This document shows, in pieces, positions 1 through 64,000 of a stretch of 64,000 nt of DNA. Made by a program: the position numbers and the translations under genes. The DNA lies in IMG/VR virus record IMGVR_UViG_3300008740_000001, positions 124,001-188,000 of that record. The stretch is one strand, 5' to 3'. The notes beneath the pieces were generated by a model. It was not told the origin of the DNA. It saw nothing but the letters and a program-made list of their open reading frames with translations, and ran no database searches. Every line of letters starts with the position of its first letter. Positions within the stretch are counted from its first letter, which is position 1. This DNA comes from a virus.

Positions 1-24
1 TGAAGATCTTTGTGGGGTAGGTAA

Positions 25-522
25 ATGGCAGATGATAACAACAAATGGAAACAGCCTGCAGCACCACCGCCGCCTTTATTTACTGGAAAGCCCGAAAGGG
101 ACTTAGTAAAACAGGTAAATGACGAACTGATTGAGAGAGTCATTGGCCAGACTGTTGTATATTACCCTATTGACATCGAACACACAAATTTCCATGATTT
201 ATATGGTGAAGCGTTACGAAAAAGCTTCTTGCCTCCGGTAAGGGTTTACGCTTTGGTTGAGTTTGAGGGCATCAAGACAACATACACGCCCGGTATTGGG
301 ATTGATAAAGAAGCCGGGATTATAGTTCACTTTCATAAGCGTAGATTGACCGAGGACCAAAATTTATATGTCCGCGAGGGAGATTTCTTGTTATATGGAG
401 ATATTTACTACGAGATTGTGACGTTAACAGAGCCAAAACAGCTTTTTGGACAGATTGATCACCGAATTGAGATTTCGGCAAAGTGCATCAAGGCACGCGA
501 GGGTATTTTTGATGGGAACTAA
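25..522 (+). CDS. Neck / head-completion protein, T4 gp14-like (tentative)
   Basis: A 165-residue protein at the head of the tail gene block. It has a proline-rich N-terminus, then a compact mixed alpha/beta body with 'GIGIDKEAGIIVHF' near residue 92. That pattern and the position (just before a gp15-like protein, sheath and tube) fit the neck or head-to-tail joining proteins of T4-like phages, which seal the filled head. The SD-like 'GGGGTAGG' precedes the ATG. The next gene starts inside its 3' end, implying translational coupling. The assignment rests mainly on gene order, so another small neck or terminator protein is possible. Confidence 0.5.
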   Translation: MADDNNKWKQPAAPPPPLFTGKPERDLVKQVNDELIERVIGQTVVYYPIDIEHTNFHDLYGEALRKSFLPPVRVYALVEFEGIKTTYTPGIGIDKEAGIIVHFHKRRLTEDQNLYVREGDFLLYGDIYYEIVTLTEPKQLFGQIDHRIEISAKCIKAREGIFDGN

Positions 523-1450
523 TTTCATAAGTCCGAGAAAAGAGGCTGAAAGGTCGAATGAAGAGAACGAGAAAGAAGTTGTTGAGTTTTATATGGCGGC
601 TTCTACTCTCGAAACTGTTGATAGGGCCTTTTTCGAGTTTCTTGATGAAACACTCGACCCGTTTATCTCCACTGGTACTGATTTTAAGAAAGTACCGGTT
701 ATTTGGACCTCAGCAGAGCGTGCCTTCCAGATTAAGAGTGATAAAGATATTAGGGACAAAGATGGCAGAATCAAAATGCCGGTTATAACCATCGAAAGAA
801 CATCGATCACTAAAGATTCTAGTCAGCATGGAAAATTGGTCGCCACCTTAGCCCCTTTGGAGACAATGAACGGCGGTAGTTGGGTTGTAGCAAGAAGGAT
901 TCAGCATGAAAAAACTGCTCTTTTTGCAGCTAGCAATTCAGCGCGAAAAACATCCGAAAAGGCCCTAAATGGCGCCACGTCGACCCCCATAACTACAGGT
1001 AATGGCCAAAAGTGGTTTCCGGGCGAAAACAAGACAATTGTATATGAAACATTGTCTGTGCCCATGCCGGTATATGTAAACATGAATTACACCATAATTC
1101 TTAAGGCCCAATATCAGCAGCACATTAATGAAATGCTAATGCCATTTTTGACTAAAACGGGAAATTGGAATATTTTTGAATTAGAGCGCGATGGTCACGT
1201 ATATGAGGCCTTCTTGCCTAAAGAATTTGGCGCGAATAACAATGTTTCTGATTTGGGAGAAGATGAGAGAATGTACGAGACAAAGTTCGATGTGCGAGTG
1301 TTAGCTTATCTTATCGGCCAAGATGCTAACCAAGAGGGCCCCGAAATCGGTATTACAGAAAACATTGTCAAAGTTCGGCTGCCGCGTGAGCAGGTTATTT
1401 TTGAGGACCCCCATCCCAGAGCACATAAGGGTCAATTTTATAAAGAGTAA
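512..1450 (+). CDS. Tail completion / sheath stabiliser, T4 gp15-like
   Basis: A 312-residue protein from ATG 512, preceded by 'GCGAGGG'; the frame is open upstream to a TTG at 446, but that start would overlap the neck gene by 77 bases. Residues about 50-110 ('KVPVIWTSAERAF', then 'MPVITIERTSI') and 190-250 ('YVNMNYTIILKAQYQQ', then 'GNWNIFELERDGHVYEAF') follow the order seen in gp15-type tail terminators: conversion to physical units, an orthogonal face, then a repeated beta strand pair. In T4, gp15 caps the tail tube and stabilises the sheath end that meets the head. Position immediately upstream of the sheath gene supports this. The call is from pattern and order, not an alignment. Confidence 0.55.
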   Translation: MGTNFISPRKEAERSNEENEKEVVEFYMAASTLETVDRAFFEFLDETLDPFISTGTDFKKVPVIWTSAERAFQIKSDKDIRDKDGRIKMPVITIERTSITKDSSQHGKLVATLAPLETMNGGSWVVARRIQHEKTALFAASNSARKTSEKALNGATSTPITTGNGQKWFPGENKTIVYETLSVPMPVYVNMNYTIILKAQYQQHINEMLMPFLTKTGNWNIFELERDGHVYEAFLPKEFGANNNVSDLGEDERMYETKFDVRVLAYLIGQDANQEGPEIGITENIVKVRLPREQVIFEDPHPRAHKGQFYKE

Positions 1451-1471
1451 AATGGAGATTGAGGCAAACGG

Positions 1472-1487
1472 TTACTATTTATTATAC
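1472..1487 (+). promoter_or_regulatory. Late-promoter-type motif upstream of sheath gene
   Basis: TTACTATTTATTATAC lies 68 bases before the sheath start and matches the TACTATTTAT core found in front of other structural genes in this window. It resembles the extended -10 of T4-like late promoters. No -35 box is visible, as expected for that class. Confidence 0.55.
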
Positions 1488-1554
1488 GATAAGGCTCGAT
1501 ATGTGTAGAGAGCGTTTTGCTAAATAAAGTTTGTTTTTAAGGAGTTAAATTAAT

Positions 1555-4461
1555 ATGTCTGTGAAGAAGTACAAATTCGTATCTCCCGGTATTTTTATCA
1601 AAGAGGTAGATCAGTCCTTCCGCCCGGCCGCAAGGCCACGCGTCGGACCGGTCATTATCGGGCGAACCAGAATGGGGCCTGCGATGCGCCCAGTTCGCGT
1701 TGATTCATTCGGTGATTTCGTGAACACTTTCGGAAACACCGTTTCTGGATTCCAAGGAGGAGATATCTGGAGGGATGGAAACCTAGGTGGTCCGACCTAT
1801 GCCGCATATGCTGCCCAAGCATATCTCGCCGCGAAGGTGGGCCCCGTAACCATGATGAGGTTGCTCGGAACAGAGCATGCTAATAGAGAATCGGGCGGAA
1901 AAGCCGGCTGGACTACTTCCGCTGGCCATAACGTCTCAGAAGGCAGCAACGGAGGCGCCTATGGGCTCTTCCTGTTTAACTCTGCTTCGGCCGCAGGGAT
2001 TGGAGCCTCTACGGGCGCCGTTCAGGGCTGTTTGGCTGCTGTTTGGTACCTCAACCAAGGCTCGATCACTCTGAGAGGCACGGATCGAACGGGTGTAACA
2101 ACTTCCGGTTCGGCAGCACTTTTCAGAACTGCAAACGCGTCTACTCACGAGTTGAGAGCAGAAATCCGAGATTCTAGCGGAAATGCAGTGTTAGACACGT
2201 CCTTTAACTTTAGCAGAACTTCCGACCTTTATATTCGCAAGGTGTTTAACACGAATCCTCACAAGACAAACACGGCTTGTACTCCTTCAGCACAAGCTGA
2301 AAAGTATTGGCTTGGACAGACTTATGATCAGCAGATTGAGCATCTTATAACCGGATCAGCCAACAATCACAACTTGGCATGTATCATCGGTCTTAAGAAA
2401 GGGAGCTATGGTTTCCACAATAAGCAGATGCCTTACCAAAATGGTAAGACTGGCTGGTTTGTTGCACAGGACACCGGCACTGCAGGTAGTTACAATGTTA
2501 CGAATGCACAAAAGCTCTTCCGTTTGGTTGGCTTAGAGGGCGGAACCTCAGTTCAAGAGAGATTTAAGGTGTCTATTGAAGATGTGAAACCAGCTGTCTC
2601 TCCAACTGTTAATGCCTATGGTACATTCTCGGTGGTTCTTAGATCTCTTACTGATACCGACAACAACGTTCTTGTCGTCGAAAGGTTTACTAAGTGTGAT
2701 CTTAACCCCAACTCAAATAACTATGTTGCCAAGAAGATTGGTGATAAGTGGCTAACTTGGAGTGATTCTGAAAACCGGTACCGAGAGTACGGCGATTATG
2801 ATAATCGTTCTAAGTACGTCCGTGTAGAGGTGAACGAGTCGGTCAACAACGCCGCAACTGAGCCTGATTTGCTTCCTTTCGGAGTAATCGGCCCACAGCG
2901 TCCGATTAGTTACCGTATCATTGCTGGCCACGACAACGATGGCGGCGGAGGCCACCAAACCTCTGTTTCTCCAAGAATAATTTCTGGAGAGACTACTGGT
3001 TCGACTGCACAATCTAACGCTTATTACTTGGGAGGATCTGGAATCCCCCGTGCCGTAAGTGGTTCCTCGGCTGGAATTGTAACCTACGGACCCTTTACTG
3101 GTTCCGTGTACTTCCCGGCTTTAGCCCAGCGCTCTTCGTCTCTTGACGGTGGTTTGGGTGACCAGACCAACGCGTACTTCGGTGTTACCACCAACAGAAG
3201 TGGTTCTATCGTTTACTGCGAAAGTGTACCTGACTTCTTACGCCCGATTGATGAAGGCTTGGGAAGAGATACATGGGATGCCGACAATTCTAGCACGGTA
3301 CCGTCTTGGACCTTCTCGCTTGACGAGTTGAAATATGATACTACCAAGAAGTGTGCTAACTATGTCTCCGGCTCCCGCGCTGCAGGAACCTCGGTGACAG
3401 CAGTTAGCTCGTCATTCCAGACTATTTTGAACCTTGGTTTCGACCGATTCACGACCGTGTTCCACGGTGGTTTCGATGGTGTGGATATCAAGGAAATGGA
3501 GCCCTTCGGCTTCCATGTAGCCTCAAACTCTACTGATGAGTTTAAGAACTACGCCTACCACTCTATTAAGAGAGCAATCACTGGTATCAGCGATCCGGAG
3601 TTCGTGGAAATGAACCTCCTCGCCGCCCCCGGCGTTAAGGCAACCGGTCTCCAGAACCACATGATGACCACCTGTGAAGATCGTGGAGACGCACTTGCAG
3701 TACTCGACCTTGAGGGTGATTACACCCCCAGAACTGAGTCAACTGATAGTGTTGCAAACCGCCGAGGCACCGTAGCGAGTGTTGTTTCAAACCTTAAGGG
3801 ACGAAACATTGATTCAAGCTATGGATGTGCCTATTACCCATGGGTCCAGATTAAGGATTCTGTCGATGGAGATATTCTTTGGGCTCCGCCCTCTGTTGTC
3901 GCCCTCGGCGTAATGGGCTCTTCTGAGAGAGCTTCGGAAGTTTGGTTTGCTCCCGCCGGGTTCAACCGTGGAGGCCTTTCCGAAGGCGCCGCAGGAATCC
4001 CAGTTGTCGGCGTCCGCCAGCGACTGACGAAGGCAGACCGAGATAAGCTGTATGAGCAGGCAATTAACCCAATTGCCAAGTTCCCGTCAGAAGGAATTGT
4101 GGTCTTCGGTCAGAAGACTCTGCAGGCTCGCGCATCGGCCCTTGACCGGATCAATGTCCGCCGCCTCATGATTCACCTTAAGAAAGAGGTTTCCAGACTC
4201 GCTACACAGGTCTTGTTTGACCAGAACGTGGAAGCAACTTGGAACCGCTTCAAGGCCCTTGTCGAGCCGCTGCTAGCCAGCACCAAGGCACGCTTTGGTC
4301 TGACGGAATACCGACTCATTCTTGATGAAACCACTACGACCCCGGATCTTATCGATCAGAACATTCTGTACGCCAAGATCTTACTGAAGCCGGCTAGAGC
4401 AATTGAGTTCATCGCAATTGATTTCAACATCATGCCAACTGGTGCTTCTTTCGATGACTAA
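1555..4461 (+). CDS. Contractile tail sheath protein (gp18-like)
   Basis: This 968-residue protein opens with the typical sheath N-terminus ('VSPGIFIKEVDQS') followed by 'GPVIIGRTRMGPAMRPV' and a 'F..FVNTFG' segment. The C-terminal third ('SEGIVVFGQKTL', 'RINVRRLMIHLKKEVS', 'ILYAKILLKPARAIEFI') is the conserved handshake core of phage sheaths, which forms the contractile outer tube and drives DNA delivery. It is much longer than T4 gp18 (659 residues). The extra length lies in the Ser/Thr/Gly-rich middle (about 120-650), probably surface-exposed inserted domains. A strong SD (AAGGAG) precedes the ATG. Late promoter upstream at 1472. Confidence 0.93.
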   Translation: MSVKKYKFVSPGIFIKEVDQSFRPAARPRVGPVIIGRTRMGPAMRPVRVDSFGDFVNTFGNTVSGFQGGDIWRDGNLGGPTYAAYAAQAYLAAKVGPVTMMRLLGTEHANRESGGKAGWTTSAGHNVSEGSNGGAYGLFLFNSASAAGIGASTGAVQGCLAAVWYLNQGSITLRGTDRTGVTTSGSAALFRTANASTHELRAEIRDSSGNAVLDTSFNFSRTSDLYIRKVFNTNPHKTNTACTPSAQAEKYWLGQTYDQQIEHLITGSANNHNLACIIGLKKGSYGFHNKQMPYQNGKTGWFVAQDTGTAGSYNVTNAQKLFRLVGLEGGTSVQERFKVSIEDVKPAVSPTVNAYGTFSVVLRSLTDTDNNVLVVERFTKCDLNPNSNNYVAKKIGDKWLTWSDSENRYREYGDYDNRSKYVRVEVNESVNNAATEPDLLPFGVIGPQRPISYRIIAGHDNDGGGGHQTSVSPRIISGETTGSTAQSNAYYLGGSGIPRAVSGSSAGIVTYGPFTGSVYFPALAQRSSSLDGGLGDQTNAYFGVTTNRSGSIVYCESVPDFLRPIDEGLGRDTWDADNSSTVPSWTFSLDELKYDTTKKCANYVSGSRAAGTSVTAVSSSFQTILNLGFDRFTTVFHGGFDGVDIKEMEPFGFHVASNSTDEFKNYAYHSIKRAITGISDPEFVEMNLLAAPGVKATGLQNHMMTTCEDRGDALAVLDLEGDYTPRTESTDSVANRRGTVASVVSNLKGRNIDSSYGCAYYPWVQIKDSVDGDILWAPPSVVALGVMGSSERASEVWFAPAGFNRGGLSEGAAGIPVVGVRQRLTKADRDKLYEQAINPIAKFPSEGIVVFGQKTLQARASALDRINVRRLMIHLKKEVSRLATQVLFDQNVEATWNRFKALVEPLLASTKARFGLTEYRLILDETTTTPDLIDQNILYAKILLKPARAIEFIAIDFNIMPTGASFDD

Positions 4462-4525
4462 AAAGTTGAGAAAAAACTATAAATTAATTTTAGAGACTAT
4501 ATAATTGTAAAGGAGACATCACAAA

Positions 4526-5194
4526 ATGGGATTTTGGACTCAAAGTAAAAGCTCGCTCGGACGTGATCCGAAAAGAGGCTTTAGATTTACCGTACAGATT
4601 ACTAACTTAGGAGGTAGCGATCCTGCTGCTGGGGGAGGTATTCTATGGTATGCGAAGACCGCCGATAAGCCCAGTTTCGAGGTTAGTAACACAGAGCATA
4701 ACTATTTGAACCACAAGTTTAACTTTCCCGGTAGAACGTCGTGGTCTCCTGTAGAAATTAAGTTGGTCGATCCAACTGATCCAGATATGGCCGCGAGTCT
4801 TTCTGATATTGTTACTGCAGCCGGATATCATCCGCCCGCAGATGTCAACGATCACACTTCTATGCAGAAGGCTTTGGCCACTGCAGCCCTAGGAGACGTG
4901 ATTATCACTCAGATTGATTCTGACGGAAACGCTCTTGAAAAGTGGACCCTCTGGAACGCGTGGATCTCCAAAGTAAACTACGGTAGCTTGGATTATAGCT
5001 CCGATGACCTCACAGAGATGTCGATGGAAATCGTCTATGACTGGGCAACGCTCGAAACCCCCTCTACAGCAGGAAGCAACTATGCTGGAACGGAAGCCGC
5101 AGGCTCCCCGAACAAGCAGAAGTTCTGGGCTTCTGATGGTAGCACGGATGCCAACCCCGAAGATGGCGGTGGCCCCGGATTCGGCACATCATAA
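4526..5194 (+). CDS. Tail tube protein (gp19-like)
   Basis: A 222-residue protein directly after the sheath. 'KRGFRFTVQI', 'KTADKPSFEVSN' and 'FPGRTSWSPVEIKLVDP' are hallmarks of T4-like tail tube subunits, which stack as hexamers inside the sheath. The C-terminal 50 residues are Gly/Ser/Asp-rich and probably disordered. SD AAAGGAG precedes ATG 4526. An A/T-rich stretch at 4470-4515 with 'ACTATATAAT' may carry a promoter, but it does not match the late motif well. Confidence 0.9.
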   Translation: MGFWTQSKSSLGRDPKRGFRFTVQITNLGGSDPAAGGGILWYAKTADKPSFEVSNTEHNYLNHKFNFPGRTSWSPVEIKLVDPTDPDMAASLSDIVTAAGYHPPADVNDHTSMQKALATAALGDVIITQIDSDGNALEKWTLWNAWISKVNYGSLDYSSDDLTEMSMEIVYDWATLETPSTAGSNYAGTEAAGSPNKQKFWASDGSTDANPEDGGGPGFGTS

Positions 5195-5232
5195 TAATTA
5201 ACGACAAAACGGAACGAAAAGAGAGGTGATAT

Positions 5233-6120
5233 TTGTCAAGAAATAATGAAGATCGGTTAACTCCAAAAACAGGAGCTAGCCAAGACGCAGGCACCGAAGT
5301 TCCACCACAGACGACAGCGAAGACGGACTCAACAAATGATGGGGCTTCCTTCGCTTTCGTTACTCCTACGGAGTTTGTGGAGCTTCCGTCGAAAGGTGAC
5401 TACTATCCAGAAGGACACATTTTACATGGCGTCGAAACAGTAGAAATAAGGCATATGACTGCCAAAGACGAAGATATTTTAACATCAAGAACTTTGCTCA
5501 GAAAGGGCGTGGCTCTTGATCGAATGCTTAAGAATATTCTAGTCGACAAGAGAATTAATCTAGACGACATGCTCGTTGGAGACAAGAATGCATTGATCGT
5601 CGCTGCCCGAAAGAGCGGCTACGGCGAGGAGTATGAAACAAAAGTAACTTGTCCCTCATGTGGAGAAGTTAGCCAACATGTGTTCGATCTTTCTACCTTG
5701 GAGGATATACCAGAGGTTCCCGTATGGGATGGTATGCCAAGTGTTACAAGAACGGGCAATAACTTTGACGTAGAACTGCCAAGAAGTGAAGCTGTTGTAC
5801 AGGTTCGCTTGATGACCGGTAAAGATGAAGCAGTCGCTGCTCGCCAAGCCCGCATGGCCAAGAAAGCCGGCTCAGAGCAAGAATTAACATTAACAGGCCA
5901 ATTTAAGCGATTTATCGTTTCGGTAAATGGCGACAGCAGTCCCAGAAACATTGCATATTTTGTGGATCACATGCCCGCAGGAGACTCAAGGTTTTTGAGG
6001 ACTATGTATAAAGCAGTCACACCAAACGTTGATATGGTTATGATGTATGACTGTAACTCTTGCGGATACGCATCAGACATGGAGGTTCCGTTTACAGCGG
6101 ACTTTTTTTGGCCTCAGTAA
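5233..6120 (+). CDS. T4-type baseplate protein (PF12322-like) with zinc ribbon; possible tail-assembly chaperone
   Basis: A 295-residue protein from TTG 5233 with SD GAGAGGTGAT. After a disordered N-terminus (1-45) it has 'ELPSKGDYYPEGH' and 'VEIRHMTAKDEDILTSR', characteristic of the T4 gp26/gp51-type baseplate family. Two CxxC pairs ('TCPSCGE' near 139 and 'CNSCGY' near 277) probably bind one zinc. It lies between tube and tape measure, where most phages place tail-assembly chaperones. The gene ends 'GAC TTT TTT TGG CCT CAG TAA': a seven-T run sits just before the stop and a second open frame overlaps it. See the frameshift feature. Confidence 0.75.
   Translation: MSRNNEDRLTPKTGASQDAGTEVPPQTTAKTDSTNDGASFAFVTPTEFVELPSKGDYYPEGHILHGVETVEIRHMTAKDEDILTSRTLLRKGVALDRMLKNILVDKRINLDDMLVGDKNALIVAARKSGYGEEYETKVTCPSCGEVSQHVFDLSTLEDIPEVPVWDGMPSVTRTGNNFDVELPRSEAVVQVRLMTGKDEAVAARQARMAKKAGSEQELTLTGQFKRFIVSVNGDSSPRNIAYFVDHMPAGDSRFLRTMYKAVTPNVDMVMMYDCNSCGYASDMEVPFTADFFWPQ
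6103..6109 (+). other. Candidate programmed frameshift site (T7 run)
   Basis: Seven consecutive T residues lie 8 bases before the TAA of the PF12322-like gene. A +1 (or -2) shift here joins that protein to the downstream 81-codon open frame, reading on as 'GLSNEYMADVYEQ'. The downstream frame has no SD before its first ATG (6128). Frameshifting in the gene pair upstream of the tape measure is widespread in long-tailed phages, including a -2 shift in Mu. Whether it happens here is inference. Confidence 0.4.
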
Positions 6121-6127
6121 TGAATAT

Positions 6128-6292
6128 ATGGCAGACGTGTATGAGCAATTCTTCTTCCTTAAATACAAGGGCGGATGGAGCTTCACGGAAGCATATAACT
6201 TGCCAGTAGGACTTCGAAAATGGTTTGTTGAAAGACTAGTACAGCAGTTAGAGGCCGAGCATAAAGCTATGAAAGACGCTTACAAAAAATAG
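6128..6292 (+). CDS. Small tail protein or frameshift extension of upstream gene
   Basis: A 54-residue open frame from ATG 6128; the same frame is open back to 6047, inside the previous gene. It encodes 'ADVYEQFFFLKYKGGWSF' followed by 'LPVGLRKWFVERLVQQLEAE', an amphipathic and strongly charged helix. No SD precedes ATG 6128, only 'GTAATGAATAT'. It is therefore either translated by coupling (7 bases after the stop of the upstream gene) or made as a C-terminal extension through a shift at the T run. A hairpin terminator follows. Confidence 0.6.
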   Translation: MADVYEQFFFLKYKGGWSFTEAYNLPVGLRKWFVERLVQQLEAEHKAMKDAYKK

Positions 6293-6346
6293 GTCTCTCT
6301 CTCACACCTACCCTCACACCCACTACTAGTATTTCAACAACCATCA

Positions 6347-6381
6347 AAGCCGGGAGCAAACACTCCCGGCTTTATTTTTTT
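6347..6381 (+). terminator. Intrinsic terminator after baseplate/chaperone gene pair
   Basis: A perfect 10-bp stem, AAGCCGGGAG / CTCCCGGCTT, with a CAAACA loop, is followed by TTATTTTTTTT. It separates the sheath-tube-chaperone operon from the tape-measure operon, which has its own late-type motif immediately downstream. Confidence 0.9.
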
Positions 6382-6384
6382 AAA

Positions 6385-6400
6385 TTACTAATTATAAATG
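6385..6400 (+). promoter_or_regulatory. Late-promoter-type motif upstream of tape-measure operon
   Basis: TTACTAATTATAAATG begins 4 bases after the terminator T tract. It differs from the best copies (33025, 47845) by one T-to-A change in the TATTTAT core. An SD-like AAAAGGGGA follows before the start at 6421. Confidence 0.6.
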
Positions 6401-6420
6401 CAAAAGGGGATTTATAGCCT

Positions 6421-6762
6421 ATGTCAAGCTTGAGCGAAGACAAACTTAGCGAAATTGTAATAGATTTCGGACACATGAGAAACCCGGAATTGAAAGAGGG
6501 GTTTTTGGAGTCTTTTGGCTTCATGGTCAAGAGTATTCTTAAGAGAATTTTTGGGGGCTCTGCTCCCAATCTATCTGTTCGCGGCCGACCTGTTGAGGTT
6601 GACGCTTTCGCCAAAGCCATTAAGTCAGAAACCAATTATTTAGCTATGTTGCGAGATTATGGCCTAGACGATCCCCGCTCTTATAGAAACAAGGCCAAAC
6701 TAAAAAGTAGTGTAAAAAATTTCGAGCGGAAAACGGGTGTTAAGTGGCCTTTTGAAGTTTAG
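6421..6762 (+). CDS. Uncharacterised small protein preceding the tape measure
   Basis: A 113-residue, mostly helical basic protein, not recognised. Residues 1-50 form an amphipathic helical region ('LSEIVIDFGHMRNPELKEGF'), followed by a short Gly-Gly turn and a Lys/Arg-rich C-terminal half. Under the 6385 late-type motif and 13 bases before the tape-measure gene, it is probably a tail-assembly or structural protein. No enzymatic motif is visible. Confidence 0.6.
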   Translation: MSSLSEDKLSEIVIDFGHMRNPELKEGFLESFGFMVKSILKRIFGGSAPNLSVRGRPVEVDAFAKAIKSETNYLAMLRDYGLDDPRSYRNKAKLKSSVKNFERKTGVKWPFEV

Positions 6763-6775
6763 GGGAACTTAGCTG

Positions 6776-9700
6776 ATGGCAGACGATCCAAAAACCAATG
6801 AAAAATTAACCAGAGCGATTGAGCAGCTTACTAAGCAGGTCGAGCGCAATACGGCTGGTTTTAATCGAGAGTTAAAAAAGTCGGGCCAACTCACTGAGAG
6901 TCTGGGGGATTCGTTTGAGGAAATCGCCAAGAGCCTCAAGAAGAAAAATGATATTCTAGAAAATACAATACTGTCGTTGACTAGAATAGGCGAAATTACT
7001 ACTGTGCAGGATCGTCGCGCCGCATATCGAGCCGAAGCCTTGCAGGCAGAATTGGACAGCATTAATAACCTTCTGGCAGCCGAAGAGAGCAAGCTTGAGG
7101 TAATGATCCAAGAAGGGACGATCTCAGAAGAGGCCCGCAAGAATTATGAGATTAAACTAGAAGCCCAGCGCGAGTCTGTACGGCTTCTTAAGGGTGAAGT
7201 TCAGCAAATGAATGCTGCAGCCAGTGCTGCAGATGATGTTGCTAAAGGTATGCTCGGCATCGCCGGCATTACCGACAAAATGCGCCTAGACGATAAGTTT
7301 GCTAATGCTGTCGGTGAAGCTGGAGGCTTAGTTCCGGTTTTGCAAGCCGTTGGGAAGCGCCTCATGGACAACACCACAAAGACCATGCTTCTTTCGTCGG
7401 CTTCTTCGCATGTTTCAGACGCAATCATGGGCCTCGCCATGGCAGCAATTAAACAAATGGTGTCTCTTGATAACCTCGAAGCGCAGATGCGCCGGATGAC
7501 TGGCGGCAACCACGAGTATTCTGAATCTATTAGAGAGGTATATTTGGCGAACCGGATCAACGGTGTTTCTGCTGAAGATGCAGCTAGCTCAGTTAATACG
7601 CTCTACACCGAAATGAGCACGTTCACACGATATAATAAGGCGACCCGTTCTGAATTAGCGAACACTGGTGCGCTCCTAGAAAGAATGGGTGTTAGCAATG
7701 AAGCGTTTGCAGGCGGCTTAGAGGTATCGACAAAGATGTTGGGCATGACAGCGATTGAATCTCGCGACACTCAGACCGATATTGCCAGATTTGCAACTGA
7801 ATTGGGCGTTGCTCCCGAAACAATGGCTGCTGGCTTCAAGAACGCCGGCCCAATTATGGCGAAATTCTCAATTAACGCCACTAAGGCCTTTAAGAACGTT
7901 GCCAAGGCAGCTAAGGCCACCGGTATCGAAATGGACCGGATCCTCGACTATACACAGCGATTTGACACCTTTGAGGGCGCCGCAGAGCAGGTTGGCTCTC
8001 TGAACGCAATGTTGGGTGGCGATTATATCAACGCTATGGACCTGATGGCCACAGAAGACCCTGCAGAGCGAATGAAAATGATTACAGACGCTATTCATGA
8101 TTCAGGCAAGGCTTTTGAGGAAATGAGCTATTATGAGAAGATCGCAATTGCGGAAGCTTCCGGGTTCCAAGATGTCGGAGAGCTAGCCAAGGCCATGTCT
8201 GGCGATATGGACACCCTAAACACGTCTACTGAAGAGCATGCTTTAACAGAAGAACAGTTGGCCGAAAATGCCAAAATTAATCAATCACTTCAGGAAAAGC
8301 TCGCAAACACAATGGCTGAACTGGCCCCTGCTATAATGGACGTGATGGATGGCCTTAACAAATTCATGGTTCCGATTATGAAGTTCGTCGCCATTGCTGG
8401 CCCGGTGCTGTTCCCAGCACTTTTGATGCTCAAGGGGCTAATGTGGGCAGTTCAGATTAAGACGGCCATGGCCACGGCTGCAACCGAATTCCGAATGATC
8501 GCTCAGCTTAAAGCATGGGCCGTTGACAAGCTAGAAACTGCTCAAATTTGGCTTATGATCAAAGCCGATGAAGCCAAAGCGGCTATAGATCGCATTCGGG
8601 CCGCCACCACCGGCGCTAGTACGGCTGCAACAGCGGCCAACACCGGAGCCCAGAATCTCAGCACAGCCGCTACCATTAGGGGTCGACTCGCCATAATCGG
8701 CCAGAACATTGCCCGGGGTGTAGCGGTCGCGGGTACAGCCGCATGGGCCGTCATTCAGGGAGTTTGGGCTATTGCCACCGGTGCAGGTACTGTTGCAACT
8801 CTTGGCGCCACCGTAGCAACGTGGGGATTGAATACTGCACTTATTACAGCGACCGGTGGTCTGATTTTGATTATTCCACTGATTATCGCCATTGCATACG
8901 GCTTGAAGAAAATGTGGGAACAGGGCGGCATTGCGAAGGGCATTGTTATCGCACTAGGAATCGCTGCTGGAGCCGCATTGGTTGCTGCTACTGGAGGTCT
9001 TATACTTCTGGTCCCACTGGTTATTGGATTATTCTTGGGTCTTAAGAAGGTATGGGATGGGCTTAAGGAAGGTGCGACATGGGCAAAGATTGTGGGCGGA
9101 ATATTACTTTACATTTTCGCAGCCCCCCTTGTTCCTCTTTTCTTGCTTTGGCAGTTCTGGGACAAGATTAAAGCCGGCTTCATTATTGGTGCGAAAGCGA
9201 TTTTCAACGCGCTAACATGGCCATTCCAAAAGGCCTATGATCTTGTAACTTCTATTTGGGATGGGATCACTGGATTCTTTACGTCAAAGATTGATACTAT
9301 CAAAGCTGTGTTTATGTCAATTGCATCGGTGGGCAAAACTATCGCAAACGTCTTTAAGTGGCCGTTCAACGCACTTATTGGAATTATCAACAAGTTTATC
9401 GGTTTTATTGAAGGTGTCTTTACTCTTAAGATTAGGGTGCCCAAGATTCTCCCGGGCCCTTCGAAGTTCCAGATTGGTCCTCCGAATATGGGAAGAATAC
9501 CCAAGTTGGCCAAGGGCACAGAAGCCTTTGCTGGCGGAATGGCCATGGTCGGTGAGAAGGGTCCAGAAATGGTAAACATGCCGGCCGGCACGAGCGTAAC
9601 GCCCGCTGAGAAGACCAAGAAATTTGTTGAGACGCTAGCACAAGTAGCGAACATGACTGCAAAGATCGCAGGCGCCATGGGGGTGCCCGGCGCTTCAGCG

Positions 9701-9862
9701 GTCGCGGGTGTAACAGAAAAGGTGACCAAAGCAGTCGGAGGTGGACAGCAAGAAAGTCCCCAGCCGGTTCAAGTAAATATTACTTTGGAACTAGATAAGA
9801 GAGTACTAGCAAGACACACAGAAGAGATTATGGTTGCCAAACTGAACCCGGCAAGCGCTTAA
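6776..9862 (+). CDS. Tail tape measure protein
   Basis: A 1028-residue protein that sets tail length and is extruded on DNA delivery. The N-terminal 150 residues are a coiled coil ('EQLTKQVERNTAGFNREL'). The middle is Ala/Gly-rich and helical. About residues 530-830 hold repeated long hydrophobic segments ('GLILIIPLIIAIAYGLKKMW', 'GGLILLVPLVIGLFLGLKK'), a usual tape-measure feature linked to membrane passage. The C-terminus has the common 'AFAGGMAMVGEKGPEMVNMP' motif of tape measures. Length and position between chaperone and baseplate genes agree. Confidence 0.9.
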   Translation: MADDPKTNEKLTRAIEQLTKQVERNTAGFNRELKKSGQLTESLGDSFEEIAKSLKKKNDILENTILSLTRIGEITTVQDRRAAYRAEALQAELDSINNLLAAEESKLEVMIQEGTISEEARKNYEIKLEAQRESVRLLKGEVQQMNAAASAADDVAKGMLGIAGITDKMRLDDKFANAVGEAGGLVPVLQAVGKRLMDNTTKTMLLSSASSHVSDAIMGLAMAAIKQMVSLDNLEAQMRRMTGGNHEYSESIREVYLANRINGVSAEDAASSVNTLYTEMSTFTRYNKATRSELANTGALLERMGVSNEAFAGGLEVSTKMLGMTAIESRDTQTDIARFATELGVAPETMAAGFKNAGPIMAKFSINATKAFKNVAKAAKATGIEMDRILDYTQRFDTFEGAAEQVGSLNAMLGGDYINAMDLMATEDPAERMKMITDAIHDSGKAFEEMSYYEKIAIAEASGFQDVGELAKAMSGDMDTLNTSTEEHALTEEQLAENAKINQSLQEKLANTMAELAPAIMDVMDGLNKFMVPIMKFVAIAGPVLFPALLMLKGLMWAVQIKTAMATAATEFRMIAQLKAWAVDKLETAQIWLMIKADEAKAAIDRIRAATTGASTAATAANTGAQNLSTAATIRGRLAIIGQNIARGVAVAGTAAWAVIQGVWAIATGAGTVATLGATVATWGLNTALITATGGLILIIPLIIAIAYGLKKMWEQGGIAKGIVIALGIAAGAALVAATGGLILLVPLVIGLFLGLKKVWDGLKEGATWAKIVGGILLYIFAAPLVPLFLLWQFWDKIKAGFIIGAKAIFNALTWPFQKAYDLVTSIWDGITGFFTSKIDTIKAVFMSIASVGKTIANVFKWPFNALIGIINKFIGFIEGVFTLKIRVPKILPGPSKFQIGPPNMGRIPKLAKGTEAFAGGMAMVGEKGPEMVNMPAGTSVTPAEKTKKFVETLAQVANMTAKIAGAMGVPGASAVAGVTEKVTKAVGGGQQESPQPVQVNITLELDKRVLARHTEEIMVAKLNPASA

Positions 9863-9875
9863 AGGAGGCAAGAAA

Positions 9876-10739
9876 ATGGGCTTTTTAGATGAATTAAATG
9901 ACTTGAACAGAGAGCGTACTTCGCTGTTTGATTCAAAATCAAAAGCAGGTCGAGATGCATCAGACACGTATGCTAACCTAAACCAGCTTTATATTGAATT
10001 TTATCATTTGCCTTCAGACAGAAGTGTTACGTTCAAGGCTTATATCACTGAATGGTCAGACAAATTTAGTTCCAACTATAACACCGAAAACGTGTATGGA
10101 AGAAACGACCCGATTCATACTTTTGAGGGAACATCGCGTGAAATCTCGCTTGCATGGGAATGCGCATCTTCCACTGCTCACGAAGCACAAGAAAATCTAG
10201 CCAGAGTGTCTTTGTTGGCGCAATTTTTGTACCCAGCATTTAAGATGCAGGAGTTTACTTTTGGCCCGGGCGCAGAAACCTTAAAAGTTGGAACAATGGC
10301 CAAAGCACCCTTAGTTAAGGTGCGTTTTGCGAACTTGATCTTGGACAGTAAGGGTGCCGCCGTCGACGCGGCAACGGGGATGTCTGATGTTAACGCAAAA
10401 ACGGGCGGTCTTCTGTGTGCTCTAGATGGCTTAAACATATCAACAGATCTGGAAGAAGGCGTAATTGACGCGACTGGCATTTCAACCCCTAAAACATTAA
10501 CACTGAGCACAACCCTGAAAGTCATTCACCAGCATACGCTAGGTTGGGATAATAGCAATAAAACATGGCTGGGTGAAGGAAATGCAGTTGCTTTCCCATA
10601 TAATGCTTGGGGAGCCGGCGCCGCTGAATTGTCGGGCATCGAAGATCGTTACGGCGTAGAAGAACCGGAGGATCCCGCTGCAGCACCATCTGATGAACTG
10701 CCAACTATGGACGCCTCGTCGCTGGAGCGGGTATCATGA
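9876..10739 (+). CDS. Baseplate / tail-tube initiator protein (gp48/gp54-type, tentative)
   Basis: A 287-residue protein with SD AAAGGAGG. It contains 'YIEFYHLPSDRSVTFKAYI' and 'IHTFEGTSREISLAWECASS', which read like a tube-like beta-barrel domain that docks on the tail tube, and a disordered Glu/Pro-rich C-terminus. It lies just after the tape measure and overlaps the LysM baseplate gene by 4 bases, where T4-like phages carry the tube-initiator proteins. The exact T4 counterpart cannot be set from sequence alone. Confidence 0.5.
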   Translation: MGFLDELNDLNRERTSLFDSKSKAGRDASDTYANLNQLYIEFYHLPSDRSVTFKAYITEWSDKFSSNYNTENVYGRNDPIHTFEGTSREISLAWECASSTAHEAQENLARVSLLAQFLYPAFKMQEFTFGPGAETLKVGTMAKAPLVKVRFANLILDSKGAAVDAATGMSDVNAKTGGLLCALDGLNISTDLEEGVIDATGISTPKTLTLSTTLKVIHQHTLGWDNSNKTWLGEGNAVAFPYNAWGAGAAELSGIEDRYGVEEPEDPAAAPSDELPTMDASSLERVS

Positions 10740-11086
10740 GTAGATATTTTGGTAGACGAAGAAAAACAACGAAAGAGAAGATGCACAAAGAGCTTCTTGA
10801 TAAGCGCGGCGTCAAGCATATTAAGCATTATACGACACCCGTCCTCTCTCACCCAACGGTTGAGGAAAGAAGCAAGTACACGCAAGAACTACATGTTTGG
10901 TCAGTGGGAGATCGCTATTATAAGCTAGCCCACAAGCATTACGGAGATTCTAAATATTGGTGGGTCATAGCCCACTGGAACCTTAAGCCCACTGAGGGAC
11001 ACTTAAACTTGGGTGATGCAGTTCGAATCCCCGGCCCGATTAATGTGGTATTAAATATCCTTAAGAGGAACGGCGGTGGTTATTAA
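10736..11086 (+). CDS. LysM-containing baseplate protein (gp53 / tail protein X-like)
   Basis: A 116-residue protein with a basic N-terminus (1-35) and a LysM-type domain at about 50-105: 'HVWSVGDRYYKLAHKHYG' then 'YWWVIAHWN' and 'LNLGDAVRIPGP'. Such domains occur in T4 gp53 and P2 gpX, which link baseplate hub and wedge. ATGA overlap with the preceding gene and one-base overlap with the next place it in a tight baseplate operon. Confidence 0.75.
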   Translation: MSRYFGRRRKTTKEKMHKELLDKRGVKHIKHYTTPVLSHPTVEERSKYTQELHVWSVGDRYYKLAHKHYGDSKYWWVIAHWNLKPTEGHLNLGDAVRIPGPINVVLNILKRNGGGY

Positions 11087-14000
11087 TGTCGCGGGGTTAT
11101 ACAGCGAAAGTACCAGCGAACTGGAGTTCCGACGTACTCGATCTTGTCAATAGTTTTGAGATCGAAGGCGCAACTATCTATTTTGATGATGCGAATAAAT
11201 TCTCGGCAGAAGACTTAGATATTATCTCTGGAGAGGCCATCGTCAAGAGTTTGTCTTATGACAGAGACTTTTCAGGCGAAGGCGATATGCCCGATGGACT
11301 ATACGAATATAAGGGCGAATCACAACGCCTAGGATCTGTGTTCAAAGATCTCGCCGGATGTATTGACGGCACTCAGAATTACTGCCTGTCGTATGAAGAT
11401 TTCGACGATATCGACAAAGATTATCTTTCTGACTGGATCGTCGATAATGTTTCCTCTGGAGATGATGCTTTACCTTTATCAAACGTCAAATCTGGAGATG
11501 ATATCTTTAAAAACACTTGGGGGAATGACCCCGACTATAAGATGTCCGAAAGATATAGCTGGTCTAAGACGCGCTGTGGAAGTATTACCTCTAGTGGCCG
11601 CGCCAGCGCAATGTCATCTAATACTGCCAAACTTCCGATGACATCCGGCGGTGTACAAGGCTCTTCCACCGCCCCCTCTATGCGTGAATATTCGGATCAG
11701 CTATTCGCAGATTCTCGATTCCTCTCACAGCGCATGCAATACATTTCGAAGGCCGTTACCGCATATGAAGAATTAGAGGATCTTGACGATGAAGCCGTAG
11801 AGGAGGGTATGGACCGCCTCGCGGAGTTGCAGGAGAAGGAAGAAGACGGCGATCTCACCCCCGAAGAAGCGGAAGAACTGGCGCGACTCCAAGGCGCGAT
11901 GACGCCATCCAACTTGAGCGATAGAGCTGATCAGCAGGCCGCAGTGGCCGCATTGGAAGAAAGTGGAGAGGCCGGCTCATATGCTGCAGCTATGCGAGCT
12001 ATGGAACAGTGTTTTATGATAAAGGATATTGTGACGATGGCTCAGGCGAACGTTCAAAGGAGTAGGGAAGGAAAAACTCAGTATCGTGTCGCAGACGGGC
12101 CGGCAGCACACATGGTACACGGAGAGATGGGCCAAACAGTTTCAAAATTAATGTTCGACCCGGCCTATTCTGCTTATTATTTTATGCCACCGAGCAAGTT
12201 GTCGTACTTGACCCCTTCAATAAAACTGTATCAAGTTTTGCATGAGGCAAACGCATCCGGGCCATCGCCCGAGACATCAGACTTGAATCCGCCGGTAGAC
12301 TTCCAAATACCATTCTTTCAACACATGACCCAGTATTCGATAGATCAGATCATGAACGGAGAAGAGGGTCGCGGCGGCATCATCGGCTTAAAGAGTTTTG
12401 ATTGGGTCTATCAGGGCTCAAATCCGGCTTCCTCTAGAAGAGATATTAAGGCGACCTTGATATTGGAGTGTCAATCGTTTGGGGAATTGGTTAGGGAAAG
12501 GACCGTAACCCTCCAAGGGCCAAACGGCGAGTTTACTCATCATTGGACCTATGCTGATTTGGCAATTCGAAGAAACCGCGACCACAGACAGGCACCCGAT
12601 GTGATATATCAGCAAACAAAAGTGGTAGTTGGTTGGGGTTTGGACGACGCGTCTGAAGAAATTAACACTCTTGGGTTTACAGAAGACGAGATCCGGGCAG
12701 TTAAGAACTCTCAAATGACAATGTTTTTGACATTAATTGATCACGGGTTTGATATCAGAGAGGATGGCACAGTAGAGATGAAAATTGAATATCGGGCCTA
12801 CATCGAAGGGGCGTTTACTTCACCGGAAGCCAATGTGTTGATTACAGATGATTTGTTAGAAAAACAGGCCGAACGAAAACGCTTGTTAGGTGAGATGCAG
12901 GCAGATATTAATGATCCGAACGGAAGATGTAGAACTGCAGATTTGCAGGAGTTAAAAAGAAGGTTTACTAATCAGATACATGAAGAGAAGGAGCAAGCAC
13001 ATCTTTCTCTCTTGAAGGGTCTAGAAGACGAAAATAGCATCTTTATTCGGACTATTGATATTGTAGAAATGATGCAATTTATGCAAAATCCTTTCGCGGG
13101 CTCTTCCGGGGCTAACGCTCAAACAGGAGCCAGCGGCAACCCTTCTGTTTCGGGGAACTCATCAGCCGACCAACTTAGGACAGCGGATGGAGTTGTCGCA
13201 GATTTGGAGTCTAAATTTAATTTTCCAGATCAAGCAGCCCACGGCAGTGCCGAAAGCCAAAGCACAAATGAGTTGTTGGAAAACGTATATACAGAAGAGG
13301 TCGACGGCGAATTTCAGGTACCTTACTTTTTCCTAGGAGATCTAATTCACGTTGCGCTTAAGAATATTTCCAAATCAGACACGGCGGATCCAAAGAAATT
13401 TAAAAATATGCGTTTATTGTTAGGGGCCCTCGAAATTAATGATTTTGAAAACTCAGATGTTAAGTATCAGATTAATATAGCGGACGTGCCCATTGCGGTT
13501 ACATATTTTTTGGAATGGTTCATGAACAGAATTCAAAAAAAGCAAGAAGTTGTTTGGTACCTTATGGACTTCATCAAAGATGTCATCAAAAATATGATTT
13601 ACAAAGTGCTTAATTCAGATGAGTGCTTCGCCGGCGCCGTAAGGCAAAAAGCCAACTTTCAGAACATCTATCTCGTGGGCAAAGGCAACGGTGGCGTTGA
13701 TAAGATACAGGAACTAATTGATACGCCCGCAGGCGCCGATACTGGCCTATATAAGCGTTTGTTCGTAGATGATGTGTCTAGCGACCAGTCGCCTATTTTA
13801 GAAGTTGACAAGTCGGACGAACAGATCGACGCCGCCGACATGTTTCACTACGTGCTCTTATACGCAGCAGATCCTACCCCGAGAAACCTGAATGGAAATT
13901 TCAGCGAAGATGTGGAAAAGGGTGTATATCATTTTCATATTGGTACCAACAAGGGTCTTGTCAAAAGGATCAAGTTTACTAAGACGGATCAGCCCGGCTT

Positions 14001-14415
14001 GAGAGAGGCGAGATACTTCAGTCAAGGTTATGACGGCTTATCACAATTGAGAGAGCCGTACAAGATAGATATTGAAATGTATGGTAATGCGAGAATCTTC
14101 CCGGGGCAGACAATTTACGTAGATCCGCAGGGATTGGGTTTTAATTTAGGCAGCCCTGCCAACGAGGGCTCAATGGCTTGGACGCTGGGTTTGGGCGGTT
14201 ATCACATGGTTATCAATGTTCAGCACACAATCGCCCGTGGAATATTTGATACTAGGGTTAATGCAGTGTGGGTGCTCCGAGGCGGCATGGGCGGAGAATC
14301 AACAGAGGCCGATGGTACCGAAACCCCGGCGCGCAATACATCAGCCTGTCAGGTCTTGAACAATTCGGGACTTCCGGCGAGCGGGTATGACCCAAGTAGC
14401 GAGGGAGGAGGGTAG
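11086..14415 (+). CDS. Large baseplate hub-type structural protein
   Basis: An 1109-residue protein. Residues about 200-300 are a charged helical segment ('LAELQEKEEDGDLTPEEAEE'). The C-terminal region (about 930-1070) reads like a hub fold: 'FHYVLLYAAD', 'YGNARIFPGQTIYVDP', 'GLGGYHMVINVQHTIARG' and 'DTRVNAVWVLRGG', the order seen in gp27/gpD-type hub proteins that carry the central spike. No lysozyme or peptidase motif is visible. Known single-domain hubs are much shorter, so this is likely a fusion or expanded version. It starts on the last base of the LysM gene stop. Confidence 0.6.
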   Translation: MSRGYTAKVPANWSSDVLDLVNSFEIEGATIYFDDANKFSAEDLDIISGEAIVKSLSYDRDFSGEGDMPDGLYEYKGESQRLGSVFKDLAGCIDGTQNYCLSYEDFDDIDKDYLSDWIVDNVSSGDDALPLSNVKSGDDIFKNTWGNDPDYKMSERYSWSKTRCGSITSSGRASAMSSNTAKLPMTSGGVQGSSTAPSMREYSDQLFADSRFLSQRMQYISKAVTAYEELEDLDDEAVEEGMDRLAELQEKEEDGDLTPEEAEELARLQGAMTPSNLSDRADQQAAVAALEESGEAGSYAAAMRAMEQCFMIKDIVTMAQANVQRSREGKTQYRVADGPAAHMVHGEMGQTVSKLMFDPAYSAYYFMPPSKLSYLTPSIKLYQVLHEANASGPSPETSDLNPPVDFQIPFFQHMTQYSIDQIMNGEEGRGGIIGLKSFDWVYQGSNPASSRRDIKATLILECQSFGELVRERTVTLQGPNGEFTHHWTYADLAIRRNRDHRQAPDVIYQQTKVVVGWGLDDASEEINTLGFTEDEIRAVKNSQMTMFLTLIDHGFDIREDGTVEMKIEYRAYIEGAFTSPEANVLITDDLLEKQAERKRLLGEMQADINDPNGRCRTADLQELKRRFTNQIHEEKEQAHLSLLKGLEDENSIFIRTIDIVEMMQFMQNPFAGSSGANAQTGASGNPSVSGNSSADQLRTADGVVADLESKFNFPDQAAHGSAESQSTNELLENVYTEEVDGEFQVPYFFLGDLIHVALKNISKSDTADPKKFKNMRLLLGALEINDFENSDVKYQINIADVPIAVTYFLEWFMNRIQKKQEVVWYLMDFIKDVIKNMIYKVLNSDECFAGAVRQKANFQNIYLVGKGNGGVDKIQELIDTPAGADTGLYKRLFVDDVSSDQSPILEVDKSDEQIDAADMFHYVLLYAADPTPRNLNGNFSEDVEKGVYHFHIGTNKGLVKRIKFTKTDQPGLREARYFSQGYDGLSQLREPYKIDIEMYGNARIFPGQTIYVDPQGLGFNLGSPANEGSMAWTLGLGGYHMVINVQHTIARGIFDTRVNAVWVLRGGMGGESTEADGTETPARNTSACQVLNNSGLPASGYDPSSEGGG

Positions 14416-15693
14416 ATGAAAGCAACTGACAAAAATATGATGCGCGGCAAAAACGACTTGTCATCGGATCTTATTTACTATTATCGGCTTTTGTACTCTG
14501 TTGTTCATAGTGTTGGTTCTCCGTATAAAAAGATTGGCAAAAGCGTCAGAAACTTTGAAAACGGAGAAAGAGTAATGTATGGGCGAGTTGACAGGGAGTA
14601 TGTTGCCATTTTGCCAAAAGAAGAACTGCTAGTGGCTCCCTCGGGCCAGACAGGCACGCAATTAGTTAGGGTAATGCCCTTCGTAGCAGATGCATTTGAG
14701 GATTTTCAAAAGGCATTTCAGTCAGCACTGTACGCCAAAAAGATAAGTGGCAATGACGCTTTTTTGTCGACGCCAATGCCAAAGAAGGGGTACATGTCCC
14801 CTACTCAACAATATAAAGAATATCGTCGTGCCATGTTTAAGATATTTATAAAATACTTAGACGCCTTAGACTGCCACAAGAAGATAACAGATTTTGAGAG
14901 CTTTCAGATTTACTTTATGGACTTTGTTAGAAACACAACTGCCCGGGCCCCTTTTACCATAGAAGGGTTTCAAAGAAGCCACCTTGCACACCCGCACATG
15001 TCTGGACTTGTAATAGACTTAGCAGACACGCTAGATCCGGCAGACGACAAGGCAAAAGTTGAAAAGATTTTTGAAAGCCCCAATTACAGATTTTATGAAA
15101 ACGCCGCAATGCAGTTTGGGTTTTCTATTGACAAAAACTGTCCTTGGAGACTGGTTGCAGATTTGGGTAGCCCCGTTATGCTCACATACATGGAAAATAG
15201 AGGATTTTCTTCAGTTGACAGGGTATTAAGAAAGTGTTATGATAAGGCTTATATGAGCGGGTACAATATATTCAAAACTATGTTAGAAATGTATTATAAT
15301 AGTTATATCGATCTCAAGAAGCGAGTAGTCTTTCCGAAGCGTAACTCGAAAGGGGACTATATTAGTGCCTCACTAAAGAGGAGCCAAACTAGTCTTGCTG
15401 ATTTATCTTTTGAATATGGCGAATCATACTTTTTAGAAAAATATATCACCATTAGAAATTTAGAAGAAGGGGGAATGTTTAGTGAGCAGAAAGTGCAGCT
15501 TATGCTGAGTCGCTCGTTAGAGATGATCCAAATAAGCGGTACAGAGTCGGCATTAAAGTACATCAATGAACAACTTTCTGATACCACCAATCGCTCTGGC
15601 TCGCTTGCACAGCGGAAACACAGAAGAAAAAAGAAAAAAGAAGAAGAAAAAGCCTTGCAATCTCAACCAAAACCGGGTACAATGAAATACTAG
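14416..15693 (+). CDS. Uncharacterised virion-associated protein
   Basis: A 425-residue protein starting immediately after the hub gene stop. It is largely helical with many aromatic residues ('LIYYYRLLYSVVHSVGSPYK', 'AMFKIFIKYLDAL') and ends in a highly basic, Gln-rich tail ('RKHRRKKKKEEEKAL'). It is not recognised. Its place at the end of the structural run suggests a virion component, and the basic tail could contact DNA. Confidence 0.6.
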   Translation: MKATDKNMMRGKNDLSSDLIYYYRLLYSVVHSVGSPYKKIGKSVRNFENGERVMYGRVDREYVAILPKEELLVAPSGQTGTQLVRVMPFVADAFEDFQKAFQSALYAKKISGNDAFLSTPMPKKGYMSPTQQYKEYRRAMFKIFIKYLDALDCHKKITDFESFQIYFMDFVRNTTARAPFTIEGFQRSHLAHPHMSGLVIDLADTLDPADDKAKVEKIFESPNYRFYENAAMQFGFSIDKNCPWRLVADLGSPVMLTYMENRGFSSVDRVLRKCYDKAYMSGYNIFKTMLEMYYNSYIDLKKRVVFPKRNSKGDYISASLKRSQTSLADLSFEYGESYFLEKYITIRNLEEGGMFSEQKVQLMLSRSLEMIQISGTESALKYINEQLSDTTNRSGSLAQRKHRRKKKKEEEKALQSQPKPGTMKY

Positions 15694-15704
15694 GTAGGTG
15701 TTCT

Positions 15705-16889
15705 TTGCTGTTTCAAGCACTAGATAACAAAAATGAATGTATTGGCGTATATGCCAACGGGGAGTTGATCTATGAACTCCCAGAGAATCTGACAAAAACG
15801 TGGGGATATTCCTCATTTCTTTCGGAACGAGAAATTGAATATGCTAGCCTATATTGCATGGGCAAGGACATATCAGAAGTGTGTCCCGAAGGATTAAGAG
15901 AGGAGTGGGCTTTGTCTTCTGAACGCATGCGCGCTTATCTGAAATCCTTTACAATTGCAAAGATATCCCTAGACGACAATTGTTTTTTCGACCTGATCCC
16001 GAAACGTCATTTAATGGAATTGTGCGAAGTTAAGAATAAGATAGCAGAGCATGTTTTCCAGACATATGAGAGGCCAAGGAATTATGAACATCTCTTGGCA
16101 GTCACGAAACTTGTGGAAGACATCGCGCAACAGCCGTTGAAAGTAAACTCCGCGAACATAAAACACCTCAGAGCCAGCTTGCAGGCTCGAAATTTTTTAA
16201 AGAAAATTCAACGATCATCGTCGTATTGTAAATATGTCGTCGACGGAACTAAAACCGGCAGGTTGACCGTAAGGCCAAACAGCTTTCCTATTTTGACAAT
16301 GAATAAAGATTTTCGCTCTGTCCTAGAGCCTCAAAATGATTGGTTTGTCGAATTAGATTACAATGCCGCCGAATTGCGAGTATTGTTGGCCTTGCTTGAA
16401 AAGGAACAGCCAAAAGGCGATATCCACAAGTGGAACTTGGAAAATGTGTTCAAAGGAATGAATACCAGATCTGGGGCGAAAAAGAGGGCCTTTGCTTGGC
16501 TGTATAACCCAAATTCAGAAGATACGCTTATGGATCACTTCTACGAAAGAAACGTGGTTGTGGATAAATTTTGGGACGGCTCTAACGTAAACACCTGTTT
16601 TGGCAGAACTATTCCGGCTGACTCCTTTCACGCACTAAACTATATTGTCCAAAGCACCTGTGCGGATATGGTCTTGGAGCAAGCATGCAAAATACATCGA
16701 TTGCTGGCTCATAAACGCTCCTCAATCGCGTTTGTGGTTCACGACAGTATAGTGCTCGACTTTGCGGACGAAGACCGTCAGACGCTAGCTGAGCTTGTTA
16801 GTGAATATTCCACTACAAGGTTAGGTCAGTTCATGGTAAACTTGAACGCAGGAAAAAACTTTGGCAACCTTAAACCATTGAGGACGTAA
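15705..16889 (+). CDS. polA-like: Family A DNA polymerase, short polymerase-only form
   Basis: A 394-residue protein from TTG 15705 (SD TAGGTAGGTG). All family A palm/finger motifs are present: 'KTGRLTVRP' near 183-191; motif A 'LDYNAAELRVLLAL' with D218; the O-helix R255-x3-K259-x3-F263-x3-Y267, exactly the PolI spacing; 'QSTCADM' near 316; and motif C 'VVHDS' with H346-D347. There is no 3'-5' exonuclease or 5' nuclease domain; a separate 5'-3' exonuclease lies at 22136. At well under half the length of PolI it may be a repair or Okazaki-fragment polymerase beside the DnaE enzyme at 29509. The next gene starts on the base after its stop. Confidence 0.88.
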   Translation: MLFQALDNKNECIGVYANGELIYELPENLTKTWGYSSFLSEREIEYASLYCMGKDISEVCPEGLREEWALSSERMRAYLKSFTIAKISLDDNCFFDLIPKRHLMELCEVKNKIAEHVFQTYERPRNYEHLLAVTKLVEDIAQQPLKVNSANIKHLRASLQARNFLKKIQRSSSYCKYVVDGTKTGRLTVRPNSFPILTMNKDFRSVLEPQNDWFVELDYNAAELRVLLALLEKEQPKGDIHKWNLENVFKGMNTRSGAKKRAFAWLYNPNSEDTLMDHFYERNVVVDKFWDGSNVNTCFGRTIPADSFHALNYIVQSTCADMVLEQACKIHRLLAHKRSSIAFVVHDSIVLDFADEDRQTLAELVSEYSTTRLGQFMVNLNAGKNFGNLKPLRT

Positions 16890-17735
16890 ATGGATAAAAT
16901 CATCGGCCTAGGCGCCGCCGGCTGCAATGTGGTCAAAGAATTTCAGAAATTCCCACAATATACTGGATATCAGCTTGACGTTGGCCTTAAAGGTCTAAAG
17001 AAAAATGGAATATATTCTATAGAACCGCAGGAAACCCCAGAAGCATACGAATCTGGTTGTCCTTCTGTTAAAAATTTTCTGAAAGAGGCGAAGCCTACAG
17101 TAAAGTTCGTACTTGCTGGATCTGGCAAAATTGCAGGTGCGACACTTTCAATTTTAGAGCAAATCAAGGATAGAGATATCCACGTTTTGTTTGTGAAGTC
17201 TGACGAGCGGCGCCTGAGTGAACACGCACGGCTTACTGAACGTGCAACTTTTGGAATCTTGCAGGAATACGCCAGATCGGGGCTTTTGGGCTCTATTGAA
17301 CTTGTTAGCAACAAAGCGGTCAGTGGTATTTTGGGGAAAGTTCCGGTTATGGGATATTATCCAGCGATTAACGAACTAATGATCAACACCATGCACATGA
17401 TTAACGTATTTGACAACTCAACTCCTATTATATCGGACTTTTCCCCGGTTTCAGAGATTAATAGAATTGCAACGTATGGGGTCTGCCCGTTCGAAGAAAA
17501 AAATAAAGAAAATTTGTTTTTTCCACTTGACAACGTTCGACAAATGAGGTATTATTTTGCTATAAATCAAAAACAATTAGAAGAAGACACAGAATTAAAC
17601 TATAAAATTAATGAGTTTTTGGACGACTCACAAGAAGAAGAAATCGACACTTCATACGGAATTTATTCTACAAATTATGAACAAAATTTTGTATACTATA
17701 AACTATACACTAACGCAATACAGGAGTACAAATGA
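16890..17735 (+). CDS. FtsZ/tubulin-like protein (divergent)
   Basis: A 281-residue protein. Its N-terminus 'KIIGLGAAGCNVVKEF' (residues 3-18) has the form of the first glycine loop of FtsZ. Residues 73-90 'FVLAGSGKIAGATLSIL' sit where the tubulin signature GGGTGSG would be, but read AGSGKIAG. A strand 'DIHVLFVKSD' follows, and 'INELMINTMHMINVF' lies near 180, where FtsZ has helix H7. It is shorter than FtsZ (about 380) and has an acidic C-terminal tail. Phage tubulins (PhuZ, TubZ) organise DNA or position the replication centre; here only relatedness is proposed, because the GTP-binding loop is altered. It abuts the polymerase gene and overlaps the next by 4 bases. Confidence 0.5.
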   Translation: MDKIIGLGAAGCNVVKEFQKFPQYTGYQLDVGLKGLKKNGIYSIEPQETPEAYESGCPSVKNFLKEAKPTVKFVLAGSGKIAGATLSILEQIKDRDIHVLFVKSDERRLSEHARLTERATFGILQEYARSGLLGSIELVSNKAVSGILGKVPVMGYYPAINELMINTMHMINVFDNSTPIISDFSPVSEINRIATYGVCPFEEKNKENLFFPLDNVRQMRYYFAINQKQLEEDTELNYKINEFLDDSQEEEIDTSYGIYSTNYEQNFVYYKLYTNAIQEYK

Positions 17736-18016
17736 AAGCGTATACGGGAACTTTTACCAAGGTGGATGGTAGCAAACGAACAATGAATTTTGTTCGCTTG
17801 ACAGACTTGCCAGACAGCTTCCTCGCCGCGCAAATTAAGGGGCGAAATCTCTCAGAAACACGAATTCGAGCCAAGGCTAGGATGGTTGCTGAGGGGAAGG
17901 AGACTGTATGGGATCTAGAGAAGAACACGTTTCGTATTTTTAACTGGAAAACGACCACCGGTGAGGTTACAGAAATCGAGATCGAAAATAAAAACTTTTT
18001 TGAAAATAATACTTGA
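17732..18016 (+). CDS. Small SH3-like beta-barrel protein (DUF2693 / WYL_2-type)
   Basis: A 94-residue protein. The segment 'RTMNFVRLTDLPDSFL' followed by 'ETVWDLEKNTFRIFNWKTTT' matches the small Sm/SH3-like proteins common in T4-like marine phages (DUF2693). Their function is unknown; a nucleic-acid or protein-binding role is usually assumed. It overlaps the FtsZ-like gene by ATGA, and the ssDNA-binding protein gene follows behind its own promoter. Confidence 0.6.
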   Translation: MKAYTGTFTKVDGSKRTMNFVRLTDLPDSFLAAQIKGRNLSETRIRAKARMVAEGKETVWDLEKNTFRIFNWKTTTGEVTEIEIENKNFFENNT

Positions 18017-18041
18017 CTTTTATATAAAGCGGTGTTATATT
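18013..18041 (+). promoter_or_regulatory. Sigma70-type promoter for ssDNA-binding protein gene
   Basis: TTGACT (18013-18018), a 17-base spacer and TATATT (18036-18041). It overlaps the last codons of the DUF2693-type gene and gives a leader of about 60 bases before the gp32-like start. Confidence 0.8.
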
Positions 18042-18107
18042 TAATAACAGAGGATCGGAATATTTGCCGATTCTACTATAGCCAAGAGCAAAAAGGAGAA
18101 AAGACTA

Positions 18108-18848
18108 ATGGCAATTGATATGAAGGCTATGCGCGCCAAGTTAAGCGCACTCAAGAACGGGGGTCAGAGGAACACTTTCTGGCGCCCACAGGATGGGGAT
18201 CAGACGATCCGCATTGTTACCCCGGAAGACGGAGATCCCTTTAAGGACTACTTCTTCCACTATAACGTGGGCAACAATAGTGGGTTTTTGTGCCCAAAGA
18301 GAAACTACGGAGATGACTGCGCAGTTTGCAACTTTGTTCGTGCCCTTTATGATGAAGGCACGGAGGAATCTGTAAAGATGGCAAAGTCCCTCACAGCCCG
18401 TCAGCGTTTCTTCAGTCCCGTCGTTGTACGTGGCGAGGAGAAGGAAGGGGTCCGCATTTGGGGTTATGGCAAGACCGCATATGAGACTCTTCTGAATCTG
18501 GTCCTTAACCCAGATTACGGTGATATCACCGATGTTGATGAGGGCACAGATCTTTCCGTTAACTACGGAAAGCCCGCCGGAGCTTCGTTCCCGCAAACGA
18601 AGATCCAACCTCGCCGTCGCACTAGTGCACTTGCGGATTCACCAGAGTTCGTGGCTGAGTTACTCAGCAATATTCCTGAGTTTGAAAGTCTCTTTGAAAA
18701 GAAGAGCACACAGGATGTTGAAGGACTCCTAGACGCTTTTTTGTCTGACGATGAAGATGTTGAAGAGCGCTCTAGTGAAACTGTTCGCTACACTTCAAAG
18801 AGTGAAACCTCAAGTGTTGATGAAGCGTTTGACTCGCTTCTAGCTTAA
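18108..18848 (+). CDS. Single-stranded DNA-binding protein, gp32-like
   Basis: A 246-residue protein with the architecture of T4 gp32: a basic N-terminus ('MKAMRAKLSALKNGGQRNTF'), a zinc-binding OB core with H51, C62, C71 and C74 (C-x8-C-x2-C, close to the T4 spacing), and a strongly acidic C-terminal tail ending 'DEAFDSLLA', which in T4 recruits helicase, primase and recombinase. It coats ssDNA at the replication fork. It has its own promoter and a good SD (AAAAGGAG), consistent with high expression. Confidence 0.9.
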   Translation: MAIDMKAMRAKLSALKNGGQRNTFWRPQDGDQTIRIVTPEDGDPFKDYFFHYNVGNNSGFLCPKRNYGDDCAVCNFVRALYDEGTEESVKMAKSLTARQRFFSPVVVRGEEKEGVRIWGYGKTAYETLLNLVLNPDYGDITDVDEGTDLSVNYGKPAGASFPQTKIQPRRRTSALADSPEFVAELLSNIPEFESLFEKKSTQDVEGLLDAFLSDDEDVEERSSETVRYTSKSETSSVDEAFDSLLA

Positions 18849-18861
18849 CGACAGCGCCCAC

Positions 18862-18894
18862 AGGGAGGCACAGGGTTATCAGGTGCCTCACCCT
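18862..18894 (+). terminator. Hairpin after ssDNA-binding protein gene (weak terminator)
   Basis: AGGGAGGCAC pairs with GTGCCT(CA)CCCT around an 11-base loop. Only TTTATA follows, so termination may be partial, or the hairpin may protect the abundant mRNA. It sits between the gene and the tRNA. Confidence 0.4.
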
Positions 18895-18928
18895 TTATAG
18901 TAAATAGTATTGTAATTACCAATTTTAT

Positions 18929-19004
<76 letters not shown>

Positions 19005-19026
19005 TTTTTTTAAGGCCGGAGATAAC

Positions 19027-19308
19027 ATGTTTAAGAAAATCGCAATTTTGATTATGCTCACCCTCACCGCCAGCAGTACTGCTATGGCTGCCGGGTTTGA
19101 AGCCGACACAAAGTTAACACGCGCTGAGGCAGTCAGTGGCTTGCACTTGCACCATCATCATCCACCTCCACCAAAGCCTCGTCCACATCGAGCACCGCCA
19201 CCGAAATACGTGGCACCAGTGGTTACTGCCGCAGTCGTCTTGGCTGTGGGAGCAATTATCCTTGTGGATTCGCTCAATCACCACCCAACACACGCTCACG
19301 TACATTAG
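19027..19308 (+). CDS. Small exported His/Pro-rich membrane protein
   Basis: A 93-residue protein. Residues 1-22 form a signal peptide (KK, hydrophobic run, 'STAMAA'). A His/Pro-rich segment (about 40-60) contains 'HLHHHHPPPPKPRPHRAPPP', then a transmembrane helix ('PVVTAAVVLAVGAIILVDSL') and a His-rich tail. The histidine clusters could bind metal. It sits oddly between a tRNA and the recombinase gene. Function not recognised. Confidence 0.7.
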   Translation: MFKKIAILIMLTLTASSTAMAAGFEADTKLTRAEAVSGLHLHHHHPPPPKPRPHRAPPPKYVAPVVTAAVVLAVGAIILVDSLNHHPTHAHVH

Positions 19309-19311
19309 GAA

Positions 19312-20439
19312 ATGCTTAGAATGGCGAAAAGAAAGAAGAGTGGCGCCGGCAAGATGTCTATTGCCGATATGCGTTCAATTATCAACAAAAAGGCTGGAAT
19401 GGAAGTCGCCCACAGCCTAGCCGGTGAGAATCCAACCGAAGTAAAAGATTGGATTCCCACCGGTTCTCGTTGGCTGGATTCAATTATTGCCCGGGGCAAA
19501 CGAGCCGGGATCCCCGTAGGCAAGGTCACGGAGATCGCAGGTCTCGAAGCTTCTGGCAAGTCTTTCTTGGCTGCACAAGTTGCCGCCAACGCGCAGAAGA
19601 TGGGCATCGACGTAATCTATTTTGATTCTGAGTCTGCCATCGACCCAATGTTTTTGACACGGGCAGGGTGTGATATTAATGATCTTCTATATGTTCAAGC
19701 CTCTTCTGTTGAGTTTGTTCTGGAGACTATCGAAGATTTGCTGGCCAATAATGAGAACAGGATGCTTTTCATCTGGGACTCTCTAGCACTGACGCCGGCT
19801 ATATCGGACGTTGAAGGCGACTTTAACCCACAATCTTCTATGGCTATGAAGGCGCGCATTCTCGCCAAGGGCATGAGTAAACTAACAGTTCCGATTGCCA
19901 ACTCGCAGTCGACGTTTTTGGTCCTGAATCAGCTTAAGTCTAATATTACGCGCTCACCATCTGAAGCCCTTGTTACGCCTTATATGACACCGGGCGGCAA
20001 GGCTATGATTTACGCCTATTCGCTTCGGATTTGGCTAACTCGCCGGAAGGCAAAAGCCAGCTTTATTACAGACGACAAGGGGTTCCGCATCGGTTCAGAA
20101 GTAAAGGTAAAGTTGGAGAAATCACGCTTTGGAACACAGGGCCGTCAGTGCAACTTCAAAATTTTGTGGGGCACGGAAGATGTTGGTGTGCAAGACCGGG
20201 AATCATGGTTTGAAGCCATCAAGGGATCAGAACATATCAAGCAGGCCGGCGCATGGTTTACACTAATGTACGCTGACGGCACCGAAGAACGTTTTCAGGC
20301 GTCAAAGTGGGCGAAAAAGCTAGAAAATGAGAAGTTCCTTGCTAGGGTAGAAGAGCTTATGGATATCGAAGTTGTGAGAAAATTCGATGCACGCGAAGGC
20401 ACTGCCGAAGAATTTTACGGGGAAAAAGAAGAAAATTAA
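19312..20439 (+). CDS. uvsX: UvsX/RecA-like recombinase
   Basis: A 375-residue RecA-family strand-exchange protein. Walker A 'GLEASGKS' is at residues 77-84. 'VIYFDSESAID' and the Walker B-type 'RMLFIWDSLALTP' follow, then the loop region 'NITRSPSEALVTPYMTPGG'. In T4-like phages it forms presynaptic filaments with gp32 and starts recombination-dependent replication. A second in-frame ATG (19321, 'MAKRKKSG') is an equally possible start, since AGGAA lies 10 bases before it. No promoter is visible in the 3-base gap to the exported-protein gene, so it is probably co-transcribed. Confidence 0.93.
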   Translation: MLRMAKRKKSGAGKMSIADMRSIINKKAGMEVAHSLAGENPTEVKDWIPTGSRWLDSIIARGKRAGIPVGKVTEIAGLEASGKSFLAAQVAANAQKMGIDVIYFDSESAIDPMFLTRAGCDINDLLYVQASSVEFVLETIEDLLANNENRMLFIWDSLALTPAISDVEGDFNPQSSMAMKARILAKGMSKLTVPIANSQSTFLVLNQLKSNITRSPSEALVTPYMTPGGKAMIYAYSLRIWLTRRKAKASFITDDKGFRIGSEVKVKLEKSRFGTQGRQCNFKILWGTEDVGVQDRESWFEAIKGSEHIKQAGAWFTLMYADGTEERFQASKWAKKLENEKFLARVEELMDIEVVRKFDAREGTAEEFYGEKEEN

Positions 20440-20448
20440 AAAAAACAC

Positions 20449-20477
20449 TTGACTACTTATTGCAAAAGTGTTATATT
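20449..20477 (+). promoter_or_regulatory. Sigma70-type promoter for lipoprotein genes
   Basis: TTGACT (20449-20454), 17-base spacer, TATATT (20472-20477), then an SD AAAAGGAGA. It begins 10 bases after the recombinase stop codon and drives two lipoprotein genes. Confidence 0.82.
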
Positions 20478-20498
20478 ATTAATACAAAAGGAGAAAAA

Positions 20499-20834
20499 AT
20501 GAGATTTTCATTAGTAGCACTGCTTGCGCTCCTAACTAGCGGCTGCGCAGCGCATGCCCATCGACCCGTTTCTACGGTATATGTGGCAACCCCGCCTCCC
20601 ACAACGAAGGTTGTGTATGTGGCGCCATCCCCGACAATCCGATACCACTACGTGTATACAAACAGTACTTGGGTCCGTCGCACAGGCGCACCACCTGCAG
20701 GATCGCGGTATCATGCTCATCCAAGGCACAGTCACAGTGTGATTGTTCACCGTTCAACCAGCCCTAGGGCTAGCCATGGACACCAACCTCGTGCAAAGAG
20801 CACAACGAAGGTTGTCCGCCGCTCTACACGATAA
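20499..20834 (+). CDS. Small His/Pro-rich lipoprotein
   Basis: 111 residues from ATG 20499 (SD AAAAGGAGAAAAA). The N-terminus 'MRFSLVALLALLTSGC' is a lipoprotein signal with lipobox LTSGC, so the mature protein should be lipid-anchored at Cys16. The body is rich in Pro, Thr, Val, His and Arg ('PPTTKVVYVAPSPTIRYHYV') with no recognised domain. Its composition resembles the exported protein at 19027. An envelope change such as superinfection exclusion is possible but unproven. Confidence 0.65.
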   Translation: MRFSLVALLALLTSGCAAHAHRPVSTVYVATPPPTTKVVYVAPSPTIRYHYVYTNSTWVRRTGAPPAGSRYHAHPRHSHSVIVHRSTSPRASHGHQPRAKSTTKVVRRSTR

Positions 20835-20847
20835 CCAAGAGGTGTAT

Positions 20848-21372
20848 ATGCGCCACATCAGCGCTCTTTTCACGGCAGCTATTTTTTCAGGTTGTACTTT
20901 CCATGCCGACGCAGACGGCTGGATTTCACCCGGATACCCAGAAGACACCGGTACGACAATTGTCGATACCAGCGGCCATTCTGGCAATCATTCTATGATC
21001 GTCGATACATACGCCGAATGCTGGCTTATGCAGAACAACACTAATGGAGAGTATGGTTGGTACTTTGAAGCAGTGGTGGACTACGCCAACCATCACTTGG
21101 AGGCAATTGACGAGGTGTGGGTTGATGTCTACGACGGCGGAGGCCTTCTATTTTCTCAACTGATGTACGACGAGGTTGACTACGAAGCTTGGCTCCGACC
21201 ACCTGCAGCAGCAACTTTCGGATATCAGACCGACGAGTTGGACGGTGTGTTCATGTACGCAAATGTTGAACAAAATGTAAACCTTAAGTGCAACTCTAAC
21301 ATCCCTTATGATGTGTATACTACGGTTTATGATATTTATGGGAATTACGAAACAACTGTAGAATATCTTTAA
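20848..21372 (+). CDS. Putative lipoprotein, acidic
   Basis: 174 residues from ATG 20848, with SD AAGAGGTG; the frame is open further upstream inside the previous gene. 'MRHISALFTAAIFSGCTF' is a lipoprotein signal peptide (FSGC lipobox). The mature part is acidic and Tyr/Asp-rich with 'EDTGTTIVDTSG' near the N-terminus and beta-strand-like repeats ('YGWYFEAVVDYANHHLEAID'), and reads like a small beta-sandwich. No family recognised. Probably co-transcribed with the preceding lipoprotein. Confidence 0.62.
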   Translation: MRHISALFTAAIFSGCTFHADADGWISPGYPEDTGTTIVDTSGHSGNHSMIVDTYAECWLMQNNTNGEYGWYFEAVVDYANHHLEAIDEVWVDVYDGGGLLFSQLMYDEVDYEAWLRPPAAATFGYQTDELDGVFMYANVEQNVNLKCNSNIPYDVYTTVYDIYGNYETTVEYL

Positions 21373-21380
21373 ACTACTGC

Positions 21381-21409
21381 TTGACTCAGGCCCCTGTATC
21401 TGTTATATT
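21381..21409 (+). promoter_or_regulatory. Sigma70-type promoter for HAD-like gene operon
   Basis: TTGACT (21381-21386), 17-base spacer, TATATT (21404-21409), 39 bases before the GTG start at 21449. The inverted GGCCCCTGTATC / GATATAGGGGCC overlaps the -10 and could act as an operator or as a hairpin in the leader. Confidence 0.75.
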
Positions 21410-21448
21410 ATATGATATAGGGGCCTTTGTGTATATAAGGAGAAGACT

Positions 21449-21928
21449 GTGAATATCGGAATAGACTTTCATGATACAATTTCGTATGCACCCGAGTTTT
21501 TTAAAAAACTGATCAGAGATTGGCGCGGAAATGTTTATATTGTAACTGGTACCCCGCCTTCAAAGTCGAACGAACTAATCCGAGATTTAGAAAAATATGG
21601 TTTCACTCCAGATGATTTCAAAGGCATTCTTATGGGCTTTGAATACGACAAGAATAAAATGAACTTGTCACACTTCAGGAAGATGGCTAAACACAAACTA
21701 AAACTCTTGCAAGAAAACGATATTCGGGTTTATTTCGACGATAATCCTTTTTATGTAGACTATGTTAGAGACCACGGCATAGTCGCTATGCAGCCAATTT
21801 TGAATAAAGAGTACCTTGCACGCTTCGAAGAAGCCGACCCCTTTTTTACTTGTAACCTTCAAAAGATGCAATTCGATTATCTAGAGGATCTGGAAAATGA
21901 TACCATGGTCCGATCAAAACACGAATGA
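21449..21928 (+). CDS. HAD-like phosphatase with altered motif I
   Basis: A 159-residue protein (GTG start, SD AAGGAGAAG). 'IGIDFHDTIS' (residues 3-12) is HAD motif I with nucleophile D6, but the general acid/base Asp at +2 is His8. Motif II is 'IVTGTPPSK' and the C-terminal motif 'VYFDDNPFYVDYV' supplies two Asp. Related phage proteins are small 5'-nucleotidases or phosphatases. The His substitution could shift or weaken activity. It overlaps the next gene by 4 bases. Confidence 0.65.
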   Translation: MNIGIDFHDTISYAPEFFKKLIRDWRGNVYIVTGTPPSKSNELIRDLEKYGFTPDDFKGILMGFEYDKNKMNLSHFRKMAKHKLKLLQENDIRVYFDDNPFYVDYVRDHGIVAMQPILNKEYLARFEEADPFFTCNLQKMQFDYLEDLENDTMVRSKHE

Positions 21929-22158
21929 GGCTTGTAGATTGCGAAACTCCAGAAGTAAAACACTTAAAGGTGGGAGACTTAGTAACCTTTGACCCAAAAC
22001 ACTGCGGCCCCGAGTGGGCCGAAAAGATTGCAATTATTCTCGATATTGACATGGATATGTTGACACTTTGGTGCGAATATGATATATTTGATAGACAACC
22101 ATGGTGGGCCGTAACCATATTAAGCAAGGCAACAAATGAAACGAGTATTGATTATTGA
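21925..22158 (+). CDS. KVGDLV-family small protein
   Basis: A 77-residue protein carrying 'KVGDLVTFDPKH' and 'KIAIILDIDMD', the turn-strand pattern shared with many small proteins near 57-64 kb. The pattern suggests an SH3-like barrel (G-D-L-V turn, then (G/A)-I-I-L-D strand, then an aromatic strand). Function unknown. Start/stop overlaps on both sides place it in the exonuclease operon. Confidence 0.6.
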   Translation: MRLVDCETPEVKHLKVGDLVTFDPKHCGPEWAEKIAIILDIDMDMLTLWCEYDIFDRQPWWAVTILSKATNETSIDY

Positions 22159-23101
22159 CGCACTAAATATGTTTTTTAGAGCGTACATTGTAGACCCAAG
22201 TCTTTCCACTAACGGCCAACCCATTGGTGGTCTTAAAGGCTTTCTTAAGATTTTGCAGAAGCAGATCCGCGAGACAAAGCCAGACGAAGTGGTGATTGCT
22301 TGGGACGGCCAAGGTGGTTCCCGCAAGCGTAAGTCGGTTAACAAGAATTACAAAGAAGGACGCAAGCCAATACGTTTGAATCGTTCCATTCGGAACATGA
22401 CCGAGAACGAAGAAATGGAAAACAAGGTGTGGCAACAAACACGCCTATTCGACTATCTAAACGAGATGCCGATCTCTCAGGTGGTCTTGCCAGAGGTGGA
22501 GGCTGATGACGTGATTGCCGCTGTAAAGATTCTCGATTATTATCGCGGCTGGCAAAAGGTTATCGTTTCCAGCGATAAAGACTTTCTGCAATTGTGCGAT
22601 CACGAAACCGTTTTGTTTCGTCCAATTCAGAAGGTGGTGATGAACCGAAATGATGTTGTGGAAGAATATGGAATCCACCCAGAGAATATGGCCCTCGCCC
22701 GCGCTATCGTTGGTGACAAGTCGGACAACTTGGCTGGCATTTCTGGCATTGGTTTGAAAACTGTTGCTAAGAGATTTCCATTTTTGGCAAACGAGGAAAA
22801 TTGTACAATCGATAACTTGATTGAACACTGCGAAAACCACGAAGAATCAAGCTTGAAGGTATACACTTCGATTGTTGAAAATAGAGAACTAATTGAGGAA
22901 AACTATAAGCTTATGCAGCTTTATGTTCCATCGATTTCCGTACAGGGAAGACAGAAGGTAAAGTACGCCGTAGAAAACTCCGAAAAGAGCTTTAATCAAA
23001 CAGAAATTAATGTTATGATGCTACAAGATGGTATGGGAGTCTGGGATTGGACGACCCTATTTACCACCATGAAACGAATCGTAGCAAACTCAAAGGAATA
23101 G
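22136..23101 (+). CDS. 5'-3' exonuclease (FEN/PolI N-terminal domain-like; T4 RNase H-type)
   Basis: A 321-residue protein with the motifs of the 5' nuclease superfamily: 'IIDALNMFFRAY', 'VVIAWDGQGGSRKRK', 'VEADDVIAAV', 'IVSSDKDFLQLC' and 'GDKSDNLAGISGIGLKT' (the helix-hairpin-helix that binds DNA). It removes RNA primers and flaps. Together with the polymerase-only family A protein at 15705, the functions joined in bacterial PolI are here on two genes. It lies 10 bases before the helicase gene. Confidence 0.9.
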   Translation: MKRVLIIDALNMFFRAYIVDPSLSTNGQPIGGLKGFLKILQKQIRETKPDEVVIAWDGQGGSRKRKSVNKNYKEGRKPIRLNRSIRNMTENEEMENKVWQQTRLFDYLNEMPISQVVLPEVEADDVIAAVKILDYYRGWQKVIVSSDKDFLQLCDHETVLFRPIQKVVMNRNDVVEEYGIHPENMALARAIVGDKSDNLAGISGIGLKTVAKRFPFLANEENCTIDNLIEHCENHEESSLKVYTSIVENRELIEENYKLMQLYVPSISVQGRQKVKYAVENSEKSFNQTEINVMMLQDGMGVWDWTTLFTTMKRIVANSKE

Positions 23102-23110
23102 GGGCGCCCA

Positions 23111-24469
23111 ATGGAAGAAAAGGTGGATTTCGGCCGCTACGGTAAGAGGTTTCAAGAGGGACTGTGCCAGCTGGTTTTGCAAGATAGGCCCTTTGCTGAT
23201 CGTATCACTGAAGTGCTGGATTTAAACTTTTTGGAACTGGCATATTTGCAGACTTTCGTTAAGAAGATTGTAGAATATCGTGACAAGTATGGTGTTCACC
23301 CCGAATACGAAACCATGCTTACGATCTTGCGAACCGAAATAGAAGACGAGCCAGAAGTTGTCCAAAAGCAAGTACGCAGCTTCTTTGCGCGCATTCACAA
23401 GTCCGACGTTGAAGGGCCAGAGTATATCAAAGAAATTTCTCTAGATTTTTGCAGGAAGCAGAAATTGAAAGAAGCTATGTTGGAATCTGTGAAGCTTCTG
23501 AAGTCATCCTCATATGATGAGATTTCGCAAGTTATCAACGAGGCTCTTAAGCTCGGATCTGACAATAATTTTGGATATGACTATGTTGCTGATTTCGAGG
23601 AACGCTTTAAGTTTAAGGCCCGGGATCCGATCTCAACAGGCTGGGCCGAGATCGACGCGATCTGTAAGACCGGTCTCGGCAAGGGCGAACTGGGCGTCGT
23701 CATTGCTCCCACGGGTACTGGAAAGTCGATGGTATTGGTACATTTAGGCGCGGAAGCCTTACGACAAGGCAAAACGGTAGTGCAGTATACATTGGAACTT
23801 CAGGACACAACCATCGCCACGCGCTATGATAGCTGCTTAACCAACATCCCACTAGATGAACTAGTGGGGTTCAAGGAAGAGATCTTTGAATTGGTTCAAG
23901 ATATCGAAGGGAAGTTAATTATTAAGGAATACCCGACAAAATCAGCCTCTCTTAAGACGATTAACAACCATCTCGATGGCCTGAAGAAGAGAGATATTGA
24001 TGTTGATGTGGTAATCGTTGATTATGCAGATCTTTTGCGACCAATTAATTCTCAAAGAGAGAAAAGAATGGAACTGGAGGCTATTTACGAAGGACTACGC
24101 GCAATTGCACAAGAGCGCAAATGCGCAGTATGGACGGCCTCGCAGACAAATCGCGGAGGTCTGAACGCAGAGGTGATTACAATGGAGTCAATTTCAGAGG
24201 CTTTTAACAAGTGTTTTGTTGCAGACTTTATTTTTTCGGTTTCTCGCACAGTGCAAGACAAGGCCACCAATAGTGGGCGAGTATTCATTGCAAAAAACAG
24301 AAATGGCCCTGATGGTTTGATTTATCCTATATACATGGATACTAGCAGAGTCAAGATAAAAGTATTTCCCAGCCAAAACGAAACCATTGAGGGCATCGCT
24401 GCCGTATCAGCTAAAGAACAGCAACAGTCTCTAAAGGACAAGTACAAAAAATTTAAAAGGAAAGATTAA
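23111..24469 (+). CDS. Replicative DNA helicase, DnaB/gp41-like
   Basis: A 452-residue RecA-fold hexameric helicase. A helical N-terminal domain (1-150) precedes 'ISTGWAEIDAICKTGLGKGE', Walker A 'APTGTGKS' at 199-206, 'QYTLELQD', Walker B 'VDVVIVDYADLLRP', and the 'CAVWTASQTNRG' motif. It unwinds the fork and normally pairs with a primase; no primase gene is visible in this window. Confidence 0.92.
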   Translation: MEEKVDFGRYGKRFQEGLCQLVLQDRPFADRITEVLDLNFLELAYLQTFVKKIVEYRDKYGVHPEYETMLTILRTEIEDEPEVVQKQVRSFFARIHKSDVEGPEYIKEISLDFCRKQKLKEAMLESVKLLKSSSYDEISQVINEALKLGSDNNFGYDYVADFEERFKFKARDPISTGWAEIDAICKTGLGKGELGVVIAPTGTGKSMVLVHLGAEALRQGKTVVQYTLELQDTTIATRYDSCLTNIPLDELVGFKEEIFELVQDIEGKLIIKEYPTKSASLKTINNHLDGLKKRDIDVDVVIVDYADLLRPINSQREKRMELEAIYEGLRAIAQERKCAVWTASQTNRGGLNAEVITMESISEAFNKCFVADFIFSVSRTVQDKATNSGRVFIAKNRNGPDGLIYPIYMDTSRVKIKVFPSQNETIEGIAAVSAKEQQQSLKDKYKKFKRKD

Positions 24470-24473
24470 TACA

Positions 24474-26444
24474 ATGAGAGAGAACACAACAGTTAGAAAA
24501 TTCCGGCTCTCCGATACTTTTATCGAGCCGTACAAAACAGCAGAGGTGCCGTGGGGCCCTTTAGGTTATGTAACCTTTAAAAGAACCTATTCGCGGCGCC
24601 TAGATGAATTTGATTCAAGTGCCACGGGGACTGAAGAGTGGTGGCAGACATGTCGACGTGTCATAGAGGGCATGTTTACAATCCAGAAGCGCCATGTTTA
24701 TATGCTCGGATTAGAATGGAACGACGCCAAAGCCCAGCGAACGGCAAAAGACGCCTACGATAGACTCTTTAGTCTTAAGTGGACCCCTCCCGGCCGTGGC
24801 CTGTGGATGATGGGCACAGATTTCGTTGAAACTCGCACTGGCGCTGGCTTGTTCAACTGCGCATTTCGTTCCACCAAGGAACTCTCGTCAAAGGGTGGAT
24901 ACCTTTTTAAGTGGATTATGGACGCTTTGATGGTAGGCATTGGTGTGGGTTTCGACACGCTCGGCGCCGGTTCAGTTACGATCAAGGAGCCAACATGGAC
25001 AGACGAGATTTATCACATCGCAGATTCCAGAGAAGGTTGGGTCGAGAGTGTTGGCATACTCCTCAATGGTTACTTTTTCGGAGAAAAGGTACCAGAGTTT
25101 GACTATTCGCGAATCCGCCCTCTTGGCGCCAAGATACGCGGCTTTGGAGGCACCTCCTCCGGTCCCGCACCGCTCATCGAACTACACAATAATCTTAAAA
25201 TTATGTATTCAAACAGAATTGGGAAAACAATCACTTCTGTAGATATCGTGGATACAGAGAATCTTATTGGCCGCTGTGTTGTTGCTGGGAATGTCCGCCG
25301 GAGCGCAGCACTAGCGCTTGGCCAATATGATGATCGCGAATATCTTGAAATGAAGAACGACGAAGACGCTCTCTATCACCACCGATGGGGTTCAAACAAC
25401 TCTTTTGTGGCCGAAGTTGGTATGGACTATACTTGGCATGCCGAACAATCTCAAAAGAATGGTGAGCCGGGATACATCTGGCTTGATCAGGCACGCTCAA
25501 AGGGGCGCTTTAAGGATCCGAATCGGTATGACGACAAAAACATTATGGGGTTCAACCCATGCGTAGAGCAACAGCTTGAAGATGCGGAATTGTGCTGTTT
25601 GGTAGAAACATATCCAGCAAAGCACGACAGCTATGAAGATTATGTTAAAACGCTAAAGATTGCGTATCTATATGGCAAAACAGTAACCTTGGTGAACACA
25701 CACTGGCCAGAGACTAACGCAATCATGCTCAAAAACCGGCGCATCGGCCTCTCTCAAAGTGGCGTGATTCAGGCGTTCAACAAGCATGGTCGTCGACAAA
25801 TGTATAATTGGTGCGACCGGGCCTATGATCACGTACAGGATTTGGATGAGCAGTATTCCGACTGGTTGTGTATCCCCAGATCTGTACGTATGACTTCGAT
25901 TAAGCCATCAGGAACAGTATCTCTGCTGAACGGATCTACTCCCGGGATACACTTTCCAGAGGACGAATATTATATTCGGAGAATTAGATTTTCGAAAACT
26001 TCGGAATTAATTAAAACTTTGGAAGAAAACGGTTATAATGTAGAGGATGACAAGTATTCGCCTAATACTGTAGTCGTAGACTTTCCGGTACATGAGCCGT
26101 ATTTTCATAAAGGCAAGAGGGATGCTAGCATGTGGGAACAGCTTGAAATAGCTGCACAATATCAGCACTATTGGGCCGACAATTCGGTTTCAGTAACTGT
26201 ATCGTTTAAGCCCGAAGAGGGCCCGCAAATTAAGTCTGCGTTGGAAATGTATGAAACGCGACTCAAGGCTGTCTCGTTTTTGAAGTATGAAAAGACGGGC
26301 TATGTCCAAGCGCCCTACGAGCCAATATCTAAAAAGAAGTATGAAAAGTTAATGGCGAAAATTACCCCATTCCAGCGGGCCGAAACAACCGACGCAGGCG
26401 CCGGAACCAAATTCTGTGATGGGGATACTTGTGTGATCAATTAG
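24474..26444 (+). CDS. Class II (adenosylcobalamin-dependent) ribonucleoside-triphosphate reductase
   Basis: A 656-residue protein resembling the monomeric Lactobacillus-type enzyme. Catalytic residues fall in place: redox Cys129 ('GLFNCAFRS'), thiyl-radical Cys363 and Glu365 ('NPCVEQ'), second redox Cys374 (11 residues after Cys363, as in L. leichmannii), and a C-terminal Cys648-x4-Cys653 pair for re-reduction. 'SIKPSGTVSLLNGSTPGIH' is also typical. It makes dNTPs for the phage without oxygen or iron but needs host adenosylcobalamin. It starts 4 bases after the helicase stop. Confidence 0.92.
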   Translation: MRENTTVRKFRLSDTFIEPYKTAEVPWGPLGYVTFKRTYSRRLDEFDSSATGTEEWWQTCRRVIEGMFTIQKRHVYMLGLEWNDAKAQRTAKDAYDRLFSLKWTPPGRGLWMMGTDFVETRTGAGLFNCAFRSTKELSSKGGYLFKWIMDALMVGIGVGFDTLGAGSVTIKEPTWTDEIYHIADSREGWVESVGILLNGYFFGEKVPEFDYSRIRPLGAKIRGFGGTSSGPAPLIELHNNLKIMYSNRIGKTITSVDIVDTENLIGRCVVAGNVRRSAALALGQYDDREYLEMKNDEDALYHHRWGSNNSFVAEVGMDYTWHAEQSQKNGEPGYIWLDQARSKGRFKDPNRYDDKNIMGFNPCVEQQLEDAELCCLVETYPAKHDSYEDYVKTLKIAYLYGKTVTLVNTHWPETNAIMLKNRRIGLSQSGVIQAFNKHGRRQMYNWCDRAYDHVQDLDEQYSDWLCIPRSVRMTSIKPSGTVSLLNGSTPGIHFPEDEYYIRRIRFSKTSELIKTLEENGYNVEDDKYSPNTVVVDFPVHEPYFHKGKRDASMWEQLEIAAQYQHYWADNSVSVTVSFKPEEGPQIKSALEMYETRLKAVSFLKYEKTGYVQAPYEPISKKKYEKLMAKITPFQRAETTDAGAGTKFCDGDTCVIN

Positions 26445-26453
26445 GAGTATATT

Positions 26454-26699
26454 TTGCGTCTTACAAAATTAAATCATCTTCTGGATGAGAGGCAGGCAAC
26501 TGGTAGGTGCCCAACGGGTAAACAGCACTGCTGGGTAGCGAGCGGGGAAGTCCGGTCGACCGCAGGAGGACACGTTGTATTGCATTTGCGTTGCAACAAC
26601 TGCAACAAGAGAGAAACGACCTTCTTAACCAACGAAGATTATAGAATACAAGAAACTGTTATCAACAATTCAATTAAAGAACACACCCATAGGAGTTGA
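26454..26699 (+). CDS. Small zinc-ribbon-like protein
   Basis: An 81-residue protein with TTG start after 'TTAGGAG'. It has one clear CxxC knuckle ('LRCNNCNKRET', around 44-54) and two other Cys/His groups ('RCPTGKQHCW'), consistent with a single zinc site. It is not recognised. It is nested between the reductase and the GroES-like gene. Confidence 0.55.
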   Translation: MRLTKLNHLLDERQATGRCPTGKQHCWVASGEVRSTAGGHVVLHLRCNNCNKRETTFLTNEDYRIQETVINNSIKEHTHRS

Positions 26700-26700
26700 G

Positions 26701-27018
26701 ATGAGTGATACAACCTTCATACCGTTCAACCGGTATATTTTAGTAAAGAGGCCTCCGCCTCTTGAGTCATCGGATTCAACAGGAATCCTTCTTCCAGACG
26801 AATACAAGAAAACACAGAGTCTTTATGAAACTGTGACTGTGGTGCGTACATCGCCAAACTGCGCCTTCAAAGACAGGATCAAGCCGGGATCTCAGATCGT
26901 GGTTCTTACAAATTTTTTGGAAGAAATCGAAATAGCTGGCGATATTATCACAGTTGTTCTCGAAAATCATGTTTTTGGCAAGTTGTCTTGCCACCTAGGT
27001 GAGCAGCATGGACAGTAA
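26701..27018 (+). CDS. GroES-like co-chaperonin (T4 gp31-type, putative)
   Basis: A 105-residue protein with the co-chaperonin layout: 'FNRYILVKRPPP' aligns with the GroES N-terminal strand, 'STGILLPDEYKKTQ' sits where the mobile loop and GI(V/L)L motif lie, and 'DRIKPGSQIVVL' then 'DIITVVLENHVFGKL' match the barrel end. A GroEL homologue is encoded at 43553, which makes a phage-encoded chaperonin pair plausible, though the two genes are far apart. A short SH3-like protein of other function remains possible. Confidence 0.55.
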   Translation: MSDTTFIPFNRYILVKRPPPLESSDSTGILLPDEYKKTQSLYETVTVVRTSPNCAFKDRIKPGSQIVVLTNFLEEIEIAGDIITVVLENHVFGKLSCHLGEQHGQ

Positions 27019-27226
27019 CCAACGTGCCTCGCTAGACGACAATCAGATGCTTTTTACGCTTTTGGCTGCGCTTGTCAAGCGTTCTGGCGGCGAGATTCGA
27101 ATTCCCGAAAACGAAATGGACGGGGTGACGAAGAAGGACATGGTGATGTTGTACTATGATCAAGAACAGAAAGAATTGATTTTGGCTACACATTTCCTCA
27201 CAAATAGAGAAGAGACAGAGCACTAG
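27008..27226 (+). CDS. Uncharacterised small protein
   Basis: 72 residues from ATG 27008 (an in-frame GTG at 26999 is possible). It overlaps the end of the GroES-like gene. It is hydrophobic near the N-terminus ('NQMLFTLLAALVKRSGGEI') followed by a short beta-like segment ending 'ELILATHFLTNREETEH'. No motif recognised; probably soluble and helical. Confidence 0.55.
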   Translation: MDSNQRASLDDNQMLFTLLAALVKRSGGEIRIPENEMDGVTKKDMVMLYYDQEQKELILATHFLTNREETEH

Positions 27227-27235
27227 GGAGTAAAA

Positions 27236-27799
27236 ATGAGTAATGATTTGCCTTTACCAAAGGCTCGAAATCTATATTTAGCAAAGCAGGTAGACCAAGC
27301 ATCTATGAATGCGCTGACAAAGGGCATTCTTGAAATTAATGATGACGATGAATATCTCAAAAAGCTATATGCAGTACATGACTTGGAATACAATCCAAAA
27401 CCTATAAAAATCTATATTGATTCTTATGGTGGGGCAGTGTACCAATGTTTTGGTTTGCTCGGCGTGATCGAGAAGAGCGGAACTCCCGTTCACACTATTG
27501 TCACGGGAGCAGCAATGTCTTGCGGATTTATGATTCTCATCAGTGGCCACCATAGGATGGGATATCCGCTATCTACCCCTCTTTATCATCAGGTTTCTTC
27601 TGGATTTTGGGGGAAGGTGCAGGACATAGAAGAAAAGCTAGAAGAGACCAAGAGATTGCAGAAAAAGATTGAAGAGATAACAATTTCTAAAACACAGATT
27701 TCAAAGAAAAAGTTAACTGATATTCTAAAGAAAAAGACCGATTGGTACATGACCGCAGAGGAGGCTTTGGGTTTAGGCGTTATTGATGAGATTGTCTGA
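27236..27799 (+). CDS. ClpP-like serine protease (first of two)
   Basis: A 187-residue protein of ClpP/crotonase fold. 'IKIYIDSYGGAVYQ' (57-70) is the oxyanion-hole strand; Ser95 in 'GAAMSCGF' and His118 in 'PLYHQVSSG' fill the catalytic Ser and His places; 'YMTAEEALGLGVIDEI' closes the fold. It has no ClpX-docking domain or propeptide that I can see. It could degrade host or phage proteins with a host Clp ATPase, or act alone. SD GGGAGT precedes the ATG. Confidence 0.85.
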   Translation: MSNDLPLPKARNLYLAKQVDQASMNALTKGILEINDDDEYLKKLYAVHDLEYNPKPIKIYIDSYGGAVYQCFGLLGVIEKSGTPVHTIVTGAAMSCGFMILISGHHRMGYPLSTPLYHQVSSGFWGKVQDIEEKLEETKRLQKKIEEITISKTQISKKKLTDILKKKTDWYMTAEEALGLGVIDEIV

Positions 27800-28634
27800 T
27801 AAGCACGTTTATCATTATGACAAGGTAATTGTTGGCAATTCTTTATCGGCATTATTATGCGGTTATCATACGGCCACACCGGTTCTTTCCTTGAATCCTC
27901 GACTGCCTCTGTTCTTTGAGAGATTCGAGCCAAATGTAAACTTGGAATTTTTGGGAATCAAAAACGAATCGCGTCAAATTCAAACCAATGTGGGTGAAGA
28001 AACTGTTGGAATAGAGAAAAGTAAAGTTTACCGCCGGCTCATTATGATTATGTCAATGGCCGGCCTGTTACCAATCGGCGCTAAAGCAAAATCGATGCGC
28101 CTCATGGAAGAAAAAAAGATAAGAGTAGTTTTGGACCATGCCAGAGCAGCCAACTTCGTTTGCGAGAATATAACAGTATTCGGAGATAATCTGTTAGAGC
28201 CAGAAATCCCTCCAGAACAATATATGGTTTTAGATTGGATGAATGTGCGCTCTGGCATGGTTCACCCTTATGACCGCATAAGTTCAGATTCAGACTTTGT
28301 TAACTGTATACATTTTTACCCTTCTAAGCGGATTGATGGCAGTCATTTGGACAAGAAAGACTTGGTGTGCGTATCATATCTCACAAGAGAGCAAATGGAG
28401 AATTACGAGTACTCAGACACTTATGCAAGATTCGAGATATCTGATCGCATGAAGGCTTTAGGCATTCGTGGAGCCCGCAATGGCAGGGATCCATCCAACC
28501 CAGAGAGATACAAATACTATGCGCTAAAGATCGAATCTGACCGACGAGAAGCAATGCGAGTGCCTCGTTCCGTCATCTTTGAACCAAAGGCAACCACGGA
28601 TTCATACTTGCAGTATTTGACAGAGAACTTGTGA
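27786..28634 (+). CDS. Uncharacterised protein with Rossmann-like N-terminus
   Basis: 282 residues from ATG 27786, overlapping the protease gene by 14 bases. The N-terminus 'YDKVIVGNSLSALLCGYH' resembles the first strand and glycine turn of FAD/NAD-binding folds, but the turn reads GNSLSA rather than GxGxxG and no second dinucleotide motif is evident. The remainder has no familiar motif. It overlaps the following sugar-nucleotidyltransferase-like gene by 4 bases, so the two probably act together. Confidence 0.5.
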   Translation: MRLSDKHVYHYDKVIVGNSLSALLCGYHTATPVLSLNPRLPLFFERFEPNVNLEFLGIKNESRQIQTNVGEETVGIEKSKVYRRLIMIMSMAGLLPIGAKAKSMRLMEEKKIRVVLDHARAANFVCENITVFGDNLLEPEIPPEQYMVLDWMNVRSGMVHPYDRISSDSDFVNCIHFYPSKRIDGSHLDKKDLVCVSYLTREQMENYEYSDTYARFEISDRMKALGIRGARNGRDPSNPERYKYYALKIESDRREAMRVPRSVIFEPKATTDSYLQYLTENL

Positions 28635-29512
28635 GATTACGCCAAAGACACATCGCTGGCATCATCCCGGTGGCCGGCCGCGAAGATATTTTCGGTTTCG
28701 AATGGCCAGACTGTGTAATGCCTTTATCCGAAGATTATACTTGCGTCGAACGAAGTGTGCTTGAGTGCGCTTATGCTGGTTGTAAGACAATTTGGGTAAT
28801 TTGCAACGACGATGTGGCTCCCGTGTTAAAACACCGCATAGGCGAATATGTAAACGATCCAGTTTGGCAACATAGAAAAGACAAATATCCAAGTGATAGT
28901 CGCCGCATTATACCAGTCTTTTATGTCCCGACACATCCAAAAGATGTCAACAAGAGAGATTGTATGGCTTGGAGTATTATCTATGGTGCCCTAACTGCTT
29001 TTAAGATTGGTTCATCTCTTAGTAAATGGGTGGCTCCGTATCGATATTACGTGTCTTTTCCATACGGGATATATGATCCTTCTGTTATCCGAGAGCACAG
29101 AAATAGTATTAAAAAAGAAGAGGTTTTCGCCCTATCTTACGAGCAAAACACAGCAAAAGAGAATAAGTATTTGGGCTTTACCTTTGGGAAAGAAGAATGG
29201 CTAGAGTTTAGGCGGGTCATCCGCTCGGGAACGGGCATGTTCACGTCAGACAACATGGCAGAGGGCAAGTATCCCAGAACATTGTTGCCACTAGCTGAAA
29301 GATATTCCGCCAAAAATTTTTCACTTAGTAAAGTTCTGGCAGCCCTACAACCTACAAATTTAGTCGAGATTGATAGTTATAACTCAATAGACAGTTGGCA
29401 GGATTACGTCGATTATATGGCGTCCGAAAATATTTTAAAAAAACCACATAACTACTTGACAAGTGGTAAGAAATTGAATACAATATATAAAGAAGATAAG
29501 GAGTCTCAATGA
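28631..29512 (+). CDS. Nucleotidyltransferase/glycosyltransferase-A-like protein
   Basis: A 293-residue protein with GTG start. The opening 'HIAGIIPVAGREDIFGF' followed by 'DCVMPLSEDYTCVERSV' and 'CAYAGCKTIWVICND' follows the layout of NDP-sugar pyrophosphorylases (nucleotide loop, then the sequence that addresses the base, then a Rossmann strand). The usual GxGxR loop is changed to VAGREDIFG, so activity is uncertain. It lies between the Rossmann-like protein and dnaE, and the dnaE promoter lies in its 3' end. Confidence 0.45.
   Translation: MRLRQRHIAGIIPVAGREDIFGFEWPDCVMPLSEDYTCVERSVLECAYAGCKTIWVICNDDVAPVLKHRIGEYVNDPVWQHRKDKYPSDSRRIIPVFYVPTHPKDVNKRDCMAWSIIYGALTAFKIGSSLSKWVAPYRYYVSFPYGIYDPSVIREHRNSIKKEEVFALSYEQNTAKENKYLGFTFGKEEWLEFRRVIRSGTGMFTSDNMAEGKYPRTLLPLAERYSAKNFSLSKVLAALQPTNLVEIDSYNSIDSWQDYVDYMASENILKKPHNYLTSGKKLNTIYKEDKESQ
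29456..29484 (+). promoter_or_regulatory. Sigma70-type promoter for dnaE
   Basis: TTGACA (29456-29461), 17-base spacer, TACAAT (29479-29484), inside the 3' end of the previous gene and 24 bases before the dnaE start, with SD AAGGAG. Confidence 0.72.
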
Positions 29513-32500
29513 AAACAAACCCCAACAGGAAGAAGGGAAGTCTTCCCTTCGTAAACCTTCATGCTCACAGTGTGGCCGGATCGATCTTCGATGCGATTGG
29601 GTACCCGCAAGATCATATGGATTTCGCATATGAAAACGGGCTTAACGCCTTGGCACTCACAGATCATGGAAACATGAATGGATTGGCATATCAGGTCTTG
29701 CATGGTAAGAAAATGGCAGAAGAAGGAAGGGACTTCAAACCGATTTATGGTGTTGAGGCGTACTTCGTTCCGTCCCTTTCGCAATGGAGAACAGAGTATG
29801 AGAAGGTCATGGAGGATAAGAAGAAGGCACGCTCTTCTGCCAAGGGTCTTCAATCCGGCGCAACCGTAGAGGACTCTCATGAGTCGAAGCGAGCAATGAA
29901 TAACGTTCTAAAGCGCCGCAGTCATTTGGTCCTGTTGGCTCAAAACCAAGAGGGCTTGAATAATATTTTCAAACTTATTTCTGAAAGTTATAAGGCAGAA
30001 AACTTTTATCGATATCCGCGTATTGATTACGCGCTTCTGGAGAAATATAGTGATGGCATTATTGCCTCATCTGCATGTCTGGGAGGTATTTATGCCGGAG
30101 ATTACTGGCGTGCTAGCACCTATGACGAGGAGGGAAATCGCACCGGCGTCGACACTGATGCTGCTTTGGAATCCATGAGGGAAACGACGCAGCGTATGCA
30201 GTCGATTTTCGGAGATAGGTGGTACGGAGAACTGCAGTGGAACAACATCAAGGAACAGCATGAGTTGAACAACATGATCATTCAAATGGCTACAGAGTTT
30301 GACATGGACTTGATTTCTACGGCAGATAGTCATTATCCAAATCCCGATGCTTGGAAGGATCGTGAACTCTATAATCGCCTAGGCTGGCTTGGCAAGGGGC
30401 GCCCATCGTGGGCCGAAGAAGATTCGGATCTACCTGTGGATGTCGATGAGATCGGGTACGAACTATATCCCAAGAATGGTGATCAGATGTGGGATTCGTA
30501 TAGAAAGTACTCCAAGCACTGCAATGTAGAATACGATGATACTGTGGTTCGCAACTCTATTACAAACAGTTACGCCATTGCAGAGGAACGCATTGAGCGC
30601 TTCTTTCCCGATAACACAGTTAGGCTTCCAGACTTTGTTGTTCCGGTTGGAATGACCGCAACTCAAGCATTAGTAAAGTTGTCCATGGATGGCCTTAACG
30701 AACTTGGCTTGGCTGAAAATGAAGAGTATCTTGGAAGACTTAAGTCGGAACTAAAGGTCATCGATGATCGAGGCTTCTCAAAGTACTTCTTGACTATGAA
30801 GGCGATCTCTGATCGTGCTACTGAGACGATGCTCACCGGGCCCGGTCGAGGCTCCGCTGCTGGCTCATTGGTGGCGTATGCTTTGAAGATTACACAAGTT
30901 GATCCGATTAAACACGGCTTGTTGTTCTCTAGATTTCTGCGTTCAGACGCAACGGACTACCCAGATATTGATTACGATGTGGCCGATCCGATGGCCCTTA
31001 AGGAGCAGCTAATTGAAGAATGGGGAGAGGATACCGTTGCTCCAATCTCTAACTGGAACACGCTGCAGCTTCGCTCCTTGATCAAAGACATTTCCAAGCT
31101 GTATGGTGTCGAATTTACCGAGGTTAATAAGGTGACATCTACAATGATGTCAGAGGCAACACCTGCTGCAAAGCAAAAGCATGGAATCAAGGCCGGCGTA
31201 TACGCGCCAACTTGGCAAGAAGTTGTCGAGTTCAGTCCTACGTTGCGTGATTTTCTAAACAAGTATCCAGATATCCGCACACACGTTGAAACTTTGGTTG
31301 GACAAGTCCGCTCGTGTTCCCGGCATGCCGGTGGTGTAGTGGTAGCCGAAAATCTTGATCGGCATATGCCGCTGATCAACTCGGGAGGAGTTAGGCAGAC
31401 CCCGTGGTCTGAGGGACAGAATGTCAGGCACCTTGAGCCCATGGGGTTCATTAAATTTGATATTCTGGGTCTGGCTAGTCTTCGGATGATCGACGGAGCT
31501 ATTCGCCACGTTCTCAAGAGGCACCATAACATAGAACAGCCCACATTCTCAGATGTGAAGGACTTTTATAATAAGCATCTCCATCCTGACACAATTGACT
31601 TTGATGATCAGGCAGTATATGAAAATGTTTTTCATGCAGCAAAGTGGGCCGGCGTGTTTCAGTTTACAGAGACTGGCTCACAGAACTTCTGTGTACGTGC
31701 ACAGCCACGCAGCATTATTGATCTGTCTGCAATCACTTCGATCTTTCGACCGGGCCCACTCTCGGCCGGCGTGGATACTGATTATGTGGACGCAAAAACT
31801 TCCCCGCAGTATATTAAGTATGCGCACCCGCTCGTGCAAGAGGTCACCGAGGAAACTTATGGATTTCTGATCTTTCAAGAGCAGATTGCCCTCTTGGCAC
31901 ATAAGCTTGGCAAAGATTTGAGTCTGGATGAGGGCAACAAGTTGCGCAAACTCCTTACCAAGAAGGGCACTGGCAGTGCGGCCCGCGAGAAGAAGCGAAT
32001 TCACAAGAAGTTTGTAGACGGTTGCACCGAAAAGGGAATGAAGAAGGATGTGGCGCAGAGACTCTGGGAGACATTTGAGTACTTCTCGGGATATGGCTTC
32101 AACAAGTCGCATGCAGTTTCATATAGTATTCTATCGTTCCAGTGCGCATGGTTGCTGAACTACTACCCGTCTGAGTGGGTGGCAGCATTTCTTGACAAGG
32201 AGCCGGAGTCTCGCAAGGAAAAGGCAATTGGTATTGCCAAGAGTCTTGGCTTTGAGATTGAGCCGCTGAACGTCAACACATCTGGCAGGGTGTGGGAGAT
32301 TACGGAATCTGGTACAACACTAGTCCAGCCGTTTAACTCGATTAAGGGTCTTGGTGATGCTGCGATTGATCAGATTTTAAACAATAGACCGTTTAATAAC
32401 ATTGAAGAGTTTTTGTTTAACGAAGAGATCTCTTATTCTAAGCTGAACAAGAAGGCTCTGGACGTATTGATCAGAAGTGAGGCCTTGGATACTCTCATGG

Positions 32501-32988
32501 ATGAGCGCTTTACCGGGGCGAAGCACTTCTGGTCTGCGGTGGCTGTGGACCGACCGAAGAATAAGAAGAAGTTTCTAGAGAACGTTGAGCTTTATCGACC
32601 AGAGGGAGATTTTACAGAAGAAGAGAAGATCCAGTCTATTGTTGATTTGACAGGATCGTTCCCTATGAGTCGAGTCATCGACGAAGATGTGATGCAAAGG
32701 CTTGAGGAAAAGTGTATCCCGCCCATCGCGGAATACGATTCAGACTTGCAAGTAACTTGGTTCATTCCTCGCAAGGTTACAGCTAAGAAAACAAAGAACG
32801 GCAAGCTCTATTGGATTCTAGAAGTTATTGATTCAACCAATTCGCTTACCAAGATTCGTTGTTGGGGCGTAAAGCCGGAGCAAGATCGTATTCTTATGAA
32901 CCGGCCCTATCTTGCTAGGTTGGACCACAATCAACAGTGGGGGTTCAGCACGCGCTCTATTCGATACAATTTTCGACTACTGGGATAA
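29509..32988 (+). CDS. dnaE: DNA polymerase III alpha subunit (family C)
   Basis: A full-length 1159-residue replicative polymerase. The N-terminal PHP domain has 'FVNLHAHSV' and 'ALALTDHGNMNG'. The palm has 'GPGRGSAAGSLVAYAL' and the catalytic 'PDIDYDV' (D486, D488). 'QVRSCSRHAGGVVV', 'SIFRPGPLSAG' and 'GYGFNKSHAVSYSILSFQ' are further DnaE markers, followed by a helix-hairpin-helix and OB-like C-terminus. It is the likely main replicase, with clamp and loader not visible here. It is an uncommon choice for a T4-type phage, most of which use family B polymerases. Own promoter at 29456. Confidence 0.96.
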   Translation: MKTNPNRKKGSLPFVNLHAHSVAGSIFDAIGYPQDHMDFAYENGLNALALTDHGNMNGLAYQVLHGKKMAEEGRDFKPIYGVEAYFVPSLSQWRTEYEKVMEDKKKARSSAKGLQSGATVEDSHESKRAMNNVLKRRSHLVLLAQNQEGLNNIFKLISESYKAENFYRYPRIDYALLEKYSDGIIASSACLGGIYAGDYWRASTYDEEGNRTGVDTDAALESMRETTQRMQSIFGDRWYGELQWNNIKEQHELNNMIIQMATEFDMDLISTADSHYPNPDAWKDRELYNRLGWLGKGRPSWAEEDSDLPVDVDEIGYELYPKNGDQMWDSYRKYSKHCNVEYDDTVVRNSITNSYAIAEERIERFFPDNTVRLPDFVVPVGMTATQALVKLSMDGLNELGLAENEEYLGRLKSELKVIDDRGFSKYFLTMKAISDRATETMLTGPGRGSAAGSLVAYALKITQVDPIKHGLLFSRFLRSDATDYPDIDYDVADPMALKEQLIEEWGEDTVAPISNWNTLQLRSLIKDISKLYGVEFTEVNKVTSTMMSEATPAAKQKHGIKAGVYAPTWQEVVEFSPTLRDFLNKYPDIRTHVETLVGQVRSCSRHAGGVVVAENLDRHMPLINSGGVRQTPWSEGQNVRHLEPMGFIKFDILGLASLRMIDGAIRHVLKRHHNIEQPTFSDVKDFYNKHLHPDTIDFDDQAVYENVFHAAKWAGVFQFTETGSQNFCVRAQPRSIIDLSAITSIFRPGPLSAGVDTDYVDAKTSPQYIKYAHPLVQEVTEETYGFLIFQEQIALLAHKLGKDLSLDEGNKLRKLLTKKGTGSAAREKKRIHKKFVDGCTEKGMKKDVAQRLWETFEYFSGYGFNKSHAVSYSILSFQCAWLLNYYPSEWVAAFLDKEPESRKEKAIGIAKSLGFEIEPLNVNTSGRVWEITESGTTLVQPFNSIKGLGDAAIDQILNNRPFNNIEEFLFNEEISYSKLNKKALDVLIRSEALDTLMDERFTGAKHFWSAVAVDRPKNKKKFLENVELYRPEGDFTEEEKIQSIVDLTGSFPMSRVIDEDVMQRLEEKCIPPIAEYDSDLQVTWFIPRKVTAKKTKNGKLYWILEVIDSTNSLTKIRCWGVKPEQDRILMNRPYLARLDHNQQWGFSTRSIRYNFRLLG

Positions 32989-33024
32989 GTTATGCTCTAA
33001 ATAAAGGTACGATTCTCTAAAAAT

Positions 33025-33040
33025 TTACTATTTATAAATG
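33025..33040 (+). promoter_or_regulatory. Late-promoter-type motif upstream of putative internal-protein operon
   Basis: TTACTATTTATAAATG, one of the two best copies of the late motif (the other at 47845 has an identical 15-base TACTATTTATAAATG core). It is followed by a GCAGGAG ribosome site and four overlapping genes. Confidence 0.7.
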
Positions 33041-33062
33041 CGAACCTGCAGGAGTCCCAAAT

Positions 33063-33509
33063 ATGTTTTTAACAGAAGACCTTTTGAAGAAGCTGATTTC
33101 AGAAATCAGAGATGAATATTTAACACAATTACCATCCACAGCGGATGCACCCATAAGCGATACGGAAGCCTCAATGGATGCTTTCACTGCCGAACTGGAA
33201 GAGATTGAGATCGATCCCGGCGAAGGCGTGCACTTTATGGGCAAAGCTATGAATTATGATGAGTTTTTGGCAATTCTTGGAAACTACATAGCAACCAGAG
33301 AGCAGCGTCGTCACGGAGGCCAGCCTGATAAGTATCTCCGAAAGGAAATTAAGGCTGCTGTGAGAGACGCCCTTGTTAGAGTCCCCCAGATGATAGCTGA
33401 TGCTATCGCAGAAGTGCTCGAAGACCGTCTTGAAGATGACAGTTGGGAGTATGGCCCAGAATCTAGACGACCCATGACGCCCGAAGAGAAGGAGGATTGG
33501 GGATTATGA
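33063..33509 (+). CDS. Putative late, capsid-associated protein
   Basis: A 148-residue acidic helical protein that opens 'MFLTEDLLKKLISEIRDEYL', an amphipathic helix similar to those of the next three genes, including an I-x-E ('LISEIRDE'). The remainder is charged and helical with no recognised domain. It is the first gene after the 33025 late motif and overlaps the next by 4 bases. A packaged internal or scaffold role is inferred from context. Confidence 0.55.
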   Translation: MFLTEDLLKKLISEIRDEYLTQLPSTADAPISDTEASMDAFTAELEEIEIDPGEGVHFMGKAMNYDEFLAILGNYIATREQRRHGGQPDKYLRKEIKAAVRDALVRVPQMIADAIAEVLEDRLEDDSWEYGPESRRPMTPEEKEDWGL

Positions 33510-34297
33510 AAATTACCAGAACAAGACTTAAGGAGATTCTCGCAGAGGAAATTACTCTTTATGAAAATTTCCGTGGCACTGCTGGTGGCTTACAATCACC
33601 GAGTGGGCTTACTCCGGAAGATATCGCCAATGAATTACTCCAGCAAGGAGTTAGCGACGAGGATGCCATAACGCAAGCAATCCTCGATGCCGGCGTCCAA
33701 GACGACAGCATACCAGATTTTGAAGATGCCGTTTGGGGAGAACTTGACAAGGCACAGAATTTACCAGAGTCACTAGAAGCTGCAGCCGGCCTGATGTCAC
33801 AAGCAGGTGTGTATACCAAACACCCCAAGGTACAGCAGCGACTGATGCGCGTGGTTCAGCAAGCGCGAGAGGCCGGATTGACCGACGAGGAAATCTTAGA
33901 GTTGACGCAGGGCCTTCTTGGGGCGGATATGATGCAGACTGCTGAAGAGGCACCCGATGAGGTGGGACTCGAAGAAGAACGCTTTATGGGCGGCCAAATC
34001 GATATCGAGCCTTTGTCCGACGAAGAGCAAGCTGCATCGACCGAGGCGTATTATGAGTTGTTTAACGTTCTCTTAGGCTCCAATCTTCCCGGCGACAAAC
34101 CTTCGGAGAAGCTAAAGTATGCGCTCCGCTGGATTGCAAAATTTGAACAGAGTGGAGAGGAGGATAGAGCATATCGAGCCAAGCTTGATGATGCGCCTGC
34201 GATGGGCCGCTTCGTTCGTGGACTCAAAGAGGTAGAAGGGCGCAAGGAACAATTAATTGATATTATTACGGAAGTGGTTCGAGATGAAATTTACTAA
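33506..34297 (+). CDS. Putative internal head protein with capsid-targeting-like N-terminus
   Basis: 263 residues from ATG 33506 (SD AAGGAGG). 'MKITRTRLKEILAEEI' has the features of T4 capsid-targeting sequences: a short amphipathic helix ending at an (I/L)-x-E site, here LAE. The body is acidic, Gln/Glu-rich and helical, with two repeated UBA-like segments ('ELLQQGVSDEDAITQAILDA' and 'QAREAGLTDEEILELTQGLL'). No catalytic motif. Probably co-assembled with the prohead core and matured by a prohead protease; inference. Confidence 0.6.
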   Translation: MKITRTRLKEILAEEITLYENFRGTAGGLQSPSGLTPEDIANELLQQGVSDEDAITQAILDAGVQDDSIPDFEDAVWGELDKAQNLPESLEAAAGLMSQAGVYTKHPKVQQRLMRVVQQAREAGLTDEEILELTQGLLGADMMQTAEEAPDEVGLEEERFMGGQIDIEPLSDEEQAASTEAYYELFNVLLGSNLPGDKPSEKLKYALRWIAKFEQSGEEDRAYRAKLDDAPAMGRFVRGLKEVEGRKEQLIDIITEVVRDEIY

Positions 34298-34691
34298 ATC
34301 GGACATAAGAGAAATCATCGCGGAAGAAATCGACAATATGCTGGCCGAAAGTCATGACGAAGAAAATGAAGGAGCTATGGCAGTTAACCAGCTGAACCAG
34401 ATTGGACAAATGTCTGCAGAGTTGGGAGATATGATTTCCGATGCTACAGACTTGGAAGAATGGGCAGAAGCGAAGATAACAAAGGCTCACGATTATCTCA
34501 ATACGGTATTGAATCATCTCGCCTCCTCACAGGAGCTTCACTCTCAAATCCCCGAAGAGCCAGATCCACTGAAGGCAGATGATGGTGCTGTGGAACCAGA
34601 TGCGGTTGAACCCCTGCGCTTAAAGACACCTACGCGTCAGAAAATTAATAGACTTAGAAGAAACTTGGCAACTGGGGATTGGTCAAGATGA
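34284..34691 (+). CDS. Putative internal head protein with capsid-targeting-like N-terminus (second)
   Basis: 135 residues from ATG 34284, overlapping the previous gene by 14 bases. It begins 'MKFTKSDIREIIAEEIDNML', a close match in pattern to its neighbours (K-x-T-K/R-x-x-[LI]-x-E-I-[IL]-A-E-E), while the rest is unrelated: acidic, with a coiled-coil-like middle and a basic C-terminus ('RQKINRLRRNLATGDWSR'). Confidence 0.58.
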   Translation: MKFTKSDIREIIAEEIDNMLAESHDEENEGAMAVNQLNQIGQMSAELGDMISDATDLEEWAEAKITKAHDYLNTVLNHLASSQELHSQIPEEPDPLKADDGAVEPDAVEPLRLKTPTRQKINRLRRNLATGDWSR

Positions 34692-35644
34692 GGGTCTCCA
34701 TGTCGCAACTGCAGAAGATTATTAAAGAAGAGCTTGACGAGGCCACCGCTCTGGGTACCTCTTGGGCGGACAAGATGGCTCGGGAGTATGGCGCATCGAG
34801 TCGCAAAGAAAAAGAGCGCGGCCGGAAGAGAAAAAAGGGCGACAAAGAAAAAGTCAAGGAAGAAGTCGAGGAACCGACCAGCTTTGCTCCAACAGCGGCA
34901 GAAGAGGCTCAAAAGATCAACGATCAAACTGGCTTGACTTATGTTACTGATCAATCGTATTGGGAGAGCATGGGTGTGAAGACGGGTGAAGACTTGGCAA
35001 GAACGGTTTTGTTTCAAACATATTCAGATACATACAAAGAATTATACGGGCACCGGCCCAGAGGCATGCCGTGGAAAGAAATGACACCTCAAGAGATTCA
35101 AGACGCTCAGGCTGCACTTGACGATGAGTGGATGGAACATCGCCATCATGATGATCAAGCTTGGAAAGACGACGATCCCGAATATATTGCACGCGCCAAA
35201 GAAATAGAAGCAGAATACGAAGCAGAGAAAGAAGCAGCCGCCAGCGCCGCCGAAGAAGAGAGAATGAAAACTCCCGAACAAGGCGAAGAGTTTCCCAAAC
35301 GCGCCGGGATGGGCAAAAGAATGAAGGAGACTAGCACAAGGAGAGGCACAGTGAAGATTACAACAGCAAAGTTAGACGAGATTATCAAAGAAGAGACAGA
35401 CTCGGCCATTAAAGAATGGGAAAATACCCGAGATTACCGCGAGGGCCTATATTCCGGCTTGGGCGAACCAGAACATGAAATGAGCGACGAGGGCAACAAT
35501 GTATTTGTAACCTCTGGTGATACGCCACCAGAGAGAGAAGGTTACCTTGAAGCGCGCATTATTGATGCGGTAACACTTTTGAAGCAGGGACACTCTGAAG
35601 AGGCGTTAGAAGAATTGATGAACGCCTTGACAACCAAGTTATAA
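34688..35644 (+). CDS. Putative internal head protein with two targeting-like motifs
   Basis: 318 residues from ATG 34688. 'MRVSMSQLQKIIKEELDEA' is the N-terminal targeting-like helix. A second copy, 'VKITTAKLDEIIKEETDS', occurs at about residue 222. That second copy starts with an in-frame GTG (35351) preceded by a good SD, AAGGAGAG, so the 3' third may also be made separately (97 residues) or reflect fusion of two genes. Between them lie Lys/Glu-rich charged clusters ('RKEKERGRKRKKGDKEKVKE'). No enzymatic motif. Confidence 0.58.
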   Translation: MRVSMSQLQKIIKEELDEATALGTSWADKMAREYGASSRKEKERGRKRKKGDKEKVKEEVEEPTSFAPTAAEEAQKINDQTGLTYVTDQSYWESMGVKTGEDLARTVLFQTYSDTYKELYGHRPRGMPWKEMTPQEIQDAQAALDDEWMEHRHHDDQAWKDDDPEYIARAKEIEAEYEAEKEAAASAAEEERMKTPEQGEEFPKRAGMGKRMKETSTRRGTVKITTAKLDEIIKEETDSAIKEWENTRDYREGLYSGLGEPEHEMSDEGNNVFVTSGDTPPEREGYLEARIIDAVTLLKQGHSEEALEELMNALTTKL

Positions 35645-35655
35645 TCTGTTATATT
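35627..35655 (+). promoter_or_regulatory. Sigma70-type promoter, probably giving a leaderless transcript
   Basis: TTGACA (35627-35632), 17-base spacer, TATATT (35650-35655). Transcription would start near 35662, exactly at the GTG of the next gene, and no SD is present. The promoter overlaps the 3' end of the previous gene. Confidence 0.75.
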
Positions 35656-35661
35656 ATATAA

Positions 35662-35925
35662 GTGAAATACAAAGTAGGCGACATTGTACTAGTCGAGTCT
35701 TTTGCTGGGCCCCAAGTGCGTGTCCGACTAAAGACACGGATCATAAAGCCAAACAATGGCTGGGGTGCAGACGGCTGGGATGCTGTGATAATTTACAAGA
35801 AAGATGTAGACGCTCTCATTAGCAGTGGTGTGCCGTATAAGCGCGGCAGCAAACCCACTACTTTTGTATTTGATGAAGACATCATCAAAAAGGTGATAAA
35901 AAAAAGACGCACAAAGCGTAAATAA
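35662..35925 (+). CDS. KVGDLV-family small protein
   Basis: 87 residues with GTG start. It opens 'VKYKVGDIVLVESFAGPQ' and continues with strands separated by Gly/Asn turns, ending in a basic tail ('KKVIKKRRTKRK') that could bind nucleic acid. Same N-terminal motif as the cluster at 57-64 kb. The promoter places its start codon at or within one base of the transcript start. Confidence 0.62.
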   Translation: MKYKVGDIVLVESFAGPQVRVRLKTRIIKPNNGWGADGWDAVIIYKKDVDALISSGVPYKRGSKPTTFVFDEDIIKKVIKKRRTKRK

Positions 35926-35928
35926 ATG

Positions 35929-35957
35929 TGGACAAACTACGATAAATGTAGTATATT
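35929..35957 (+). promoter_or_regulatory. Sigma70-type promoter for helical protein/dUTPase operon
   Basis: TGGACA (35929-35934), 17-base spacer, TATATT (35952-35957), then AAGGAG before the start at 35980. Confidence 0.72.
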
Positions 35958-35979
35958 AATAGAATAGCAAGGAGAAAAA

Positions 35980-36252
35980 ATGCTAAATCTAAATGATGAC
36001 AAGAGGGCCAAGATTGTTGAATTCATTCGGTCACTTAAGGCTCTTGAAGATGCGATGGAACCATATAAGGAACAGCGACGAGAATTGCGCTCTGAGTTTA
36101 AGCAACAGGGTTGGCTAAACGTTGATGAGCAGCGTCTGGCTGTAAAGGCTTACCGTCTCATGCGCACTGACGTTAATTTGGACGACCTGTACGATGTCTA
36201 TGAGACTCTTGTCAAGCCGCCCACTCTGCCTGCAGCGACGAGCGGAGAATAG
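35980..36252 (+). CDS. Small helical protein, possibly GapR-like
   Basis: A 90-residue, all-helical, charged protein. 'LEDAMEPYKEQRRELRSEFK' then 'QRLAVKAYRLMRTDVNLDDL' resembles in layout the DUF2312/GapR family (two helices gripping DNA), but key residues cannot be confirmed by eye. It immediately precedes dUTPase in the same operon (start of dUTPase at the base after its stop). Confidence 0.5.
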   Translation: MLNLNDDKRAKIVEFIRSLKALEDAMEPYKEQRRELRSEFKQQGWLNVDEQRLAVKAYRLMRTDVNLDDLYDVYETLVKPPTLPAATSGE

Positions 36253-36714
36253 ATGTTACTTGAATACTACAAAGTCAGAGGGGATGCCGTATCTCCAACC
36301 CGCGCAAACCCCTCAGATGCAGGCTTAGATATTTATTTTTGCCCAGAAGATTCGATCCTTACTGGGAAGTGGCTTGAGCCCGGGGAATCTGGCCTTTTCC
36401 AGACCGGTCTCAAGTTTGGTGTGCCTCATGGATATATGCTAGAAGTAAAGAACCGATCAGGAAACGCTGCCAAGCGGCATCTTCTGGTCGGCGCATGCGT
36501 AATTGATTCTGGTTATGATGGTGAGGTGTTTGTTAACCTACACAACGTGGGCCATGACCGGCAGCTTATTGAGAAGAACATGAAGATTGCACAAGTAGTT
36601 CTTGTGCCCGTGGTCCATTTCCGGACAGCCGAGGTACAGCAGGATAGCCTGTATGCAGATTATCCTATTACGATCAGCGGCCGAGGAGATGGGGCCTTGG
36701 GGAGCACCGGATGA
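36253..36714 (+). CDS. dut: dUTPase (dUTP diphosphatase)
   Basis: A 153-residue trimeric-type dUTPase hydrolysing dUTP to dUMP and pyrophosphate. Motifs appear in order: 'PSDAGLDIYF' (I), 'NRSGNAAKRHLL' (II), 'GACVIDSGYDGEVFV' (III), 'MKIAQVVLVPV' (IV) and the C-terminal Gly-rich P-loop-like 'SGRGDGALGSTG' (V). In motif II the usual S-G-L/W is S-G-N. Keeps uracil out of phage DNA. Overlaps the methyltransferase gene by 4 bases. Confidence 0.92.
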   Translation: MLLEYYKVRGDAVSPTRANPSDAGLDIYFCPEDSILTGKWLEPGESGLFQTGLKFGVPHGYMLEVKNRSGNAAKRHLLVGACVIDSGYDGEVFVNLHNVGHDRQLIEKNMKIAQVVLVPVVHFRTAEVQQDSLYADYPITISGRGDGALGSTG

Positions 36715-37202
36715 ACGATTCAACATTGAAATTGATGTTTTCGAGCAAAAAGGGCACATGGTCGACTCCTCAAAAATTTTTCGACAAACTAAATTGGAGA
36801 TTTGGGCCTTTTACATTGGATCCCTGCGCAGATTGCGTGAGTGCCAAGTGTGAACTTTATTATACAGAAGCGGATGATGGGCTATCCAAGGACTGGGCGG
36901 GACACACAGTATATGTGAATCCGCCATATGGTCGTGGAATTGACAAGTGGATCAAGAAGGGCTTTGAAGAGGGCAAAAAGGATGACACAAGAGTTGTGAT
37001 GTTGATTCCGGCCCGTACAGATACAAAATATTGGCACGATTATGTGATGAAAGCTGCAAGAGTCTACTTTGTGAAGGGTCGTCTTAAGTTCGGAGACAGC
37101 ACTAACTGTGCTCCCTTCCCATCAGCAGTGGTAGTTTTTGATGGCTTGGCGAAGAAATATGATTATGGACCCCTTCAGGTGTTTGCAGGGATGAATCGAT
37201 AG
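36711..37202 (+). CDS. Phage DNA N6-adenine methyltransferase (Dam-type, PF05869-like)
   Basis: A 163-residue protein with 'WSTPQKFFDKLNWRFGPFTL' and 'DPCAD' at the N-terminus and catalytic 'VNPPYG' at 69-74 (N-P-P-Y motif IV). 'VVMLIPARTDTKYWHDYV' and 'VYFVKGRLKF' complete the family signature. It probably methylates adenine in phage DNA, protecting against host restriction or marking DNA for replication. Overlaps dUTPase by ATGA. Confidence 0.9.
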   Translation: MNDSTLKLMFSSKKGTWSTPQKFFDKLNWRFGPFTLDPCADCVSAKCELYYTEADDGLSKDWAGHTVYVNPPYGRGIDKWIKKGFEEGKKDDTRVVMLIPARTDTKYWHDYVMKAARVYFVKGRLKFGDSTNCAPFPSAVVVFDGLAKKYDYGPLQVFAGMNR

Positions 37203-37211
37203 AGGTAAAAG

Positions 37212-37439
37212 ATGACATTAGAAGAAAAAATGATTAACAGCTTGTTGGCTCGATACCAAGCACAGAAGCAAGAAGCGGCAGCAATGATAGAGCTTTACAT
37301 CAAGAAAGCAGTTGGTGTTGGGGAGCATTCTCAAATTCTCGATGAAATTGATAAGTGGGTTGCTCTTGCTACTGAGGCGGACGATAAGCACGAAACGTTG
37401 TTATCGATGATAAACGTGGAAATTGTTGATGAACCGTAA
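37212..37439 (+). CDS. Uncharacterised small helical protein
   Basis: A 75-residue helical, Ala/Gln/Glu-rich protein ('RYQAQKQEAAAMIELYIKK'), preceded by SD AGAGGT. It overlaps the zinc-protein gene downstream. No motif recognised. Confidence 0.55.
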   Translation: MTLEEKMINSLLARYQAQKQEAAAMIELYIKKAVGVGEHSQILDEIDKWVALATEADDKHETLLSMINVEIVDEP

Positions 37440-37716
37440 AGACCGAAGAGCCCAGTCAGCCAAATACAGAAAAACAGTAAAGAAGGCCAAGGGCGCCGAG
37501 ACACCAATCGGTGCCAAGATGTTGCTTTTCGGCCTTATTCCCGAAGAGTGCACTGCCTGCAGCGCGGCATTTGACAAAACAGATCGAGAAATGGTCATGT
37601 CGTGGAACGTCGTTGTGCGCGAAGAAGAAGAAAAAGTAAACTTATATTGCCCACCTTGCTGGCAGCAGGCGTTGGACGTTATTAATGGATTTTACGATAG
37701 AGTAGAGGAAGAATGA
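37429..37716 (+). CDS. Small zinc-binding protein
   Basis: 95 residues from ATG 37429. A basic N-terminus ('MNRKDRRAQSAKYRKTVKKA') precedes two CxxC knuckles, 'CTAC' (about 41-44) and 'CPPC' (about 74-77), consistent with a zinc ribbon. The sequence between them ('DREMVMSWNVVVREEEEKVN') is strand-like. Role unknown; could be a small nucleic-acid-binding protein. Overlaps the GMP reductase-like gene by 4 bases. Confidence 0.6.
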   Translation: MNRKDRRAQSAKYRKTVKKAKGAETPIGAKMLLFGLIPEECTACSAAFDKTDREMVMSWNVVVREEEEKVNLYCPPCWQQALDVINGFYDRVEEE

Positions 37717-38741
37717 AGCAGGCTCTCTCATATGACGATATCTTATTGGTTCCGCATTATAGCGACATTTCAAGCCGGAAGATGATCGACATCTCAAACT
37801 CCCTAGACAAAAGCTTAAAACTAGAACTACCAGTGATTGCTAGCCCAATGGACACGGTGAGTAGTTTTGAAATGGCCACCGCTATCACGAAATTTGGCGG
37901 AGCAGCCATTATTCACAGATATATGGATGCCTTGGAACAGGTTAGAATTGTTGGAGATTTAAAAAATCAATTCGGCTCTATCGTTGGTGCCGCAATCGGC
38001 ACCGGTTCTGATGCGAAACTCCGATCCCAGATGCTAGCCGCCGTTGGCGTGGATATCTTGTGCATCGATGTTGCGCACGGCCATCACGCACTGGTAGAGG
38101 AGACAATCAAGGAAATTAGGCAGATCCCGTCTGTTTCCAACATACACATTATGGCTGGAAACGTGGCCACCCCCCAAGGCGTAGCAGATTTACACGCATG
38201 GGGGGCCGACTCTATCCGCGTCGGCATTGGCGGCGGCTCGATTTGTTCAACTAGGCTTCAAACGGGCCATGGTATACCAACGTTGCAGTCTATTATGGAT
38301 TGCGCCGCAGTTGCCGATGACCTCGGTGCGAAGCTAATTGCTGATGGTGGTATCAGAAATTCGGGTGATATAGTAAAGTCCTATGCAGCCGGCGCCGACT
38401 TTGTTATGATTGGTTCGTTACTGGCTGGCACCACGGAAGCACCGGGCAAAATCATAACGATGAACGGAAATAAATACAAAGAGTATAGAGGAATGGCGTC
38501 AGCCGAAGCACAGATGGATTGGCGTGGCCGAACCGCCTCTTTAGAGGGCGTCTCTACGATGATACCATATAGGGGCTCCGTCGAGCCAATCTTGGAACAA
38601 ATCGAAAACGGCATACGAAGCGGCTTTTCTTATTCAGGTGCCAGAACGTTCTCAGAATTTCAAAACGCCAGCACCATGATCCGCCAAACTTCAGCCGGCC
38701 AGTTGGAGAGTTCAACGCACATCCGAGTGCGATATGGATAA
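37713..38741 (+). CDS. GMP reductase / IMP dehydrogenase family protein
   Basis: A 342-residue TIM-barrel enzyme without CBS domains, the length of a GMP reductase. 'LSYDDILLVPHYSDIS', 'PVIASPMDTVSS', 'HIMAGNVATPQG', the catalytic loop 'GIGGGSICSTRLQTGHG' (Cys178) and 'LIADGGIRNSGDIVKSYAAG' are all present. 'R-x-x-T-G-x-G' after the Cys is more like GMP reductase, which converts GMP to IMP with NADPH; IMP dehydrogenase activity is not excluded. It would rebalance host purine pools for phage DNA synthesis. Confidence 0.9.
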   Translation: MKQALSYDDILLVPHYSDISSRKMIDISNSLDKSLKLELPVIASPMDTVSSFEMATAITKFGGAAIIHRYMDALEQVRIVGDLKNQFGSIVGAAIGTGSDAKLRSQMLAAVGVDILCIDVAHGHHALVEETIKEIRQIPSVSNIHIMAGNVATPQGVADLHAWGADSIRVGIGGGSICSTRLQTGHGIPTLQSIMDCAAVADDLGAKLIADGGIRNSGDIVKSYAAGADFVMIGSLLAGTTEAPGKIITMNGNKYKEYRGMASAEAQMDWRGRTASLEGVSTMIPYRGSVEPILEQIENGIRSGFSYSGARTFSEFQNASTMIRQTSAGQLESSTHIRVRYG

Positions 38742-39060
38742 TGTTAAAAACGAAAAAAAGATCATTTTTTATGATACAGAGAAAAGACACGCAAACTTAA
38801 AAGTGAGGTTGCAGCATGATAGTCTTTCCCAATCTGCTTTCTTCAGGATGATGATCACTGGATATTTAGAAAACAATGCAGGCATTTTAGAATATATGGA
38901 TGAATACAAGGCAAATAACAATGTTCAGTCGAAGGCTCACCGAAAGGCGTCTAAGAAGAACATAGAGGCTGGCAAGGTATTAGAAAATGCTTTGGGCCTA
39001 GGTAACGAAGAAGTAGAGAACATATTTGATTTAATTGAACAGGAGCATCCGGAATTATGA
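38734..39060 (+). CDS. Ribbon-helix-helix-like small protein
   Basis: A 108-residue protein. Residues 18-48 ('HANLKVRLQHDSLSQSAFFR' onward) read as a beta strand followed by two helices, typical of Arc/MetJ-type DNA-binding dimers. A Lys-rich linker and an acidic C-terminal helix follow. It may be a phage transcription regulator. Overlaps both neighbours by a few bases. Confidence 0.55.
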   Translation: MDNVKNEKKIIFYDTEKRHANLKVRLQHDSLSQSAFFRMMITGYLENNAGILEYMDEYKANNNVQSKAHRKASKKNIEAGKVLENALGLGNEEVENIFDLIEQEHPEL

Positions 39061-39335
39061 AAACAATAAAAAACAATATCGGAAGAGTAGTTTTACAAAA
39101 CAAGGACGGGGTAACCAGATATGGCGTAATTACATTTCAGAGAATGCGTGAAGATTGGATGTACTATACCGTTTACTGGATTAGCAGTGTACCGTCTGAT
39201 TCACCATGGATCTCACAAATTGAGTGGCGATGCGATAAGGTCAAGATCATTGATGAGAAAACTCATCTAGCTGATCTACAGAGTGCCATCAACTTTCGTA
39301 ATTCGCGCAAATTCAAGGAGGCGATGATGCCATGA
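39057..39335 (+). CDS. Small SH3-like protein related to KVGDLV family
   Basis: A 92-residue protein: 'IGRVVLQNKDGVTRYGVITF' then 'DWMYYTVYWISSVPSD', the same strand pattern (turn, G-V/I-I, then an aromatic V-x-W strand) as the KVGDLV proteins but without the exact K-V-G-D-L-V. Overlaps neighbours by 4 bases on each side. Function unknown. Confidence 0.55.
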   Translation: MKTIKNNIGRVVLQNKDGVTRYGVITFQRMREDWMYYTVYWISSVPSDSPWISQIEWRCDKVKIIDEKTHLADLQSAINFRNSRKFKEAMMP

Positions 39336-39592
39336 AGAAACGACAAAATGCGGCGCCCTGCGGTGCGTGGATGAAGCTGATAGAGTGTGATAAGATATGC
39401 CACAAGGAAGACTGCCGATTATGGCAGAATTATCCAGAAGACAGAAACTGCACTAATGTGACGGTTTACGAGCACGGACCATTAACTTTGGCAGAAACAG
39501 CAAAAAGGGTTGGGTTGTCACTATCTAGAATTAAACAGATTGAACAAAAGGCCTTGGAGAAGTTGAAGAAAAATAAGAATTTCGATTTTTAG
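39332..39592 (+). CDS. Small sigma-region-4-like DNA-binding protein
   Basis: An 86-residue protein. The N-terminal half has five Cys ('ECDKICHKEDC' in the centre) and may bind zinc. The C-terminal half 'GPLTLAETAKRVGLSLSRIK' then 'QIEQKALEKLKK' is a close match in form to sigma70 region 4.2, the helix-turn-helix that reads -35 boxes. No region 2 is present, so it is more likely an anti- or co-regulator or an adaptor than a full sigma factor. It ends just upstream of a late-motif gene. Confidence 0.7.
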   Translation: MKKRQNAAPCGAWMKLIECDKICHKEDCRLWQNYPEDRNCTNVTVYEHGPLTLAETAKRVGLSLSRIKQIEQKALEKLKKNKNFDF

Positions 39593-39620
39593 ACCACATT
39601 AAAGCATTTAAAAAAAGTGG

Positions 39621-39636
39621 ATACTATTTATTAATG
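39621..39636 (+). promoter_or_regulatory. Late-promoter-type motif upstream of acidic head-type gene
   Basis: ATACTATTTATTAATG, with the TACTATTTAT core intact, about 70 bases before the start at 39706. Confidence 0.62.
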
Positions 39637-39705
39637 TTGATTTTGGTACAAAACCAAAAATGATTTAATTCATCAATTTTTTAAAATATGGGAGATTTGT
39701 AAAAG

Positions 39706-40308
39706 ATGAGCAAAAAGACACTTTTAAATGAAACACAGGTTAGGCGCTTCATGAAGTTGGCCAATGTTGGCACACTGTCAGACGGTTTCGTCGACGGACT
39801 TGAAGAGGCAGGATATTTTAGACCGGTAGCTGAGCAAGGCGAGGATGAGTTGGGCGAACTGCCCGGCGACGAGGGTCCTGTTGAGGACGAAGTTGCCCTC
39901 GATGCGGAAGTTCCGGTTGAAGATGAGTTGGGCGACGATCTTGGAGGCGAAGAGGATCTTGGGCTGGACGATGCAGCCGGCGGAGCCGAGTTACCTCCCG
40001 AAGTTGTTGCACAAGTTGAGGACGCCCTTGCTAGCGCTTTAGGCGCAATGGAGCAAGAGCTTGAAGCCGCAATCCCCGAGTTGGACCTTTCGGTTGAGAG
40101 GGAAGGCGAAGAGGAATTGGGCGGCGAGGAAGACCTAGGTGGTGACGAAGAGTTGGCAGACCTAGGCGGTGAAGAAGAGTTGGCCCCCGAGGATGACCTT
40201 GGTGGCGATGACTTAGGTGGCGACGAAGAGTTGGCCCCCGAAGATGAGCTTGTCGAGCGTATTGCTCGTAAGGTTGCCCTTAGATTGCGTAACGCAGTCA
40301 AAAAGTGA
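39706..40308 (+). CDS. Highly acidic repeat protein, probable head/scaffold component
   Basis: A 200-residue protein. The N-terminal 40 residues ('NETQVRRFMKLANVGTLSDG') form an ordered segment; the rest is dominated by Glu/Asp/Gly/Leu repeats of the form D-L-G-G-(D/E)-E-E-L, ending in a basic helix ('RIARKVALRLRNAVKK'). Similar acidic proteins act as prohead core or internal proteins in T4-like phages. It has its own late motif and terminator, so it is a single-gene, probably abundant, late transcript. Confidence 0.6.
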   Translation: MSKKTLLNETQVRRFMKLANVGTLSDGFVDGLEEAGYFRPVAEQGEDELGELPGDEGPVEDEVALDAEVPVEDELGDDLGGEEDLGLDDAAGGAELPPEVVAQVEDALASALGAMEQELEAAIPELDLSVEREGEEELGGEEDLGGDEELADLGGEEELAPEDDLGGDDLGGDEELAPEDELVERIARKVALRLRNAVKK

Positions 40309-40337
40309 TTTAATCCCTCCCATATGTGACCTGCTCC

Positions 40338-40366
40338 AAAGGCCGCTTCTGCGGCCTTTGTTTTTA
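40338..40366 (+). terminator. Intrinsic terminator after acidic gene
   Basis: AAAGGCCGC-TTCT-GCGGCCTTT stem-loop followed by GTTTTT. It ends the single-gene transcript of the acidic protein. Confidence 0.9.
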
Positions 40367-40393
40367 TGTGTGAAAACTTTTCTAAAAACTAGT

Positions 40394-40420
40394 TATAATA
40401 TACAGACATTTATAAATAAG
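40394..40420 (+). promoter_or_regulatory. Overlapping sigma70-type -10 and late-type motif
   Basis: TATAAT (40394-40399; a weak -35, TGAAAA, at 40371) is followed immediately by GACATTTATAAATAAG (40405-40420), a variant of the late motif. SD CGAGGTG and ATG 40431 follow. The ClpP-like gene may thus be read both early and late. Confidence 0.5.
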
Positions 40421-40430
40421 CGAGGTGTAT

Positions 40431-41099
40431 ATGAATGGAAAAAAGCCACATTTTGAAGAGGAATCTTCGGATAAAAACGAGGCTGAAAACAGCAAGATAA
40501 TCGTTTTAGCCCAGCGTCCACCCTCAGACAATGCGACCTCTCGCAAGGTCAGGCTTTTCGGAGAAGTGACAGAAGAGAAGTCTGAAGAACTAATTGGCGA
40601 AATGTTGTCAATGGCAGATGAAGCCGAAGAGATGGTGCCTAAAAATCCTGAAGATCCAGAATGCAAAGAAACAGAACGAGTGGTTCACGGGATTGACTTT
40701 TTAATTTCAACATACGGCGGCAACGCGGATGACATGTTTGGTATTTATGATATGATGAAACACGTTCAGCAGCAGTGCCCTATTTCTACGTATGGAATTG
40801 GTAAAGTTATGTCCGCAGGAGTGCTCTTGTTAGCCGCCGGAACGAAGGGAGAACGCAGAATTGGAAAAAATTGTAGAGTGATGTTGCATCATGTGGCCGG
40901 AGGCCTTGAGGGTTCTTTACCTTCGATGGAGACAGACCTCGAATCTTTGAAGGTTATGGAAAAAAGATATTTGGAAATTATGGTTGAGGAAACCAAGTTT
41001 ACAAAAAGATCGCTACAAAAACTGCTAGATAAGAAAGTAAACGTCTATTTAAATGCAGAGGAAGCGATTAAGCAAGGTATCGCGGATAAGTATATTTAA
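40431..41099 (+). CDS. ClpP-like serine protease (second)
   Basis: 222 residues from ATG 40431. An acidic N-terminal extension (1-80) precedes the ClpP/crotonase core: 'IDFLISTYGGNADDM' (88-102), Ser128 in 'KVMSAGVLL', His153/154 in 'VMLHHVAGG', and 'VYLNAEEAIKQGIADKYI' at the end. It differs strongly from the ClpP-like protein at 27236. The late-type motif and neighbours suggest a late role such as head protein maturation, where ClpP-fold proteases are used by many phages; inference. Confidence 0.8.
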   Translation: MNGKKPHFEEESSDKNEAENSKIIVLAQRPPSDNATSRKVRLFGEVTEEKSEELIGEMLSMADEAEEMVPKNPEDPECKETERVVHGIDFLISTYGGNADDMFGIYDMMKHVQQQCPISTYGIGKVMSAGVLLLAAGTKGERRIGKNCRVMLHHVAGGLEGSLPSMETDLESLKVMEKRYLEIMVEETKFTKRSLQKLLDKKVNVYLNAEEAIKQGIADKYI

Positions 41100-41113
41100 G
41101 AGAGAAACAGAAC

Positions 41114-41737
41114 ATGGCTAAAATAAGAGGTTTCCATGCGGAACTTATAAAAGAAAGGTATCGTAAAATTTTAGAGAAAAAGGGCTATAAGTTCTTTGAC
41201 AAGAATTTGCCGTACAATGTCAACATAATAGGCGTTCGAAATTCTGATGGAAAGGCGAACGTGTTTGATGATATGATTTTGGTAATTTATCGTGACAGCT
41301 ATAAGAGGTGGCTTGTCGAGACCTATCAGATTACAACCGATCCCGGCCTTTATTATTTAAAAAAGCCAATGAATGTTAACGGCACAGCAATCTTGTGCCC
41401 AGACCAGTATCGCAGCGCATATCAGATTGACAAGCATCGCGGTAAATATGACGCACTTTGCCAGCGCGGCGCAGAGGTTACTGTTTGGCGCGACACTAAC
41501 CGGGATTCCAAGCATGATATGATCGACGAAAGTAAGATCACTGGCTGGTTTGGTATCAATATCCACAAGGCCGGCAAAGAATCGACTCGTGTTGATAAAT
41601 GGTCCGCCGGCTGTCAGGTTTTCAAAAACGATAGTGATTTCAAACAGTTCATGTCGGTAATGCACGAAGCAGCCAAGCGGCTAGGAAATGGATTCACTTA
41701 TACATTGATCGAAAGTGACGATCTAGAAGAGGATTAA
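41114..41737 (+). CDS. L,D-transpeptidase/endolysin-like cell-wall enzyme (putative)
   Basis: A 207-residue protein. The C-terminal half has 'GWFGINIHKAGKE' (His151), and after 12 residues 'DKWSAGCQVFKND' (Ser164, Cys167). This His...S-x-G-C arrangement is that of YkuD-type L,D-transpeptidases and related phage wall enzymes with a Cys nucleophile. No signal peptide. With no other lysin in the window it is a candidate lysis or wall-remodelling enzyme. It starts 15 bases after the ClpP-like gene and stops 1 base before the next. Confidence 0.5.
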   Translation: MAKIRGFHAELIKERYRKILEKKGYKFFDKNLPYNVNIIGVRNSDGKANVFDDMILVIYRDSYKRWLVETYQITTDPGLYYLKKPMNVNGTAILCPDQYRSAYQIDKHRGKYDALCQRGAEVTVWRDTNRDSKHDMIDESKITGWFGINIHKAGKESTRVDKWSAGCQVFKNDSDFKQFMSVMHEAAKRLGNGFTYTLIESDDLEED

Positions 41738-41738
41738 A

Positions 41739-43418
41739 ATGTCAGATTTTGACAAACTAGTAGAAAGTTTTTTAAAGCCACGAAGCACATTAGACTTTGG
41801 AACTTTAACATCGTTAGTAGAGGAGGTCCTTGACGAATGGCCATTACGGCAATTAAACGAAGAGGACATACCAGATGGGTCTTCCGGTGGGCGCTTCAGT
41901 GTGCACATCCCCATCCCCAAATTAGTCCCCACGGAAGCGTGGGGAGATCCCAGTTCGATGGCTCGCCAAGATATCGACAAGGTTTTCTCGGCAATTCGCC
42001 GTCAGGGATCGATTAAGGATCGCATTGCACATGTTAATTCTTTTCTAGATCCCGAACAGGCCCTAAAGAAAGCCCCCGGTGGAAAAGTAAACACCCTGCT
42101 TAGCATGATGCAGATCATTGAGTCTTTGCAAGCTACACTAAATGACTTCAACGAATCCTCTGCTGGGTTCGTTTTTGAAGGTTTTATGGCTGCGCTGACA
42201 CAGGGCCGACAGGAGGCCGGCCGCGTCGGCGGCACCCTGCCAATTGAAGATTTCATTACCAGTGATAACCGAAATGTAAGTTTGAAGCTGCTGAGTCCTA
42301 AGACTGCAATTCATGGCAGCTTTACCAACTTAGTTGACTATCTTTTTATTCGTGGAGGATCGGGGGTTGATTCTATTGACTATCTGGTTGCCTACAAAGA
42401 TAAGGAGGGAGATGATGTTTCACGTCTAGGAATTTGGGAATTTAAAATCAATCGTAAAAACCTCGTACCCATGCTGTCCAATTCAGGTAAGAAGAATGAA
42501 GGATTGCTGGGCGATCAGGCCGAAGCCTTGAAGACACACATCGCCAACTGGCAGGACTCTCCAGAGTGGCGCGTCGGCATGGCCAATATTCTGGAACAGA
42601 CCCCGGGCTATACATGGCAACGAGGCATGTTCAACAAGAACCTTGACTCTGCAGGAGCATTCGACGCCGGCGAGTCAGTTGAGGTTGGCGATGAAGAAGC
42701 TGATGACAAGATCAGTCCGTTCGATGCTATGGTCGGACGCGGTGAAACAACTTTAAAAATAAGACAGTTAGCAAACACAGCAGGCTTTGAACATTCTAGA
42801 GAAAACGGTCCAGATTTCGATGCATGGTGGGCAAGCATACCCTATGAAGAGAAATTGAATGCAGGTTTCGCGTCAAAGAGCACTAAGATGACCGACGCTG
42901 CCCGCGCAAGGTCGGATAAGAAGTATGGCGAGAGGCTACGCCCGGACTTCGATAGGGGGGTCAAGAAGGCAGAGGATACAATGGCTGGTAACGACGAAAT
43001 GGAGCAGGCGCCAGTTAGCGAATCTTATTTTGGCGAATTTCATGAAAGAGAAAAGCGGCTGATGGCTGAAGAGAACGCTTTGATGGAAAGCAACAAGGAT
43101 GGCACCGAGGCCGGTTCACAGTGGGGCTTGTCTGGCACTCACATTGTTTCATTATCGTCCGTACTAGAAACAGATTTTTACGGGCAACTCAATTTGTCTA
43201 GCAAGAATATCGAAGCAGTTGCTAAGATCTACATTGAAAAGCTCGGCAAAGACATGATTACTTTGTTACAGACAACCAAGGAATTTGCAGAGAACATCGG
43301 AGTTTACTTTACAGCAGAAGACCGCACAAGGGGCGCGGAAGCTAGTCGCCAAGCGCAGGACCAAGGTACCGCGATTGTTACGGCCCTCGCACAACGCCCA
43401 GAAGAAGACTCGGAATAA
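41739..43418 (+). CDS. Large late protein with PD-(D/E)xK nuclease-like region
   Basis: A 559-residue protein, not firmly recognised. 'AGFVFEGFMAALTQG' (E147), 'LPIEDFITSDN' (D171) and 'NVSLKLLSP' (K183) are ordered like the E...D...xxK core of PD-(D/E)xK nucleases, and another E-F-K occurs in 'GIWEFKINRK' (234-236). 'GSFTNLVDYLF' follows. The N-terminus 'MSDFDKLVESFL' is a short amphipathic helix of the kind on other head-targeted proteins. The C-terminal half is helical and charged. A virion-packaged nuclease is possible; a purely structural role is equally open. Confidence 0.5.
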   Translation: MSDFDKLVESFLKPRSTLDFGTLTSLVEEVLDEWPLRQLNEEDIPDGSSGGRFSVHIPIPKLVPTEAWGDPSSMARQDIDKVFSAIRRQGSIKDRIAHVNSFLDPEQALKKAPGGKVNTLLSMMQIIESLQATLNDFNESSAGFVFEGFMAALTQGRQEAGRVGGTLPIEDFITSDNRNVSLKLLSPKTAIHGSFTNLVDYLFIRGGSGVDSIDYLVAYKDKEGDDVSRLGIWEFKINRKNLVPMLSNSGKKNEGLLGDQAEALKTHIANWQDSPEWRVGMANILEQTPGYTWQRGMFNKNLDSAGAFDAGESVEVGDEEADDKISPFDAMVGRGETTLKIRQLANTAGFEHSRENGPDFDAWWASIPYEEKLNAGFASKSTKMTDAARARSDKKYGERLRPDFDRGVKKAEDTMAGNDEMEQAPVSESYFGEFHEREKRLMAEENALMESNKDGTEAGSQWGLSGTHIVSLSSVLETDFYGQLNLSSKNIEAVAKIYIEKLGKDMITLLQTTKEFAENIGVYFTAEDRTRGAEASRQAQDQGTAIVTALAQRPEEDSE

Positions 43419-43433
43419 TTTTAATAAACTTAG

Positions 43434-43462
43434 TTGCAAGTCATACAATACTAGGTTATAAT
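43434..43462 (+). promoter_or_regulatory. Sigma70-type promoter upstream of groEL (distal)
   Basis: TTGCAA (43434-43439), 17-base spacer, TATAAT (43457-43462), about 85 bases before the GroEL start. Confidence 0.65.
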
Positions 43463-43502
43463 AAAAGCAGACACTTCAAGTGATTAAAACAATAAAAAAT
43501 AC

Positions 43503-43531
43503 TTGAAAGTCGACTGATAACGTGTTATATT
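43503..43531 (+). promoter_or_regulatory. Sigma70-type promoter upstream of groEL (proximal)
   Basis: TTGAAA (43503-43508), 17-base spacer, TATATT (43526-43531). SD CGGAGGA precedes the TTG at 43553. Two tandem promoters suggest strong or dual-phase expression. Confidence 0.75.
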
Positions 43532-43552
43532 AAATTAAACTCGGAGGACTGA

Positions 43553-45130
43553 TTGTCAACGTTTAAATATGATTCAAATACTTCTCTTCACCAGAAGATC
43601 TTAAGAGGAGTTAATACTCTGGCCGACAATGTGGCCACAACTCTTGGACCCAAGGGACGCAATGTAATCTTGAAAGAAAAAGACAAGGCGCCATTCATCA
43701 CCAAAGATGGAGTAACAGTGGCCAGATTCGTCCATTTAGAAGACGCTTTTGAAGATGCGGCTGCACAAGTGATCAAGCAAGCCGCAATTGAAACAAACAC
43801 TCATGCTGGCGATGGCACCACCACCGCTACCGTTCTATCGCGTGATATGCTCATGGAAGCGCAGAAGTATCTCATGGCAGGGTGCAGTCCTGTTGAACTC
43901 AAGCGCGGCATGGACAAGGCTTCTAGGGCGGCTATTGAGCATCTTAGGGAGGCAGCAACTCCTGTCAAGACGATCAATGATGTAGAACAGATTGCAACAA
44001 TCTCCGCAAACAATGACAAGTTCATAGGTAAGCTTATTGCCACCGCCGTTGATAAGGTGGGCAACGATGGCTCGATTACGATTGAGGAGTCTCGAACGAT
44101 GGAAACTCATGTTGATATCATGGAGGGCTTTCGGTTTGATTCAGGTTATCGCGCCAACGCCTTTGTTACTGATGAGCGCCGAGCCACAATGAACTATAAC
44201 GATCCTTTGATCTTGGTGACAGACTATAAGATTGAAATGGTAGATGATATCTTACCAACACTTGAATTGGTTGCCAGAGAATCACGCCCGCTTATTATTG
44301 TTGCTGATGATATCGAAGGTCAAGCTCTCGCCGCACTCATCATGAATACGATGCGCGGGACCATGAAGGTTTCGGCAATCAAGGCGCCGAGATACGGCCA
44401 AGAGCGCCGAGATATACTGGGAGATCTGGCTCTGTCTGTGGGCGCCACAATGATTAGTCGCGCTTCAGGACTGAAACTCCGTGACGTTAAATTAACTCAC
44501 TTGGGCGCCGCCAAGACTGCTGAAAGTAGCAAGACCCACACCACCATTGTTGGCGGGCATGCCGATTACGCTGGAATTGAAACAAAGATCCAGTCCTTAA
44601 AGGCCGAGATGGAAGCAACCGAATCCCTTCCGGTATGCAAGACCATACAGGAGCGAATTACAAGACTCTCAAGCGGCGTCGGCGTTATCTATGTAGGTGC
44701 TCCCACACAGGTTGAGATGATCGAGAAGAAGCACAGAATTGAAGATGCGCTGGAAGCTGTCAAATCAGCACAGGTCGATGGCATCGTCACCGGAGGCGGC
44801 ACTGCTCTCCTTCGCGTTGCCAACGAGATCGCAGGCCAAATTGAGGTAGACAATGACGATCAGCGCCTAGGCGTTGACATTGTGCTGAAGGCGATGACTG
44901 CTCCTATTAGGCAAATGGCTCTTAATGCAGGGGTATCTCCAGATTTGATCGTAGAAAAGGTAACGTCTGCCTCGTATACACACGGCTACGACTTCAGAAG
45001 TTTGAAGCAGGTTGATATGATGCAGAGTGGGATTATTGATCCCGTGAAAGTGACCACCACTGCGCTGCAAAATGCAGTTTCGGCTACGGGCACGCTCATA
45101 ACAACAAATTATGCCATTATTCAACGTTGA
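43553..45130 (+). CDS. groEL: Chaperonin GroEL (phage-encoded)
   Basis: A 525-residue chaperonin subunit with 'TLGPKGRNVILKEKDKAPFI', the ATPase motif 'AGDGTTTATVL' (Asp87), 'ISANNDKFIG' and 'DGIVTGGGTALLRVA'. It lacks the GGM-repeat C-terminus of bacterial GroEL and has a shorter apical domain, like other phage chaperonins. It probably folds phage capsid or replication proteins; a possible co-chaperonin is at 26701. TTG start, two promoters. Confidence 0.95.
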   Translation: MSTFKYDSNTSLHQKILRGVNTLADNVATTLGPKGRNVILKEKDKAPFITKDGVTVARFVHLEDAFEDAAAQVIKQAAIETNTHAGDGTTTATVLSRDMLMEAQKYLMAGCSPVELKRGMDKASRAAIEHLREAATPVKTINDVEQIATISANNDKFIGKLIATAVDKVGNDGSITIEESRTMETHVDIMEGFRFDSGYRANAFVTDERRATMNYNDPLILVTDYKIEMVDDILPTLELVARESRPLIIVADDIEGQALAALIMNTMRGTMKVSAIKAPRYGQERRDILGDLALSVGATMISRASGLKLRDVKLTHLGAAKTAESSKTHTTIVGGHADYAGIETKIQSLKAEMEATESLPVCKTIQERITRLSSGVGVIYVGAPTQVEMIEKKHRIEDALEAVKSAQVDGIVTGGGTALLRVANEIAGQIEVDNDDQRLGVDIVLKAMTAPIRQMALNAGVSPDLIVEKVTSASYTHGYDFRSLKQVDMMQSGIIDPVKVTTTALQNAVSATGTLITTNYAIIQR

Positions 45131-45158
45131 ATCGTTTCAGAAGACTACTTAAAGTGCC

Positions 45159-45455
45159 ATGCCAGATTTTAATGATCCAAATAACAAAGAAATCGAAATA
45201 GATCTTGTCCAATTGGGCGCCCAACTCCAGCGTTTAGTTGACGCAGTTGAGGTTGTCAAAGACCGGCAAGAACAGATGGCTGAAGACATAGGAAAGATAA
45301 AAGAGGCTGTGTACAATCCCGACCAAGGTCTCTACGCACGTCTAAAATCTTTAGAGGCTTGGAAGGAAACTAGCACGCGCTTAACGTGGATTATTGTTAC
45401 CACTCTTGCTGGCCTTGCAACCGCCACTTTGTGGAATATGGTTATTAATCAATAA
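45159..45455 (+). CDS. Coiled-coil protein with C-terminal membrane helix (holin-associated/XhlA-like)
   Basis: A 98-residue protein. Residues 10-65 form a coiled coil ('LQRLVDAVEVVKDRQEQMAE'), the conserved 'YNPDQGLYARLKSLEAWK' follows, and a single membrane helix ('LTWIIVTTLAGLATATLWNM') ends the protein. This resembles small XhlA/holin-type proteins that sit with lysis genes. The distance from the cell-wall enzyme at 41114 weakens a lysis reading. Confidence 0.6.
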   Translation: MPDFNDPNNKEIEIDLVQLGAQLQRLVDAVEVVKDRQEQMAEDIGKIKEAVYNPDQGLYARLKSLEAWKETSTRLTWIIVTTLAGLATATLWNMVINQ

Positions 45456-45461
45456 AAAGGC

Positions 45462-45490
45462 TTGACGCCTTGTTAACAATGTGTTATATT
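45462..45490 (+). promoter_or_regulatory. Sigma70-type promoter
   Basis: TTGACG (45462-45467), 17-base spacer, TATATT (45485-45490); drives the operon from 45508. SD AGGAG. Confidence 0.8.
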
Positions 45491-45507
45491 AAATATTAGG
45501 AGTATAT

Positions 45508-45918
45508 ATGTCAACAAAACAACAAAGAGTCAATGTACAGTACTCGGTAAAACTGGAAGAAGTTCCTAAGTTGGTGTTGGAGTTACTTAGAGAAGTCCAT
45601 TCTAACTTGGAGCAAGCCATCCCAGCCGATTGGTTTGAGGCAATTCAAACTCAGGCGACAGATTATCAGAATTATTCATATGGAGCATCGAAGATCAACG
45701 AACTTAGGCTTTTGTTAGCAGAGGCCGATTACCGCTTGTCTGATTGTCAGGCAATGCTTACGGGATTGGCCCAGCTAGAAGCCTCTGGAGACGCAGCCCA
45801 GCCTGAGCTACCAGACATCGAGAATCGAGTTTCGGATCTAGAAGCCGCTACTGCGGTAACGGCTGAATATACGCAGCCGGGCGAGTTGGAAACCCACTCT
45901 GGTGATCTCAATGAATAG
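45508..45918 (+). CDS. Uncharacterised helical protein
   Basis: A 136-residue acidic protein. A helical core ('LEEVPKLVLELLREVHSNLE', then 'INELRLLLAEADYRLSDC') is followed by a disordered Glu/Thr/Pro-rich tail. No motif recognised. It is the first gene of an operon that includes glutaredoxin and overlaps the next by 8 bases. Confidence 0.55.
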   Translation: MSTKQQRVNVQYSVKLEEVPKLVLELLREVHSNLEQAIPADWFEAIQTQATDYQNYSYGASKINELRLLLAEADYRLSDCQAMLTGLAQLEASGDAAQPELPDIENRVSDLEAATAVTAEYTQPGELETHSGDLNE

Positions 45919-46201
45919 ACCACAGTGGACCACGGGTGATTTAGTATACATTCCCTCGAAGACTAGCTTAGTGAGCCTGACTCAAACTGCTGAAACGGGC
46001 ATGCAGTCGGTCGAGACGTTTAAAGAGCTAGCGGTACCAGCAACAGTCTTGGTCACGGGCTATTCTACGCGCCACGATATGTACGAGGTGGTTTTTCAGG
46101 GTGCAAAGTGGCTTGTGGGGACCAAGGACACCTATCCCGCCCCAGAAATTAACAAGATTAAGGAACAGCATGATGGCAGCACAAATTGTCAAGTTCGTTG
46201 A
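45911..46201 (+). CDS. KVGDLV-type small protein
   Basis: 96 residues from ATG 45911. 'QWTTGDLVYIPSKTSL' at the start corresponds to the G-D-L-V turn, followed by strands 'VPATVLVTGYSTRHDMYEVV' and 'GAKWLVGTKDTYP'. It probably has the same SH3-like fold. Overlaps neighbours on both sides. Confidence 0.55.
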   Translation: MNRPQWTTGDLVYIPSKTSLVSLTQTAETGMQSVETFKELAVPATVLVTGYSTRHDMYEVVFQGAKWLVGTKDTYPAPEINKIKEQHDGSTNCQVR

Positions 46202-46469
46202 AATAGTACAGAATCATTCGGCAGTGGGGGACAGTTATAATCTGCGTGAAGTGTTCATCAACCCAAACCATATCGTATATATCCGAGATGAGCCGCATAT
46301 GAAGCAAAGGCTAGCAGAGGGTAAGCTTGAAGGAATTGATCCGAGACAAGAGTTTACTCGGATTCATCTTAATCGAGGCAATTCGGGCCTAGACATCACA
46401 GTTGTTGGGGATGTAGCTGCTGTTAATGAGAAGATTCGACCCGGCCAGCAAGAATTGTTGCGAGGGTAG
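46170..46469 (+). CDS. Uncharacterised small protein
   Basis: 99 residues from ATG 46170 (or 46173), overlapping the preceding gene by 32 bases; SD AAGGAA. Beta-rich ('IVKFVEIVQNHSAVGDSYNL', 'VFINPNHIVYIRDEPHM') with a hydrophilic tail. Not recognised; its strand-turn layout is compatible with a small single-domain regulator. Confidence 0.5.
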   Translation: MMAAQIVKFVEIVQNHSAVGDSYNLREVFINPNHIVYIRDEPHMKQRLAEGKLEGIDPRQEFTRIHLNRGNSGLDITVVGDVAAVNEKIRPGQQELLRG

Positions 46470-46470
46470 T

Positions 46471-46764
46471 GTGCTATATCACTATCATATATATGCAAAA
46501 GCCAAGTGTCCATACTGCGTAAAGGCAATTAACCTGTTACACGAGATGGGCTACGAGTTTGTATTAACATTAGTTGATAACTCCCCCGAATACTATCACA
46601 AGCTTAAACAGAAGTATGAACATCCGACTGTGCCAATGATAGTAGAGCGCTCCGTCGCGGGCGATGAGTGGTTTATTGGCGGTTGGTCGGATCTAGAAAA
46701 ACATTTTGCGGATTACCTAAATGACGATAGCGATACAGAAGTCTCCCCTAACATACCCGTATGA
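46471..46764 (+). CDS. Glutaredoxin
   Basis: 97 residues from GTG 46471 (SD GAGGG), with active-site C13-P-Y-C16 in 'KAKCPYCVKAINLL', the cis-Pro motif 'HPTVPMIV' and 'FIGGWSDLEKHF'. It would reduce disulfides in the cell, and could support the ribonucleotide reductase at 24474, whose C-terminal Cys pair needs a thiol donor. The next gene starts inside its 3' end. Confidence 0.88.
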   Translation: MLYHYHIYAKAKCPYCVKAINLLHEMGYEFVLTLVDNSPEYYHKLKQKYEHPTVPMIVERSVAGDEWFIGGWSDLEKHFADYLNDDSDTEVSPNIPV

Positions 46765-47497
46765 TCGCCCCCGCGTGGGCACTTTGTTATCCGAATATAT
46801 TCCGACAGGCACAGCTAATATCATAACCCCATTTCTGGGTGGTGGCTCGCTAGAACTTTCGTTGGCCCATAGGGGCTACAGGGTCACTGGATGCACTGAT
46901 TTTCGATTACTGTATGACTTTTGGAAGTGCGTGCAAACAGATCCTGAAAGGGTCTATGAGATGGCAAAGAACTTTCATCCTTTTGAGGATAGCAAGTTAT
47001 TTTACGCACTCCAAAAGAAAGTGTATCAGCCGCATGATGAATTTCTCAGATCGGCTATTTTCTGTGTTTTGAATCTGTGCACAATAGAAGGCACTGCCAC
47101 GTCCGGAGTGTTGGAAAAAAACACGCCTAGATTTAATGATTTGCGACTGATGCAGCTGGCCCAATATGCGTGTGAGAACTTTCAGGTCCGGTTTAGCCAT
47201 TATGAAGAAACAATTTCTGCCACGGCAGAGCTTGCTAACACATATTTAATAGCTGCTCCTCCGCCACTAATATTGGGTGGGATGCCTGCAGCAGTCACAG
47301 TGCCAGAAAAGCCACAAATAGATCATATGAAGTTGTTTGAGTTATTGTCAAGCAGGAACAACTGGCTTCTCTTATATGATTATCACGAAAAGCTTAGTAA
47401 ACTCTACAAAGATCACAAGATCATTCTATTGAATGACGGCTACCGCGTTGTAACAAATCCACAGAAAGCAACGGGAGCCCTGATTGTTGGATCCTAG
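46721..47497 (+). CDS. D12-class adenine methyltransferase-like protein, probably inactive
   Basis: A 258-residue protein. 'IITPFLGGGSLELSLAHRGY' (34-53) and 'DFWKCVQTDPE' match the SAM-binding start of Dam/D12-type methyltransferases. The catalytic DPPY motif is missing: the corresponding strand reads 'YLIAAPPPLI' (175-184). 'YRVVTNPQKATGALIVGS' ends the protein. It may bind SAM or DNA without methylating. The start at 46721 overlaps glutaredoxin by 44 bases without an obvious SD; translation from a later start is possible. Confidence 0.55.
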   Translation: MTIAIQKSPLTYPYDRPRVGTLLSEYIPTGTANIITPFLGGGSLELSLAHRGYRVTGCTDFRLLYDFWKCVQTDPERVYEMAKNFHPFEDSKLFYALQKKVYQPHDEFLRSAIFCVLNLCTIEGTATSGVLEKNTPRFNDLRLMQLAQYACENFQVRFSHYEETISATAELANTYLIAAPPPLILGGMPAAVTVPEKPQIDHMKLFELLSSRNNWLLLYDYHEKLSKLYKDHKIILLNDGYRVVTNPQKATGALIVGS

Positions 47498-47834
47498 AAT
47501 AATTTATGGTATGCTGTGCTTTGTCGCAGGCCACACAATAGCGTGGTTCCAAATCAATTCTCAGTTTGTATGGGGCTGGTGGAAAGACCGGCCCTTATTG
47601 GCAGTTTGCCTCTACTCGATTCCAGCCGGCATTTGTTTCTGGCATGGAGCCAAATTCATTTTTGAAGCTACGGATGAACTCTGGAGCGCTCGCTTCTTGG
47701 CGTTCACGGCATCTTATGTAAGTTTTCCGTTATTGACATGGTATATGTTGGGCGAGTCTTTTTTTACGCCAAAGACAATCGTTTGTAGTTTGTTGGCATT
47801 GACCATTGTATTACTTCAGGTCTTTTGGCGATAG
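47484..47834 (+). CDS. Small multi-pass membrane protein
   Basis: A 116-residue protein from a TTG start, with four probable membrane helices ('IIYGMLCFVAGHTIAWF', 'PLLAVCLYSIPAGICFW', 'FLAFTASYVSFPLLTWY', 'TIVCSLLALTIVLLQVF'). It reads like the short 4-helix membrane proteins seen in several marine myoviruses. Role unknown; a holin is possible but not supported by any motif. A late motif follows for the next gene. Confidence 0.6.
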   Translation: MLDPRIIYGMLCFVAGHTIAWFQINSQFVWGWWKDRPLLAVCLYSIPAGICFWHGAKFIFEATDELWSARFLAFTASYVSFPLLTWYMLGESFFTPKTIVCSLLALTIVLLQVFWR

Positions 47835-47844
47835 TTGACAAATT

Positions 47845-47860
47845 GTACTATTTATAAATG
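47845..47860 (+). promoter_or_regulatory. Late-promoter-type motif upstream of giant protein gene
   Basis: GTACTATTTATAAATG, shares its last 15 bases with the copy at 33025. It is 26 bases before the start at 47886. Confidence 0.7.
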
Positions 47861-47885
47861 CAGATTTATATCGGAGTTGCATTAG

Positions 47886-50800
47886 ATGAAAAGTATGAAG
47901 AAGATCCTCGCTGAGTTTCGCGAGTATACCCAAAAAGTAAACTCTCTTGAGAAAGTAATCGAAGCCAGAAAAGCGAAACAAAAGCAACTGGGCGAAGATC
48001 GAGAAATTCTAGATGAAATTAGTTCGCAGTCCGCTGAGAAGATTTATGATTGGATGCGTGACACCGATGGCATGCCTTATGATTTCGAGGAGTTGTTTGA
48101 CGGCGCCATGCGGGTTTACTTTCCGCTAGCCTCCGATGACCAGATGAAGCTGGCTAAGGTAGTAAAAGAACTGAAATCGGCAAACTGGGGAGTTCCAGAG
48201 ATCGATATCGGCTATGGTCCACACAAGGCTTTCGAGACAAAAAAGGTAAAGCAAAAACTCCAGCGCCTTGCTGCAGATGGCGGCGGCGAATACGAAATTG
48301 AAGTCGATGTTGCTGACTTACGACTGGTGAGAAAGACGCAAAAAGTGATTCCTGCGGGCCCAAGAGCCGGCGAGACAGTTGAAAAGAAAGAAGAAACCAC
48401 TATGAGCAAGGCAATCGCTCGCTTAGTAAAAGGCGGCCAGCTTGATAAGGGAATGTATGAGTGGTGGCAAGCTAAGCAGGTTTTGTACACTCGCGATGGC
48501 CAACACAAGCAGATTGAAAAGGCTTTCAGCGGTGAAGATGGTTCGTCATATTCGGTGGTCGTTTCACGTCATCCGATTGATGTACTCCGCATGTCTGACA
48601 TCAGTAACATTCGCTCATGTCACTCTGAAGGCAGCGAATACTTCCACTGTGCGATTGCAGAAGCCAAGGGTCACGGCCCTATCGCGTATCTGGTGAAGAC
48701 GGAGGATCTGGAGAATCACTTGATGGACAAAGCGGACGATAGGAATCCGGTTCAGCAGCTTGGTCATGACCTCACATATTTAGACAGAGATGAATACCGA
48801 GAAAAGATCACAACAGAATATGATTTGGATTCCGTTCAGGGCCGCATGTTATACTTGGAAACATGGGCGCACACTACAGAGGGTGCAAGATGGCTAGCTA
48901 TGTTCGAACGAGATGTGAAAATGGCGTCTAAGCCAGATCAATTTCGTACTCAGAAATATCAGGCTATGACAATAAGGCTGGGCATTTTTGATGGAGGCGA
49001 GGCATTACGCGCCTATCACAAGTGGTGGAAATCAGACCGCGCACCCGGTGGGGTTGCAATTCATCTTGGTATGAACCAGCCTCCACCCGGCGTCTCAGAA
49101 AAAGATTGGAAAGAAGCATATGACGCGGTTTATAACAAGCCGGAAGAAAAGGATACCGGACTTAAGCCCTTATCGAATTTCGATGATCAAGAACTGTTCC
49201 GAGACAGAGACAGGAGAATTCAAGGCATCGGTGCAGCAGCACGAGTGCGCCTTCGCAAGTTTGAAGAGCCTATGCGATTCGGCACCTTTGCTGTGCCCGA
49301 GGTTCGTGTGTATGGCGCAAATGTGCCCGGCTTTGTTGATTCTGTCAAGGAATGGGCGGTCGAAGGTCAGCGTGATCAGTTCGTTGGTGACGATGGAGAC
49401 TTGGCATTTCCCCGCCGAGCAGATTTAACTCGACGCGGGGGCTCTTATGGAGATAATAGGGATGGAGATATCCTCAATAGGTTCTTTCGGAAAATGGCCA
49501 GCGCCGACGACGACGATAGCTGGCGGGAACCATACGATCCACATCAAGACGTATACAAAGACGACGACGATGAAGAGAACGAAATGGAACAGCGCTGGGA
49601 AGAATATGAGCGAGAAACAGAAGAGCTTAACGAGCATGCAAACAATACTCTTAAGCATTGTTACGCTAGCGGTCATGTTGACGGTGATGAAGAGCCCTAT
49701 GTCCATGCTGATGGCGGAGTTGAATATGAAATTGATCTAGGCTGGAAGAATTATGTTGAGGAAGATGGCAAGTATTATCCGGCCGACGCGAATGAAAACA
49801 TTATAGATGGCTTCGAGATCCCAAAGAGTTGGGGTGGAGACTGGGCAATCCGAAACGCTTTTGATGGCGCCCTTACAGATCCGGTGGATTATTACCCAGA
49901 GGAAACGGATTGGGAAATTGATTCCGGTGGAGATGGAGTGACTCTTCGCGTTCGCCATCGAATCTCCTGCGATGAATGTACCAATCCGCAGGAATTTGAG
50001 TACTTCATTGATATGATGGAGTCTGATATTGACGCCAACTATCGAGAAAATCTAGAGAAGATTCGCCGTAGCTTGGTCGAGGCAGAATATCTTGCCCCTA
50101 ACGATTGGGATAATTTAGAAGATGACTTTTCCGAAATGGAAGAATCGCTGAAGAACTGGAGTGTCATTGGGGTTGGCGATGAAGATGGAGAGGTGATTTT
50201 CTCACTTAATCCTGTTGATAGTCTCCCGGGCAGCAATAAGCTATTCACTGGCATCAAGTGGCCATATCCTTCTGGCTCACACATGTCGAACTTAACCACC
50301 TTACAGGGCTTGTTTGGTGGAACAACGGCAACTTTTGGAATCGAAAGGTATGTAAGCCTCAGTCCAAACGCTAACGAAAGAGGGGGATACTCCAGTGGGC
50401 AACAGGGACGAGGCGGCATGTTGTTCGCAAAGCGATTCAGGGGCTTGCAGCAAGCAGCCAATGAATATGCAAAACGTCAGCTAGATTTAGATTTTGGTCC
50501 AGAATACGAGAGAAAGGCGGATCCTTTAGTTGGCCTAGCCAAGAATATTGAACTGGGCATTACGCTGGGAACAAACGCTGCGAGCTATACTGAGTCAGAC
50601 GAGACGCTAGAGCTAGCCTTTCACATGAGGGTCAAGGTGTTCTCAGATCACACATCTGATGAGATTGAGGCCGCCTTTAATTTTGTGAAATATATTGATG
50701 CCAACATGTCTCTTCTAAAAGAGGTAGTTGTTGCTGCTTTTGACGACGAGATCATAGCATGGCACGAACAGCGTAAGGCTGACGAACGTGCGATGACAGA

Positions 50801-52136
50801 CGGCACAAAAATGAAACAACACGCTCGACAGATTAGGTTGCGATGGGATGAAGCCGCCTACGCGGGCAACCAAACTGCCGAAGCTCTCATTATCTTAGTT
50901 GATTGGATAGAACAAAACTTTGAAAAGATGAAGACTGAAGCAGAAAGATGGGTGGCGACAGATACACTTAGAGAACAAGCTGCGTCTCCCCGTGCAGGCA
51001 TATGGGACCTTGATAAAGATTTGCCTCACGAATGGACCCAGAGAGTCAAACGCCAGATGGTGAACTTAGGCGCTACTTTTAGTCAAAAAGAAGCATACAA
51101 TCCTAATTATCTAAAAGGCAGTCCCAATCCAGAGATTAGCTCTGATGAGTATGCGGCTAGCCGAGGTATCGATAGCGATGCAGAGATCAATGATGTGCCA
51201 GAATTGAAAGAAGAAATTTATAAGAGACTAGATAAAATTGTTATGAAGAAAAAAATAAAGTCACACCTCGAAGAGAAGTTCAGGCTTCGAAAAGATGAGC
51301 AGAGGGAAAAAGTAAAGTCTGAGCTGCAGAAAAAGCTCAGACTTCAGAAGGAAAAGCAGAAGCAAGATGTCCGGCAGCTGATCAAGAGTAAACTTACTGA
51401 GCTTGACACCGGATACACGCAGCGTACTTATAAAATTACGATGCGAATCGCTATGGCAAAAGAGCACGGCGGCAAGCGCGACGAGACGGAGAACGAGATC
51501 CGTGGCGTCCTCGGCGTGGGTACGGTAAAAATTCTTCCGGGTACCACTAGGCAGGACGGCAGCAACTACTACGCCGATGTTTTGGTCAAGTTCTCACTCC
51601 TTGGAAAACATTCAGTGACTCAATACATTCGAAGCCAACTACTTCCCTCAATGCGCAGTATCGAGGGCCTTAGTGTGTTGCGGATGGATCGTTATGAGGA
51701 AGTAAACCCTCAATCACCGATAGCAGAAACCACTTCAACAAGATTTGCCTATTCCTCCGACGCGCCTGACCGGTCCTCGGTGCGACCAACGCCTACGCCA
51801 ACAATCGATCAGATCGCCCAAGATTGGATGACAACCGGAGAAGATCGAATGGGGATCAATGTAAGTAATTTGGCAGCACAGGTGAGACAAGAGACGATGA
51901 TTCCCGTGGAAGAGTTAATGAGATATTTGGGTACGAATTATTATAGCGCGACCATGACAGAGTTCGAGGATGCTAAAGAAAAATTGATTAATTATGGCCC
52001 CAAAGAGCCTGTTATGATAGCTGTGGGCCGAAATGGTCGAGTTAAGATAATTTCGGGCGACGACATCGTAATGGCTGCAAAAGACATAGGCTTAGAAGAG
52101 TTGCCAGTTGTGTTCAGCCTGCAGTTACAAGTTTAA
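47886..52136 (+). CDS. 1416-residue late protein, putative packaged/internal virion protein
   Basis: The longest gene in the window. N-terminus 'MKSMKKILAEFREYTQKVN' is a short helix with I-L-A-E, as in T4 capsid-targeting sequences. Near 235-256 'SDISNIRSCHSEGSEYFHCA' contains clustered Cys/His; residues 560-590 are Asp/Glu-rich; 1119-1178 form a charged coiled coil. The last 45 residues ('MIAVGRNGRVKIISGDDIVM' and after) resemble the end of ParB/sulfiredoxin-type domains. No enzyme family can be named for the bulk. Size, late motif and N-terminus suggest a protein packaged in the head and ejected with DNA. Confidence 0.6.
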   Translation: MKSMKKILAEFREYTQKVNSLEKVIEARKAKQKQLGEDREILDEISSQSAEKIYDWMRDTDGMPYDFEELFDGAMRVYFPLASDDQMKLAKVVKELKSANWGVPEIDIGYGPHKAFETKKVKQKLQRLAADGGGEYEIEVDVADLRLVRKTQKVIPAGPRAGETVEKKEETTMSKAIARLVKGGQLDKGMYEWWQAKQVLYTRDGQHKQIEKAFSGEDGSSYSVVVSRHPIDVLRMSDISNIRSCHSEGSEYFHCAIAEAKGHGPIAYLVKTEDLENHLMDKADDRNPVQQLGHDLTYLDRDEYREKITTEYDLDSVQGRMLYLETWAHTTEGARWLAMFERDVKMASKPDQFRTQKYQAMTIRLGIFDGGEALRAYHKWWKSDRAPGGVAIHLGMNQPPPGVSEKDWKEAYDAVYNKPEEKDTGLKPLSNFDDQELFRDRDRRIQGIGAAARVRLRKFEEPMRFGTFAVPEVRVYGANVPGFVDSVKEWAVEGQRDQFVGDDGDLAFPRRADLTRRGGSYGDNRDGDILNRFFRKMASADDDDSWREPYDPHQDVYKDDDDEENEMEQRWEEYERETEELNEHANNTLKHCYASGHVDGDEEPYVHADGGVEYEIDLGWKNYVEEDGKYYPADANENIIDGFEIPKSWGGDWAIRNAFDGALTDPVDYYPEETDWEIDSGGDGVTLRVRHRISCDECTNPQEFEYFIDMMESDIDANYRENLEKIRRSLVEAEYLAPNDWDNLEDDFSEMEESLKNWSVIGVGDEDGEVIFSLNPVDSLPGSNKLFTGIKWPYPSGSHMSNLTTLQGLFGGTTATFGIERYVSLSPNANERGGYSSGQQGRGGMLFAKRFRGLQQAANEYAKRQLDLDFGPEYERKADPLVGLAKNIELGITLGTNAASYTESDETLELAFHMRVKVFSDHTSDEIEAAFNFVKYIDANMSLLKEVVVAAFDDEIIAWHEQRKADERAMTDGTKMKQHARQIRLRWDEAAYAGNQTAEALIILVDWIEQNFEKMKTEAERWVATDTLREQAASPRAGIWDLDKDLPHEWTQRVKRQMVNLGATFSQKEAYNPNYLKGSPNPEISSDEYAASRGIDSDAEINDVPELKEEIYKRLDKIVMKKKIKSHLEEKFRLRKDEQREKVKSELQKKLRLQKEKQKQDVRQLIKSKLTELDTGYTQRTYKITMRIAMAKEHGGKRDETENEIRGVLGVGTVKILPGTTRQDGSNYYADVLVKFSLLGKHSVTQYIRSQLLPSMRSIEGLSVLRMDRYEEVNPQSPIAETTSTRFAYSSDAPDRSSVRPTPTPTIDQIAQDWMTTGEDRMGINVSNLAAQVRQETMIPVEELMRYLGTNYYSATMTEFEDAKEKLINYGPKEPVMIAVGRNGRVKIISGDDIVMAAKDIGLEELPVVFSLQLQV

Positions 52137-52232
52137 AGTTTTTTACCTATTCTCCTGAAAAACCGTTTTAAGCTCATAGTTACTTATGGGTAAAGAGGCT
52201 TTTGTCTCGATGGTGTGAGGGAGGATCTATTT

Positions 52233-53045
52233 TTGAAATGGGTAAAATATTTCGTAAGAACAATAGTGTTGTCACTTCTAGCAGTGTTGGTTCTGCCAGT
52301 TGCAATACAAAACGACGGCCCGGGCCGCGTAATCGAAAGTGCGAGAGAGAGAACGTTTGAGACGGTAGAACAGACTACACGAGATCTTACAACAGCACAG
52401 ATAGCAAGCTTGAGTCGATCACAGTTGGTGTCTAGAAGGACCGCTGTAAAAGTGTGGTGCGCAAACCCACTCAGCGATGACGTGCGCGGCAGCGGAACAT
52501 ATGTAAAATACAAGGGACGATACTTGGTCATCACGGCAGCACACGTCGTCTCGCCATCCTTTCTTCCGCCAGAATTGCAAAGCGCAAATGAGATATCTGT
52601 AGAGCCATCTTCGGGCCAGACTTTTGGCGCTGAAGTTGTCTATGTGGATAAGGATCAGGATATTGCTATATTGTTACTGCCAAATCGCTTACCGGATATG
52701 ATTCCCGTGAAGCTTGACTTGGCCAGTCCGTTTGATGTGAAGATCGGAGATCCAATTGTTTATACCGGCTCGCCTTCGCATCATGATAATTTAACTATTT
52801 TTGGCAGAGTCGCAGGAAATACCGATGGAGGCGACTTCTTAATGCATTCATACGCATGGCCCGGCGCTTCCGGCGCAGGAGTCTTCGATTCCCGAGGTCG
52901 CTTAGTAGGCGTATTATATGGCATAGATATGGGTGTCGGCCCCGGAGGTATTCCAACAATGGTCGAGGATATAGTATACTTTACTCCTATTTGGAGAATC
53001 GCTCAAGATTTATTGAACACTAAGTTGGAGGAACAAGGTAAATAG
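52233..53045 (+). CDS. Membrane-anchored trypsin-like serine protease
   Basis: 270 residues from TTG 52233 (SD GAGGGAGGA 8 bases upstream; an in-frame GTG lies at 52215). A hydrophobic N-terminal segment ('FVRTIVLSLLAVLVLPVAI', 8-26) should anchor or export it. The chymotrypsin-fold triad is visible: His104 in 'VITAAHVVS', Asp143 in 'DKDQDIAIL', Ser213 in 'PGASGAGVFDS'. It is of the DegP/trypsin type without a PDZ domain. It would act at the envelope. The gene is followed by a lipoprotein with a VWA domain, likely in the same operon. Confidence 0.85.
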   Translation: MKWVKYFVRTIVLSLLAVLVLPVAIQNDGPGRVIESARERTFETVEQTTRDLTTAQIASLSRSQLVSRRTAVKVWCANPLSDDVRGSGTYVKYKGRYLVITAAHVVSPSFLPPELQSANEISVEPSSGQTFGAEVVYVDKDQDIAILLLPNRLPDMIPVKLDLASPFDVKIGDPIVYTGSPSHHDNLTIFGRVAGNTDGGDFLMHSYAWPGASGAGVFDSRGRLVGVLYGIDMGVGPGGIPTMVEDIVYFTPIWRIAQDLLNTKLEEQGK

Positions 53046-53062
53046 CTAGGAGGTGTGAGACC

Positions 53063-54097
53063 GTGAAAAATATCATAAAATCAATTTTGTTCGCTATGTT
53101 GGCTGGGGTTACGACTACCGGCTGCATGCAGCCCGATTATGCCATAGTAGGCAAGGGCGAAACAGTATACGTAGAAGTACCGGGTGACGAGGTGATCGTC
53201 GAGGTAGAAGTGCCGGTGTATATTGAAGTAGAAGTGCCGGGTGAAACTGAGTACGGGGAGATATGGGTTGATCACTTTACTCAGCCTCTCAGTGTTGACG
53301 GAGTAGACATACTTTGGGTCATCGATACTTCTGGCTCAATGTATCGGTACGAAGATGAACTAATGGCGGGGATCGAAGCAATGCTCGGAGCCTTGCCGGA
53401 ATCAGGCTGGCGATTGGCCATGATTTCTAACGACCCCAGCAAAGCATTGATCGAAGCACAATTTCCACTAGTGCCCGGAGATGATATTGACGACGCGACC
53501 GACATGTATAATGCAATGGGTCGCGGAGGATTTGAAGAAGGCTTCGACGCAGTGTACGAATACATCGTTAATAATTCTTATGCAGCGACTTGGATGCGAA
53601 CCGATGCGGCCCTACTAGTCGTGTTTGTATCAGACGAAGAAGAACAGAGCAACCAATATATGATCAATGTCAGTGACTTTACATCATGGTATGGTAGCTT
53701 GCGCGGCGGTTCTGCATTTACCTCTAGTATAGTAAATGTTGAGGCTGCAGACTCCGTGTGTCCTGCACCGCCTTCCACTATAAACATTGGACATCGCTAT
53801 ATGGAAGCCACCAATCATTTTGGCGGCATTATTGTGGATATCTGCGCCGAGGACTGGTCACCGGGGGTTACAGACGCTTCCGCGCAAATAGAACCTCATG
53901 AGTTTTGGGAGCTTACCCATGTGCCTGCGCACGAAGCCACTATCCGTGTCTTTCATGATGGAGTGCTGAATTGGGATTGGTACTATGAAGCTTCAGACAA
54001 TACGGTTCAATTTACCGTTGTTCCATCGGGGAACGTGTTAGTTGAGATCGCTTATCATTATGAGCCCGAGGAAGAAGACACGGGAGATACTGGGTAA
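53063..54097 (+). CDS. Lipoprotein with von Willebrand factor A domain
   Basis: 344 residues from GTG 53063 with strong SD AGGAGGTG. Signal peptide with lipobox TTGC (Cys21), a Val/Glu/Pro repeat ('VEVPGDEVIVEVEVPVYIEV', 38-60), then a VWA domain whose MIDAS motif 'VIDTSGSM' (Asp88, Ser90, Ser92) is intact and includes 'VVFVSDEEE'. It ends 'EEEDTGDTG'. Such proteins are rare in phages. Organisation resembles surface lipoproteins of Myxococcota/Bradymonadota-type bacteria. An adhesion or surface-masking role is plausible. Confidence 0.85.
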   Translation: MKNIIKSILFAMLAGVTTTGCMQPDYAIVGKGETVYVEVPGDEVIVEVEVPVYIEVEVPGETEYGEIWVDHFTQPLSVDGVDILWVIDTSGSMYRYEDELMAGIEAMLGALPESGWRLAMISNDPSKALIEAQFPLVPGDDIDDATDMYNAMGRGGFEEGFDAVYEYIVNNSYAATWMRTDAALLVVFVSDEEEQSNQYMINVSDFTSWYGSLRGGSAFTSSIVNVEAADSVCPAPPSTINIGHRYMEATNHFGGIIVDICAEDWSPGVTDASAQIEPHEFWELTHVPAHEATIRVFHDGVLNWDWYYEASDNTVQFTVVPSGNVLVEIAYHYEPEEEDTGDTG

Positions 54098-54117
54098 ACC
54101 ACTAGTTACACAATGTC

Positions 54118-54405
54118 ATGGAATTCTTTGTCCTCACTACTCTCTTTGGAGCCGGCGCACTTTACTGTTTGGCTTTGTTCTTGATGGCCAAGGAGCGTGA
54201 TCGTCGTGTCGAAACTTTGTTAACGAGTTATGCAAGAGATCTGGACGAGGTATATGCTCGCTATAATCACCCAGTAGTCATTGATAAAAATAACGTCATA
54301 AACGTGGATTTTACCGAAGTAGAGCCGTCAGATATAGAGTCCGCTTTAAAATACAAGCTGGTATATGACGAAGTTCTAGGCATCTACTATAAGACGCCGA
54401 GATAA
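54118..54405 (+). CDS. Small membrane protein
   Basis: A 95-residue protein with one N-terminal membrane helix ('FVLTTLFGAGALYCLALFLM') and a charged cytoplasmic-type remainder ('LLTSYARDLDEVYARYN', 'INVDFTEVEPSDIE'). It follows the VWA lipoprotein and precedes the late motif at 54422. No visible SD close to the ATG. Function unknown. Confidence 0.55.
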   Translation: MEFFVLTTLFGAGALYCLALFLMAKERDRRVETLLTSYARDLDEVYARYNHPVVIDKNNVINVDFTEVEPSDIESALKYKLVYDEVLGIYYKTPR

Positions 54406-54421
54406 AGATTAACCGTTTAGC

Positions 54422-54437
54422 GTACTATTTATTGCTG
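54422..54437 (+). promoter_or_regulatory. Late-promoter-type motif upstream of fibre operon
   Basis: GTACTATTTATTGCTG, with the TACTATTTAT core intact; SD GGGAG and the start at 54455 follow. Confidence 0.58.
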
Positions 54438-54454
54438 TACTTTGGGAGATTATT

Positions 54455-54682
54455 ATGTTACAATGGTTAAGAGTAGATTCCAAAAGAATCCTGAAACTAG
54501 AATCTGAAGTTGAGGATCTAAAAAAAGAAGTGGACTATCTCAGGAATCAGAATAAAGCGATGCTGGAGTACATCGAAAATATTAGTAAGTACGAAAAGCA
54601 ATTGATAAACACAATAGAACAATTAACACAAGAATTATCAGGTAAATTAAATGATGCCGCAGGAGAAAAGTATGTCGGATGA
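54455..54682 (+). CDS. Coiled-coil small structural protein
   Basis: A 75-residue protein that is almost entirely a heptad coiled coil ('ILKLESEVEDLKKEVDYLRN', 'YIENISKYEKQLINTIEQLT'). It has a short Trp-containing N-terminus. It precedes the fibre genes under the same late motif, so a small virion connector or trimerisation protein is plausible. Overlaps the next gene by 11 bases. Confidence 0.6.
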   Translation: MLQWLRVDSKRILKLESEVEDLKKEVDYLRNQNKAMLEYIENISKYEKQLINTIEQLTQELSGKLNDAAGEKYVG

Positions 54683-55019
54683 GCCGAAATCAACAGAGGA
54701 TGAGGTGCCCACCGATCCTGAAGATCTTAAACCAAAGCGCCCCTCCAAACGCGCTCCCGAGGGAATTCGTATGTTTACTGTGTGTAGGCAAAGCGACGAA
54801 ACCGGAATTTCTGGAGAGGGCGTGGTGATCGAAGGCGTAACTTTCGCCACGGGACACACGGTTATTCACTGGCTAACACCGGCTCCTCGCGGGTCTATCG
54901 CTTTCTTTGATGCTTACGATGATTTCATCAAGATACACGTCACTAGTCACCCGTCCAACAATACGATCATCACTTTCGAAGACGGGGAGCAAACTCTGTA
55001 TGAAGGGAAGGAGTTGTAG
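54672..55019 (+). CDS. Uncharacterised fibre-operon protein
   Basis: 115 residues from ATG 54672 (SD AGGAGAAAA). An acidic, disordered N-terminus ('SDEPKSTEDEVPTDPEDLKP') is followed by a compact domain with 'VVIEGVTFATGHTVIHWLTP' and 'GSIAFFDAYDDFIKIHVTSH', a strand-rich pattern similar to small phage fibre-associated or regulatory domains. Stops at 55019, directly before the fibre start. Confidence 0.55.
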   Translation: MSDEPKSTEDEVPTDPEDLKPKRPSKRAPEGIRMFTVCRQSDETGISGEGVVIEGVTFATGHTVIHWLTPAPRGSIAFFDAYDDFIKIHVTSHPSNNTIITFEDGEQTLYEGKEL

Positions 55020-56429
55020 ATGGCATACGGCTTTCGACATGGCCACCTTGATATTTCCGGTTCAGTGGCTTCCGATGACATATCCTACATGGACGACTCG
55101 GATACCCTCATCGACTTTGGCAGTGACAGGATCAAGCTTAAGACGAACAATACTAGCCGACTAGAGGTTGGAAACAATCGAATATCGATTAAAGACCAGC
55201 TAGTTGTTGGCTCAGTTGACGTAGGTACATGGGCGCTAACTCCCCCAAGCGAAGATGTTCTTCACGTTCAAGATGGTACGGTCGTTTTTCAACGGAATAG
55301 TGCAGATGCTTTTGGCCTGACTCTAGCTTTTAACAAAAGTCGCAATGCCACAGACGGCTCCAACACCATTGTTCAAGACAACGACGCGATTGGATATATT
55401 CACTTTATGGGAAATGATGGCGCAGGGTACGAAGAACTAGCCTGCATCCAAGCGTCAGTCGATGGCACCCCCGGCAGCGATGACATGCCCGGTCGCCTTG
55501 AATTCAGCACCACACCAGATGGAGACAACGAGGTTGTCGAGAGAATGAGGATTGATTCAACAGGTAAGGTTGGAATTGGTACGACTAACCCGACTAACAA
55601 ACTTCACGTATACGGTAATTCATCAAACGAATATGTCGCGCTTATTGATAACGACCAATCTGGTCAAGGACATGTCCTAAAGATTTCTTCAGATGGAGTG
55701 GGCACTGACACTGATATTTTCTTAGCGGAATCTGGAAACGGCACAGTATTCAAAATCAGAGGTGATGGAAGGGTTGGTATCGGTGTAGCCACCCCCGGCT
55801 CGACATTATCTGTAGATGATGAAATAGCCGTTGGCGAAAAACTGATTCACAGAGGAGATCCTGACACATACCTCCAGTTTCCGGGGCAAAATCAAATAAA
55901 CTTGGTTGCTAATGGACACTCTTTCCTAAAGTATGACGGCAACATTAAAATAAATAACGCAAATCGAGATCGCGACACACAAATCATGGCGGACGATGGC
56001 GCAGTTGTATTGCATGTTGACGCTGGAGATAACACAGTTGGTATCGCAACGACTTCCCCGAAGTCTACTTTGTCTGTCGCTGGCTCACTAGCAATAAACG
56101 TTACTGGTATAAACTCTAGCAATGATCCCGGCACCACGTATTCAATGGCGGCTACCGACTGTGTATTGCTGATCAACACTCGCGCCGCCAACGAGGGCGG
56201 GATTGACAGCGCGATAACAGTAACCTTGCCGGCGGCCGCAAGTTTCCCCGGCAGAGTGGTTACGATCAAGGATGCGGCAGGCAACGCAGACAATAATGCC
56301 ATCACCATTTCCCGTGCTGGAAGTGACACGATCAATGGAATCGATCAGACTGTTACTTTATCTACGCCATCTAGTTATAAGACACTTATATCGGACGGCG
56401 TGGATTCATGGCAGGAAATTGGAAGCTAA
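55020..56429 (+). CDS. Tail fibre-like protein
   Basis: A 469-residue protein with many short beta-rich repeats. 'STGKVGIGTTNPTNKLHV' (near 182), 'GDGRVGIGVATPGSTLSV' and 'AGDNTVGIATTSPKSTLSV' are the repeats of phage fibre shafts. The start ('DISGSVASDDISYM') and the C-terminal domain rich in Asn/Ala/Ser ('ANEGGIDSAITVTLPAAASF') fit a receptor-binding head. The C-terminus has no intramolecular chaperone signature that I can see. It starts on the base after the preceding stop. Confidence 0.82.
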   Translation: MAYGFRHGHLDISGSVASDDISYMDDSDTLIDFGSDRIKLKTNNTSRLEVGNNRISIKDQLVVGSVDVGTWALTPPSEDVLHVQDGTVVFQRNSADAFGLTLAFNKSRNATDGSNTIVQDNDAIGYIHFMGNDGAGYEELACIQASVDGTPGSDDMPGRLEFSTTPDGDNEVVERMRIDSTGKVGIGTTNPTNKLHVYGNSSNEYVALIDNDQSGQGHVLKISSDGVGTDTDIFLAESGNGTVFKIRGDGRVGIGVATPGSTLSVDDEIAVGEKLIHRGDPDTYLQFPGQNQINLVANGHSFLKYDGNIKINNANRDRDTQIMADDGAVVLHVDAGDNTVGIATTSPKSTLSVAGSLAINVTGINSSNDPGTTYSMAATDCVLLINTRAANEGGIDSAITVTLPAAASFPGRVVTIKDAAGNADNNAITISRAGSDTINGIDQTVTLSTPSSYKTLISDGVDSWQEIGS

Positions 56430-56446
56430 CAAGGATACTTATAGAT

Positions 56447-57406
56447 ATGGAAGACTGGAATGATTTTAAGCGCATGATACGAGAGGTGGCGGAACCTACC
56501 CCCTTCAAGAGCGCAGCACAAAAGAGATATAAGAAGCTAAGAAAGAAGAACGATATTTACTCGTCACCGGCTGGACACAAGAATCTGAGCAGTGGAAGTC
56601 CGTTTAGCGGAAAAACCCAACGAGCCGGAACTGACAGGCTGCGCTTCGAAGAAGAAGTTGATCCAAGCAGTATCGACTTGTCTAGCTTTGAAATTCAGGA
56701 TGATTTGGAACGAAACTTGTGGTCTGCGAAAGATGAACTTAAACCACTGATGCGCGAGTATATGCTGAAGATCGCACTAGACTTTATCGAAAGTTTGGAT
56801 ATCCCAGTCAAGGTTACTGATATAAGGCTGACTGGTTCTATCGCAAATTTTAACTGGTCAAAGTATTCTGATGTTGATCTTCACATTATTGTAGACTTTT
56901 CAGATTATGGCGACGAGGAAGAACTTGTGCGAGGCTATTTCGATGGCAAGCGCATTGTCTGGAACAACAATCATGATATTAAATTAGCTGGCTATGATGT
57001 CGAACTTTACGTTGAAGGCGACGACGATGTGCATATTTCAACCGGCATGTATTCGGTTATTCACAACAAGTGGTTAACGAAGCCAACAAAAGAAGAGAAG
57101 GCTATAGAGTATGACTTGATCCGACAGAAGGCTGCTGGCTTAATGGATATGATCGAAGCTGCACAAGAAACCTTGCAGCGCAAAGATTACAAAGCCGCAC
57201 ATTTGTTTTCTGAAAAACTAAAAGAGAAGATTCGCAATATGAGAAAGTGCGGCTTGGAAAAGGCTGGCGCCTACTCCGTTGAGAACTTGTCTTTCAAGGT
57301 ACTAAGAAGAAACGGATACCTAGGCATGCTATCGGATGTTAAGAATAAGGCGTATGATGGACTGCACACGCACGATCCCCAAGGGGGCATAGTGATTAAG
57401 GTGTGA
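56447..57406 (+). CDS. Pol beta-type nucleotidyltransferase with targeting-like N-terminus
   Basis: 319 residues from ATG 56447 (an earlier in-frame ATG at 56408 overlaps the fibre gene). The N-terminus 'MEDWNDFKRMIREVAEP' ends I-x-E-V-A-E, similar to targeting helices of other late proteins. The domain 'RLTGSIANFNWSKYSDVDLH' has G130-S131 and the catalytic pair Asp142/Asp144. 'GYDVELYVEGDDDVH' gives the third acidic strand. The NTase could add nucleotides to RNA or protein. The C-terminal half is helical. It overlaps a KVGDLV-type gene by 4 bases. Confidence 0.7.
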   Translation: MEDWNDFKRMIREVAEPTPFKSAAQKRYKKLRKKNDIYSSPAGHKNLSSGSPFSGKTQRAGTDRLRFEEEVDPSSIDLSSFEIQDDLERNLWSAKDELKPLMREYMLKIALDFIESLDIPVKVTDIRLTGSIANFNWSKYSDVDLHIIVDFSDYGDEEELVRGYFDGKRIVWNNNHDIKLAGYDVELYVEGDDDVHISTGMYSVIHNKWLTKPTKEEKAIEYDLIRQKAAGLMDMIEAAQETLQRKDYKAAHLFSEKLKEKIRNMRKCGLEKAGAYSVENLSFKVLRRNGYLGMLSDVKNKAYDGLHTHDPQGGIVIKV

Positions 57407-57678
57407 GGTATAGCTATAAAATTGGCGACTTAGTAGAGATTCGGCACCCTTACGGTAGTGAGGAGTGCAGCTATACGATAGGGCTAATTTTAGCTGTCAA
57501 TAGAATACCTATTGAGTCGCCTCTTAATTCCGAGCGTACAAAATATAAAATTTATTGGTTGACAAGTGCCGGAAAATATGTTAAAAATTGGATAGACGCT
57601 GAAAAGATTTCACTGATTGTTGCCGTGGAGGGCAACGAAGCAAGATACGCACAATATAGAGCAAAAGATGAGCGATGA
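57403..57678 (+). CDS. KVGDLV-family small protein
   Basis: A 91-residue protein with GTG start: 'YKIGDLVEIRHPYG' then 'TIGLILAVNRI' and 'KYKIYWLTSAGKYVKNW'. It follows the family pattern: K-x-G-D-L-V turn, G-x-I-(L/V) strand, then an aromatic strand and a W. First gene of the large cluster of these proteins; it starts inside the stop of the NTase gene. Confidence 0.65.
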   Translation: MRYSYKIGDLVEIRHPYGSEECSYTIGLILAVNRIPIESPLNSERTKYKIYWLTSAGKYVKNWIDAEKISLIVAVEGNEARYAQYRAKDER

Positions 57679-58006
57679 ATTTACAGTAGATGATAGACTC
57701 CTGACAATACAATTCTTGGGCGTACTACACACATGGCTGCAAGAGACGAAAGCAGAAAAAGAAAGAGAATTGGAACTATTGCAGTTGCAAGAGGGAATAG
57801 TAAAGATCATGTTCGCAAGAATTTCAAGGCCGGAGGATTTCCACACCGAAGAAGTCATTGAGGCCGGCGAGAAAGTATTCTCAGAGAACTGGGAAGAAAT
57901 GCTAGAGCAAGAAATAAAGAAGCTGAATGAATCAGAGCCTCTCCCCGAAACCGAGAGGGACAACATTATTGATTTTTCAGCATGGAAAAAAAAGGATGAG
58001 GACTGA
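57668..58006 (+). CDS. Uncharacterised helical protein
   Basis: 112 residues from ATG 57668, overlapping the preceding KVGDLV gene by 11 bases. Mostly helical and strongly charged ('ETKAEKERELELLQLQEGIV'), with 'FHTEEVIEAGEKVFSENWEE' and a basic end. No recognised motif; possibly a regulatory or adaptor protein of the cluster. Confidence 0.55.
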   Translation: MSDEFTVDDRLLTIQFLGVLHTWLQETKAEKERELELLQLQEGIVKIMFARISRPEDFHTEEVIEAGEKVFSENWEEMLEQEIKKLNESEPLPETERDNIIDFSAWKKKDED

Positions 58007-58239
58007 TGACAATTAGAATAGGCGACTTGGTAGAGCACTGTGAATATCCGGGCTACCGAGGTATAGTGAGAGAGGTTCTCGCAACACGCGGGAATGGCAA
58101 GGCTCGTACCATAAAGGTTAGTTGGTTCCCTCCCCTGTCTGATGCATCTCCTAAGCAACGCTGGCAAACAATGCACGTTGAAGGCACAACAAGCGTGTCG
58201 GTGTTGGATGTAAGGCAGATTTCAGCCTTGGGCACTTAA
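58006..58239 (+). CDS. KVGDLV-family small protein
   Basis: A 77-residue protein: 'IRIGDLVEHCEYPGYRGIV' then 'KARTIKVSWFPPLSDAS' and 'QTMHVEGTTSVSVLDVRQIS'. It has the conserved turn, strand and W. Starts one base before the end of the previous stop. Confidence 0.65.
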   Translation: MTIRIGDLVEHCEYPGYRGIVREVLATRGNGKARTIKVSWFPPLSDASPKQRWQTMHVEGTTSVSVLDVRQISALGT

Positions 58240-58523
58240 TGATGGCTGGCATCGTCGGCGCCCTAGTACAACTTAAGAACTGGCAATCGTCAAAAGACGG
58301 GAAGTCTCAAAGTGGGATAATCCTCTCAAAGCCTTTGCCTGCATCGCGGTTGTATCATCATGACTTTCTGGATGGTTATCGTCCAGATTGGGATCGATTT
58401 GGGTTCATGGAGCCGCACCACCCGGCCAACACTATGGATAACATGGTGCTTGTTTATTGGCCAAGCAATTCAACTGAGCGTTGGCACTTGATGAAAGATT
58501 TAGAATTTTTAAGTATGCCGTGA
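58239..58523 (+). CDS. KVGDLV-related small protein
   Basis: A 94-residue protein that lacks the exact K-V-G-D-L-V but has 'IVGALVQLKNWQSSKDGKSQ', 'SGIILSKPLPASR' and 'MVLVYWPSNSTERWHLMKDL', i.e. the same order of strands and the conserved W. Starts in the stop of the preceding gene. Confidence 0.55.
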   Translation: MMAGIVGALVQLKNWQSSKDGKSQSGIILSKPLPASRLYHHDFLDGYRPDWDRFGFMEPHHPANTMDNMVLVYWPSNSTERWHLMKDLEFLSMP

Positions 58524-58533
58524 TAGTTACTAT

Positions 58534-58830
58534 GTGGGTGACTGTGAGACTATCAAGCCAAAGAAGGGCGATTTAGTAAGGTGGATTTATGATTATGCTT
58601 TGTATGCAGCTGACGACAAAGGCAACGCTTGGCCTCACGATCCACAATATGAATACGGCGTGATCATGGAAGTTTCACACTCAGACCCACATGCCATAAT
58701 AGTTTTTAGTACAACGACTAAGATGTGGCATGTTGCTCATATGGTTGACGACGACATCGAAATCATCAGCGAGTCCAGAAACAAGGTGGTGATTCCCACC
58801 GCCGAGGAGATCAAGAAGTATGAAAAGTAA
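58534..58830 (+). CDS. KVGDLV-family small protein
   Basis: A 98-residue protein with GTG start. 'KPKKGDLVRWIYDYAL' (8-23) then 'YEYGVIMEVSHSDPHAIIVF' and 'IEIISESRNKVVIPTAEEIK'. The I-S-E-S-R near the C-terminus is the same motif that closes the proteins at 63417 and 63604. Confidence 0.65.
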   Translation: MGDCETIKPKKGDLVRWIYDYALYAADDKGNAWPHDPQYEYGVIMEVSHSDPHAIIVFSTTTKMWHVAHMVDDDIEIISESRNKVVIPTAEEIKKYEK

Positions 58831-58915
58831 ACTTTTCGACGAGATCAGGGGCGAGAATGAGTTAAAAACTTTGCGCCAAAATTTTCCTCTTTGGCAGACA
58901 GGTAGGTTGACATGA
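58820..58915 (+). CDS. Very short open frame bridging two KVGDLV genes
   Basis: ATG 58820 overlaps the end of the preceding gene and its TGA overlaps the next ATG (58912). It encodes 31 residues ('MKSKLFDEIRGENELKTLRQ' onward), helical and charged. Its overlaps fit the translational coupling seen throughout the cluster, but its small size leaves real doubt that it is a gene. Confidence 0.35.
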   Translation: MKSKLFDEIRGENELKTLRQNFPLWQTGRLT

Positions 58916-59130
58916 ACGCACAGGCGGGTTATAATAATGGTATGAATTGGGATAGAATCATAGAAGTGGGTGATTTGGTGAAGGTTGTGCCAAGCAGTTA
59001 TACGCTTAGGGATGAAATACTTACAGGCATCGTGATAAAAAAGATGAAAACCTGCGGGTTTTTTATCGTTTATCATAATGGTATTTATCACCAAAACGTC
59101 CACCTTGAAGAAATGGAGAAGTATCCTTAA
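58912..59130 (+). CDS. KVGDLV-family small protein
   Basis: A 72-residue protein; 'IIEVGDLVKVVPSSYTLRDE' then 'LTGIVIKKMKTCGFFIVYHN'. It has a 20-residue N-terminal extension before the turn. The following gene begins on the last base of its stop. Confidence 0.62.
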   Translation: MNAQAGYNNGMNWDRIIEVGDLVKVVPSSYTLRDEILTGIVIKKMKTCGFFIVYHNGIYHQNVHLEEMEKYP

Positions 59131-59315
59131 TGTGGGAAGAAGTGTTTTACAAAGTAAAGTATCTAGACAAGAGCACAAACGCTTCTATGCAGGCACTCAT
59201 AAGTGCACCACCATCAAAAACTATTGAGAGAGTACGCGAAATATTATCAGAAGTATATCCTCGATGGGAAATCGAGAGCATTACGGTGACTCTATATACG
59301 CCGATAGACAAGTAA
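59130..59315 (+). CDS. Uncharacterised small protein
   Basis: A 61-residue protein: 'EEVFYKVKYLDKSTNASMQA' then a helix 'SKTIERVREILSEVYPRWEI' and a final strand. A beta-alpha-beta arrangement, not recognised; within the KVGDLV cluster but not a member. Confidence 0.5.
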   Translation: MWEEVFYKVKYLDKSTNASMQALISAPPSKTIERVREILSEVYPRWEIESITVTLYTPIDK

Positions 59316-59342
59316 AATCGTTCCCGCGCCTCTACTTAGTGC

Positions 59343-59660
59343 GTGGGCGATTCAAACATAAAAAAGGGCGTGCTTGTGCGCCCTGTGGTATTTTTTAGTC
59401 AATGGCTGGGAGTAGTGTTGACCGACCCTGTGCAGTATGTGCCAACCGATAATGAACTGGAAATGGCCGGTTACGCGCCAACTCAAGAGTTTTATTGGGA
59501 AGGGGTCGAAGTTGTCAACGTATATTGGTTTACTGAGGGGATGGCCTCCGAAGAATTTATAGACTTTCTGGAGGTAGTGTCGCCACCTGTTGACCACCTC
59601 GATGACCCCGATTTTGCTGAAAAAATGTTCAATTTTTACTGGACAGACGACGATGATTAG
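59343..59660 (+). CDS. KVGDLV-related small protein
   Basis: A 105-residue protein with GTG start. 'IKKGVLVRPVVFFSQWLGVV' carries the turn as K-K-G-V-L-V-R, then 'VEVVNVYWFTEG' and an acidic end ('FYWTDDDD'). The last part overlaps a promoter for the next gene. Confidence 0.55.
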   Translation: MGDSNIKKGVLVRPVVFFSQWLGVVLTDPVQYVPTDNELEMAGYAPTQEFYWEGVEVVNVYWFTEGMASEEFIDFLEVVSPPVDHLDDPDFAEKMFNFYWTDDDD

Positions 59661-59668
59661 GTTATAAT
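59640..59668 (+). promoter_or_regulatory. Sigma70-type promoter for hydrolase gene
   Basis: TGGACA (59640-59645), 17-base spacer, TATAAT (59663-59668). SD TAGGAGA and GTG start at 59694 follow. Confidence 0.75.
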
Positions 59669-59693
59669 ATACTATGTAATCTAGGAGAGCTTT

Positions 59694-60182
59694 GTGAAAA
59701 TTGTTTTTTTGCATGGACTGGAATCAAGTCCCAACTCGGCAAAGGTAAAATTTCTGCGCGAACAAGGTCACGAGGTGCTGGCACCCCGTCTTGATCGAAA
59801 CGATTGGGAACAGTCTGTTATGGCGGCTCGTGATGCTATCACTGCTTTCCAACCCGATGTGGTCGTTGGCTCGTCTAGGGGCGGTGCTGTTGCTATGGTC
59901 GCAAGAGTCTCACCCATTCCAACAATCCTAATCGCACCTGCATGGAAGAAATACGCGCCTTGGGCCACCATCAGCGGGAGCACAGTGATTCTTCATTCTT
60001 CACAAGACTGGATTGTGCCCTTTGCAGACTCGGAAGAACTCGCCCGTACTTTCGGTGCTAAACTTTATGACGTTGGCGAGGACCATCGCATGAACGACCC
60101 AGAGGCACTTAGTGCCTTGGCTGTGGGCCTTGATTGGCAGGGACATGGCTGGTTTAGTAAAAATCTTCAAGATAACACTTGA
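59694..60182 (+). CDS. Alpha/beta hydrolase (YqiA/UPF0227-like esterase)
   Basis: A 162-residue small alpha/beta hydrolase. 'KIVFLHGLESSPNSAKVKFL' is the oxyanion start, Ser61 lies in 'VVGSSRGGAV' (nucleophile elbow G-S-S-R-G), Asp105 in 'HSSQDWIVPF' and His131 in 'EDHRMND'. It could hydrolyse esters in host metabolites or remove modifications. An unusual enzyme in a phage. The next promoter's -35 box lies at its 3' end. Confidence 0.82.
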   Translation: MKIVFLHGLESSPNSAKVKFLREQGHEVLAPRLDRNDWEQSVMAARDAITAFQPDVVVGSSRGGAVAMVARVSPIPTILIAPAWKKYAPWATISGSTVILHSSQDWIVPFADSEELARTFGAKLYDVGEDHRMNDPEALSALAVGLDWQGHGWFSKNLQDNT

Positions 60183-60207
60183 CATTTGAATCTATCTGAT
60201 ATATATT
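60179..60207 (+). promoter_or_regulatory. Sigma70-type promoter
   Basis: TTGACA (60179-60184), 17-base spacer, TATATT (60202-60207). The expected transcript start (about 60214) is within 2 bases of the first GTG (60216), suggesting a nearly leaderless message. Confidence 0.75.
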
Positions 60208-60215
60208 ATAGGTGA

Positions 60216-60482
60216 GTGACAAAAGATATGTCTGACCAACTGATAAATCACGCTAGCGGATCGATGCCGCAGCTTACCCTTTTTGAGAGTGCCCAACTAG
60301 GACTAATGGCCTTCGTCGGAGGGCTAGCGATGGATGCCCAACTCGATGCCATTATCCCGACTATCCGCGAATCAGAGCGTTTGAAGTTGGATGGCACTGT
60401 AACCCAACATGAAGTAGCTTTGCTAGACGCCTTTATTGCACAGGCGCTGCGCGATCTGCCTCCCGTTGCAGAGGATGTATAA
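60216..60482 (+). CDS. Uncharacterised small protein
   Basis: An 88-residue protein; start could be GTG 60216 (fits the promoter) or ATG 60228 ('MSDQLINHASGSMPQLTLFE', SD-like AGGTGAG upstream). Hydrophobic in the middle ('LGLMAFVGGLAMDAQLDAII') and helical. No motif recognised. Overlaps the next gene start by 1 base. Confidence 0.5.
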   Translation: MTKDMSDQLINHASGSMPQLTLFESAQLGLMAFVGGLAMDAQLDAIIPTIRESERLKLDGTVTQHEVALLDAFIAQALRDLPPVAEDV

Positions 60483-60757
60483 TGAAAACCGTTATTGTCG
60501 TTGACACTGACGATCCAAAGGGGATGGAGAGTACCCGGCGTATTGTGGACAACCTGTTGACCACCTATCATCACCGCAGTATTGAAGCCGGTGATCCATT
60601 CTCTGGCAAGATCCAGTTCATCAAGCACTTGCGAGCATATGTAAAGTTCTGTGAGGAAAACTGGCCCGATGACTGGCAAAATCAGATCGGCAACCTTAAG
60701 ACCTCGAAGGGATACGCGGATACCCTCAAACTTTTCCAACGTGCAGGTAACCTGTGA
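60482..60757 (+). CDS. Uncharacterised small protein
   Basis: A 91-residue protein that starts with a Rossmann-like strand 'KTVIVVDTDDPKGMESTRRI' and continues with helices. No clear nucleotide-binding loop. Within the KVGDLV cluster but not a member. Confidence 0.5.
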   Translation: MKTVIVVDTDDPKGMESTRRIVDNLLTTYHHRSIEAGDPFSGKIQFIKHLRAYVKFCEENWPDDWQNQIGNLKTSKGYADTLKLFQRAGNL

Positions 60758-60975
60758 GTCAGAGCCAGCACTACTATAATCCGCAAGTGGGCGATTTGGT
60801 GCGAATCATCGAGGGTACACACGATCCGAGCATGCCCGAAGATCGTATTGGTCTGATCGTGGAGATTCTGCAACAGGAACCGGGAGACGCCCCGCGCAGT
60901 CACGATACTTTTATGGTCAAGTTTGGCACCCGTACCTTGAAGTTCCACAAGATGTGGCTTGAAAAAGTCTCTTGA
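60754..60975 (+). CDS. KVGDLV-family small protein
   Basis: A 73-residue protein with GTG start. 'QVGDLVRIIEGTHDPSMPED' then 'RIGLIVEILQQEPG', 'FMVKFGTRTLKFH' and 'MWLEKVS'. Four-base overlap with the preceding gene. Confidence 0.68.
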   Translation: MSQSQHYYNPQVGDLVRIIEGTHDPSMPEDRIGLIVEILQQEPGDAPRSHDTFMVKFGTRTLKFHKMWLEKVS

Positions 60976-60997
60976 CATCTTTTTGACAAAAAACCCC

Positions 60998-61026
60998 TTG
61001 CACCTCGCGCTAGCCTGTGCTATATT
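60998..61026 (+). promoter_or_regulatory. Sigma70-type promoter
   Basis: TTGCAC (60998-61003), 17-base spacer, TATATT (61021-61026), with two further TTGACA-like boxes just upstream (60972, 60983). SD CGGAGAG precedes ATG 61052. Confidence 0.72.
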
Positions 61027-61051
61027 ATATACATGATTTACGGAGAGTGTC

Positions 61052-61384
61052 ATGTCTGATTTTTATGTGAGCCGAATCGACGTTCGGGCTGGTGATCCTA
61101 CTGCTGGCGAGCCCGCTGTTGTTGCAGAGGAGGTCGTCCTGACCCTCAAAGCGCCATATCATGCTGCGGAGCGTAGTTACCAAAAGTTCCGCGCTTTGGG
61201 CATTGAGAACATTGGGCTGTACGAGTATTCTTTGAACAAAAAGTCTTACGCGGCTAGCCTCAAAGCGCAGAAGCGCAGGAAGTTCAAGAAGATCACGCTG
61301 GCTGACGTGGCAAAGGATTTGCAAGAGTTTATGGAGGAAGGCAAGCCCGATGCCGATCAAGAAACACACACTGAAAAGGGGTGA
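61052..61384 (+). CDS. Uncharacterised small protein
   Basis: A 110-residue protein: strand-rich start ('FYVSRIDVRAGDPTAGEPAV'), 'EEVVLTLKAPYHAAERSYQK' and a Lys-rich helix ('SLKAQKRRKFKKITLADVAK'). No recognised motif; basic middle may bind nucleic acid. The next KVGDLV gene begins inside its 3' end. Confidence 0.52.
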   Translation: MSDFYVSRIDVRAGDPTAGEPAVVAEEVVLTLKAPYHAAERSYQKFRALGIENIGLYEYSLNKKSYAASLKAQKRRKFKKITLADVAKDLQEFMEEGKPDADQETHTEKG

Positions 61385-61574
61385 TCTTGTTCGGCTTCGC
61401 ACAGGCTGGCCCGAACATTGGCGTTATGGAATCGTGTTGCGAGTGAACAACCACAACCCTGAATGGCCACACTGTGATATACACTTTTTTCAAACACCAA
61501 CATCAGAATCAAAACAATCTAACATCAATCAATATCTAACTGGACTGGAGAAGATAAATGAGCAACACATTTGA
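61350..61574 (+). CDS. KVGDLV-family small protein
   Basis: A 74-residue protein: 'LKRGDLVRLRTGWPEHWRYG' then 'IVLRVNNHNPEWPHCDIHFF'. The turn reads K-R-G-D-L-V-R. Overlaps the genes on either side (34 and 17 bases). Confidence 0.65.
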   Translation: MPIKKHTLKRGDLVRLRTGWPEHWRYGIVLRVNNHNPEWPHCDIHFFQTPTSESKQSNINQYLTGLEKINEQHI

Positions 61575-61788
61575 AATCGGTGAGGCTGTCGTGGTCGATA
61601 CCCGCAACTATTTGCAACACACAGAAGGCATCGTGATTGACGCATCATCGTCGGTCGATGGGTGCAGCGAGGATATGTATACGGTCGAGGTCGAAAACCA
61701 CGGTACGCATTTCTTCTATGGGTCTGATCTCCGAGCGGCAGCACCGGATGAACCTGAAGAAGAACCGGAGTGGAGGATTGCACTGTGA
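61558..61788 (+). CDS. KVGDLV-related small protein
   Basis: A 76-residue protein: 'FEIGEAVVVDTRNYLQHTEG' then 'IVIDASSSVDGC', and a C-terminal 'HGTHFFYGSDLRAAAPDE'. The turn is I-G-E-A-V, a variant of the family. Ends in a Glu-rich tail. Confidence 0.58.
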   Translation: MSNTFEIGEAVVVDTRNYLQHTEGIVIDASSSVDGCSEDMYTVEVENHGTHFFYGSDLRAAAPDEPEEEPEWRIAL

Positions 61789-62042
61789 AGTTGTCAAGCA
61801 AACAGATGCGCTCGCTCCACCAGCTTGTAAAGCACGAGGTGGAAACAATGGGCGCAGCGTGGAACATTGACGAGGAGGAGTACCAGCAGGACATTCGGGA
61901 AGTGTTGGGAGTGATCGAGGCTACGCAATCGCAAAGTAAACTTGTAGCTCAGGCTGCTGAGACAAGACGAGCCAGAGTTAGTGCAACGTCTGCACCCGAG
62001 CAGGTGTGGCCCAAACCAATAAATGATCCCGCCGACTGGTAG
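61785..62042 (+). CDS. Uncharacterised small helical protein
   Basis: 85 residues from GTG 61785, overlapping the preceding stop; an SD (TGGAGGA) lies 8-14 bases upstream. Helical and charged ('KQMRSLHQLVKHEVETMGAA') with an Ala/Gln-rich middle and a Trp/Pro end. Not recognised. Confidence 0.52.
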   Translation: MKLSSKQMRSLHQLVKHEVETMGAAWNIDEEEYQQDIREVLGVIEATQSQSKLVAQAAETRRARVSATSAPEQVWPKPINDPADW

Positions 62043-62055
62043 GAGGCAAAAGAAT

Positions 62056-62364
62056 ATGCCAATGTGGAAACTAAACGAGAAGGTTGTTTGTCGTGATGGG
62101 TTTGAAGCCAGCATCCAAGCAAATGAAGGTGCATACTGTACGCCAAGAGTCACAGATGCAGATAACTATACAGCAGTCGAGATCGGCTTTCCAAGCCAGC
62201 GAGAAGAACTGATTATAGAATGGGCCGAAGATCCTCACCGCCCGACCGAGACTGTGTATGGCTGGGTTCCTGTCGATAGGGCCTCGCTTATGATCGCCAA
62301 ACATGGAGGCATCGTATCTGGTGAGGTTCCACCCGGTGTCATTCGACTGGAGGCCAAAAAGTAA
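62056..62364 (+). CDS. Uncharacterised small protein, distantly KVGDLV-like
   Basis: 102 residues from ATG 62056 (SD TAGGAGG). 'MWKLNEKVVCRDGFEASIQA' and 'YTAVEIGFPSQREELIIEWA' then 'ETVYGWVPVDRASLMIAKHG' give a beta-rich pattern with a late W, similar in outline to the cluster's proteins but without their motif. Function unknown. Confidence 0.52.
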   Translation: MPMWKLNEKVVCRDGFEASIQANEGAYCTPRVTDADNYTAVEIGFPSQREELIIEWAEDPHRPTETVYGWVPVDRASLMIAKHGGIVSGEVPPGVIRLEAKK

Positions 62365-62400
62365 ACTTTGGCATTTCTCAAAGTTGTGAGATTAGATTAT

Positions 62401-62485
62401 GGCGCGGTGGTGGAATCGGTATACACAGCAGACTTAAAATCTGCCGCTTTTTAGCTTGCGGGTTCGAGTCCCGCCCGCGCTACCA
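62401..62485 (+). tRNA. tRNA-Leu(UAA)
   Basis: An 85-base class II tRNA with encoded CCA. The anticodon stem GCAGA/TCTGC holds loop CTTAAAA (anticodon UAA, reading UUA), the long variable arm is CGCTTTTTAGCTTGCG, the T loop is TTCGAGT, and the acceptor pairs GGCGCGG with CCGCGCT. It would supply UUA codons that are rare in GC-rich hosts. Confidence 0.92.
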
Positions 62486-62488
62486 TTT

Positions 62489-62625
62489 TTCGCTGCCCTG
62501 TTCAGCGGCGGGACTTGCGACCCGCCTTGAAGTGCAGACCGTCACTAGGAGCAGAGGCGAAGTCTACGGGCTTCGACCTAACCGCTGCTGCCACGAATCG
62601 GTGCTGGGGGTTTCTTTTTATTCGC
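62489..62625 (+). ncRNA. Possible structured non-coding RNA downstream of tRNA-Leu
   Basis: No good open frame covers this 137-base stretch, yet it holds three GC-rich hairpins: CGCTG(ccctgtt)CAGCG at 62491-62507; GGCGGG(acttgcga)CCCGCC at 62507-62526; and a longer arm at 62550-62589 built from AGCAG/CTGCT, AGG/CCT and CGAAG/CTTCG. A T-rich run (TTTCTTTTTATT) ends it. It is probably co-transcribed with the tRNA. It matches no RNA family that I know. It could be tRNA-processing flank rather than a functional RNA. Confidence 0.4.
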
Positions 62626-62660
62626 TTCTAGTTATTATAGTATAGCTTGGAGGCTTTATC

Positions 62661-62843
62661 ATGATTATCATTCCACTTGACAAACTTGAAAAACTACGAA
62701 TCGAACAAGGCAAGGAGAGGCCAACCGACCGGCCCGCGCTGCAGTTGCCCGTGCCGGAGCATATGCCAGAAGCAATACACAGCGGGTCGGTTGAGCCGAC
62801 CGAGGACGAAACCGGTGCTGCAATCATAGATTTCACCCTTTGA
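62661..62843 (+). CDS. Small hypothetical protein
   Basis: A 60-residue protein with SD TTGGAGG: 'MIIIPLDKLEKLRIEQGKER' then 'RPALQLPVPEHMPEAIHSG' and 'GAAIIDFTL'. Similar short proteins with an R-P-A-L-Q-L-P core and an I-D-F/L end are widespread in phages; role unknown. It precedes the promoter at 62866. Confidence 0.5.
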   Translation: MIIIPLDKLEKLRIEQGKERPTDRPALQLPVPEHMPEAIHSGSVEPTEDETGAAIIDFTL

Positions 62844-62865
62844 CATTCTCTTGACAACTTGGCTA

Positions 62866-62894
62866 TTGACGCCACACCTCTCGCATGTTATATT
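62866..62894 (+). promoter_or_regulatory. Sigma70-type promoter, leaderless downstream gene
   Basis: TTGACG (62866-62871), 17-base spacer, TATATT (62889-62894). The expected start of transcription is at the ATG (62901), and no SD is present. Two more TTGACA boxes lie upstream (62840, 62851). Confidence 0.72.
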
Positions 62895-62900
62895 ATATAC

Positions 62901-63071
62901 ATGAAACGAAGAAAGACAAAGGCACCGAAGTCGCGCAACTGGCTTGCGGTACATGCACGAATGGACTTGGCCACTGGTGGCGAGCGCAAAGGCGCTGGAC
63001 CGCACGGAGGCCGGAAGCAGCGTTATAGCCGCAAGGTAAAGCACAAGGGGCGTACTAATGAAAGTCGGTGA
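62901..63071 (+). CDS. Small basic protein ending in the ESR overlap
   Basis: A 56-residue strongly basic protein ('MKRRKTKAPKSRNWLAVHAR', then 'GGRKQRYSRKVKHKGRTNES'). Its last codons, GAA AGT CGG TGA, overlap the start of the next gene by 14 bases, the same overlap seen between later members. It is probably the first translated gene of the last cassette set, from a promoter giving a leaderless message. Confidence 0.58.
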   Translation: MKRRKTKAPKSRNWLAVHARMDLATGGERKGAGPHGGRKQRYSRKVKHKGRTNESR

Positions 63072-63219
63072 TCTGATCATGTCGAAAGACGGATACCATA
63101 CTGCGCTAGTGGTGAGTATTGTCGGAGCCGCTGCTTTCAACCGCATCAAAGTGCTGGTTGTTGGCAGCGACACGCCCGAAATGTGCGATCCGAGAATGTG
63201 GGAGGTTATAAGTGGATAG
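63058..63219 (+). CDS. KVGDLV-family small protein (cassette 1)
   Basis: A 53-residue protein starting at ATG 63058: 'MKVGDLIMSKDGYHTALVVS' then 'AAFNRIKVLVVGSDTPEM' and the closing 'WEVISG'. Starts within the last 14 bases of the previous gene. In line with the family: turn, strand, V-x-V strand, W-E-V-I-S end. Confidence 0.7.
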   Translation: MKVGDLIMSKDGYHTALVVSIVGAAAFNRIKVLVVGSDTPEMCDPRMWEVISG

Positions 63220-63340
63220 CCTGCCTCAAACTCCCTTGGTGGCTTTTCTTTACATCTTTGCCTTCATAGGTCTTGGCATATTGATTAGTCAGGCCAGTCA
63301 TATTTTATACGACATTTGGGAAGATTGGAGGAAGAAGTGA
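63212..63340 (+). CDS. Small membrane protein
   Basis: A 42-residue protein from a GTG start overlapping the previous stop: one membrane helix ('VAFLYIFAFIGLGILISQAS') and a charged end ('DIWEDWRKK'). Too short to classify; nested between cassettes. Confidence 0.5.
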   Translation: MDSLPQTPLVAFLYIFAFIGLGILISQASHILYDIWEDWRKK

Positions 63341-63420
63341 GAAGTATATTGGTAACTATTGGAATCGTGGTAACGATTTTCGTGCTTTCGTTTGCTATTA
63401 CATTGGCGCTAACAGCATGA
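63337..63420 (+). CDS. Very small membrane peptide
   Basis: A 27-residue peptide from GTG 63337 ('MRSILVTIGIVVTIFVLSFA' onward), a single membrane helix. It overlaps the previous gene's stop and the next ATG. It could be a leader or a genuine small membrane protein. Confidence 0.4.
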   Translation: MRSILVTIGIVVTIFVLSFAITLALTA

Positions 63421-63617
63421 AAGTCGGTGATTTGGTGCGCCCAACAGACAGAAACCTTCTATCGGGAAGCCGACGAGTTGGCATTGTTGTGCATGTGGAT
63501 ACCGGATGGGATAACAAACAAGTAAGAGTAAAGTGGGACATCCCCTCGTGGATGGACGATGAGGGTTTGGCGTCTGAATCTCCCGAGAACCTAGAGGTGA
63601 TCAGTGAAAGTCGGTGA
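63417..63617 (+). CDS. KVGDLV-family small protein (cassette 2)
   Basis: A 66-residue protein: 'MKVGDLVRPTDRNLLSGSRR' then 'VGIVVHVDTGWDNKQVRVKW' and 'SPENLEVISESR'. The final codons overlap the next start by 14 bases. It is the clearest example of the family. Confidence 0.75.
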   Translation: MKVGDLVRPTDRNLLSGSRRVGIVVHVDTGWDNKQVRVKWDIPSWMDDEGLASESPENLEVISESR

Positions 63618-63765
63618 CTTGGTTCGACATTGGTTGACAGAACAACTCGGTATTATCCTCGATGTTGGGTTTCACAATATCAGGGTTCAGTGGCTAGATG
63701 AGATCGTCTTTGGTGTTGAAGAACTTGATCCTCGCAACGTGGAGGTGGTCAGTGAAGCCCGGTGA
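63604..63765 (+). CDS. KVGDLV-family small protein (cassette 3)
   Basis: A 53-residue protein from GTG 63604: 'MKVGDLVRHWLTEQLGIILD' then 'HNIRVQWLDEIVFG' and 'PRNVEVVSEAR'. It overlaps cassettes 2 and 4 by 14 bases at each end. Confidence 0.74.
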   Translation: MKVGDLVRHWLTEQLGIILDVGFHNIRVQWLDEIVFGVEELDPRNVEVVSEAR

Positions 63766-63940
63766 TCTGGTAAGGCATTCCGAGCCTGTGGACCGGGCTG
63801 AGTTTGATGCTGTTGGTGTTGTTGTTGAGATTCAAGAAGATTGGATGAAGAACTGGTCAAAAGTAAAAGTAATGTGGACCGGCCTTCAGGTTCCAGTATG
63901 GGAACCAATCCGCTGCGTCAAACTCTTTACATCCTCTTGA
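63752..63940 (+). CDS. KVGDLV-family small protein (cassette 4)
   Basis: A 62-residue protein from GTG 63752: 'MKPGDLVRHSEPVDRAEFDA' then 'VGVVVEIQEDWMKNWSKVKV' and an end without the ESR motif. It is the last member in the window and ends just before the next promoter. Confidence 0.72.
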   Translation: MKPGDLVRHSEPVDRAEFDAVGVVVEIQEDWMKNWSKVKVMWTGLQVPVWEPIRCVKLFTSS

Positions 63941-63951
63941 CAAGATTCTTG

Positions 63952-63980
63952 TTGACAGCCACAAACCCTTGTGCTATAAT
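63952..63980 (+). promoter_or_regulatory. Consensus sigma70 promoter at window end
   Basis: TTGACA (63952-63957), 17-base spacer, TATAAT (63975-63980), a perfect consensus, followed by CGGAGA. It drives a gene beyond the window. Additional TTGACA occurs at 63937. Confidence 0.85.
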
Positions 63981-64000
63981 ACATAGGTAAATCGGAGAAC

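Follow-up and report, generated by a model that had tools for sequence, protein, structure and literature searches.

The window, by which the whole 64,000-nt stretch of DNA under analysis is meant, corresponds to positions 124001-188000 of IMGVR_UViG_3300008740_000001, a record of 203,859 bp labelled G000. This record encodes a contractile-tail sheath, a UvsX-like recombinase, a DnaB helicase, a ribonucleotide reductase and a DNA polymerase. Close to the right end of the window lies an operon of small overlapping genes (cassettes), with a tRNA-Leu (TAA anticodon, 62401-62485) directly 5' of it; a tRNA-Met was located at 18929-19004. Distant GDLV-type small genes, all without the 14-mer described below, were found within 58006-61574 (at 58006, 58534, 58912, 60754 and 61350) and are probably diverged relatives of the cassettes. 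The features are as follows (window coordinates).

19312..20439, + strand, UvsX-like recombinase, candidate enzyme for cassette recombination (phrog_97, E 1.9e-56)
62866..62894, + strand, putative sigma-70-like promoter (TTGACG-17-TATATT; 10/12 consensus positions, extended TG), 5' of the first-cassette operon
62901..63071, + strand, small basic protein MKRRKTKAPK...KHKGRTNESR, a non-family upstream partner with its last codons inside the first 14-mer
63058..63071, + strand, 14-mer ATGAAAGTCGGTGA, upstream tail N-E-S-R-stop and downstream start M-K-V-G-D
63058..63219, + strand, cassette gene 1, 53 aa, MKVGDLI...MWEVISG
63212..63340, + strand, small hydrophobic ORF, 42 aa, overlapping cassette 1 by 8 nt
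63337..63420, + strand, small hydrophobic ORF, 27 aa from GTG, with a 4-nt overlap at each end (a longer form of the ORF is listed)
63417..63430, + strand, fourth copy of the 14-mer, ATGAAAGTCGGTGA; the upstream gene closes by ATGA (4-nt overlap)
63417..63617, + strand, cassette gene 2, 66 aa (AlphaFold2 model: five-stranded barrel, mean pLDDT 84)
63594..63603, + strand, GAGGTGATCA, E-V-I-S codons of cassette 2 forming a Shine-Dalgarno-like site for cassette 3
63604..63617, + strand, 14-mer GTGAAAGTCGGTGA
63604..63765, + strand, cassette gene 3, 53 aa
63741..63751, + strand, GGAGGTGGTCA, E-V-V-S tail codons of cassette 3 forming a Shine-Dalgarno-like site for cassette 4
63752..63765, + strand, 14-mer GTGAAGCCCGGTGA
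63752..63940, + strand, cassette gene 4, 62 aa, MKPGDLVR..., closing the operon; its tail has no Shine-Dalgarno-like site
63952..63980, + strand, putative promoter of the next operon, perfect sigma-70 consensus

The original prediction had described three junctions at which a 14-mer is read as the tail of one gene and the head of the next. All three (63058, 63604 and 63752) were present with both frames reading as described; the count was incomplete, the copy at 63417-63430 having been overlooked. At that copy the upstream small ORF shares just 4 nt (ATGA) with the next gene. The 14-mer is therefore a feature of how the downstream gene begins, and whichever frame runs into it supplies the upstream tail. 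Dual coding thus arises from the downstream start sequence together with the frame of the upstream gene. The array extends beyond the window edge. Eleven family starts with a 14-nt overlap were found in G000 (record coordinates 187058, 187604, 187752, 189410, 189594, 190740, 190924, 191141, 192480, 192682 and 192845), and the promoter-proximal genes that open arrays in this record (190357 and 192314) are without the 14-mer, one example being ATGAAGGTCGGAGAT with GGA.

A pattern for the joint matched 109 stretches in IMG/VR. As the first set of loci was picked by this pattern and was hence biased, two joint-independent scans were added, and 2,084 unique family proteins of mean length 65 were gathered over all scans, 1,763 of them recovered by a profile seeded with one window cassette. 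The family consensus (MKVGDLV...GIV...V.W...LEVISESR) is conserved at both ends and highly variable in the middle. The AlphaFold2 model of cassette 2 listed above has five strands in a predicted barrel, and the top matches when Foldseek was run against the PDB were Tudor/SH3-like, for example the C-terminal domain of PcrA/UvrD (at E 0.1 despite a probability of 1.00). The best PDB profile match was the NusG KOW region (E 0.0022). Pfam matches were weak and scattered (UBE2O SH3-C in 3/60), and no confident match to the family was obtained from Pfam or PHROG. The cassette proteins are accordingly described here as predicted SH3-like barrels; fast turnover and fold together suggest that they are perhaps small host-binding modules, and we infer that they take part in the phage-host conflict.

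Among named phages, the longest matches to the joint consensus were 19 nt, in Salmonella phages, and tblastn of one family protein gave no match. The joint pattern detected only two MAG contigs in GTDB, L123 (WOR-3) and L122 (Acidiferrobacteraceae), which may be phage sequence assigned to bacterial bins or else a hint of the host. A search of the available literature for the peptide motifs of the family returned nothing relevant.

The joint has a consensus of about 30 nt, TGGAGGTNATCA followed by RTGAAAGTCGGTGATTTGGT. TGA occurs in each of the two other frames of RTGAAAGTCGGTGA, at nt 2-4 and nt 12-14, so nearly any upstream gene is stopped there. Both TGA triplets were present in 59% of 2,048 unique family starts and in 4% of 1,522 control ORF starts. 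TGGAGGTNATCA precedes RTG in 757 unique joints, and the upstream tail codons read L-E-V-I-S. The Glu codon is GAG in 355/362 tails (98%), compared with 45% in gene bodies, a preference that makes GGAGGTGATC a Shine-Dalgarno match about 6 nt from the start. These Shine-Dalgarno codons are what suggests the coupled translation that the overlap had been proposed to enforce. The E-S-R tail is the other-frame reading of the next start, since genes without such a downstream cassette end otherwise.

Codon choice at the start was followed in a joint-independent set of 187 unique ATG starts encoding MKVGDLV, 68 of them with a 14-nt and 63 with a 4-nt overlap. GTT as the Val codon 3, which would place Trp in the upstream tail, was seen in 0/68 starts at 14-nt overlaps and in 30/119 other starts (p 4e-7). 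Starts without the 14-nt overlap were relaxed (Gly GGC/GGA/GGG about 45%, Val GTT 25%), with GGT and GTC favoured even there. Joints were homogenised within genomes to a significant yet small degree (mismatches per 32 nt, 6.99 versus 7.65; z -8.7); this could reflect genome-specific codon use and is given no main weight here. Codon bias was ruled out as the sole cause of the overlap because of the relaxation at starts that lack it. Chance origin of the 14-mers was ruled out by the excess of double TGA and by the 452 unique 14-nt junctions of the first (pattern-selected) set.

The frequency of the overlap was determined in a joint-independent sample of 80 loci chosen through a neighboring MoxR gene, 76 of which carried three or more family genes. 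Of roughly 440 close head-to-tail junctions, 347 overlapped by 14 nt and 45 by 4 nt, the latter being a common alternative to the 14-nt joint. Fusion of two domains in frame was seen in a single case across the loci. Relatives of the MoxR protein are encoded in 252 IMG/VR stretches, and the contigs kept reach about 205 kb; in L005 the array is followed by a MoxR-like AAA+ ATPase (8705-9778) and a protein with a VWA-like region (10006-11301).

Upstream ORFs ending in a 14-nt overlap numbered 447 in the MoxR sample and G000 combined. The family profile was matched by 393 of these, and 48 had neither that match nor a GD motif. Two non-family partners recurred, a zinc-finger-like protein (CxC...KCKH) and the small basic protein encoded at 62901-63071 in the window; in some relatives both end through the overlap, with tails of the (N/D)(E/A)(S/N)R type, and in other relatives they have independent stops or overlap by 4 nt. 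The overlap had been said to look like an acceptor site from its unrelated first partner, and this is borne out by the 48 non-family ORFs and by relatives of the two partners, whose ends lie at other places where a cassette overlap is missing. The small zinc-finger-like protein (CTCPGFGWRRKCKH) is frequent upstream of cassettes in MoxR loci, e.g. L269_13633 and L246_5857.

Cassette number at the 14-mer was compared among related contigs and was found to vary. Within arrays, 93% of 336 homology-block ends fell no more than 30 nt from a cassette start, where 31% were expected (binomial p about 1e-126; this and the other statistics given here are computed ignoring relatedness), although a conserved joint alone would sharpen block ends even with breakpoints slightly outside it. 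Clean indels were scored between relatives with flanks at least 90% identical. Both breakpoints lay in the joint in 13 array indels of 145 to 1352 bp, comprising 1 to 8 whole cassettes and sharing junction footprints of 19-42 nt, all in register; these events stem from few contig pairs, with some contigs recurring, and not all are independent. In two or three further array indels (L118/L180, L236/L301) a breakpoint was within a gene body.

Between L016 and L018 a 176-bp deletion removed one cassette between two identical 20-mers ATGAAAGTCGGTGATTTGGT, converting a 4-nt overlap to a 14-nt overlap and leaving both genes intact. The products in L037/L082, L246/L276 and L078/L249 were chimeric, with the left part of one joint and the right part of the other, the crossover falling within the joint. 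Cassette order was permuted in L027/L082 and L037/L067. In contigs L296, L298, L300 and L303 the MoxR genes are 99.3-100% identical and kilobases of sequence are shared at 97.5-99.8%; beyond a joint the cassettes are completely different, except that L296 and L303 have theirs in common. Indels of whole cassettes that break at the junction on both sides, permuted order and content switches beside near-identical flanks thus support the earlier proposal that cassettes are gained and lost by recombination at the overlap while both ends stay readable.

A 561-bp indel between L050 and L288 was bounded by two early-promoter-like repeats (CTTGACATTC...TTGACAACTT...GGTATAAT; 57 nt, 48 identical). Recombination may thus also occur at repeated promoters, as at the PeSLs considered below.

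The model we consider well supported is that of tandem SH3-like cassettes with a standard, doubly coding joint, in which recombination between joints changes the cassettes. In this model the joint encodes LEVIS, the final strand of the upstream protein, and MKVGDLV, the first strand of the next, and it supplies the Shine-Dalgarno site and start codon of the next gene and the stop of the upstream one. Homologous recombination between near-identical joints would then add, delete and reorder whole cassettes. Since a near-identical joint lies on every cassette, such exchange would preserve the start, ribosome site and stop of each gene. The aligned contigs show that whole cassettes are gained and lost at the joint. 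Homologous recombination is proposed because the products are chimeric, and it is probably run by the UvsX system of the phage. More tentatively, and with somewhat less than even confidence, the arrays may mark a large environmental phage clade with a dedicated, integrase-free exchange platform built on the doubly coding stop/start joint, the phage's own recombinase reshuffling a diverse set of small host-interaction genes within and between genomes.

The overlap might instead serve translation alone, with breakpoints arising by random illegitimate recombination and selection retaining the in-register products. We regard this as improbable. In its favor, the Shine-Dalgarno codon bias in tails is strong, the mosaic joints of phages generally lie at gene borders, and functional selection would also purge products with broken genes. 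Against it, 13/13 junction events were in register with their 19-42-nt footprints, and several chimeras crossed over inside the joint. The joints flanking indel events were also 77% identical (ungapped), compared with 61% in control pairs for which a slightly different window was used; from this level of identity, perfect homology would not be required for every event.

Assembly is a further concern, as the relatives are metagenome contigs throughout, short repeats can produce misassembly, and repeats lie exactly at the breakpoints. That the variation is an artefact of assembly over 20-40-nt repeats is nevertheless very unlikely. Assembly k-mers and reads normally resolve repeats of this length. 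L239 and L240, from separate samples, have the same order in 24/24 cassettes, and the extra cassette of L300 (relative to L298) has a relative elsewhere, in L294, and a body that is no copy of its neighbors. Least credible of all is pure ancestry with codon bias, namely one duplicated gene with a chance overlap of its ends and a 14-mer kept because MKVGD is kept, for although the cassettes are a single family of common origin with GGT and GTC already favoured outside the overlap, codons relax without the 14-nt overlap, GAG predominates in the tails, cassettes differ in number and order at the joint, and non-family upstream genes bear the same tail.

The recombining joint was compared with known systems. 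Integrons, like the array here, line up exchangeable cassettes of one gene each that have the same kind of boundary. The boundary in the present case is itself coding sequence, and the crossovers resemble ordinary homologous recombination; chimeric crossovers need no integrase, and neither an integrase nor an attC-like structured site is proposed here. Promoter early stem-loops (PeSLs) of T4-type phages are mobile regulatory cassettes, credited to Arbiol et al. 2010 and Comeau et al. 2014 in PMC4503421. They resemble the joint in being short repeats between small early phage genes, with modules shuffled between relatives, and differ in being a noncoding promoter and stem-loop between genes, whereas the joint lies within two overlapping coding sequences and consists of Shine-Dalgarno site, stop and start. 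An early promoter with a stem-loop in an intergenic repeat is not what was found in the arrays: the joint is coding, and the promoter-like sites in the region of the window precede whole operons.

In cluster K mycobacteriophages, the start-associated sequences (SAS/ESAS) include a 13-nt repeat (GGGATAGGAGCCC) located just 5' of many starts of unrelated genes, proposed as a translation signal and possible target of homologous recombination (PMC3203893). TGGAGGTNATCA is likewise a conserved repeat immediately 5' of many starts, with the difference that the joint is also coding. SAS precede starts in many gene families, recombination at them was a suggestion, and two-frame coding is absent from the description (PMC3203893). 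Cyanophage ORFanage regions such as that of S-PM2 are like the array in their many small unknown genes, gain and loss, and poor synteny, and unlike it in that the available sections of the source (PMC4503421) mention neither a common gene family nor a repeated joint. According to those sections, the loss there was one large deletion attributed to mispackaging. That small phage genes recombine at short repeats lying between them is known from PeSLs and was suggested for SAS. What appears to be new is a doubly coding joint between cassettes, with stop, ribosome site and start, in long arrays of one family; as the carriers are uncultured, the system may so far have escaped notice.

Phage genomes are mosaic, and their joints are seldom visible. 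Here the joint is explicit and repeated hundreds of times, and it solves the reading-frame problem: a cassette can sit behind nearly any gene with both still readable. The joint is also a natural design for linker-free chaining of genes. The turnover of small genes in phages becomes directly testable.
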